A stretch of DNA of 36,202 nucleotides from Acidobacteriota bacterium (lineage in GTDB: Bacteria > Acidobacteriota > Thermoanaerobaculia > UBA5066): NCBI GenBank assembly GCA_003152095.1, contig PLZI01000043.1, positions 1 to 36,202 of the forward strand, read 5' to 3'. How positions within the stretch are numbered: position 1 is the stretch's first letter; each line of letters opens with the position of its first letter. A program made the translations under genes and the position numbers. The notes below the pieces were generated by a model. That model saw nothing but the letters and a program-made list of their open reading frames with translations, was not told the origin of the DNA and made no database searches. This document shows, in pieces, positions 1 through 36,202 of the stretch.

Positions 1-768
1 GAGGCCGCGCCCGCGGGGGTCCGGACGGGTCATGTGATGCGCGTCGGAGCCGGAACCGTAGCCCGCGACGCGCGCGAGAATCGCCGCGCCGCGCCGGCGC
101 GCGTGATCCTCCTCCTCGAGAAGAAGGAAACCCGCTCCTTCGCCCAGCGTGAGACCGTCGCGTGCGACATCGAACGGCCGAGCGACCGACGCGCTGAGGG
201 CGCGCAGCGCGTCGAAGCCCGAGAAGACGAAGGGCGTCACGGCGTCGGCTCCGCCCGCGAGGACCTGGACGGCGCGCCCCGCCCGAATCCATTCCGCCGC
301 GAGCCCAACCGCCGCCGCGCCCGACGCGCAGGCAAGGGAGACCGCGCCGACAGGGCCGCGCGCGCCATGCCGTTCGGCGAGATCGCGCGCGAGCGCCCCA
401 GGCTCGCCCCGGGAAAGCCGCTCGGCTCCGCCGACCCGCGACGCAAGCCACTCCGTGAGCGCCCCGTTTCCCGCGAGGGTTGTTCCGACCGCGATGCCCG
501 CTCGATCGCCGCCGAAGAGGGGGCAGGACGCGAGCGCCTCCCGCGCGGCGTCGCGGGCGAAGAGCGTCTCGAGGTCCGCGCCGCCGGCCCCGTCCTCGAG
601 GTCGATCAGGGCCGCCTGCCGTGCGTGAAAGCGTCCCGTGTCGAACCGCGTGACCGGGCGGATCGCCGACCGGCCGGAGAGCGCGCCACTCCAGAACGCG
701 TCCACGCCGCGGCCGAACGCGGTCACGGCGCCCATTCCCGTCACGACGACTTGCGGTGCGTTCCCCAT
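1..768 (-). CDS. beta-ketoacyl-ACP synthase (FabF-like), 3' end outside window
   Basis: Condensing enzyme of the KAS I/II thiolase-fold family, which elongates acyl chains on acyl carrier protein in fatty-acid or polyketide-type synthesis. Only the first 256 codons are in the window; the gene runs off the left edge. Translation from the ATG at 768 opens with the family start VVVTGMGAVT. It contains the nucleophile motif VSLACASGA with Cys147, GGADAVTPF, the RPFDVARDG and GEGAGF segments, and DAHHMTRPDP near the edge. The two catalytic histidines of the family lie beyond the window, so activity cannot be judged. The VSLACASG context is slightly off the usual TACATG. It is divergent from the amidotransferase gene at 841, and the TATAAT of that gene lies just upstream. 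FabF proper or a secondary-metabolite KAS are both possible. Confidence 0.92.
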   Translation of the reverse strand, partial: MGNAPQVVVTGMGAVTAFGRGVDAFWSGALSGRSAIRPVTRFDTGRFHARQAALIDLEDGAGGADLETLFARDAAREALASCPLFGGDRAGIAVGTTLAGNGALTEWLASRVGGAERLSRGEPGALARDLAERHGARGPVGAVSLACASGAAAVGLAAEWIRAGRAVQVLAGGADAVTPFVFSGFDALRALSASVARPFDVARDGLTLGEGAGFLLLEEEDHARRRGAAILARVAGYGSGSDAHHMTRPDPRGRGL

Positions 769-776
769 GTCGTCCC

Positions 777-782
777 TATAAT
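777..782 (+). promoter_or_regulatory. consensus -10 element TATAAT for the C26 amidotransferase
   Basis: Perfect TATAAT 58 bases upstream of the ATG at 841, between two divergent genes. A TTGCGG at 751-756 could be a -35, but the spacer is 20 bases, longer than usual. The -10 is seen directly; the promoter role is inferred. Confidence 0.5.
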
Positions 783-840
783 CGCCCGACGCGCCCCCCG
801 CGCGGCGCCACCCCGTTCGAAGAGCCTTTCTCGACCAATC

Positions 841-1668
841 ATGAAGATCGTCATCGCGTCGGACGCGAAACAGCCGAATGAAATCTACCGCGGCGCCCTG
901 CTCGCGGCGGGTGCCTTGCCCGAAGAGCTCGTCGTCGTGACCCCGGGCGACCCGGACCCCGGCGCGTTCGACGGACTGCTGCTCGCGGGTGGCGCGGACG
1001 TGGATCCGGCGCTTTACGGCGAGGCCCCGGCGACGCCCACCCTCGAGCTCCATTCCGAGCGGGACACGTTGGATTTCGCGCTCTACGCCGCAGCGGAAAA
1101 GCTTCATGCGCCGGTCTTCGGCATCTGCCGCGGGCTCCAGGTGCTGAACGTCGCGCTCGGGGGCACGCTGTGGCAGGACCTGCCTTCCCAGCGGGCGCGC
1201 GGCGTTCCGCACGAGGTCGACGCGAACCCGCATTCCACGAAGGACCGTCGGGCGCACGTCGTGCGCGCCCGGCCGGGCGCCTCCGGTTCGCGCTTTGCCG
1301 CGACGGTCGCCGCCCTCGAAGGTGAGTCCGTGAACTCACGCCACCACCAGGGCGTGAAGGACCTCGCGGCGGGTCTTGTGCCGCTGGCCGCCTCGCCGGA
1401 CGACCTCGTCGAGGCGTTCGAACGGCCCGCCGGCAGCTTCCTGGCCGCTGTGCAGTGGCACCCCGAGAATCTTGTCGCGGAACGGAAGCAAAAGGCTCTG
1501 TTCGAGGCCTTCCTCGAGGCCAGCCGCGCGCGGGCCCGTGGCTCCGCGGGCGGATTCACGCATTTTCGCGACGGAACCTTCGCCTCCAAGCGGGCCTCCG
1601 CCCTCGTTTCTTCTCACGAGCATCCCGGTGCGCCGCCTTCGGCCGGCGGCACCGACCGCCCCCAATGA
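841..1668 (+). CDS. class I glutamine amidotransferase-like peptidase C26 (gamma-glutamyl-GABA hydrolase type)
   Basis: Predicted cytoplasmic gamma-glutamyl hydrolase of the peptidase C26/PuuD family. Such enzymes release an amine or amino acid from gamma-glutamyl conjugates, as in polyamine or GABA breakdown. The 275-residue product has the nucleophile elbow GICRGLQ with Cys96 and the QWHPE motif giving His207 and Glu209, a complete Cys-His-Glu triad. LLLAGGADVDP near residue 50 and NSRHHQG are also typical of the family. About 45 residues after the last conserved helix look like a low-complexity tail. The ATG at 841 is chosen because family homology starts with MKIVIASD; the frame stays open upstream only as antisense of the KAS gene. 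No Shine-Dalgarno is evident. No polyamine genes are nearby, so the substrate is unknown. Confidence 0.9.
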   Translation: MKIVIASDAKQPNEIYRGALLAAGALPEELVVVTPGDPDPGAFDGLLLAGGADVDPALYGEAPATPTLELHSERDTLDFALYAAAEKLHAPVFGICRGLQVLNVALGGTLWQDLPSQRARGVPHEVDANPHSTKDRRAHVVRARPGASGSRFAATVAALEGESVNSRHHQGVKDLAAGLVPLAASPDDLVEAFERPAGSFLAAVQWHPENLVAERKQKALFEAFLEASRARARGSAGGFTHFRDGTFASKRASALVSSHEHPGAPPSAGGTDRPQ

Positions 1669-1679
1669 CAGGAGACTGC

Positions 1680-2621
1680 ATGAACCGATTTTTCTCTTTC
1701 CCGTTCGCCGCCCTCACGCTCGCTCTCGCCGCCATGCCCGCGCACGCGGTCGAAGCGCCGAAGCCGAAGGCACCCGAAATGCCTCCGTTCGAGGTGGCGC
1801 AGCCCTACCCGAACCTCTGGTACGGCCGGTTTGGTAGCGCCACGAACTGCTCGTGGATCGACACGGGCGACGGCGTTCTCGTCATCGACACGGGAGCGAC
1901 CGCAACGGACGCCAAGAACCTCAAGGCCGAGATCGCGAGGACGACGAAGGACAAGCCGATCAAGTGGATCGCGATGACGCACCTCCACGGTGACTCGAAC
2001 AACGGCTTTTCCACGTTCCTTCCGACGGACGCCACGATCTTCGTGAACGCCCGCGCCACGGGCGCCCTCGCGACTTCTTTCGCGCAGGGAAAGACGAAGG
2101 CGCCCACCGTCATCGGCGTCAGCGACCGCATCGCGCTCGTGGCCGGCAATCGGATTCTCGAGATCGGCGTGCCCGCCGGGAACGCCCACACCGCCTTCGA
2201 TCTCTACGTCTTCGACGTCTCGACGCGCACCGTGTTCGTGGGCGATCTCGTGACGCCCGACCGCTGCCCGATGCTCTCGGATCCCGACTGCGACCTCAAA
2301 GGCTGGATCGCCATCCTCGACCGGCTCGACACGCTTGGCGCGCAGGGCCTCGTGCCCACGCGCTGGAATCCCGCGCCGGCGGCGGCGCCCGAGATCGAGA
2401 AGACCCGTCGCTACCTCACGTCGATGCTCGCGTTCCTCATCGAGAAGAAGAAGCAGAACGCCCCAGAAGCCCGTGTCTCGGGAGAGCTGGCCGCTGAGAA
2501 GCTGGCTGACTACTGCCCGCGTGAGCTGGGCGCACTCAACGCGCTTTCGGTCTATCGCCGGCTGATGAGCGACGGGACGACGCGGCCGGGGAGCGCCGCC
2601 GCGAAACCCGCGCCGAAATGA
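1680..2621 (+). CDS. secreted metallo-beta-lactamase-fold protein with altered metal site
   Basis: Secreted or periplasmic protein of the metallo-beta-lactamase hydrolase superfamily, 313 residues. It has an N-terminal signal peptide (about residues 1-23, ending AHA). The fold is recognised from IDTGDGVLVIDTG (61-72), the THLHGD motif (His101, His103, Asp105), GNAHTAFDL (His170) and VFVGDL (Asp189). Two expected metal ligands are missing. The final His of HxHxDH is Ser106, and the late PGHG histidine is replaced by PTRWNP near 226-231. The active site may therefore hold one metal, or the protein may be a non-catalytic relative. AGGAG at 1670-1674 sits well before the ATG. The 3' end overlaps the convergent queF frame by 86 bases. 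Substrate unknown. Confidence 0.85.
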   Translation: MNRFFSFPFAALTLALAAMPAHAVEAPKPKAPEMPPFEVAQPYPNLWYGRFGSATNCSWIDTGDGVLVIDTGATATDAKNLKAEIARTTKDKPIKWIAMTHLHGDSNNGFSTFLPTDATIFVNARATGALATSFAQGKTKAPTVIGVSDRIALVAGNRILEIGVPAGNAHTAFDLYVFDVSTRTVFVGDLVTPDRCPMLSDPDCDLKGWIAILDRLDTLGAQGLVPTRWNPAPAAAPEIEKTRRYLTSMLAFLIEKKKQNAPEARVSGELAAEKLADYCPRELGALNALSVYRRLMSDGTTRPGSAAAKPAPK

Positions 2622-3024
2622 CGCCCGGCGCGCCCTTTTCCGTGTGCGGGAATCGGGCGTCGATCGTCGTCTGGATGCCGCCGCGAGGCGTGAACACGCC
2701 CCGCACCGCCATCCGGCGCGGCGCGAGCGTGCGGACAAGGTCCCCGAGAACGCGGTTCACGACGTTCTCGTTGAAGATGCCGAGGCTCCGGTAGGCGTTC
2801 ACGTATTCCTTCAGCGACTTCAGCTCCACGCATCGCCGGTCGGGAACGTACGTCACGGTCAGCGTGGCGAAGTCCGGGAGGCCCGTCTTCGGGCAGATCG
2901 AGGTGAACTCGGGGATCGTGATGACGACCTCGTAGTCCGAAGGGTACTGCGAGGGCCAGGTCTCGAGCTTCGGCAGCGCATCGCGCACCCCCGAGGCCGC
3001 ATGGCGATCCGTGTAGCGAGGCAT
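2536..3024 (-). CDS. queF: NADPH-dependent 7-cyano-7-deazaguanine reductase QueF
   Basis: Reduces preQ0 to preQ1 in queuosine biosynthesis for tRNA modification; cytoplasmic. It is the short single-domain type, 162 residues. FTSICPKTGLPDF holds the nucleophile Cys44 and Asp51, with the seven-residue spacing of the family. CVELKS (65-70) is the signature substrate-binding loop, followed by a segment matching the usual family order up to RGGIQTTIDA. About 25 Ser/Arg-rich residues after that look like read-on sequence, and this C-terminus overlaps the convergent gene ending at 2621. The ATG at 3024 follows a TATCCT at 3036-3031 by only six bases. No other que gene is in the window. Confidence 0.95.
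   Translation of the reverse strand: MPRYTDRHAASGVRDALPKLETWPSQYPSDYEVVITIPEFTSICPKTGLPDFATLTVTYVPDRRCVELKSLKEYVNAYRSLGIFNENVVNRVLGDLVRTLAPRRMAVRGVFTPRGGIQTTIDARFPHTEKGAPGVISARVSRRRSPAASSRRSSAGDRPKAR
2609..2639 (+). terminator. candidate intrinsic terminator after the metallo-beta-lactamase-fold gene
   Basis: Perfect 7-bp inverted repeat CGCGCCG (2609-2615) / CGGCGCG (2626-2632) with a 10-base loop, then CCC and TTTT. The stop codon is in the loop, and the whole hairpin lies inside the queF 3' end on the other strand. Confidence 0.42.
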
Positions 3025-3030
3025 GCCCCG

Positions 3031-3036
3031 AGGATA
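3031..3036 (-). promoter_or_regulatory. -10-like hexamer TATCCT for queF
   Basis: TATCCT on the minus strand ends six bases before the queF ATG, so a transcript starting about seven bases downstream would have almost no 5' UTR. No clear -35 is seen. Confidence 0.3.
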
Positions 3037-3083
3037 GCGCGCCGGCCTCGGGCGGCACGCTTTGTGCGAAGATCCGTGCTGTC

Positions 3084-3791
3084 ATGGCCTTTACGCAGGA
3101 AAAACGCGCAACCCTCCTCAAAGATATCCGCCAACTCGTCATCATGGCCGCCGTCATCCTGACCGGTCGGTCGGTCCTGGCCGACTGGTACGTCGTGCCG
3201 ACGGGCTCCATGAAGCCCACGATTCTCGAGGGCGACCGCGTCTTCGTCTGGAAGTCCGCCTATCAGTTCCGGATTCCCTTCTCGAGAATCCGCCTCTTCG
3301 AGACCGGCTCGCCGAAGCGGGGCGACGTCGTCGTGATCCGCAACCCGGACGGGGGAAGCGTGCCGTTCGTCAAGCGCCTCGTCGGGCTGCCGGGCGACGT
3401 CATCGAGCTTCGCAACGAGACGCTCTACGTGAACGGAAAGATCCAGCCGGCCGACTTCCTGCCCGAGCAGAAGAGCGACGACGGTGAGCCGATCCTCCTC
3501 GGCACGGAGATCCTCGGCGGGCGTTCGCACCCCGTTCGCGTCCTGCCCGACCGTCCGGCGTTTCGCACCTTCGGCCCGATCACCGTGCCTGACAGCGAGG
3601 TCTTTCTGATGGGCGACAATCGTGACGAGAGCCGCGACGCGCGCTTCTTCGGCACCCGCCCCACCCGGGACCTTCTCGGCCGCGCGGTGGGCGTCATGTG
3701 GAGCTGGAACCAGCAATTCTTCAAGGGCCCGCGCTGGTCGCGCATCGGCCGCCCGTTCATCACGGACGCCCACGGCGCCACGCCGAACTGA
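3084..3791 (+). CDS. lepB: signal peptidase I
   Basis: Membrane-bound serine/lysine protease that removes signal peptides from exported proteins. The 235-residue protein has one N-terminal membrane segment (about 17-34). PTGSMKPT follows with nucleophile Ser42, then KRLVGLPGD with the general-base Lys97, and the GDNRDES box before the C-terminus. All boxes are in S26A order, so it should be active. Between the Lys box and GDNRDES there is an extra loop rich in charged residues. The ATG at 3084 is 59 bases from the divergent queF start. There is no strong Shine-Dalgarno. It sits alone, not next to lepA or rnc as in many bacteria. Confidence 0.95.
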   Translation: MAFTQEKRATLLKDIRQLVIMAAVILTGRSVLADWYVVPTGSMKPTILEGDRVFVWKSAYQFRIPFSRIRLFETGSPKRGDVVVIRNPDGGSVPFVKRLVGLPGDVIELRNETLYVNGKIQPADFLPEQKSDDGEPILLGTEILGGRSHPVRVLPDRPAFRTFGPITVPDSEVFLMGDNRDESRDARFFGTRPTRDLLGRAVGVMWSWNQQFFKGPRWSRIGRPFITDAHGATPN

Positions 3792-3828
3792 CGGGCGGTC
3801 TCCGAGCCGGGCGGAGCGGGAAAAGGCC

Positions 3829-3857
3829 CATCTCCAATGAACCTCCGCAAGGAGATG
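3829..3857 (+). terminator. hairpin downstream of lepB, weak terminator candidate
   Basis: 7-bp perfect inverted repeat CATCTCC (3829-3835) / GGAGATG (3851-3857) with a 15-base loop, followed by AAGCGTTT. The T-run is short, so termination is only a possibility. Confidence 0.25.
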
Positions 3858-3885
3858 AAGCGTTTGCCCCGAACCCGCAAGGGGC

Positions 3886-3914
3886 TTGATCGGGATTCAA
3901 TCTAGACTTAATCT
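3886..3914 (+). promoter_or_regulatory. perR promoter with overlapping palindromic operator
   Basis: TTGATC (3886-3891) and TAATCT (3909-3914) are 17 bases apart, a plausible sigma70 -35/-10 pair. The spacer and -10 carry an imperfect 20-base palindrome (3894-3913) centred on TCTAGA; 16 of 20 positions match their own reverse complement, with outer arms GATT/AATC. Transcription would start about at the regulator's start codon (GTG 3920 or ATG 3923). The AT-rich character and position fit a self-repression site of a Fur/PerR protein. The role is inferred. Confidence 0.55.
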
Positions 3915-3919
3915 ACTTT

Positions 3920-4366
3920 GTGATGGAGACGCGGGCGGAGACAAAGGCCGCGACGAGAGGTGAGCTCTCGGACCGCCTGAGGGAAAGGGGCCTCAGGGTC
4001 ACGCAGCAGCGCGTGGCCGTGCTGGAGTTCCTGCTCGCGACCCCGAAGCACCCGACAGCCGAAGAGGTCGGGGCGGCGGTGAACCGCATCGTGCCGACCG
4101 CATCGCGCGCCTCGGTCTATAACGTGCTCCACTCGCTGAAGGAAAGCGGCCTCATCGACGAGCTGGTTTTTGACGACGCCGTCGCCCGCTACGACGCAAA
4201 CCTCGACCGGCATCACCACTTCATTTGTCGCGCGTGCGGCACCGTCGAGGACGTGCCCTTCGAGACGTTCCAGGAGGCACCGCGCCCGCGCCTTGCGGAG
4301 GGCCACATCGTGGAGGATTACACCGTTACGATGCGCGGGATCTGCCCGGGCTGCGCGAAGGCCTGA
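3920..4366 (+). CDS. perR: Fur-family regulator, PerR-like peroxide sensor
   Basis: Dimeric metal-dependent repressor of the Fur family. It has a winged helix (about 20-90) with SRASVYNVLHSLKE as recognition region. The structural zinc site is Cys103-x2-Cys106 and Cys142-x2-Cys145. Aligning to Bacillus subtilis PerR, the regulatory metal ligands are His44, Asp92, His98, His100 and Asp111. Asp at the last position is the PerR type; Fur normally has Glu there. Peroxide sensing by metal-catalysed histidine oxidation is therefore more likely than iron sensing. The start may be GTG 3920 or ATG 3923; neither has a Shine-Dalgarno. A palindrome overlaps the promoter. No catalase or peroxiredoxin gene is adjacent. 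Confidence 0.9.
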   Translation: MMETRAETKAATRGELSDRLRERGLRVTQQRVAVLEFLLATPKHPTAEEVGAAVNRIVPTASRASVYNVLHSLKESGLIDELVFDDAVARYDANLDRHHHFICRACGTVEDVPFETFQEAPRPRLAEGHIVEDYTVTMRGICPGCAKA

Positions 4367-4389
4367 CCCGCCGCCACCGGGACGACGGA

Positions 4390-4854
4390 ATGGGCCTGGA
4401 GATCGAAAGGAAGTTCCTTGTCACGGGCACCGCGTGGAAAGCGCTCGCGGCGGGAGTTCTCACTCGCCAGGGATATCTCTCGAGCGCCGCGGAGCGGACG
4501 GTCCGCGTGAGGATCGCCGGGGACCGGGGTTTCCTGACGGTCAAGGGCAAGAGCCGCGGCCTGACGCGCGCCGAGTTCGAGTACGCGATTCCGGTCGAGG
4601 ACGCGGCCGCGATGTTCGACGGCCTCTGCGAGAAACCCCTCATCGAGAAGACCCGCTACCGGGTTCCCTTCGGCGCTCATACCTGGGAGGTGGACGAGTT
4701 CCACGGCGCGAACGCCGGGCTCGTCGTGGCCGAGGTGGAGCTCGCGAGCGCCGACGAGGAGCCCGCTCTCCCGCCCTGGGTCGGCCGGGAGGTTTCCCAA
4801 GACGCGCGCTATTTCAACGCGAACCTCGTGAAGAAGCCTTTCACGACCTGGTGA
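4390..4854 (+). CDS. CYTH domain protein, probable inorganic triphosphatase
   Basis: 154-residue single CYTH domain protein (triphosphate tunnel metalloenzyme). It opens with the diagnostic EIERKF at residues 4-9. Alternating charged strands follow (RVRI, FLTVKGK, FEYAI, EKTRYRV, EVDEFHG, VVAEVEL) and build the tunnel that binds triphosphate and divalent metal. Short bacterial members of this kind hydrolyse inorganic triphosphate or have an unknown phosphoryl substrate. The gene starts 23 bases after perR and is probably co-transcribed with it. Its 3' end overlaps the convergent citrate synthase gene by 14 bases. Confidence 0.9.
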   Translation: MGLEIERKFLVTGTAWKALAAGVLTRQGYLSSAAERTVRVRIAGDRGFLTVKGKSRGLTRAEFEYAIPVEDAAAMFDGLCEKPLIEKTRYRVPFGAHTWEVDEFHGANAGLVVAEVELASADEEPALPPWVGREVSQDARYFNANLVKKPFTTW

Positions 4855-6151
4855 GCTCTCGCTTCTCGATCGGCACGTAGCTCCGGCGCGGGGACCCCGT
4901 GAACACTTGCCGTGGCCGCGCGATCTTCTGGTCGGCGTCGGAAAGCAGCTCCTGCCACTGGGCGAGCCAGCCGGCCGTGCGTGGGATCGCGAAGAGCACC
5001 GTGAAGAAGTCGGAATGAAAGCCCAGCGCCTCGTAGATGAGGCCGGAGTAGAAGTCCACGTTCGGGTAGAGTTTCCTCTTCACGAAGTAGTCGTCCTGCA
5101 GCGCGATGCGCTCGAGCTCGAGCGCGATCGCGAGGAGGGGGTTCTTGCCCGTCACCTCGAAGACCTGCTCGGCGAGCTTCTTGATGACGGTCGCGCGCGG
5201 GTCGTAGTTCTTGTAGACGCGGTGGCCGAAGCCCATGAGGCGCTTTTCGCCGGAGCCTTCCTTCACGTCCTTCACGAAGGCCGGGACGTTCTTGATGTCG
5301 CCGAGCTCGTGGAGCATCCTCAGAACGGCCTCGTTCGCGCCGCCGTGAAGCGGCCCGTAGAGCGCCGCGGTCGCGGCCGCGACGGACGAGTACGGGTCGG
5401 TGTGCGCCGAGCCGACCGAGCGCATCGCGTTCGTCGAGCAGTTCTGCTCGTGGTCGGCGTGAAGGATGAAGAGAACATCGAGCGCCCGCTCGAGGACCGG
5501 GTTTACGACGTACCGCGGCTCGGCCATCTTCTTCATCATCGACAGGAAATTGCCGGTGTAGGAGAGTTCGTTGTCCGGGTAGACGTATGGGAAGCCGATG
5601 GAATGCCGGTACACGAAGGCCGCGATCGTGGGCATCTTCGCGATGAGCCGGATGACGTGGTGGTTGCGCGACTTCGCGTCGAAGATCTGCTTGGCGTCCG
5701 GGTAGAACGTCGAGAGCGCCCCGACGGTCGACAGCAGCATGCCCATCGGGTGCGCGTCGTGCCGGAAACCCTCCATGAGCTTCTTGAGGTTCTCGTGGAG
5801 GTACGTGTGGATCGAGACGTGGTGCGTGAACTCCTTCAGCTCGGCGGCCGTCGGCAGCTCGCCCTTCAGCAGGAGCCAGGCGACCTCGAGAAACGTCGAC
5901 TTCTCGGCCAGCTCCTCGATCGGGTAGCCGCGATATTCGAGGATTCCCTTGTCGCCGTCGATGAACGTGATCGCCGACTTGCACGACGCCGTGTTCGTGA
6001 ACGCCGGGTCGTAGGTCATGAGGCCGAAGTCGTTCTCGTCGGTTTTGATTTTGCGCAGGTCGAGGGCCCTGATCGTGCCGCTCTCGACCGGCAGCTCGTA
6101 GGCCTTTCCGGTGCGGTTGTCCGTGATCGTGATCGTGTTCTTTCCGAACAT
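4841..6151 (-). CDS. gltA: citrate synthase (type II)
   Basis: Condenses acetyl-CoA and oxaloacetate to citrate, the entry step of the TCA cycle. The 436-residue protein matches the hexameric type II enzyme in length and order. Catalytic His269 lies in GPLHGG, the oxaloacetate-binding His234 in HADHEQN and His310 in FGHRVYK, and catalytic Asp366 in PNVDFYSG. The N-terminal beta-rich extension with YDPAFTNTASCKSAITFIDG is typical of Gram-negative type II enzymes. The ATG at 6151 has a GGAAG-type Shine-Dalgarno upstream and a minus-strand TAGAAT about 40 bases away. It stands alone. Icd and AceK lie 20 kb away in the same window. Confidence 0.98.
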   Translation of the reverse strand: MFGKNTITITDNRTGKAYELPVESGTIRALDLRKIKTDENDFGLMTYDPAFTNTASCKSAITFIDGDKGILEYRGYPIEELAEKSTFLEVAWLLLKGELPTAAELKEFTHHVSIHTYLHENLKKLMEGFRHDAHPMGMLLSTVGALSTFYPDAKQIFDAKSRNHHVIRLIAKMPTIAAFVYRHSIGFPYVYPDNELSYTGNFLSMMKKMAEPRYVVNPVLERALDVLFILHADHEQNCSTNAMRSVGSAHTDPYSSVAAATAALYGPLHGGANEAVLRMLHELGDIKNVPAFVKDVKEGSGEKRLMGFGHRVYKNYDPRATVIKKLAEQVFEVTGKNPLLAIALELERIALQDDYFVKRKLYPNVDFYSGLIYEALGFHSDFFTVLFAIPRTAGWLAQWQELLSDADQKIARPRQVFTGSPRRSYVPIEKRELTRS

Positions 6152-6190
6152 GGCTTCCCTTCCGTCGCGAGACAGGCGCAGCTCCGCGAG

Positions 6191-6196
6191 ATTCTA
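6191..6196 (-). promoter_or_regulatory. -10-like hexamer TAGAAT for gltA
   Basis: Minus-strand TAGAAT 39 bases upstream of the gltA ATG in the divergent 101-base gap. No good -35 is visible. Confidence 0.35.
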
Positions 6197-6229
6197 GTCC
6201 CGCGCCACATCGGCCGGGCGGCGGCGGCC

Positions 6230-6246
6230 GCAAGCTTGCTTAGAAT
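6230..6246 (+). promoter_or_regulatory. 10-bp palindrome plus TAGAAT -10 for the rhodanese operon
   Basis: Perfect palindrome GCAAGCTTGC (6230-6239) followed one base later by TAGAAT (6241-6246), six bases before the GTG start at 6253. The -10 suggests a leaderless transcript; the palindrome could be an operator. Both roles are inferred. Confidence 0.35.
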
Positions 6247-6252
6247 GGCCCC

Positions 6253-6966
6253 GTGAACCTCCGGCGCCATTTCCTCGAAGCCGCCACGCTCGTTCTGGCC
6301 GCCGTCCTCTGCGCCCTCGTGGCGAACATGCTCGCCTCGCGCGAGCGCAAGCTCGCGCTCGTCGGCAGCTACCCGAATGCGTTGAAGATCAATCCTTCGG
6401 CTTCCCTCTCGAGCTCCGCGGCCGATTCCCCGCCTGCTGGCTCTGGAGCGACGGCTCTGTCCGAAGTTTCTTCGAAGGTGAATGGGGGGGCAGAAAAGCG
6501 GCCTCGCCCAGCCCCTGCGTCCATCCCGGAGGCCACGTCTCCCGCTCAAGGGTCCGAAGCAAAGAATTCCTCTTCCTCCCCCGCCGAACTGCTCAAGCGC
6601 TTCCCGCCCCACAACAAGCCTTTCGTGGAGATCTCGGGCGACGACGTCGCGTGGCTCTTCGCGCGCCGCGTGCTGATCCTGGACGCGCGCCGCACGAAGG
6701 TCTACGAGGAGGGGCATATCGCGGGCGCGCGGAGCATCTCCGTGTGGGAGAGCGATGTGGACACGAAGATGACGGCTCTCGTCAACGAGGCACGCGACGG
6801 CGCGATTCCGGTCGTCCTTTACTGCTCCGGCGGCGACTGCGAGGACTCGCACATGCTCGCCCAGAAGCTCTTCGGTGCGGGCTTCAACAACCTTCTCGTG
6901 TACCGCGACGGCTGGCCCGATTGGCAGAAGCGCGGCGGCAAGAGCGCGGCCGGGCCCGAGTCGTGA
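6253..6966 (+). CDS. membrane-anchored rhodanese-domain protein
   Basis: Predicted sulfurtransferase-type protein of 237 residues. It has an N-terminal membrane anchor (about 8-28), a low-complexity Ser/Ala/Pro linker (about 48-112) and one rhodanese domain (about 122-233) with LILDARR, YEEGHIAGA and the active loop YCSGGDCEDS. Cys191 is the expected persulfide-carrying residue. A second cysteine, Cys196, lies in the same loop and could form a disulfide. The GTG start is chosen because it begins the hydrophobic anchor. There is no Shine-Dalgarno, but a TAGAAT sits six bases upstream. It overlaps the next gene by four bases (GTGA), so the two are translationally coupled. A joint role in periplasmic sulfur or thiol redox work is inferred. 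Confidence 0.85.
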   Translation: MNLRRHFLEAATLVLAAVLCALVANMLASRERKLALVGSYPNALKINPSASLSSSAADSPPAGSGATALSEVSSKVNGGAEKRPRPAPASIPEATSPAQGSEAKNSSSSPAELLKRFPPHNKPFVEISGDDVAWLFARRVLILDARRTKVYEEGHIAGARSISVWESDVDTKMTALVNEARDGAIPVVLYCSGGDCEDSHMLAQKLFGAGFNNLLVYRDGWPDWQKRGGKSAAGPES

Positions 6967-7436
6967 CACCGAAAGAGGCTCTCGCCTCGCCCTGGCTGAC
7001 CGTGCGCGTGCAGATCGCGCTCGGCCTCTTCTTCGTCGTCGCCGCGCTTCCGAAGCTCGTCGACCCGCCGTCCTTCGCGCACATGATCTACAACTACCGG
7101 CTCGTGCCGGGCGCGTTCGTCAACCTCATGGCTCTCGCGATGCCCTGGCTCGAGCTCCTGACGGGCCTCGCCCTCATCCTCGGCATCTGGTCGCGCACGT
7201 CGGCGGCCCTCGTCGGCGCGCTCCTCCTCGTCTTCATCGGGGCGATCTCGGCGAACCTCGCGCGCGGTAACGCGATCGACTGCGGCTGCTTCGACGTGTC
7301 GGCGGCGAACAAGACCGTCGAGGAGCGCCTCACCGACATGCGCTTCGTCATCCTGCGCGACGCCGGGATGCTCCTCATGGTCGCCCAGATTCTGTTCTCG
7401 AAAAGCCGGGCCCCGCTGGCCCACCCGCCCGCCTAG
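6963..7436 (+). CDS. MauE/DoxX-family integral membrane protein
   Basis: 157-residue membrane protein of the MauE/DoxX family, with four hydrophobic segments (about 12-32, 46-76 as two, 80-100, 122-142). The second half has the MauE-type motif AIDCGCFD with two cysteines after the third helix, suggesting a membrane thiol-redox role. MauE and DoxD relatives help disulfide handling or quinone-linked oxidation. The GTG start overlaps the stop of the rhodanese gene, so both form one operon. Pairing rhodanese with a DoxX/MauE protein recurs in bacteria; the exact substrate is unknown. A terminator-like hairpin with TTTT spans its 3' end. Confidence 0.85.
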   Translation: MTPKEALASPWLTVRVQIALGLFFVVAALPKLVDPPSFAHMIYNYRLVPGAFVNLMALAMPWLELLTGLALILGIWSRTSAALVGALLLVFIGAISANLARGNAIDCGCFDVSAANKTVEERLTDMRFVILRDAGMLLMVAQILFSKSRAPLAHPPA

Positions 7437-7467
7437 GTGCTGCTCCCCTATTTGCCGGCGGGCTTTT
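7427..7467 (+). terminator. candidate intrinsic terminator of the rhodanese/MauE operon
   Basis: Perfect 7-bp stem GCCCGCC (7427-7433) / GGCGGGC (7457-7463) with a 23-base loop, immediately followed by TTTT. The right arm and T-run lie inside the 3' coding end of the convergent 6-phosphogluconate dehydrogenase gene. Confidence 0.45.
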
Positions 7468-8467
7468 CGACGTGCCCCCCGAACTCGTAGCGCATCGCCG
7501 ACATGAGCGTGTTCCCAAAGTCGGCCCCGCCCTGGGAGGCGAACCGCTCGTAGAGCGCCGCGGTCAGGACCTCGGCCGACGTCCCTTCGTCGATCGCGGC
7601 CATGATGGTCCAACGGCCTTCACCGGAGTCCGAAACCCGGCCGGAGAAGTTCTCGAGCTCCGGTGACTTGAGCAACGCGATGGCCGTCAAATCCAGAAGC
7701 CACGACGCGATCACGCTCCCCCGGCGCCAGACCTCGGTAATGTCGGGAAGATTCAGGTCGTATTGGTAGTGCTCGGGGTTGCGCAGCGGCGTCGTCTCGG
7801 CGTCGACCTCCCGCCCGGTCTTGCCAACATTCGCGTGTTTGAGGATGTTCAGCCCTTCGGCGTAGGCGGCCATCATCCCGTACTCGATGCCGTTATGGAC
7901 CATCTTGACGAAGTGCCCCGCTCCCGCTGGCCCGCAGTGGAGATACCCCTCTTCGGCCGTACCCGACGCTTTCTCGCGCCCCGGCGTTCTCGGAATGTCG
8001 CCGATGCCGGGCGCGATCGCCTTGAAGATCGGGTCGAGTCGACGAACGGCGCCCGTGTCGCCCCCGATCATCATGCAGTAGCCACGCTCAAGGCCCCAGA
8101 CCCCGCCGCTCGTCCCGACGTCAACATAGTGGATACCCCTCGGGCGCAGGTCCTTCTGCCGGCGGATGTCGTCGACGTAGTAGGAGTTGCCGCCGTCGAT
8201 GACGACGTCGTCGTTCTGCATCTTCGAAGCCAGATCGGTCAGCGTACCCTCCACCGCAGCGGCCGGGACCATCAGCCACACCGCCCGCGGGGGTGTCAGC
8301 CTCGCCACGAAATCATCAAGCGACGAAGCGCCGACGGCGCCTTCACCCGCCAGCTGCTTCACGGCTTCCGCGCTGCGGTCGAACACGACGCACGCGTGCC
8401 CGTTCTTCATCAGGCGCCGCACCATGTTCGCGCCCATCCGGCCAAGACCGATCATCCCGAGCTGCAT
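7448..8467 (-). CDS. gnd: 6-phosphogluconate dehydrogenase, decarboxylating (short NAD-type)
   Basis: Oxidatively decarboxylates 6-phosphogluconate to ribulose 5-phosphate. The 339-residue product is the short GntZ/YqeC type rather than the 470-residue Gnd. The Rossmann motif GLGRMG is at 7-12. The second strand ends in an aspartate (VVFDRS), which usually indicates NAD rather than [17 protein letters not shown] carries substrate contacts, and [13 protein letters not shown] holds the catalytic lysine/asparagine region. The ATG at 8467 is chosen over an upstream in-frame ATG at 8530 because it follows GGAGG at proper spacing and starts the Rossmann strand. It is divergent from pgi by 95 bases, and the two genes may share control of sugar-phosphate flow. 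Confidence 0.95.
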
Positions 8468-8562
8468 GACGTCTCCCTCCGAGGATTTCGATTTTGCGGC
8501 GTATTCTTTCATTGGCCGGGAGCCATGCATAGGATGGCGCGAGAGACGAAAGGAACGCGAGC

Positions 8563-10206
8563 ATGACCGCTGTCATCCAAGCCCTCACGGCCCGCCCGGC
8601 ATGGAAGGCCCTCGAAGCCCATCATCAGAAGGTCCGAGACCTGCATCTCAGAGAGCTCTTCGCGACCGATCCGAAGCGCGGCGCGCGCTTGACGACCGAG
8701 GCCGTGGGCGTCACCCTCGACTACTCGAAGAATCGCGTCACCGACGAGACGCTCGGGCTTCTCCTGCAGCTGGCGGAGGAATCGAGCCTCAGGGCGCGGA
8801 TCGACGCGATGTTTCGGGGCGAGAAGATCAACAGGACGGAAGACCGGGCCGTCCTGCACGTCGCCCTGCGCGCTCCGAAAGGCGCGTCCATCCTCGTCGA
8901 CGGCCAGAATGTCGTGCCGCAGGTGCACGCCGTGCTCGACAAGATGGCCGACTTCTGCAACCGGATCCGAAGTGGCGCATGGAAGGGCCATACCGGCAAG
9001 CCGATCCGCAACGTCGTCAACATCGGGATCGGGGGCTCCGACCTCGGGCCCGTGATGGCTTACGAAGCGCTCAAGCACTACAGCATGCGCTCCATCACGT
9101 TCCGCTTCGTGTCCAACGTGGACGGCAATGACTTCGTGGAGGCGACACGGGACCTCGATCCTTCGGAGACGCTCTTCATCATCTCCTCGAAGACCTTCAC
9201 GACGCTCGAGACGATGACGAACGCGCAAAGCGCGCGCAGCTGGGTTCTCGAGGGCCTCGGTGGAGACGCCGGGGCCGTCGCCCGGCATTTCGTCGCGGTC
9301 TCGACGGACGCCGCGAAGGTGTCCGCATTCGGCATCGACACCGCGAACATGTTCGAGTTCTGGGACTGGGTCGGCGGGCGCTATTCCCTGTGCTCGGCGA
9401 TCGGTCTTTCGACGATGCTCGCCATCGGCCCGGATGGCTTTCGAGCGCTGCTCCACGGCTTCCATCAAATGGACGAACACTTCCGCACCGCCCCGTTCGA
9501 GCGAAACCTGCCGGTGCTCATGGGTCTTCTGGGTATCTGGTACAGCGACTTCTTCGGCGCGCAGACCGTGGCGGTCCTGCCGTACGAGCAATACCTGAAG
9601 CGGTTTCCGGCCTATCTGCAGCAGTTGACGATGGAGAGTAACGGCAAGCACGTCACGCTGGATGGAACCGGAGTCGCCTGCCCGACCGCTCCCATTTACT
9701 GGGGCGAGCCCGGAACGAACGGCCAGCACTCTTTCTACCAGTTGATCCATCAGGGGACCCGGCTCATCCCCTGTGACTTCATCGCGTTCGTCGAGGCATT
9801 GAACCCCCTCGGCCGGCACCACGACATCCTCATGGCGAACGTCTTCGCCCAGACAGAAGCGCTGGCCTTCGGCAAGACGCCCGAGCAGGTGAAGGCCGAA
9901 GGCACCCCGGATTGGCTCGTGCCTCACCGGGTCTTCGAGGGTAACCGCCCGACGAACACGATCCTTGCCCAGCGGCTCACGCCGGAAACGCTTGGCAAGC
10001 TCGTGGCGCTGTACGAGCACGGCGTCTTCACGCAGGGCGCGATCTGGAGCATTGATTCATTCGACCAGTGGGGCGTCGAGCTGGGCAAGGTTCTGGCGCA
10101 GCGCATCATTCCGGAGGTCGAGAACGAGGCAGAGCCCGACCTCGGCCACGACAGCTCGACGAACAGCTTGATCCGGAGCTATCGAAGACTCAAGGTACGC
10201 TCCTGA
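8563..10206 (+). CDS. pgi: glucose-6-phosphate isomerase
   Basis: Interconverts glucose 6-phosphate and fructose 6-phosphate. The 547-residue protein is the long E. coli/eukaryote-like type. Phosphate-binding GIGGSDLG begins at 155, SSKTFTT follows at about 208, catalytic Glu358 is in TMESNGK, His389 in NGQHSF, and the C-terminal lysine (Lys509) in GVELGK. AAAGGA precedes the ATG by eight bases. A TAGGAT at 8530-8535 could be its -10. Its stop codon overlaps the ATG of a 17-codon reading frame (TGATG) that leads to the transporter gene. Expression of the four-gene block 7448-12249 around it looks linked, though the first gene is on the opposite strand. Confidence 0.97.
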
Positions 10207-10259
10207 TGGTGCACGGGTTCGAGGCGCGGTCGCATGTCCCGCCGGAGGCGTTCTGCTGA
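10206..10259 (+). CDS. 17-codon mini-ORF linking pgi and the YeiH-like transporter
   Basis: Small open frame whose ATG shares a base with the pgi stop (TGATG) and whose TGA overlaps a CTG that appears to start the transporter (CTGA). The product, beginning MVHGFEAR, has no recognisable feature. A GGAGG inside it (10244-10248) is correctly spaced for the CTG. A translation-coupling role is inferred; it may simply be chance open frame. Confidence 0.35.
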   Translation: MVHGFEARSHVPPEAFC

Positions 10260-11272
10260 AGAAGTACATTCCAGGATTCGCTCTCATTCTGGCCATCGGC
10301 TTTTCCGCCCGCTTCATCCAGACCCGGATTACGGTGAACGGGAAGGAGGTCGTGAGCGCCGTGGCGATCGCCATCATCTTTGGCATCCTGATTCGCAATC
10401 TGCTCGGCATGCCCGACGCCTGCAAGCCGGGCACGAGCTTCGCGGTGAAGCGGATCCTCCGGGTGGGAATCGGTCTCATGGGGGCCCAGCTGAGCCTCGG
10501 CCAGGTGCTCGAAACCGGGGCGGCGTCCGTTCTCGTTGTGGCGGCATGCATCGTCTTGGCCATCCTGGTGGTGCGCGTCGTCAGCATGCGCATGGGGCTG
10601 TCGGACCGGCTCGGGACGCTTCTCGGCGTCGGGACGTCCATCTGCGGGGTGACGGCCATCGTGGCGACCGCGCCCGTCATCGAGGCTCGCGAAGAGGAGA
10701 CCTCGCTCGCGGTCACGACGATCACCGTCTTTGGGCTCCTCGCCGTCGTCATCTATCCCGTGCTGGGACGACTTTGGGAGCTTTCCGACACGTTCTTTGG
10801 CACCTGGGCTGGTACGGCGGTCAACGACACCAGCCAGGTCGTGGCGACTGGCCTGATCTTCAGCCAGAAAGCGGGCGAAGTCGCGACGGTCGTGAAGCTC
10901 ACACGCAATCTTTTCATGGCCCCGGTCATCGTGGGCTTCAGCTGGTTCTACGCCAGGCGGCGGCAGGCGGAAGAGGGAGCGAACGGCGGAGGAAAACACC
11001 TCAAGCTCCGTCAGGCTTTTCCCCTCTTCATCCTCGGCTTCGTCGGGATGGCCATCCTGAACTCCCTCGGGGCTTTTCCGCCCACCCTCCGCCAGGTCAT
11101 CCAAGCCATTTCCCAGTTTCTGATCGTGTGCGCGCTCGCCGGCGTCGGCCTCGAAACCCACGTGAGTGCCATGAAGGAGATCGGGATGCGGCCGTTCTAC
11201 GCCGGGCTCTCGGCGGCAGCGTTCATGGCGGCGGTGAGTTTCGCGTTGATCAGCCTGGCGGGCATCCGCTGA
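10256..11272 (+). CDS. YeiH-family (UPF0324) putative sulfate exporter-type transporter, CTG start
   Basis: Polytopic inner-membrane protein of the YeiH/PSE family, about 338 residues with roughly ten membrane segments. Family landmarks are KYIPGFALILAI at the N-terminus, GILIRN, GIGLMGAQLSL, GVGTSICGVTAI and TWAGTAVNDTSQVVA, in the usual order. The first canonical start codon in frame is GTG 10334, which would delete the first helix. The frame is open back to a CTG at 10256 that follows GGAGG with a seven-base gap and gives the normal family length, so a CTG start is proposed. Substrate unproven; the sulfate export label is only a family name. Confidence 0.87.
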   Translation: MKKYIPGFALILAIGFSARFIQTRITVNGKEVVSAVAIAIIFGILIRNLLGMPDACKPGTSFAVKRILRVGIGLMGAQLSLGQVLETGAASVLVVAACIVLAILVVRVVSMRMGLSDRLGTLLGVGTSICGVTAIVATAPVIEAREEETSLAVTTITVFGLLAVVIYPVLGRLWELSDTFFGTWAGTAVNDTSQVVATGLIFSQKAGEVATVVKLTRNLFMAPVIVGFSWFYARRRQAEEGANGGGKHLKLRQAFPLFILGFVGMAILNSLGAFPPTLRQVIQAISQFLIVCALAGVGLETHVSAMKEIGMRPFYAGLSAAAFMAAVSFALISLAGIR

Positions 11273-11307
11273 GACAGAGGACGGAAACATCCGCGAAGGA
11301 GAATCGC

Positions 11308-12249
11308 ATGGCATCGAAATCGAAGCACCGCCAGAACCCGGCACCCCCGGACCTCGACACGTTCATCAAGAAAGCCCGGAAGTACGCCCGGCCCTATCGC
11401 GTCGGTGAGGGAAAGAAATTCCGGCTGAAGGACGTGGACCCCGGTGACACGGCCGGTATTGGCTCGGAGGCGAAGCCTCAATCCGAGGAGGCGCTGCAGA
11501 ATGGGGTGCGCGCCCTCGCCACCCTGCAGGACATGCTTTACGCGCAGGACCGCTGGGCCTTGCTCCTGATCTTCCAGGCGATGGACGCGGCCGGGAAGGA
11601 TGGCGCCATCAAGCACGTGATGTCCGGCGTCAACCCGCAGGGTTGCCAGGTGGCTTCGTTCAAGGTGCCGACGTCCGAAGACCTCGACCACGACTACCTC
11701 TGGCGCTGCAACAGGCAGCTGCCCGAGCGGGGGCGCATCGGTATCTTCAACCGCTCCTACTATGAGGAGGTCCTCGTCGTGCGGGTTCACGAGGGGCTTC
11801 TCGGAAAGAGCAAGATTCCTCCCGGGCTGATCAAGAAGGACATCTGGGACACCCGCTACCGGGACATCCGCAGCTACGAGCGGTATCTTGCGAACAACGG
11901 CGTCCTCGTGAGGAAGTTCTTTCTCCACATCTCGCAGAAGGAGCAGAAGCGGCGTTTTTTCGAGCGGATCGAGAACCCCGAGAAGAATTGGAAATTCTCC
12001 GCTTCCGACGTCGAGGAGCGCGGCTTCTGGAAGGACTACATGGAAGCGTACGAGGAGATGATCCGCGAGACCTCCACGGAGGAATCGCCCTGGTACGTCG
12101 TTCCGGCCGACAACAAGTGGTTCACGCGAGTCGTCGTCGCGGCCGCCGTGATCGACGCGCTGGATTCGCTCGATCTGCGCTATCCGAAAGTCGGGCCCGA
12201 GAAGCTCCGCGAGCTGGCCGGGGCGAAGAAGGCCCTGCTGGCGGAATAG
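11308..12249 (+). CDS. ppk2: polyphosphate:nucleotide phosphotransferase, PPK2 family
   Basis: Uses polyphosphate to phosphorylate nucleoside mono- or diphosphates. The 313-residue single-domain protein has Walker A MDAAGKDGAIKHV, GCQVASFKVPT, Walker B region GRIGIFNRSYYEEVLVVRVH, a lid with RDIRSYER, and the closing VPADNKWFTRVVV typical of PPK2. It matches the shorter polyphosphate:AMP/ADP phosphotransferase type in order. AAGGAG lies six bases before the ATG. It is 35 bases after the transporter gene and probably in the same transcript as pgi. A hairpin with a T-run covers its stop codon. Confidence 0.95.
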   Translation: MASKSKHRQNPAPPDLDTFIKKARKYARPYRVGEGKKFRLKDVDPGDTAGIGSEAKPQSEEALQNGVRALATLQDMLYAQDRWALLLIFQAMDAAGKDGAIKHVMSGVNPQGCQVASFKVPTSEDLDHDYLWRCNRQLPERGRIGIFNRSYYEEVLVVRVHEGLLGKSKIPPGLIKKDIWDTRYRDIRSYERYLANNGVLVRKFFLHISQKEQKRRFFERIENPEKNWKFSASDVEERGFWKDYMEAYEEMIRETSTEESPWYVVPADNKWFTRVVVAAAVIDALDSLDLRYPKVGPEKLRELAGAKKALLAE

Positions 12250-12258
12250 CAGGCCTTT
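12231..12258 (+). terminator. candidate intrinsic terminator of ppk2
   Basis: Stem GGCCCTGCT (12231-12239) / AGCAGGCC (12247-12254), 6 bp perfect plus two pairs past a bulged C, with a seven-base loop. TTT follows at 12256-12258 and overlaps the stop codon of the convergent decarboxylase gene. Confidence 0.45.
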
Positions 12259-13726
12259 ACACCGGGATCGCGCCGAGCTCCCTCGCCACCGCGAGCACTT
12301 CGTCCACCGTGGCGTCGGCATCCGCGAGGGTCGTGCGGGGGTTGATGAAGCACGGGCGGAGCGCGAAGCGGCCGTCGACGCGCGTGTGGGACGGGATGGC
12401 GCGGCCGCGCGCCCGGACGCCGAGGAGGACTTTCTCGTTCAGCGCGTCGAGCGCTGATTCGTCCGAAATGCCGTTCGGCTTCACGCGAAAGCAGCAAATG
12501 GAGAGGACGGGCTCGGCGAGAAGCTCGAGCGCGGGATGCTCTCGCACGCGTGAGGCGACGCGCCGCGCGCAGTCGTTGTGACGCACGACGCGCGCGCGCA
12601 TGCCGGAAGCGCCGATCTCCTTGAGCGCGGCCCACACGGTGAGGCCGCGCGCGGGCGCCGAGTGGTCCAGAGAGAAGTCGGGATTGCCTTCGCCGCGCTC
12701 GTCGAACGGCGAACGGACGTCGCCCGTGCCCGTCGGCGCCATCTCCACATAGGCGGCCGGCTCCAGCGTGAGAGAGCGCGCGAGGAGTCCGCCGTCGCGC
12801 ACGAAACCCGCTCCGCAGCCCACGGGCACGGCCATCCACTTGTGCGGGTCCACCGCGAACGAATCGATCTTCGAGAGGTCGCCGTAGAGCGGGGCCACCC
12901 GCGGGTCGAGAACGCCGAATCCGCCGTACGCTCCGTCCACGTGCAGCCAGACGCCGCGCGCATGCGCGATCTCGCGCATCGCGTCGATCGGGTCCACGAT
13001 TCCCGTGTTCACGTCGCCCGCGGACGCGACGACGGCGACGGGCGTTCGGCCTGCCGCGAGGTCCTCGTCAAGGAAGCGCTCGAGCACGCGGAGGTCCGGC
13101 TGCCGCCTCGCGTCGACGGGAACCATGCGCAGCGCCCTCCGCCCGAGGCCGAGGACGCCACAGGCGCGGAGAACGACGTGGTGCACCTCGGTCGACGCGT
13201 AGACACGCGGCGCGACGAGCCGCGCGAGGCCGTCGAGTCCCGGGTCGAACCCGTGGCTTTCGCCAGCGTGCTGGCGAGCAGCCGCGAGGCCGAGGAGGTT
13301 CGCGAGCGAGCCGCCACCCGTGAACGCGCCTTCGAAGTGATCCGGCAGGCCAACGAGGCGTGCGAGCCAGCGGAGCGCGAGGACTTCGAGGAAGTTTCCG
13401 GGGCTCGCCCACCAGCGCTGCGCAGCCACGAGAGCCCCGGCCAGCTGGGCGACCGCGGGCACCGTCGTCGGCATCGTCGTGACCCAGCCCGAGAAGCCGG
13501 GCGCCCCAATCCTGAGGCCGTTCGCGATGACGACCGTGCGCAGCGTTTCGAGAACGGCCTCGCGCCCTGCGCCGGCCTCGGGCAAGGGCTCGTCGAGCGC
13601 CGCGCGCCAGAGCGATCGCCGCGCGGCCGGATCGGGGCCTTCGAAGCGGGTAAAGGACTCGAGCCCGGGAAGAAGCCGTGCGAGCGAGTCGGCAAGTGCA
13701 TCGGTTGCAGCGGCGTCCGGGCGCAT
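12257..13726 (-). CDS. PLP-dependent (aromatic/acidic) amino-acid decarboxylase
   Basis: Group II pyridoxal-phosphate decarboxylase of the DDC/GAD family, 489 residues, cytoplasmic. FTGGGSLANLLGL (about 135-147) binds the cofactor phosphate. His183 in STEVHHV stacks on the ring, Asp264 in LHVDGAYGG contacts the pyridine nitrogen, and Lys296 in VDPHKW is the Schiff-base lysine. Family members decarboxylate aromatic amino acids, glutamate or diaminobutyrate; the sequence alone does not settle the substrate. The ATG at 13726 has GGAGG seven bases upstream. Only 24 bases separate this ATG from the divergent sensor gene's first ATG, so the promoters must reach into one or both coding regions. Confidence 0.93.
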   Translation of the reverse strand: MRPDAAATDALADSLARLLPGLESFTRFEGPDPAARRSLWRAALDEPLPEAGAGREAVLETLRTVVIANGLRIGAPGFSGWVTTMPTTVPAVAQLAGALVAAQRWWASPGNFLEVLALRWLARLVGLPDHFEGAFTGGGSLANLLGLAAARQHAGESHGFDPGLDGLARLVAPRVYASTEVHHVVLRACGVLGLGRRALRMVPVDARRQPDLRVLERFLDEDLAAGRTPVAVVASAGDVNTGIVDPIDAMREIAHARGVWLHVDGAYGGFGVLDPRVAPLYGDLSKIDSFAVDPHKWMAVPVGCGAGFVRDGGLLARSLTLEPAAYVEMAPTGTGDVRSPFDERGEGNPDFSLDHSAPARGLTVWAALKEIGASGMRARVVRHNDCARRVASRVREHPALELLAEPVLSICCFRVKPNGISDESALDALNEKVLLGVRARGRAIPSHTRVDGRFALRPCFINPRTTLADADATVDEVLAVARELGAIPV

Positions 13727-13750
13727 CAAGGCACCTCCACGGGCGCTATT

Positions 13751-16261
13751 ATGGCGATCGATCCAATGGCCTCCGCTCCGCGTTTCCCCGGGTTGCCGCT
13801 GCTCAAGGCGTTCGACGGCGCCCTCAAGGAAGGTTTGCTCCTCGATGAGGCGCTCGGCGGCATCCTGACGGCGGCGCTCCACTTTTTCGACGCGCCCGTC
13901 GTGGCTCTGCTCCCCGGCGCCGGCGTCGCGCCCATGACGCGCTTGGGCCCCTCCGGCATCGGGGCGGCCGCCGAGGCCCGCCTTCTCCAGCATCTCAGCG
14001 AGATTCTCGCGCACGGCCGTCCGAAAAAGATCAGCGGAGGCAAGCTGTCGTTCTTCGGGGCGCCCGTGAAAGTGAAGGATCAGGTGCAGGCCGTCCTCGG
14101 CGTCGTCCTCGCGACGCTGCCGGGCGAAGAAGAGGAGACGGAGGCGGAGGAAGCCGTCCGCATCTTCGCGCGCACCGTGGGCCACGTTCTCGAGCGCGAG
14201 CGCACGGTTGGCACGCTGATGAAGCGGCGCGAGGAGGCCGTCGCGCTCTTCGAGCTCGCTTCCGGGGCATTCCTCTCCCTGAACCCCGACGAGGTCATCC
14301 GCCTCACCGTCGCCTCGCTCTCGCGCGAGCTGGGGTTCGACCGCGTCACCGCATATCGGTTTCACCCGGAGACGCGCGAGGTCACGAAGATCCTCAACCA
14401 GGGTGGATCGATGAGCGGCGAGAGGTCCCTGTCGGGCCGTCGCTCTCTCGACGCGGACGATCTGCTCGTCCGGAGCCATTCGACGCACGGTCCCGCGTTC
14501 GAGGATGAGCCCGATTCGAGCCTCCGGCGCCGCAAGCGCATGGCCCTGCCGCTCCATGCAGGAGACCTCGTGTTCGGCTTTCTCACGATGTCGCGCCGCG
14601 GAGGCTTCGCCCTCACGCCGCAAGAGCTGCGGCTCGCACAGGAGCTCGCGAAGCTCGCGGCGGGCGCCCTCGACAAGGCGCGCCTCCTTGACGCCGAACG
14701 CCGGCACAGCGAGCGCAATGTCTTCGTGAGCCGCCTCCACACGGCCCTCTCGGGCCTGACGGATGTCTCCGCGATCGCGTCGCGCACGGTCGACGAGCTC
14801 GGTCAGCAGTTCAAGGTCGACGTCTGCGCGATCCGGCTCCTCCCGGCCGGCGAGCTGCCAGGCGCACAGGTCGCCTACGTCAAGGGGCATGGCGATGCCG
14901 CCGCCGTGAAGATTCCGAACGCCCTTCTCAGCCACCTCTCGGCGGAGGGCTCGCATCTCCTGGTCCCCGACGTCGGAGCGAATCCGCACGGCGCCTCCCT
15001 CCTGCCAAGCGGAGCGGCGGTCAAGCAGCTCAAGGCTCCGCTGGGTCTTCTCGCGGTGCCGCTCGCGTACCGCGGCGCGCCCGCGGGCGTGCTGTGCGCG
15101 GTCACGGGCGTGTCATCGGAGAGCCTGTCCTCCGATGACCTGCATTCCTTCGAGGCGCTTGGCGTCGAGGTGTCGCTGGCCATCACGTCGGCCCGCCTCC
15201 TTCAGCAGGAGCGCGAGTCGTACGTTTTCCTCGACCGGCTGCGCGAGATCGGTCGGTCGCTGTCGACGACGTTCGACGTCAAACGCATCAAACAGACGCT
15301 GTGCGAGCAGGCCGTCTCGCTGTTGAAGGTCGACGCCGCCCAGTTCTGGGACGCGGACCCGGCCTCGAAGTCCGCGAAGATCTCAACCCGTTGGGGCGCC
15401 GACGTGGGCGACGAGGTGGGGCGCTCCATCGCCTTCGAAAAGACGGGCCACCCGATCGTCCGCACGTTCCTCGACAAGGCGCTCTCCGTCGCCGGGCCCG
15501 CCGAGGGCTCCACGTTCTTCCCGGGCAACCCTGGGGGAGCCGGCGCCCCGCTCATCCGCGCGGCTGCCGTGCCCCTCACGTACCACGGCGAGCTCATCGG
15601 CGTCCTCTCCGTGGGCGCGCGGCGCGGCAACGAGGAATGGCCGGTGGACCTCAAGGAACGTCTCGATCTCCTCGCGGACTCCGCGGCCATCGCGCTCCAC
15701 AACGCGCGCCTCATGAAGCTCATCGAGCAGCAAATCGAGCGCGACAGCGAGTCGGGCCTCTACAACCGCTCGTCGCTCGGCAGGCGGCTCGAGTCCGAGC
15801 TTCGGCGCGCCGAGCGCAGCGGCCATTCACTCGCCGTGGCGCACCTGCGCATGGACGGATTGAAGGAGGCGATCGCGAAGCTGGGCGCGGGCTCGGCTGA
15901 CTCGCCGCTGCCGAAGCTTGCCGGCAAGCTGATGCGCTCGACCCGCGCCGTGAATTTCGTCGCGCGCGACGAAGACGACCGCTTCTACATCCTCATTTTC
16001 GAGGCAAACAAGGTTCAGGCCCATCGCGCGCTGCACTCGATCCAGAAGAACTTCCTGCAGGGGTTGGACGACCGTTTCGCCGCGACCGACATCCGTCTCG
16101 GCCTCAGCGCGGGAATTGCCGTCTACCCCGACGACGCCTTCGACACGACAACGCTCATCCTTCGAGCGAACGAAGCTCTCCTGCAGGCGATTCGCACGGG
16201 GCCCTCCTCCGTCGTGCTCTACCACGCACCAACGGAGGCGGACTCGGTCGCGGCCGGCTGA
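13751..16261 (+). CDS. multi-GAF sensor protein with degenerate GGDEF domain
   Basis: 836-residue cytoplasmic sensor. There is an N-terminal GAF-like region (about 15-135), three clear GAF domains (about 160-315, 328-485 and 495-655), then a GGDEF-fold domain (about 665-825). The last starts with ESGLYNRSSL in place of DxLTGLxNR and carries RDEDDRF at 739-745 where GG[DE]EF should be. It is therefore unlikely to make cyclic di-GMP and may bind GTP or act only as an oligomerisation module. No histidine kinase, HD or membrane segment is present. The start could be ATG 13751 or 13766; neither has a Shine-Dalgarno. The Ser/Thr kinase gene follows 61 bases later on the same strand, hinting at a shared signalling role. 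Confidence 0.88.
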   Translation: MAIDPMASAPRFPGLPLLKAFDGALKEGLLLDEALGGILTAALHFFDAPVVALLPGAGVAPMTRLGPSGIGAAAEARLLQHLSEILAHGRPKKISGGKLSFFGAPVKVKDQVQAVLGVVLATLPGEEEETEAEEAVRIFARTVGHVLERERTVGTLMKRREEAVALFELASGAFLSLNPDEVIRLTVASLSRELGFDRVTAYRFHPETREVTKILNQGGSMSGERSLSGRRSLDADDLLVRSHSTHGPAFEDEPDSSLRRRKRMALPLHAGDLVFGFLTMSRRGGFALTPQELRLAQELAKLAAGALDKARLLDAERRHSERNVFVSRLHTALSGLTDVSAIASRTVDELGQQFKVDVCAIRLLPAGELPGAQVAYVKGHGDAAAVKIPNALLSHLSAEGSHLLVPDVGANPHGASLLPSGAAVKQLKAPLGLLAVPLAYRGAPAGVLCAVTGVSSESLSSDDLHSFEALGVEVSLAITSARLLQQERESYVFLDRLREIGRSLSTTFDVKRIKQTLCEQAVSLLKVDAAQFWDADPASKSAKISTRWGADVGDEVGRSIAFEKTGHPIVRTFLDKALSVAGPAEGSTFFPGNPGGAGAPLIRAAAVPLTYHGELIGVLSVGARRGNEEWPVDLKERLDLLADSAAIALHNARLMKLIEQQIERDSESGLYNRSSLGRRLESELRRAERSGHSLAVAHLRMDGLKEAIAKLGAGSADSPLPKLAGKLMRSTRAVNFVARDEDDRFYILIFEANKVQAHRALHSIQKNFLQGLDDRFAATDIRLGLSAGIAVYPDDAFDTTTLILRANEALLQAIRTGPSSVVLYHAPTEADSVAAG

Positions 16262-16306
16262 AGCCTAGACAAACGTCCGGCAGATCGCGCGATAGCCCGC
16301 CTCCGG

Positions 16307-16312
16307 TATTCT
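16307..16312 (+). promoter_or_regulatory. -10-like hexamer TATTCT for the Ser/Thr kinase
   Basis: TATTCT ends ten bases before the kinase ATG, with no Shine-Dalgarno between. No good -35 is seen. Confidence 0.28.
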
Positions 16313-16322
16313 TCGCGGACCA

Positions 16323-18077
16323 ATGCCCATTTCGACCGGAACCGTCCTCGGGCGCTATCGCCTCCTCGAGAAGGCGGGCGTCGGAGGCATGTCCGAGGTG
16401 TGGAAAGCAGAGGACGAGACGCTGAAGCGCACCGTGGCCGTGAAGGTCATCCTCGGGCCCGTCGCCGCCGACTCCTCGTTTCGCGAGCGCTTCCTCCGGG
16501 AAGCGCGCCTCGTTGCCGGCCTCGAACATCCGAACGTGCTCCCCGTCTTCGACTACGGCACCGCGACCATCGACGGCGACGACGTGTCATATCTCGTCAT
16601 GCCGCTCGTGGCCGGCGGCTCGCTCAAGGGCCGCGTCGCAGGACCGGTTCCGCCCGCTCTCGCGGTCACCTGGCTCTCGGCGATCGCCTCGGCCCTCGAC
16701 CACGCGCACGCCAAGGGCATCCTCCACCGCGACGTCAAGCCGGGGAACGTCCTCATGGATTCGCAGGGCCGGCTCCTCCTCGCCGACTTCGGCCTCGCAC
16801 GAAGCGCCGAAGTTTCCTCGGCACTGACGGCCACGGGCACGGTGCTCGGGACCCCGCTCTACATGGCGCCCGAGCAGGCGACGGGCTCGGCTCTGGACGG
16901 GCGCTCGGACCAGTACGCGCTCGCCGTGATCGCGTTCGAGCTGCTGGCCGGACGCGTGCCCTTCTCAGCGGATTCGCCCCTCGGGGTCCTCCACCAGCAC
17001 GTCGCCGCGCCCCCGCCGCCGCTGTCGTCGGTGCTGCCGGGCACCGCGCCGGCCGTGGATGGGGTGCTCGCTCGCGGTCTCGCGAAAACACCGTCGGAAC
17101 GGTTCGGCTCCTGCGGCGCTTTCGTCGCGGCGCTCGGCGCCGCGCTCGCCGTTCCGGGCGCGGCGGCCACGGTGCCGCAGACGGTGTCCGGGGAATCGCT
17201 GGTGGCGACGGTCACTTCGGTCCCGCCTCTCGGGCCCGAGGCGCTCGCGGCACCGGCGTCCCTGCCGAAAGACGCCCCGAAAGGCAAGTCCACGGGCCCC
17301 ATGCGTGGCGCGAGGCTCATCCTCGCAGCGCTTTTCGTCTTCAGCGCGGGAGGAGGGGTTTTTCTGCTCCTTCGCCCCGGGCCGCCAAAGAGCACGTCGA
17401 GCGGCGCACGTGCGCCGGCACTGGCCGAAATCCCTTTGAAGGTGAAAGAGCCCGAGCCGACGGCGCCGGCTGCCCCCACGACGAGCGCCACGGCAGCGGC
17501 GGATTCATCACCCTTCGAAGAAAAGCGTCCGCGCCAAACCACAGGTTCCGCCCCGAAGGCTGATGTGCGCGCACATGCTTCGGTTCCGAAGCAGAGAGCT
17601 CTTCCTTCCCTCCTCTCGGGCGCCGCGTATTCCGGCGACACGCAGCTCGGCCCCGCGTGGGACGCGCTCGACAACGCGCGGCAGCCCGGAGGGCGCCTCG
17701 CACGCGAGAACTTCGTGGATGCGATGGGCATGGCGCGCGCCGTCCTCGCGCGCCGGCCAACGGCGGAGGCACGTTTCCTCGACGCCTTCAGTCGCGCGGG
17801 CGTCGCGTTCGCGGACGGCCGCAGCGCCGAAGCGTGGCAGCTCCTGACGCGCGCTCTCGACGGAGCGGGCCCGGCCGCGAATTCACGGGCGCTCCGCTTC
17901 GTCGAGGATGAAGTGCGCGCGCTCGGCCCGAATCCGGGCCCCGACGCGAACTGGGTCATGGGCCTCGCCTTCGCCGACGTCCGCGGTGACCTCGCAGACG
18001 AGTTTGCGAAGGCCGAGGAGAGAGCGCCTCGTTCCCCGCGCCTCCGCGAGGCGCGTGTCTTGGCCGGAGGACGCTAG
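16323..18077 (+). CDS. membrane-anchored Hanks-type Ser/Thr protein kinase
   Basis: 584-residue protein kinase with a cytoplasmic catalytic domain (about 10-275). It has a Gly-rich loop AGVGGMSEV, Lys41 in VAVKV, HRDVKPGN with Asp137, DFG at 155-157 and the GTPLYMAPEQ activation segment, all intact. A Pro/Ala linker, one membrane segment (331-350) and a Pro/Ala/Thr-rich stretch lead to a C-terminal helical region (about 430-584) that may be a TPR-like or sensor domain outside the membrane. No PASTA repeats are seen. It lies directly after the GAF sensor. The dienelactone-hydrolase-like gene starts 31 bases downstream. Confidence 0.95.
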   Translation: MPISTGTVLGRYRLLEKAGVGGMSEVWKAEDETLKRTVAVKVILGPVAADSSFRERFLREARLVAGLEHPNVLPVFDYGTATIDGDDVSYLVMPLVAGGSLKGRVAGPVPPALAVTWLSAIASALDHAHAKGILHRDVKPGNVLMDSQGRLLLADFGLARSAEVSSALTATGTVLGTPLYMAPEQATGSALDGRSDQYALAVIAFELLAGRVPFSADSPLGVLHQHVAAPPPPLSSVLPGTAPAVDGVLARGLAKTPSERFGSCGAFVAALGAALAVPGAAATVPQTVSGESLVATVTSVPPLGPEALAAPASLPKDAPKGKSTGPMRGARLILAALFVFSAGGGVFLLLRPGPPKSTSSGARAPALAEIPLKVKEPEPTAPAAPTTSATAAADSSPFEEKRPRQTTGSAPKADVRAHASVPKQRALPSLLSGAAYSGDTQLGPAWDALDNARQPGGRLARENFVDAMGMARAVLARRPTAEARFLDAFSRAGVAFADGRSAEAWQLLTRALDGAGPAANSRALRFVEDEVRALGPNPGPDANWVMGLAFADVRGDLADEFAKAEERAPRSPRLREARVLAGGR

Positions 18078-18108
18078 GATCTCCACGCTTTCCTTCAGGA
18101 GGTTTTCG

Positions 18109-19032
18109 ATGCGCAAGGCTCTCATCGTGCTCGTTCCGTTTCTCACGGTCTGCAGCGCCGCCCATTCCCAGGCGCCCGCCAAGCCGGCTGCGGACCCGCA
18201 CGCGGAGCACGCCGCGGCCGCGATGGCCCCGGCGACCGCCGCGGAGGCCGCGCCCGTCCTGCCCCGCGACGAATCGATGCCTCCCGCCGAGGAGCAGGCG
18301 AAGGCGGCTCTCGAGAAATCGCCGCGCCACGGCGAGTGGATCGACGTCAAGATGCCTTCGGGCGGTACGCCGATCCGGACCTGGGTCGTCTATCCCGAAC
18401 GAAAGGACAAGGCAGCTGTCGTCCTCGTCATCCACGAGATCTTCGGCCTCTCCGACTGGATCCGCGGCGTCTCGGACCAGCTCGCCAAGGAAGGCTTCAT
18501 CGCCGTCGCGCCGGACCTCCTGTCAGGCAAGGGTCCGGGCGGCGGCGGCACGGAGTCGGCGGCAAGCCGCGACGACGTCGTCAAGCTCATCCAAACCCTT
18601 ACGCCGGAAGAGACGACGGCGCGCCTCAATGCGGTGCGCGACTGGGCGATCAAGCTGCCCTCGGCGAATGGCAAGAGCGCGACGACGGGTTTCTGCTGGG
18701 GCGGCTCTGCCAGCTTCGCCTACGCGGCCGCGCAGCCGGGTTTGAACGCGGCCGTCGTCTTCTACGGCACGGCTCCCGAAGCCTCCGCCCTCGCCGCGAT
18801 CAAGGCGCCCGTCCTCGGGAACTACGGCGGCGACGACGCGCGCGTCACGGCCACCGTGGCGCCGACCCAGGAGGCCATGAAGAAGGCCGGCAAGACCTAC
18901 GAGCCGCGCGTCTACGACGGCGCAGGGCACGGGTTCCTCCGCCAGCAGACCGGCAAGGAGGGCGCGAACCTCAAGGCCACGCGTGAAGCCTGGCCGAAAA
19001 CGCTCGCGTTTCTGCGCGACGCGACGAAGTAG
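18109..19032 (+). CDS. secreted dienelactone hydrolase family protein
   Basis: Alpha/beta hydrolase of the dienelactone hydrolase family, 307 residues, with a signal peptide (about 1-20). An Ala/Pro/His-rich linker follows, and the hydrolase domain starts near residue 75. The catalytic triad is Cys196 in GFCWGGS, Asp242 or 243 in GGDDARV and His274 in GAGHGF. Glu110 in VIHEIFGL is the family glutamate that activates the cysteine. Export is unusual for classic DLH enzymes of chloroaromatic breakdown, so the substrate is likely different. AGGAGG at 18097-18102 precedes the ATG. A TAGGAT overlaps the kinase stop codon and may be a promoter, though read-through from the kinase is equally possible. 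Confidence 0.9.
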   Translation: MRKALIVLVPFLTVCSAAHSQAPAKPAADPHAEHAAAAMAPATAAEAAPVLPRDESMPPAEEQAKAALEKSPRHGEWIDVKMPSGGTPIRTWVVYPERKDKAAVVLVIHEIFGLSDWIRGVSDQLAKEGFIAVAPDLLSGKGPGGGGTESAASRDDVVKLIQTLTPEETTARLNAVRDWAIKLPSANGKSATTGFCWGGSASFAYAAAQPGLNAAVVFYGTAPEASALAAIKAPVLGNYGGDDARVTATVAPTQEAMKKAGKTYEPRVYDGAGHGFLRQQTGKEGANLKATREAWPKTLAFLRDATK

Positions 19033-19044
19033 CGAGGTCGTGAA

Positions 19045-19077
19045 GGCGGGCGCTACCTCTTGAGAGTGTCGCCCGCC
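19045..19077. terminator. GC hairpin between convergent genes
   Basis: Perfect 8-bp stem GGCGGGCG (19045-19052) / CGCCCGCC (19070-19077) with a 17-base loop, spanning the gap and the stop end of the CsgG-like gene. There is no T-run on either strand, so a bidirectional terminator or roadblock is only a possibility. Confidence 0.3.
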
Positions 19078-19976
19078 CTGAAGCCCGAGCCCGAGAGCGG
19101 AGCGGCCATTGAGAGGCGCGGCCCCTTGATGCTCGTGATCTTCACGCGCCCGACTTTGACTTCGTTCGCACCGAGGACCTCTCCGGTGTCGGGGTCCTTG
19201 ATCTGCTCGCCGACGCGATAGACCGTGAACTCGTCGCCTTCCTGGACGCCCGCTTCCGAGCCGGCATTCACATAGAGCATCTCGCCATCGGCCTTCGCGA
19301 TCTTTCCGACGACGCCCGACGCGTCGGACGCCCCGCCGATCCCGCTCGTGTCGAGCTTTTTGGCCGAGATGGAATCGGCGAGCTTCTGGACGACGGGACG
19401 GAGGATCTTGTCCAGCTTCTCGCCGTCGTGCGACCCGCCGCCCGCGCCCGCGACGTAGACGCTCTTGTCCGAGGACGAGTCCTTCGCCGTGTCGGCCCAC
19501 ACGATCTCGCCCGTCGAGGTGTTGATTGCCCGCGCGTCGATCGCCGCGTCCATGCGCTGCGTGCGCATGCTGAACGACGGCAGCCCGCCGTATCCGGGGA
19601 CGCTCGCTCCCGAGTTCGTCACGCCGAATTCCGTGATGGCGCCCATGATGAAGTACTCGACGCCCAGCAGCTTGCCGACCTGCACGGCGGTCTTGGGATC
19701 GACGTCGCCCGAGAGCGAAAGATTCTTTTCCTGCATCAGGGCCTGAAGCCGTTCGCGGTCGATCACGCGGAACGCGTCGCCCTTGACGAGCGCGGTGACC
19801 ATCATGTCCTGGGCGGCGCGCCCGACGTGGTACCAGCCGTAGCTGTGGGTGGACTTGTCCACGAACTCCAGAATGGCGACACGAGGTTTCGCGCTTCCCG
19901 CGGCCTGCGCGATGGGCGCGCTTGCGAGAAGGACTGCGAAGGGGACGAAAAGTAGACAGCGTAAGCGGCGCATCAT
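19053..19976 (-). CDS. CsgG-family exported protein with C-terminal FlgT-like domain
   Basis: 307-residue exported protein. The signal peptide (about 1-25, ending AQA) is followed by a CsgG-type domain (about 30-205) with RVAILEFVDKS, VIDRERLQALMQE, GKLLGVEYFIMGAITEF and INTSTGEIVWAD in family order. A C-terminal beta-domain (about 225-307) with VGKIAKADGEMLYVN and GDEFTVYRVG resembles the C-terminal domain of flagellar assembly protein FlgT. There is no lipobox cysteine, so it is not an obvious outer-membrane lipoprotein pore. No curli subunit genes are nearby. GGGAGGAG upstream serves either of two adjacent ATGs (19976 or 19973). The role is probably envelope-associated; function unknown. 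Confidence 0.83.
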   Translation of the reverse strand: MMRRLRCLLFVPFAVLLASAPIAQAAGSAKPRVAILEFVDKSTHSYGWYHVGRAAQDMMVTALVKGDAFRVIDRERLQALMQEKNLSLSGDVDPKTAVQVGKLLGVEYFIMGAITEFGVTNSGASVPGYGGLPSFSMRTQRMDAAIDARAINTSTGEIVWADTAKDSSSDKSVYVAGAGGGSHDGEKLDKILRPVVQKLADSISAKKLDTSGIGGASDASGVVGKIAKADGEMLYVNAGSEAGVQEGDEFTVYRVGEQIKDPDTGEVLGANEVKVGRVKITSIKGPRLSMAAPLSGSGFRAGDTLKR

Positions 19977-20002
19977 GAGTTCTCCTCCCTGAAGACGAAG
20001 GG

Positions 20003-20020
20003 ATTCTAATTCCTTACACT
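20003..20020. promoter_or_regulatory. divergent -10-like hexamers for the CsgG-like and Smr genes
   Basis: Minus-strand TAGAAT (20008-20003) lies 26 bases before the CsgG-like ATG. Plus-strand TACACT (20015-20020) lies six bases before the GTG at 20027 and directly abuts the GTG at 20021. Confidence 0.33.
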
Positions 20021-20320
20021 GTGGCCGTGCAGGCGGAAGGTGAGGACGACCTCGTGGCGATCCCCATCGAGGATGTCCTCGACCTTCATCCTTTTCGTCC
20101 TCGCGAGACCGCTTCCGTCGTGGCCGAGTACGTCGCGGCCGCGACCGCGAAGGGCTTCCGCGAAGTCCGCCTGATCCACGGGCGCGGGATCGGCGTCCAG
20201 CGCGCGATCGTGAGAAAGGCGCTCGAGAGATCGCCTCTGGTCGCGTCGTTCGAGGATGCCGCGCCCGAGCGGGGCGGATGGGGCGCCACCGTGGTGCGGC
20301 TCGTGGGAAAAGTCCGCTAG
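20021..20320 (+). CDS. stand-alone Smr domain protein
   Basis: 99-residue protein consisting of little more than one Smr (small MutS-related) domain. The DLHPFRPRE motif is near residue 24, and LIHGRGIGVQR provides the HGxG signature near residue 54. Smr domains nick branched DNA or cleave RNA; stand-alone bacterial versions are linked to ribosome-collision or mRNA surveillance, but this one is not assigned. The start may be GTG 20021 or GTG 20027; the second leaves a six-base gap to a TACACT hexamer. The stop TAG overlaps the TAGACT hexamer ahead of the KAS III-like gene, which begins ten bases downstream. Confidence 0.83.
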   Translation: MAVQAEGEDDLVAIPIEDVLDLHPFRPRETASVVAEYVAAATAKGFREVRLIHGRGIGVQRAIVRKALERSPLVASFEDAAPERGGWGATVVRLVGKVR

Positions 20321-20323
20321 ACT
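20318..20323 (+). promoter_or_regulatory. -10-like hexamer TAGACT for the KAS III-like gene
   Basis: TAGACT overlaps the stop codon of the Smr gene and ends seven bases before the GTG start at 20331. No Shine-Dalgarno is present. Confidence 0.3.
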
Positions 20324-20330
20324 CGGTCGA

Positions 20331-21428
20331 GTGAAAAATCTGACGCCACCGGCAAAAAAAGAGCGCACGACCGTCATTCGAGGCTCCGGCTTCTACGTGC
20401 CTCCCCAGGTCGTCACGAACGAAATGCTGGGCCGGATCATGGAGACGAACGACGATTGGGTCGTGCCGCGCACCGGCATCAAGGAGCGGCGCTTCGTCGA
20501 GCCGGGCATCGGCTCGGCTGAGCTCGGCGCGACGGCCTCGGAGGCCGCCCTCGCGGACGCCGGCCTAACGGCCGGCGACATCGACCTCGTGATCTTCGCG
20601 ACGATGACGCCTGACCACTACTTTCCCGGCAACGGAGGACTCCTCGCTCGGCGGCTCGGCATGAAGACGACGCATGCGCTCGACATCCGGATGCAGTGCA
20701 CCGGCTTCCTTTCGGGACTGCAGACCGCCGACGCGTTCATTCGCTCGGGCATGTACGACCGCATCCTTCTCGTGGGCGCCGAGGTGCACAGCGGCCTCAT
20801 GCCGTGGCCCGAAAGCGTCTGGGACGTGATGCTCGGAAAATCCCCCGGGCCGTGCGACCCGTTCTGGTTCGAGCGAGCAACCGGGATGCGCGACCGCGCC
20901 GTGCTTTTCGGCGACGGTGCGGGCGCGATGGTCCTCGAAGCGAACACGGCCGGCGACGGGCGCGGATTCCTCGGTTTCGCGATGTACACCGACGGCGAGC
21001 ACTGGGACAAGCTTTACGTGCCCGGCGGCGGATGCAAGTCGCGCCCCTACTTCACGCCCGAGATGTTCGAGAACCTCGGCACAATCCCGATCGTGGAAGG
21101 GCGCCAGGTCTTCCGCCTCGCGGCGAACCTCATGCCCGCGGCCGTCCATGAAGTCCTCACGGGCAACGGCAAGACGCTCGCCGATCTCGATCTCCTGCTG
21201 ATGCACCAGGCGAACCTTCGCATTAACGAAGCGGCGCAGAAGGTGCTCGGCCTGCCGGACGAAAAAGTGTTCAACAACATCCAGAGGTACGGCAACACGA
21301 CGGCGGCCACGCTGCCCATCGCATTTCACGAGGCGAAGCTCGCGGGCAAGGTGAAGCCGGGCTCCATCGTCGCCTTTACGGCGCTCGGCGCGGGGCTGCA
21401 CTGGGGAGCGGGACTCGTGGTCGTCTAG
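20331..21428 (+). CDS. 3-oxoacyl-ACP synthase III-like enzyme (FabH family)
   Basis: Thiolase-fold condensing enzyme of the KAS III family, 365 residues. NDDWVVPRTGIKERRF near residue 40 is the FabH signature. The triad is Cys123 in MQCTGF, His292 in LMHQANLRI and Asn322 in RYGNTTAATLP, so it should be active. It is about 45 residues longer than E. coli FabH. The extra length includes PWPESVWDVMLGKSPG near 160-173 and a segment around 225-245, both near where the acyl pocket lies in the family. A longer or unusual acyl primer, or a role in polyketide or olefin-type chemistry, is possible. The GTG start gives the expected N-terminus; there is no Shine-Dalgarno. No other fab gene adjoins it. 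Confidence 0.88.
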   Translation: MKNLTPPAKKERTTVIRGSGFYVPPQVVTNEMLGRIMETNDDWVVPRTGIKERRFVEPGIGSAELGATASEAALADAGLTAGDIDLVIFATMTPDHYFPGNGGLLARRLGMKTTHALDIRMQCTGFLSGLQTADAFIRSGMYDRILLVGAEVHSGLMPWPESVWDVMLGKSPGPCDPFWFERATGMRDRAVLFGDGAGAMVLEANTAGDGRGFLGFAMYTDGEHWDKLYVPGGGCKSRPYFTPEMFENLGTIPIVEGRQVFRLAANLMPAAVHEVLTGNGKTLADLDLLLMHQANLRINEAAQKVLGLPDEKVFNNIQRYGNTTAATLPIAFHEAKLAGKVKPGSIVAFTALGAGLHWGAGLVVV

Positions 21429-21452
21429 CGGGACGACGCTCTTACCCGGCGC

Positions 21453-22670
21453 TCACGCGGGCCTGAGCGCCACCGAGGATCCGACCCACGTGAAGTCCTT
21501 GTTGAAATCCACGCCGAGCATCTTGCCGCGCGACAGGCGGCACAAGTTCAGCCCGAGCGTGGGCGCGGAGTCGGCGTCGGGGCGGAAGAACATCATTCTC
21601 ACCTCGACCTTGACACCGCCGCCGTCCACCGCGAGGAGGCACGGATCGTAGGCGATCTTCTCCTGCAGACACCACGAGCCGCGCTCGCTCTCGGGGATGC
21701 GCGCGAGATCCTCCGGCCTCGGGTCCACGTTCACGCCGCCGCCCGCGAAGGAGAAGAGGGGCTTCAGGACGTAGCGCTCCGTGAGGTCCTTCGGAACGGC
21801 GCCGAGCTCGTTGAGGTACGTCGACTTCGGGACGGTCTCATGCGCGAGGAGCGGAAGCGAGTACTTCGACCACGTCCAGAACCAGTTCGGGTGGGGAACC
21901 CACCGGACGTCGAGGTCGTCGCGGAAGTCGAACGGCAGCGCAACGCCTTTTTCCTTGATGAGCTCGTCGAAGACAATCCGGTTGTAAATCCGCCGGACCG
22001 GGACACGGCGCCCATCCCTCACGCGGAAGAGCCGCTTCCCTTCCTTCACGAGACTCCGCGGGTCCACGGCGTCGACACCGAGAAGCGCTCGCGTCGCCGA
22101 GAAGTCGATCGCCGTTTTCTGCTCTTCCGGTACGAGATCGAGAAGGACGACCTCCTCGGGGTCGGAATCGCCGACGATCGTGCGCCGGAAGAGGTCGAGG
22201 AACGTCTCGCGCGTCAGGCCCGAGAAGTACGGGCACCATCGGGTTTTCGGCAGGCCGGACACGCGTTCGAGGGCCTCGCTCCACGCATCCGACTGCATCA
22301 CCTCGAACGCCGACAGCGACGGAAAGCCCTGCAGCTCGATAAGCCGCGGGACGAGGCGCCCGTCCGCTCCCTTGACGACCGCGAAGTCCACCTGCGCGAG
22401 CGACGGCAGGGCATCCATGCCGGGAACGTTCCACCGCTCGGGGATCGCCCGCTTCATCCGGAGGACCGCCTCCGGTTTCGAGAGCTGCGACATGATCGCG
22501 TGCGCGCCCTCGGTGAGAGCCGTCGCGAGGTCGCCCGTCAAGAAGACCGGAGTTTCGGCGAGACGGAAACTCGGCTTGCAATGGGTGCGCCGCACGAGGT
22601 CCTGCTCATAAGCCGACGCGAGCTCGTCCGTGAACGCGGCGTTGAAAGCCGCGCGAAACTGCGGATGCAT
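21453..22670 (-). CDS. unidentified protein with ATP-grasp-like C-terminal half
   Basis: 405-residue cytoplasmic protein I cannot assign to a named family. The C-terminal half resembles an ATP-grasp domain. RIYNRIVFDEL (228-237) precedes a lysine-containing nucleotide loop VLKPLFSFAGGGV (301-313, Lys303). WCLQEKIAY (333-341) supplies the adenine-region glutamate/lysine, and VKVEVRMMFF (353-362) looks like the metal/phosphate strand with an arginine. The N-terminal half has aromatic-rich segments and RLIELQGFPSLSAFE. A carboxylate-amine ligase activity is inferred from the fold only. The ATG at 22670 is 11 bases after the MATE stop codon, so it is the last gene of a YchF-MATE-this gene run. 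No signal peptide or membrane segment. Confidence 0.68.
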   Translation of the reverse strand: MHPQFRAAFNAAFTDELASAYEQDLVRRTHCKPSFRLAETPVFLTGDLATALTEGAHAIMSQLSKPEAVLRMKRAIPERWNVPGMDALPSLAQVDFAVVKGADGRLVPRLIELQGFPSLSAFEVMQSDAWSEALERVSGLPKTRWCPYFSGLTRETFLDLFRRTIVGDSDPEEVVLLDLVPEEQKTAIDFSATRALLGVDAVDPRSLVKEGKRLFRVRDGRRVPVRRIYNRIVFDELIKEKGVALPFDFRDDLDVRWVPHPNWFWTWSKYSLPLLAHETVPKSTYLNELGAVPKDLTERYVLKPLFSFAGGGVNVDPRPEDLARIPESERGSWCLQEKIAYDPCLLAVDGGGVKVEVRMMFFRPDADSAPTLGLNLCRLSRGKMLGVDFNKDFTWVGSSVALRPA

Positions 22671-22681
22671 CGGCGCGGAGT

Positions 22682-24071
22682 CTAGACCTTCTTCTCCTTC
22701 CACTTCCCCCGCCGAAAGAGCACACCGCCGGCCACCGCGAGCGTCGAGAACGCAACCGTGATCGCGAAAAACACGCCGCGCGGCCCGAGGCCGAGACGCA
22801 CCGCCAAGAGGTAGGCAAGTGGGATCTCCCAGAGCCAAAACACGAAGAAGTTGATCACCGTGGGCGTCCACGTGTCGCCCGCGCCGTTGAAGGACTGCAC
22901 GAGGACCATGCCCCACGCGTAAAAGAGGAAGCCCGCCGCAATGATGCGCAGGCCCTCCCTTGCCACGGGCGCGATCGCCGCATCCGCCGTGAAGAGACCG
23001 ACGAAGCTTCCCGGGAAGAGGAAGAAGGCGAGTCCGACGACGCCGAGGAACGCCATGTTGTAGAGGCCGGCCAGGAACACCGAGCGCTCCGCACGATCCG
23101 GTTTCTTCGCGCCGAGATTTTGGCCCACGAGCGTGGCCGCCGCGTTCGACATTCCCCACGACGGCAGCAGGGCGAAGATGACGATGCGGATTGCGATCGT
23201 GTAGCCCGCGAGCGCCGCGCTGCCGAAGCCCGAGAGGATTCGCACGAGGCCGATCCAGCTCGCCGTGCCGATGAGCGATTGGAGCATCGCGCTCCCGGAC
23301 AGCCGAAGGAGTGCGAGCATCGTCTTCGGATCGAGGCGCAGATGCGCCCGGCGAATTGCGAGGCGCCCCGTGCCGCGGGCCAGCGTCGCGAGCTGGACGC
23401 AAACGGCGATCCCGCGGCCCGTCGTCGTCGCGACCGCAGCGCCCGTGATGCCGAGGGCCGGGAACGGCCCCAGGCCGAAAATGAGGCAGGGGTCGAGGAC
23501 AAGGTTGATCGCGTTCGCGAGCCAGAGGACGCGCATGGCGACCGCCGCGTCACCCGCGCCCCGGAAGATCGCGTTGATGAGGAAGAGAAGCACGATGACG
23601 ATGTTGCCGCCGAGCATCACGGCCGTGAACCGCGAGCCCGAGGCGACGACGTCGGGCGCTGCGCCCATGAACGCGAGGAGGCGCGGCGCCAGGAGGGCCC
23701 CGAGGACGCCGAGGGGTACGGCGATCAGCACGCCGAGCGCGATCGCCTGGACGGCCGTCCGCACCGCGCGCTCCCGGTCGCGCTCGCCGATCCGGCGCGC
23801 GACCATCGCGGTCGCCGCCATCGCGAGGCCGATCGCGAGCGCGTAAATCAGGGCGAGGATCGACTCCGTCAGTCCCACCGTCGCGACGGCCGCCGCCCCG
23901 AGCTTCGAGACCCAGAAGACGTCCACGACCGCGAAGACGGACTCGAGCGCCATCTCGAGGACCATCGGGACGGCGAGGAGAATGACGGCGCGGCCGATCG
24001 GCCCCTCGGTGAAGTCGCCGTGCGAACCGCGAAGGGCCTCCCGGAGAGTGGAGAAGAAGTTCCGATCCGGA

Positions 24072-24079
<8 letters not shown>
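22682..24079 (-). CDS. MATE-family multidrug/metabolite exporter
   Basis: 465-residue membrane protein with two MatE repeats and about twelve membrane segments. It exports drugs or organic cations by sodium or proton antiport. GPIGRAVILLAVPMVLEM opens helix 1. SKLGAAAVATVGL and GAGDAAVAMRV are typical first-half segments, and SWGMSNAAATLVGQNLGAKKP is the hallmark of the second half. The ATG at 24079 overlaps the YchF stop by eight bases (ATGTCTGA), so translation is coupled. An in-frame ATG at 24103 lies inside ychF and is less likely. A role with the downstream ATP-grasp-like gene, such as export of its product, is conceivable but unproven. Confidence 0.94.
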
Positions 24080-25175
<1,096 letters not shown>

Positions 25176-25206
25176 GGGCTTGGAGCGTACCAGTCCGAGC
25201 CCGCGC

Positions 25207-25212
25207 TAGGAT
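25207..25212 (+). promoter_or_regulatory. -10-like hexamer TAGGAT before the aceK leader
   Basis: TAGGAT ends eight bases before the ATG of a 13-codon frame that runs into aceK. A TTGGAG at 25180-25185 is 21 bases away, too far for a normal -35. Confidence 0.3.
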
Positions 25213-25220
25213 TCCGCGCC

Positions 25221-25262
25221 ATGAAGAAGACGCGGCTCTACGCCGCCATCGTCCGCCGATGA
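25221..25262 (+). CDS. 13-codon leader mini-ORF overlapping aceK
   Basis: Short frame starting MKKTRLYAA and ending in TGA that overlaps the aceK start (ATGA, 25259-25262). aceK has no Shine-Dalgarno of its own, so re-initiation after this frame would be a simple way to translate it. No terminator/antiterminator pair was found, so classic attenuation is not supported. Confidence 0.35.
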   Translation: MKKTRLYAAIVRR

Positions 25263-26980
25263 GCGAGGAGCGCGCCCGTACCGGCGCCGAGTGGCTGCTT
25301 CGCGCGTACGAGGAGTACACACGCGCGTTCGGCGAGATCACGCGCCGGGCGCCTGCGCGCTTCTCGGAGCGCGACTGGCGCGGGACGCGGGCCGATGCCC
25401 TCGAGCGCCTCGAGCTCTATCGCCATAGCCTCGACCCCACGATCCGGGATCTCAAGTCGCTTTTCGGCGAGGGCGTCTCGGATGTCGCGCTGTGGACGGC
25501 GATGAAGGCGCTCTTCGCGCGCCTCGCCGCCGACCGGCAGGATCTCGAGCTTGCCGAGACCTTCTTCAACTCGGCTTCCCGCCGGATTTTCCACACGGTG
25601 GGCGTGGATTCCCGCGCCGAGTTCGTCTCGTCCGAGGCCCCCTCGCTCCCGCTCGAGGCGGCGGCCGCGTTCCTTGTTTCGTTCGACGGGAGCGCCGGGA
25701 CACGGGCGATCCTCGAGAGGGCGCTCTCGGCGGTCCCGTTCGCCGCGGGCTGGGAAGATCTCGCGTGCGATGCCGCGCTCGGCGCGGTGAAGCTCGACGC
25801 GGCGCTCACGCAGGCCTGGGGGGCGCCTCTCTTCGATACCCTCGAAATGCTCCGGCCCGTTTTCTTCCGGAGCAAGGGGGCCTACCTCATCGGGCGCGTC
25901 CACCGCGGAGACCGGATGCGTCCGCTCGTCGTCGCCCTCCTGAACCGCGACGGGCGCGTCACGGTGGACGCCGTCCTCGCCGACGAGGACGAGGCCTCGA
26001 TCGTGTTCAGCTTCACGCGCTCGTACTTCCACGTGGAGTGCCCGAGGCCCGCCGCTCTCGTCGCCTTCCTCAAGGCCCTCATGCCGAAAAAGCCCGTCGG
26101 CGAGCTCTACAACGCCCTCGGCTTCAACAAGCACGGCAAGACCGAGCTCTACCGCGACCTCCTCCGCCACCTCGCGTCCTCGGACGACCGTTTCGTCGAG
26201 GCGCCCGGCGCGCGCGGCATGGTCATGCTCGTCTTCACGCTCCCGTCCTACGACGTCGTCTTCAAGGTCATCCGCGACTCCTTCGCGCCCCCGAAGACCG
26301 CGAGCCGCAGGGACGTTCTCGACAAGTACCGGTTCGTCTTCCGGCACACGCGGGCGGGCCGCCTCGCCGACGTCCAGGAGTTCGAGCACCTCTCCTTCCC
26401 GGTCGCGCGCTTCGACCCGGCGCTCCTCCACGCCCTTCTGAAAAGCGCGGCCGAGACCGTCGAGGTCCGGGGGGAGGAGGTCGTCCTCCACCACCTCTAC
26501 ACGGAACGGCGTCTCACGCCGCTGGACCTCTACCTCAGGGACGCATCTCCCAAGCAGGCGCGCGCCGCGATCGTCGACTTCGGGGAGGCGATCCGCGACC
26601 TCGCGAAAGCGAATATTTTTCCGGGCGACCTCCTCCCAAAGAACTTCGGCCTGACGCGGCACGGCCGCGTCGTCTTCTACGACTACGACGAGATCGCGTT
26701 CCTCACGGACGTGAACTTCCGCGAGCTGCCGGCCTGCGCCGACGAGGACGCCGGGGGCTCGGAGCCGTCGTTCTACGTGGGCGAGAACGACGTTTTCCCC
26801 GAGGAGTTCCTGACGTTCATGGGCCTCAGGGGCGCCGCGCGCGAGGGCTTCCTCGAGCGGCACTCCGACCTTCTCGGCGTGCGGTTCTGGCTCGACACCC
26901 AGCGGCGCGAGCGCGCCGCCGAGATCGTCGACGTCTTCCCGTACGCGAGGGAGCGGCGGCTACGTCCAGACGGCGTCTGA
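25259..26980 (+). CDS. aceK: isocitrate dehydrogenase kinase/phosphatase
   Basis: Bifunctional enzyme that phosphorylates and dephosphorylates isocitrate dehydrogenase to divide carbon between the TCA cycle and the glyoxylate bypass. It is 573 residues, close to the 578 of E. coli AceK. By motif, key residues fall at nearly the same numbers: Lys336 in VVFKVIRD, Asp371 in ADVQEFE, Asp457 and Asn462 in GDLLPKN, and Asp475 in FYDYDEI. The N-terminal regulatory half (1-310) is complete. Its target Icd is encoded 1.3 kb downstream of its end on the same strand, and Icd keeps the target serine. aceA and aceB are not in the window. The ATG overlaps the stop of a 13-codon leader frame. Confidence 0.96.
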   Translation: MSEERARTGAEWLLRAYEEYTRAFGEITRRAPARFSERDWRGTRADALERLELYRHSLDPTIRDLKSLFGEGVSDVALWTAMKALFARLAADRQDLELAETFFNSASRRIFHTVGVDSRAEFVSSEAPSLPLEAAAAFLVSFDGSAGTRAILERALSAVPFAAGWEDLACDAALGAVKLDAALTQAWGAPLFDTLEMLRPVFFRSKGAYLIGRVHRGDRMRPLVVALLNRDGRVTVDAVLADEDEASIVFSFTRSYFHVECPRPAALVAFLKALMPKKPVGELYNALGFNKHGKTELYRDLLRHLASSDDRFVEAPGARGMVMLVFTLPSYDVVFKVIRDSFAPPKTASRRDVLDKYRFVFRHTRAGRLADVQEFEHLSFPVARFDPALLHALLKSAAETVEVRGEEVVLHHLYTERRLTPLDLYLRDASPKQARAAIVDFGEAIRDLAKANIFPGDLLPKNFGLTRHGRVVFYDYDEIAFLTDVNFRELPACADEDAGGSEPSFYVGENDVFPEEFLTFMGLRGAAREGFLERHSDLLGVRFWLDTQRRERAAEIVDVFPYARERRLRPDGV

Positions 26981-27000
26981 GACCTGAATCAGGCTCGGAA

Positions 27001-27027
27001 GCCCGCGGCGCTTGCTCCCGGGCCTTT
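27001..27027. terminator. weak hairpin between aceK and asnA
   Basis: Stem GCCCG (27001-27005) / CGGGC (27019-27023), extendable with one bulge, then CTTT. It lies in the 55-base convergent gap. Weak evidence. Confidence 0.22.
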
Positions 27028-27035
27028 CCCAGGGA

Positions 27036-28187
27036 CTACTCGATGACGTGAATGTTCCGCTTCGCGCACATCTCCTTCAGGACCTTCGGCCATACGGTGA
27101 CGCTGACCTCGCCGAGGTGCGCCTTCCGGAGCAAGAGCATCAGGACCCGCGATTGCCCAATTCCCCCTCCGATCGACAGAGGCAGGGCGCCGTTCGTGAT
27201 GCCCTGATGGTAGGGGTATTTCAGGAAGTGGAGCTGGTTCGTGAGCTCGAGCTGCTTCTTCAGCGTCTCGGCGTTCACGCGGACGCCCATGGACGAGAGC
27301 TCGTGGCGCCTCTTCGTGACCGGGTTCCAGACGAGGATGTCGCCGTTCAGGCCATGCATCATCCGGCCGTCCTTCGTGTGCGTCGGCGTGACCCAGTCGT
27401 CGTAGTCCGCCGCGCGCATCTCGTGCGGATAGCCGTCCTTCAGCGTCCAGCCGATACCGTAGATGAAGACCGCCGGGTGCTCCTGGAGGATGGCGTTCTC
27501 GCGCGCCTTGCGCGGGAGGTCGGGGAAGCGGTCGAGGATTTCCTCGGCGTGCAGGAACGTGAGCTTCTCGGGCAGGCGCGGAAGCTGCCTTCTCTTCAGA
27601 TCCGGGAAGCGGTCGAGCGCGAAATCCTCGGCGCCCTTCAAGACCTTCCAGATGCCCTCGACAGTCTTCGTGAGGAAGTCGAGATTGCGCTGGTCGGCGG
27701 TGATGACCTTCTCCCAGTCCCACTGGTCGACGTAGGCGCTGTGATCGTGATCGAGGAAGTAGTCCTTGCGCACCGCGCGCATGTCCGTCACGAGCCCTTC
27801 GCCGGGTTTCATCCCGAACTGCGCGAGCGCGACCCTTTTCCATTTCGTGGCCGCCTGGACGACCTGCCCGTCGATGGGATGCACGCCGTGGTCGTTCGTG
27901 ATGTGGAACGTGACGGGGCCCCGCGAACCGTCGCGGTCGAGGTAGTCGTTCACGCCGCTCTCGGCGTCGACGATGAGCGGGACCTCCACCCGCATGAGGT
28001 TCAGCTCGCGGCAGAGACCGTCCTCGATCGTGCGCTTGACGGCGGTGATCGCCCGCTGCGTGTCCTTCGGGTCGAGCAGCGGCATGTAGTCAGTCGGGAG
28101 AACTTTCTCCAGCTCCTCGTAGCTGCCGATGCCCGGACCTGCGAGGTCCGCCTTCTTGTCGAGGACTTCGTTCTTGTGTCTCACCAT
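27036..28187 (-). CDS. asnA: aspartate-ammonia ligase (asparagine synthetase A)
   Basis: Makes asparagine from aspartate, ammonia and ATP. It has the class II aminoacyl-tRNA synthetase-like fold. The 383-residue protein is about 50 residues longer than E. coli AsnA, with the extra length in the middle (about 200-245). [19 protein letters not shown] holds motif-2-like substrate contacts, [13 protein letters not shown] and [16 protein letters not shown] follow, and [16 protein letters not shown] is the motif-3 equivalent near the C-terminus. AsnA is ammonia-dependent, in contrast to glutamine-dependent AsnB. The ATG at 28187 has AAAGGAA upstream. A 16-base hairpin (28226-28241) lies in its 5' leader. 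Confidence 0.95.
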
Positions 28188-28225
28188 GTGGGGATTCCTT
28201 TCTTCGATCCTTTCAAATCATGGTT

Positions 28226-28241
28226 CCGGCGGGTCCGCCGG
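28226..28241. repeat. short GC hairpin in the asnA/icd intergenic region
   Basis: CCGGCG-GGTC-CGCCGG, a perfect 6-bp stem with a four-base loop, 39 bases upstream of asnA and 85 bases upstream of icd. It is too small to call a riboswitch or attenuator. Confidence 0.4.
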
Positions 28242-28290
28242 TTGCCTGGTGCAGATGCATCAGGAGGCGTTAGCGCGCCATCCGTTCGCC

Positions 28291-28296
28291 TATGAT
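28291..28296 (+). promoter_or_regulatory. -10 element TATGAT for icd
   Basis: TATGAT lies 25 bases before the icd ATG, ahead of a strong AGGAGG (28308-28313). A GTTAGC 16 bases upstream is a poor -35. Confidence 0.42.
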
Positions 28297-28320
28297 TCGC
28301 GCCCACGAAGGAGGTTTCCC

Positions 28321-29619
28321 ATGCCCAGTGCCAAGCCCACGGCGCCCGCCTCAGGAAGGAAGATCTCGATCTCCGGCGGTAAGCTCCAGGTTCCCGACCG
28401 CCCCATCATCCCTTTCATCGAGGGGGACGGCACCGGGCCGGACATCTGGCGCGCCTCGGTGCGCGTTCTCGACGCGGCCGTCGCGAAGGCCTACGGCGGG
28501 AAGCGGAAGATCGAATGGATGGAGGTCTACGCGGGCCAGAAGGCGTTCGACAGCCTCAAGACATGGCTTCCAGATGAGACGATCGACGCGTTCCGCGAAT
28601 TTCTCGTCGGCATCAAGGGACCCCTCACGACGCCGATCGGCGGTGGCATCCGCTCGCTGAACGTCGCGCTGCGTCAGACCCTCGACCTCTATGTCTGCCT
28701 CCGCCCCGTGCGCTGGTTCCAGGGCGTGCCGTCACCCGTGAAGCACCCCGAGAAGGTGAACATGGTCATCTTCCGGGAGAACACCGAGGACATCTACGCG
28801 GGCATCGAGTTCGCGGCCGGGACCGACGACGCGAGGAAGTTCGCGGCGTTCCTCAAGGAAAACTTCCCCGCGCAGTACAAGAAGCTTCGCTTTCCCGAGA
28901 CGACCGGCTTCGGCGTGAAGCCTGTCTCGAAGGAGGGCAGCGAGCGCCTCGTCCGCTCCGCAATCCAGTACGCGATCGCGCACAAGAGCAAGAGCGTCAC
29001 GCTCGTCCACAAGGGCAACATCATGAAGTACACGGAAGGAGCCTTCCGCAACTACGGCTACGCCCTCGCCGAGAGCGAGTTCGCCGCACAGACGTATACG
29101 TGGGACCACTGGGAGCTGACGAAGAAGGACAAAGGCGAAGCCGCGGCGAACGCGGAACAGAAGGCGGAGCTCGCGAAGGGCAAGATCCTCATCAAGGACG
29201 CGATCGCCGACATCATGCTCCAGCAGATTCTCACGCGCCCGGACGAGTTCGACGTCATCGCGACGCTGAATCTCAACGGCGACTATCTTTCGGACGCCCT
29301 CGCCGCGCAGGTCGGCGGCCTCGGGATCGCGCCGGGCGGGAACATCAACTACGTGACCGGCCATGCCATCTTCGAAGCGACACACGGCACGGCGCCGAAG
29401 TATACGAACCTCGACAAAGTCAACCCGGGCTCCGTCGTCCTGTCGGGCGAGATGATGCTGCGGTACATGGGCTGGAACGAGGCCGCCGACCTCGTTCTCA
29501 AGGGCATGGACGGGGCAATCGCCGCCAAGACCGTCACGTACGACTTCGCGCGCCAGATGGAAGGCGCGACGGAAGTGAAATGCAGCGGCTTCGGCGACGC
29601 GATCATCCGTCACATGTGA
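28321..29619 (+). CDS. icd: isocitrate dehydrogenase (NADP-type)
   Basis: Oxidatively decarboxylates isocitrate to 2-oxoglutarate. The 432-residue protein is the E. coli-like homodimeric type. [11 protein letters not shown] is near residue 33. [13 protein letters not shown] carries Ser112, equivalent to the AceK target Ser113 of E. coli. [27 protein letters not shown] and the cofactor segment [11 protein letters not shown] (with His-Gly-Thr-Ala) follow. The C-terminal part has [18 protein letters not shown] lies seven bases before the ATG. It is preceded on the same strand by aceK, with asnA inserted between them on the other strand, and followed by purE 38 bases later. Confidence 0.98.
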
Positions 29620-29636
29620 CGCCTCCTGAAGAGGCG
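29620..29636 (+). repeat. hairpin after icd
   Basis: CGCCTC-CTGAA-GAGGCG, a perfect 6-bp stem directly after the icd stop codon, without a T-run. It may stabilise the 3' end or weakly separate icd from purE. Confidence 0.35.
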
Positions 29637-29643
29637 GGAAAGG

Positions 29644-29649
29644 TACGAT
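29644..29649 (+). promoter_or_regulatory. -10-like hexamer TACGAT for purE
   Basis: TACGAT ends eight bases before the purE ATG, and no Shine-Dalgarno lies between. A leaderless purE transcript is possible. Confidence 0.3.
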
Positions 29650-29657
29650 CCCGCTCC

Positions 29658-30149
29658 ATGGGAAGCGTCCGGCCGCTCGTGGGCGTCGTCATGGGTTCGA
29701 CGTCCGACTGGGAGACGATGAAACACGCCGACGAGCTGCTGACGCGCTTCGGCGTCGCGCACGAGTGCCGCGTCATGTCGGCTCACCGGAGCCCGAGGCT
29801 CACGGCCGAGTGGGCCGCGAGCGCCGAGAAGCGCGGTCTCGCCGTGATCATCGCCGCCGCTGGCGGCGCCGCGCATCTCGCGGGGGTCCTTGCCTCGCAC
29901 ACGGTCCTGCCCGTGCTCGGCGTCCCGATGGAAAGCGTTTCCCTGAAAGGCCTCGACTCGCTCCTTTCGACGGTTCAGATGCCCGCCGGCGTCCCCGTCG
30001 GAACGCTCGGCATCGGAAAGGCCGGCGCCGTGAACGCCGCCCTGCTCGCCGTCGCCATCCTCGCGGTCACCGATCCGAAGCTCCGCGCGAAGCTGCGGAA
30101 GTTCCGCGCCGGCCAGGAGAAGGCCGTCCGCTCGCAGACCCTGCCTTGA
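29658..30149 (+). CDS. purE: N5-carboxyaminoimidazole ribonucleotide mutase (PurE class I)
   Basis: Moves the carboxyl group of N5-CAIR to form CAIR in purine biosynthesis. The 163-residue protein has the class I pattern: GSTSDWETM (13-21) with the nucleotide-binding serine and aspartate, MSAHRSP with catalytic His43, [12 protein letters not shown] and the [14 protein letters not shown]-like loop ([14 protein letters not shown]). The usual partner purK is not in the window. It follows icd by 38 bases, after a hairpin. Confidence 0.97.
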
Positions 30150-30193
30150 GCGCCCGCCGGACCGCTCTCGCGGCACGCGCTGCTCCCGCGCCA

Positions 30194-30199
30194 TAAGAT
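30194..30199 (+). promoter_or_regulatory. -10-like hexamer TAAGAT for the phosphatase-like gene
   Basis: TAAGAT lies 18 bases before the ATG at 30218, upstream of a GGAGG. No clear -35 is seen. Confidence 0.33.
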
Positions 30200-30217
30200 T
30201 CCCCGCGGAGGACCGTC

Positions 30218-30748
30218 ATGCGTCGATTCGCGCTTCCGGCATTCGCCCTCGTTCTCGCCGCCGTCTCCGCACTCCTCGCCGCCGCCGTCGAGATTCCAGA
30301 GACGCTGAAGCCGGAAGAGGCCTTGAACTACCGAAAGGCCGGCCCCGCGCTCGCGACCGCCGGAAAGCCGTCGGCGGAGACGCTCGCGAAGCTGAGGGAG
30401 ATGGGCTTTCGCACGGCCATCGACCTCCGGCAGCCGGCCGAAGGCGTCGCGGCCGCCCGCAAGGCCGTCGAGGAGCAGGGGCTGACGTTCGTGTCGGTTC
30501 CGATCTCACCCGAGACCTTCCGCGCGGACGACGCGAAGAGCGTCGCCGCGATCCTCGATGACGCGAAAGCCGGTCCCGTCCTTCTCTACTGCTCGAGCTC
30601 GAACCGCGTCGGCGGCGTGATCGCGGTCGTCGAGAGCCTCAGGGGAAAGCCCCACGACGAGGCGCTCGTCGAAGGAAAAAAGGCCGGCCTGAAGAGCGCG
30701 TCGATGATCGACGCCGTGGACCGCGTCCTCGCGAAGCCAGCGCCCTGA
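30218..30748 (+). CDS. secreted DSP/PTP-like phosphatase (DUF442-type)
   Basis: 176-residue exported protein with an N-terminal signal peptide (about 1-23) and a small tyrosine-phosphatase-fold domain. TAIDLRQPAEG, LTFVSVPIS and the catalytic loop YCSSSNRVGG give Cys125 and Arg130 in a Cys-x4-Arg spacing, as in DUF442/beta-lactamase-hydrolase-like relatives rather than the classic Cys-x5-Arg of PTPs. The usual glycine of the loop (CxSGNR) is serine here. Function is unknown; a periplasmic phosphatase or a sulfur-transfer role are both possible. GGAGG precedes the ATG. It is convergent with murF, with a 57-base gap containing no T-run terminator. Confidence 0.75.
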   Translation: MRRFALPAFALVLAAVSALLAAAVEIPETLKPEEALNYRKAGPALATAGKPSAETLAKLREMGFRTAIDLRQPAEGVAAARKAVEEQGLTFVSVPISPETFRADDAKSVAAILDDAKAGPVLLYCSSSNRVGGVIAVVESLRGKPHDEALVEGKKAGLKSASMIDAVDRVLAKPAP

Positions 30749-30805
30749 CGCGATGGGAGCGGGGCACGAGCCCGGCGGTGAGGGCGCGGGCGCGGAACGG
30801 AGCTC

Positions 30806-32279
30806 TCATGGAGTCACCTTCGAGAGCGCGTCGACGACGCGCTCGAGCTTCATCCCGCGGCTTCCCTTGACCAGCAGGGTGTCTCCCTGACGGAGCTGCG
30901 GTTCGAGCCATTTCACAAGGTCCTCCACTCGTTCGAAGTGCGCCGACCGGGACGGATCGAATTCTTCGAAGGCGAGTCGCGAACGCGGGCCGAAAAACGC
31001 GGCGACGTCCGCGCTCTCGCGCGCCCTTCGGCCGAGGCCGCGGTGCGCCTCTTCCTCGAAAGCCCCGAGCTCCAGCATGTCGCCCAACACGGCGACGGCG
31101 CGGCCCGGGCGGCCCTTCTTCAGCTCCGCGAGCGTCGCGAGCGCGGCCTCCATCGATGCGGGCGAAGCGTTGTAGCAGTCGTCGAGAATCGTGATCCCGC
31201 CTACCCCCGCCACCACCCGCGAGCGATGCATGTACGGTCGAGCGGACGAGAGACCACGAGAGATTTCTTCGAATGAGAAAGAGAGAGCGAGAGCCGTAGC
31301 CGCCGCCGCGGCGGCATTCATCGCGTTGTGCTCCCCTACGAACCCCAGCCTGACGGTGACTCTGCGGAGCTGTAGGTTCGACCCCGACCGCGAACGGCCT
31401 GCTCCGCCGCCACCCTCCCCCTCTTCCCCTTCTAGGCAGATCTCCTGCCCTTCCACCCCGAGAGAGGTCGACCCGACGAGCCTGACGTCCGCCAGCGCAC
31501 TTCTTCCAAAAGAAATCTTGCTCACGCCGCTCGCGGCGCGCTCCGCCTGCGCCACGCAGCGCGCGTCGTCCGCGTTGACGACGGCGACGGAGCCCGGGAG
31601 GAGGCCGCGGTAGACCTCGCCCTCGGCTTCGGCGACGCCGCCCAAGTCCTTCAGGAACTCGAGGTGCTCCGCCGCGACGAGCGTGACAACCGCGACATCG
31701 GGACGCGTCATCGCCGTGAGGCGCGCCAGCTCGCCCGGCGCGGACATGCCGAGCTCGAGAACGGCGGAACGGTGTTCCTCCGAGAACCGGAAGAGCGTGA
31801 GCGGGACGCCCACTTCGTTGTTGAAGTTGCCTTCTGTCGCGAGCGCGGGCCCGCGCGTCCTCAAGATTGCCGCGACCATCTCCTTCGTCGTCGTCTTACC
31901 GTTCGACCCGGCGACCGCGCTGACCGGGATCGAGAACCGCCGCCGGTGGAAGCCCGCGAGCGCCCCGAGGGCGCGGAGCGTGTCGTCCACCTCGAAGAGC
32001 GGCACACCGGCGACGGCCGGCGTGCCTCGTCGCACGATGGCGCCCGCCGCGCCCTTCGCCACGGCCTCGGCGAGAAACCCGTGCCCGTCGAACCGGTCTC
32101 CCTGGAGCGCCACGTAGAGCGCGCCCGGCGCGAGCGTCCGCGTGTCCGTCGAGACGGACTCGAACGTTTCGTCGGCCGCGAGGCGGGAGGCGCCCGTCGC
32201 GCGCGCGACCTCCTCCGCTGTGAAGAGCCCGTCAGGAGAGGCCGTGGTGCGTCTCCTCGGGGAGGGTGAGTCGGCTCAT
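30806..32279 (-). CDS. murF: UDP-MurNAc-tripeptide-D-Ala-D-Ala ligase MurF, with apparent +1 frameshift near its start
   Basis: Adds the D-Ala-D-Ala dipeptide in peptidoglycan precursor synthesis. Family motifs are SVSTDTRTLAPGALYVAL in the N-terminal domain, P-loop AGSNGKTTTKEM, GNFNNEVGVPLTL, GEHNAMNAAAAA, DDCYNASPASMEAAL and VLGDMLELG, then a C-terminal VKGSRGMKLE. A Glu/Gly-rich insertion sits in the middle. The conserved N-terminus begins around GLFTAEEVARATG, but the frame there has no ATG, GTG or TTG. The first canonical start is GTG 32113, which would cut the N-terminal domain. An ATG at 32279 overlapping the previous gene's stop (ATGA) opens a 15-codon frame ending TCC TGA C at 32237-32231. 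A +1 shift there joins it to murF. Sequence error, inactivation or programmed shift are possible. Confidence 0.9.
32232..32279 (-). other. 15-codon frame ending in a TCC TGA C candidate +1 frameshift site
   Basis: Frame MSRLTLPEETHHGLS ends at TGA 32234-32232. The upstream gene's TGA overlaps its ATG, and the murF frame is +1 to it. The slip at TCC before TGA C resembles the RF2 and antizyme frameshift sites (CUU UGA C, UCC UGA). A GAGGAG lies 15 bases upstream of the slip codon, farther than the prfB spacing of three. Not demonstrated. Confidence 0.45.
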
Positions 32280-33238
32280 TTCGCGATGCCCAGAAGTCGC
32301 GGCCACGTGCCGGTGCTCTCGAACGAACGCGGGTGCTTCACGCGGTCGACGAGGTACTCGGCCATCGCGCGGACGATCCAGTTGAAGTTCTCCTGCCCCA
32401 CGGAGGCGAGGTCGGCGTCGGGCGCACAGTTCATGAAATCGATCGCGTAGGGAACGCCGTCCCGCACCGCGAACTCCACGGTGTTCAGGTCGTACCCCAG
32501 CGCCTCGCACAGCGCGAGCGCGCCCTTCGTCACACGCTCGACCATCGCCGCGGGCACGGCTCTGCCGCGCGCCGCTTCGTAGCGGAGATGGTGCGGCTCC
32601 TTCGGGGCGTACGGCATGATGCGTACGCGCTTGCGGCCGACGACGTAGCAGCGGTAATAGTCCGTGAAGTCGATGGCCTCTTGCGCCATCATTTCGAGGT
32701 CGCGCGTCTTGTCGTAAGCCGCGAAGAACTCCTCGGGCGTGTCGCATTTGGTGACGTCCTTCCACCCGCCGCCGTTCGCCGGCTTCAGGAAGATCGGGAA
32801 ACCGAGATACCCGAAGACGCGGTCCCAGTCGACCATGTCCATGTTGCGGAAGGATTTCTCGGTCGTGTTCGGCGGGCGCTCCTTGTGCGGAACGAGGACC
32901 GTTTTCGGCACGGCGACATTCGCCCCGATGGCGACGAGGTTGTCGAAGAACTTGTCATCGGCCGACCACCAGATCGGGTTGTTGACGACGTCCACACCGC
33001 GCGCGACGGCGCACTTCAGAAACGTGCGGTAAAAGGGAACCTCGTGGCTGATGCGGTCGAGAATGACGGAATCCTCGAAGGATTGCTCCTGCGTCAGGAA
33101 TGAGATCTTCACCAAACCGCATTCGATCGCGTCGCCGTTCTTTTTCGCGAGCTCGTTGATCTCGTTCATCAAAGCCCAGGGGAACGTGTCCTCCATGCCA
33201 AAGAGGAGGCCGATCCGTTTGTTCACCACCTGCGTCAT
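32276..33238 (-). CDS. ATP-grasp domain ligase (RimK-like)
   Basis: 320-residue cytoplasmic protein with an ATP-grasp fold, the fold of carboxylate-amine ligases such as RimK and D-Ala-D-Ala ligase. FLKPANGGGWKDV (150-162, Lys152) is the nucleotide loop, MMAQEAIDFTDYYRCYVVGRK supplies adenine and lid residues, and VEFAVRDGVPYAIDFMNCAPD near 260-275 holds the metal-binding Glu/Asp/Asn set. The N-terminal part, RIGLLFGMEDTFPWAL, is a Rossmann-like pre-domain. The ATG at 33238 has GAGGG at good spacing. Its TGA overlaps an ATG leading into murF, so a murein-related ligation is possible. Substrate unknown. Confidence 0.82.
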   Translation of the reverse strand: MTQVVNKRIGLLFGMEDTFPWALMNEINELAKKNGDAIECGLVKISFLTQEQSFEDSVILDRISHEVPFYRTFLKCAVARGVDVVNNPIWWSADDKFFDNLVAIGANVAVPKTVLVPHKERPPNTTEKSFRNMDMVDWDRVFGYLGFPIFLKPANGGGWKDVTKCDTPEEFFAAYDKTRDLEMMAQEAIDFTDYYRCYVVGRKRVRIMPYAPKEPHHLRYEAARGRAVPAAMVERVTKGALALCEALGYDLNTVEFAVRDGVPYAIDFMNCAPDADLASVGQENFNWIVRAMAEYLVDRVKHPRSFESTGTWPRLLGIAK

Positions 33239-33384
33239 CACTTTCCCTCTCGCGGCGCGCACCGCGCAGGCATCCTAGCGGACGGCGGAGAAGCCACGCA
33301 ATCCCCGGTGCACGGAGTCGAGCCGGAGGATCTGCACGTCCGGACGCAGCGAACCTCCGGGGCGTTGGAGGACGAGAGCTTCGC

Positions 33385-33390
33385 TAGACT
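33385..33390 (+). promoter_or_regulatory. -10-like hexamer TAGACT for the esterase
   Basis: TAGACT ends nine bases before the ATG at 33400, with no Shine-Dalgarno between. TTGGAG at 33365-33370 is only 14 bases away, short for a -35 spacer. Confidence 0.3.
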
Positions 33391-33399
33391 CCGCACCGC

Positions 33400-34104
33400 A
33401 TGAGGCGTGAATACGGATCCTGGAAAAGCGCCGCGCTTTCGCGCCCGATGGAGTTTCTCTGGTTCGGCGACCGCGGTCGCCCGGTCCTCATGTTCCCGAC
33501 CTCGATTGGGCGCTTCTACCAGAACGAGGATTTCGGCCTCACGGGGGCGCTCGCGGATAAGGTCGACGCGGGCTTGCTCCAGCTGATCTGCGTCGACTCC
33601 GTGGACGCCGAGAGCTGGTACAACAAAAGGATCTCGCCTGCCGACCGCGCCCGCCGCCACGACGACTACGATCGCTACCTGCGCGACGAGATGCTCCCGT
33701 TCATCGAGAGCCGCACGGGCGGCAACGTCGTGACGCTCGGCGCGAGCTTCGGCGCGTACCACGCCGCGAACCTCGCGGGCCGCTACCCCGGCCGCGTCAC
33801 GAAGGCGATCTGCTTCTCGGGCCTCTACGACGTCGGCCAGTTCCTCGGCGGCTACTGGGACACGCTCTGCTACTACCACACGCCGATGGCCTACATCGCG
33901 AACATGAGCGGCGAGTGGCTCGACCGGCTCCGGCAGGTCGAATGGGTCGTCGCGACGGGCGAAAACGACTCCCTCATCGCGCAGAACCGCGCGTTCGCCG
34001 ACCTGCTCGCCAGGAAGGGCCAGCGCGTCCAAGCCGAGTTCTGGCCCGGCGTGTTCGGGCACGACTGGCCCTACTGGACGGAGAACGTTCGCCGCTTCAT
34101 TTGA
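33400..34104 (+). CDS. alpha/beta-hydrolase esterase family protein
   Basis: 234-residue alpha/beta hydrolase resembling the putative esterase family (EstA/YjfP-like). The nucleophile elbow GASFGAYHA gives Ser116. Asp190 in ATGENDSL and His221 in FGHDWPYW complete the expected triad. RPVLMFPTSIGRFYQNEDFGL near residue 28 provides the oxyanion region. There is no signal peptide, so it is cytoplasmic. It has its own divergent promoter region with the ATP-grasp gene. Its 3' end overlaps the second kinase by eight bases. Substrate unknown. Confidence 0.85.
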   Translation: MRREYGSWKSAALSRPMEFLWFGDRGRPVLMFPTSIGRFYQNEDFGLTGALADKVDAGLLQLICVDSVDAESWYNKRISPADRARRHDDYDRYLRDEMLPFIESRTGGNVVTLGASFGAYHAANLAGRYPGRVTKAICFSGLYDVGQFLGGYWDTLCYYHTPMAYIANMSGEWLDRLRQVEWVVATGENDSLIAQNRAFADLLARKGQRVQAEFWPGVFGHDWPYWTENVRRFI

Positions 34105-36202
34105 CGGGCGGCGCGGTTCTCATGTCCCTCAGGCGGCGGTTCGCGTGGGCCGCCTTCCGGAGCGCGTCGACCGCTTCCTCCTTCGGTCCGAGAATGCCGC
34201 GGATCGCCGCGAGGGCGGCCCAGCCCTCCGGGCGGATAGGCGCGAGGCGCGCCGCTTCCTGCGCCGCGGCAAGAGCCTCCTCGAAGGCGCCGCGCCGTTC
34301 GAGATGCTGCGCGTGCGCCGTCGCGAGCTCCCATGACTCCGGAAACGCTTTTCGTCCTTCCGCGAGCAGCGCGACGCCTTCATCGGCCCGTCCCATCCAC
34401 TCGCGGTACCGCGCGAGAATCACGAAGTCCACCGGCTCGCGAAGGACAGGGTCGCCGACCGCCCTCTCAAAGAAGCTCATGGTGGCGTCGTCGGCCACGC
34501 GCCGCCCGTCCTTTTCCACACCGAAGACGAAACCTTCGGCGAACGCGAGAGCGCGCGCGCGCTCGAATGTGATGGCGTCGGGATAGAGGGCGAGCGAACG
34601 GTTGCACTGCGCGAGGCAGGACGCGTATTCACGCAGGCGGAGAAGGCACCGCGCGAGAAGCTCAGCGGCTTCCCGGGCGCGGCGGGGATTGCGCGCGTCG
34701 GTGGTGCCCTCGAGGATCACGCGCGCATCCTGCCAGCGCTCGAGCGCCGTGAACGCGCGGGCGAGCGGAAGCCTCCACGCCGGATCATGAGGCGCCCGTT
34801 CACGCGCCTCGGAAAGGAGCGCGACTGCTTCGCGCAAAGACCGGAACGACTCGGGCAGGCGCGCCTCCGAAAGGCTGGCCGCGTGCTCGACGAGCTGCTC
34901 GCCGGCCGCCACGAGAGACGTGCCGTCGCGCGAGAGACCCAGCCTCTGCCGCGACGTGGCAACGGCGTCCGAGATGCGGCCCTGCGCCTGCTGCGCTTCG
35001 ATGAGGAGCTCGAGGAGCGTGTTGTTCCCCTCGTGAACGGTGAGCCCGGCCCGGGCCGCTCGCTCGGCGAGCGGCGCGTGACCGAGAGCGAGATGCGCCC
35101 GTGCCATGGAAATGAACAGCTCCGCCGGCTTTTCCATCGCGCCGGACAGGGTGTCGAGCACGGTCACGGCCTCCGCCGCGCGGTCGAGCTTGAGGAGACC
35201 CCGCGCGAACGTGAGGACCACGGCCTGTTGCAAGGGGTCGTCCGGAAGCTCGCGAACGACCGAAGGCAGGACGACGCGCGAGAGAAGGTCGACGGCGGCC
35301 TTCCAGTCGCCCGCGCCCGCGAGCTTCTTCGCCTCGTCGAGGTCGCGCGCGGCGCCGCGCACGTCCTCCGCCGCCTGATAGCGCATCTTCGGCGTGAACG
35401 GCGTGACCGTGAACCCTCGGCGGGCCGCGGCTCTCGTAAGGTCGGCGACGAAAACCTTCCAGTCCGGATGGCGGGCGTGACGCTCGCGCTGAAGGCAGCT
35501 CCTGATGACGTCTTCGGCCCCGAAGGACGTCCTGCGAAAGAGCTTGCCCGTCACTTCGGGGGGTTCGCCGCCGATCTTCGCCCTGCGGATCTCGTGCCAC
35601 GTACCCGAGAACGGCTTGCGCCCGGTCTCCCACTCGTACATGAGGCACCCGAGGCTGTAGATGTCAGATCTGAGATCGAGCGCGCCGCCGAGGAACTGTT
35701 CCGGCGACAAGTACGCAGCGGTGCCGAAAATGAGGCGCCCGCCGCCGGGCGTCGTTTCCATCTCGCTCTTGCCGCGCGGCAATGAGATGCCCCAGTCGCT
35801 GACCGAGGCGTGCCCCGCTCCGTCGAGGAGAATGTTTTCGGGCTTGAGGTCGCGGTGCACGATCCGGTGCTCGACGTACGCCCATTCGAGGGCGCCCGCG
35901 ATGCGCACGAGCGTCCGGTAGAAAAACTCGGGGTCGCGCGAGGACATCTGCGACCTCAGGCTTCCGCCCGCCATCCACCGCGAGCAGACGACCGGCAGCT
36001 TCTCGAGGGGGAAGACGCAGAGCGCCTCGACGATGCCGTCGCAGACGGAGAGCGTCAGCCAGACCTGGAGCTCGGCGAGAAAGCGCTCGAGGTCTTCCTC
36101 GCTGTCGGCGCCGCGCGGAAGCGCTTTCAGCGCGAAGCTGGGGCCGGAGGGCGTCTGCCTGACCCGCGCGCACACGCCCATCACTCCCTGGATGACGTCC
36201 AC
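34097..36202 (-). CDS. Ser/Thr protein kinase with C-terminal repeat domain, start outside window
   Basis: Hanks-type kinase whose first codons lie beyond the right edge; the first 701 visible residues are given. The Gly loop is partly visible (GVMGVCARV), with Lys26 in FALKAL. HRDLKPENILL has catalytic Asp118. Where DFG is expected the sequence reads SDWGIS (Asp136-Trp-Gly), and FGTAAYLSPEQF follows. After about residue 290 come a long Ala/Leu-rich region with repeated 34-residue-like helical pairs (for example LPRA-like segments near 300-330, 360-420, 470-700) consistent with TPR or Sel1-like repeats, and an ending rich in Arg. No membrane segment is seen in the visible part. The gene is a different kinase type from that at 16323. 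Confidence 0.92.
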   Translation of the reverse strand: MDVIQGVMGVCARVRQTPSGPSFALKALPRGADSEEDLERFLAELQVWLTLSVCDGIVEALCVFPLEKLPVVCSRWMAGGSLRSQMSSRDPEFFYRTLVRIAGALEWAYVEHRIVHRDLKPENILLDGAGHASVSDWGISLPRGKSEMETTPGGGRLIFGTAAYLSPEQFLGGALDLRSDIYSLGCLMYEWETGRKPFSGTWHEIRRAKIGGEPPEVTGKLFRRTSFGAEDVIRSCLQRERHARHPDWKVFVADLTRAAARRGFTVTPFTPKMRYQAAEDVRGAARDLDEAKKLAGAGDWKAAVDLLSRVVLPSVVRELPDDPLQQAVVLTFARGLLKLDRAAEAVTVLDTLSGAMEKPAELFISMARAHLALGHAPLAERAARAGLTVHEGNNTLLELLIEAQQAQGRISDAVATSRQRLGLSRDGTSLVAAGEQLVEHAASLSEARLPESFRSLREAVALLSEARERAPHDPAWRLPLARAFTALERWQDARVILEGTTDARNPRRAREAAELLARCLLRLREYASCLAQCNRSLALYPDAITFERARALAFAEGFVFGVEKDGRRVADDATMSFFERAVGDPVLREPVDFVILARYREWMGRADEGVALLAEGRKAFPESWELATAHAQHLERRGAFEEALAAAQEAARLAPIRPEGWAALAAIRGILGPKEEAVDALRKAAHANRRLRDMRTAPPVK

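Follow-up and report, generated by a model that had tools for sequence, protein, structure and literature searches.

A murF gene without a canonical start codon in a genus of Acidobacteriota, best read as ACG initiation in a gene overlap

The murF locus and its missing canonical start

The window, meaning the whole stretch of 36,202 nt that was analysed, is contig C116 of a 182-contig MAG with a completeness of 99 %, and its nearest named records are Acidobacteriota MAGs. The genome of the window (G000) was compared with three other species of its genus of uncultured Acidobacteriota (G001, G002 and G003), each a separate MAG, and the genus-level statements made here rest on these four species, all represented by MAGs. 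Pairwise MurF identity among the four species was 73–80 %. Elsewhere in G000, the prfA gene (L154/L152, G000:C92:21249–22209) was found to fall into two frames, with ambiguous sequence between them that gives X in its translation. This split is probably an assembly gap; prfA of G003 is a single open frame.

On the minus strand of the window, a gene for a Ser/Thr protein kinase with TPR repeats (34097–36202) lies upstream of an ATP-grasp gene (33262–32276), which is followed by murF. A homologous kinase–TPR gene occupies the corresponding position in G002. The ATP-grasp product is RimK-like and possibly of the R2K clade, based on weak matches to TIGR00768 and PF18299, and the gene shows 85–88 % identity to the versions in the congeners. 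In G000 the ATP-grasp gene and murF share one reading frame, with the ATP-grasp stop TGA at 32278–32276. An ATG (32279–32277) overlaps this stop as ATGA and opens a frame of 15 codons, MSRLTLPEETHHGLS, which ends in TCC TGA C at a TGA in 32234–32232 and relative to which murF lies in +1. These features had been described in an earlier, sequence-only reading of the window; their coordinates were confirmed, and its description of the 15-codon frame as coupled in appearance to the ATP-grasp gene was judged right.

The murF product scored 399.7 bits against TIGR01143, compared with a curated cut-off of 288.6, and contains the middle and C-terminal Mur ligase domains, with PF08245, PF02875 and PF01225 all matched. 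The coding sequence proposed here extends from 32245 to 30806 on the minus strand, encoding 479 aa from an ACG start deduced from the four-species comparison to a TGA stop at 30808–30806. No ATG, GTG or TTG was found in the murF frame between the ATP-grasp TGA and a GTG at 32113–32111. This first canonical start is too late to be the real one, as its use would cost 44 codons of the first MurF domain. Residue 4 of solved MurF chains aligned with residue 19 of the query, counted from the first residue after the ATP-grasp stop, and the codons between the conserved LFTAEE and the GTG were under purifying selection (dN/dS of about 0.11–0.37 in six pairs). Together these two results place the MurF N-terminus 5′ of GTG 32113, in agreement with the sequence-only reading.

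The absence of a canonical start, as first noticed in the window, was confirmed in all four species; in each, the murF frame was free of such codons when followed upstream as far as an in-frame stop. Downstream, the first canonical start is reached 74 codons past the anchor codon GTC in G001 and G002, and 32 codons past it in G000. By comparison, about 100 other MurF loci had a canonical start near the expected place wherever their upstream sequence was complete. Two seemingly start-less MurFs (L019 and L060) were artefacts of the alignment and do have good ATGs, and one that runs off its contig end (L035) was left out of the loci with complete upstream sequence. A search of Rfam at the murF locus gave no match. 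The missing canonical start is a real, genus-wide property of this murF and is more than chance or error.

Three further explanations, namely an assembly error, a gene that is no longer intact and the use of GTG 32113 as the start, find some support in that the sequence comes from a MAG and that this GTG is the first canonical start in the frame. However, the three other assemblies show an identical arrangement, which excludes an error confined to one assembly, such as the single surplus C that had been proposed. The gene is the only murF copy in each of the four genomes, with no second murF found by a search of G001–G003, and this, together with its purifying selection upstream of the GTG, refutes the crippled gene suggested earlier. 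G001 and G002 also have no canonical start near the position of GTG 32113. We consider this group of explanations very improbable.

A probable GCS2 remnant and the possible origin of murF

In G003 the gene directly before murF is not the ATP-grasp gene but GCS2, a carboxylate-amine ligase of 370 aa (PRK13515, 511 bits), so that the order is ATP-grasp, GCS2 and murF (ATP-grasp then GCS2 at L118 10980–13102). The C-terminus of this GCS2 is VVDYILEETRYGLD, directly followed by the stop, and its tail, EETRYGLD, corresponds to EETHHGLS at the end of the 15-codon frame in the window. The two tails agree in 24 of 30 nt, and no ungapped alignment elsewhere on this strand of the G003 contig was better. 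GCS2 was searched for elsewhere in G000, G001 and G002 and found to be absent. Given the tail match and the loss of GCS2 from these three genomes, the 15-codon frame (32279–32232) is most simply explained as what remained of GCS2 after a deletion that left intact its eight codons carrying the putative murF start site. In the murF tree G000 grouped with G003 with modest support, a pairing with which either one or two GCS2 deletions would be compatible.

GCS2 also follows an ATP-grasp gene in another family of the order (L137–L139), where it has the C-terminal motif ET..G[LI] in the versions EETRYGL, AETSHGI and DETAHGL and the protein continues for 11–20 residues further. The pair of ATP-grasp and GCS2 genes is a candidate peptide-ligase operon, which would have been partly lost in three congeners.

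The position of GCS2 also bears on readthrough of the ATP-grasp TGA, which had been raised as a possible source of MurF and would yield an ATP-grasp–MurF fusion. The two genes are in one frame with a single TGA between them in G000, G001 and G002, as this explanation would require. In G003, however, the 370-aa GCS2 intervenes and murF still has no canonical start, which rules out readthrough as a mechanism shared by the genus. The leader in the murF frame moreover diverges like neutral sequence, and readthrough is accordingly regarded as hardly credible.

The nearest relatives of this murF outside the genus, within the genome collection, were MurFs of Myxococcota with 54–56 % identity and a normal ATG, and identity to the MurFs of its own family was about 40 %. 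The division cluster of G000 (L121, G000:C155:98000–116000) has the order ftsI–murE–mraY–murD–(ftsW region)–murG–murC...ftsZ; murE lies directly before mraY, and no second murF was found in this cluster. The Myxococcota-like identity and the absence of murF from the division cluster suggest that the original murF was replaced by a foreign gene landing at the GCS2 3′ end. A search of plasmids returned distant MurFs only. In this replacement the incoming murF would have lost its own ATG, and codons of GCS2 would have become its start site. The GCS2 C-terminal motif offers a source for both elements of such a site, with its Glu-Glu codons (GAG GAG) forming a Shine–Dalgarno (SD)-like stretch and its Tyr-Gly codons (T-ACG-GC) containing an ACG.

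A conserved ACG and the probable route to MurF translation

In the murF leaders of the genus, which aligned without gaps in all four species, an ACG in the murF frame was found to be conserved together with an SD-like sequence before it, a feature absent from the sequence-only reading. The ACG (32245–32243) is the sole near-cognate codon to occupy one column across all four and is placed 4–6 residues before the usual MurF N-terminus. It overlaps the last 14 nt of the upstream frame, the TGA of which (32234–32232) begins 11 nt after the A of the ACG and is in the identical place in all four species. A purine-rich stretch lies 6–7 nt 5′ of the ACG in each species (GAGGAG, GAGGAG, GGAGAGGG and GAAGGG), that of G000 being GAGGAG at 32258–32253, 7 nt before the ACG. 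Both elements are thus held in the last eight codons of the 15-codon frame.

The predicted energies of the anti-SD duplex were −8.4 kcal/mol for G000 and G003, −7.9 kcal/mol for G002 and −4.1 kcal/mol for G001, values reached by 4.9, 5.7 and 37 % of random windows for −8.4, −7.9 and −4.1, respectively. The stretch in G001 is therefore weak evidence for an SD and counts against the use of the ACG. A 16S rRNA was sought in the assembly for its anti-SD and was absent; canonical SD use was deduced from infC. The leader flanking the ACG had an identity of 0.50–0.61 between distant pairs, compared with 0.55–0.63 for four-fold sites, while the ACG itself was invariant. Since 32 % of four-fold columns were identical in all four species, the chance of three invariant bases is about 3 %. 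The GCS2 family conserves Tyr/His-Gly where the ACG falls, and the invariance of the ACG is therefore partly inherited, a reason not to place too much weight on it.

These observations make it reasonably likely that murF starts at the non-canonical, near-cognate ACG and that this codon is reached by termination–reinitiation. Ribosomes would finish the upstream frame, consisting of the whole GCS2 in G003 and of the 15-codon remnant in G000–G002, terminate at the TGA located 11 nt past the ACG, and then reinitiate at this codon, aided by the SD-like stretch and presumably with initiator Met. Coupling of murF to the upstream frame is probable, judging from the geometry of the overlap. Non-canonical initiation does occur in the genus, as infC starts with ATC in G000 (L126, G000:C150:34511–34954) and with CTG in G001–G003 (L123, L124 and L125), behind AAGGAGG in each case. 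The recovery of infC also indicates that the approach used here to find starts detects a known non-canonical case. The infC start codon itself changes within the genus.

Several points count against the ACG. In one reporter in E. coli, an ACG start gave 0.1–1.5 % of the ATG level (PMC6925171), a strength that is low for an essential enzyme, and coupling, low demand or permissive initiation would be needed to make up for it. The overlaps usual in coupled genes are of the −4, −1 and −8 types (PMC10666635), and the 14-nt overlap of murF is longer.

Alternatively, reinitiation near the TGA could take place at some other non-canonical codon in the interval from the ACG to LFTAEE, with the start not fixed. 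The candidates in G000 are GCC, TCT, CCT, GAC, GGG and CTC, which sit closer than the ACG to the TGA and to the usual MurF N-terminus, and termination–reinitiation favours starts near the stop (PMC10666635). None of the codons in this interval is near-cognate, however; only the acidic GAC/GAG and a TTC are conserved among them, and in its distance from the SD the ACG is the best fit. We regard such a floating start as unlikely. A later start was also considered at EEV, beside a strong SD-like GGAGGAGG, using either GTC or the ACG within GCG ACG GGC. It was rejected as it would drop the conserved LFTAEE, and this second ACG is missing from G001.

The sequence-only reading had favoured slippage into +1 at TCC TGA C. 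Translation from ATG 32279, or through GCS2 in G003, would then slip at the TGA to give MurF with a 15-residue leader or, in G003, a GCS2–MurF fusion. In support of this, all four species keep the TGA and the +1 offset of murF, TCC TGA C is similar to the site in antizyme, and the genus uses +1 frameshifting in prfB. The prfB genes served as a control, in which the RF2 +1 site CTT TGA C was invariant in all four genomes with nearly invariant surroundings (L146–L149, around base 1505). At murF, in contrast, the codon before the TGA varies among the four species (TCC in G000; GAC, GGT and GGC in the others), and re-pairing in +1 is poor for the last three. Stimulators of the RF2/antizyme type consist of an SD 3–4 nt before the slip codon or of RNA structure. 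At murF about 18 nt separate the SD-like stretch from the TGA, and the stretch does not adjoin the slip codon; RNA folding at the site was unremarkable (z = 0.15). Slippage would also force a fusion in G003, even though a GCS2 that stops at the TGA is already complete by the standard of its family.

The conserved TGA is explained as well by coupling, and +1 slippage is weakened to the point where we hold it improbable. Of the two outcomes named beforehand as contrary to a slip, the lack of a conserved slip site among homologues was found, and a canonical start elsewhere was not, as none occurs within the genus.

A fuller version of ACG initiation can be put forward tentatively. The start would have been taken from the coding sequence of the upstream gene after the present murF joined it, and kept throughout the genus after this donor was cut to eight codons. 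The ACG, reached by reinitiation, would be held low by IF3 and might act as a throttle on cell-wall precursors. We consider this combination possible but clearly less probable than ACG initiation as such.

Implications and comparison with known systems

Genes that begin with a codon other than ATG, GTG or TTG are truncated or missed by annotation pipelines, which allow no other starts. The natural non-canonical starts of bacteria are few and mostly in regulatory genes such as infC and sigR. A search of the open-access literature gave no bacterial gene with a natural ACG start, and murF would, if it does start there, be to our knowledge the first essential gene in bacteria documented with one. 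The murF case is notable for its codon, for the essential cell-wall enzyme concerned and because the origin of its start site can be traced, and is better read as ACG initiation in a gene overlap than as frameshifting. If true, it would mean that even a start codon among the weakest can sustain an essential enzyme, and it would show how a start site can arise from the coding sequence of another gene.

Among known systems, prfB resembles murF in that a short upstream frame closes with TGA and the main gene follows in +1, but differs in that its slip codon is invariant and that at murF varies. Pairs translated by termination–reinitiation (PMC10666635) share with murF a downstream start just before the upstream stop and a stop that is kept in place. 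Most coupled pairs, however, have ATGA, TAATG or −8 overlaps, whereas murF would combine a 14-nt overlap with a non-canonical start.

The closest likenesses are to genes with rare starts. Non-canonical starts of infC are known from elsewhere (PMC5472188), and infC (AUU, AUC or CUG) is, like murF as read here, an essential gene with a conserved near-cognate start behind an SD. It differs in autoregulating via IF3, a loop that murF does not have, and murF is further set apart by its putative ACG start and its overlap with an upstream frame. In Streptomyces, sigR has a GTC start that is conserved in 32 of 34 species, experimentally shown and repressed by IF3 (PMC5472188). As with the murF ACG, present in four of four species, this is a rare start conserved across a genus, accompanied by an SD and misread by annotation rules. 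The sigR start is GTC rather than ACG, belongs to a regulatory gene rather than a metabolic enzyme, and has an SD, AGGAGGTG, that is stronger than the SD-like stretch before the start deduced for murF.
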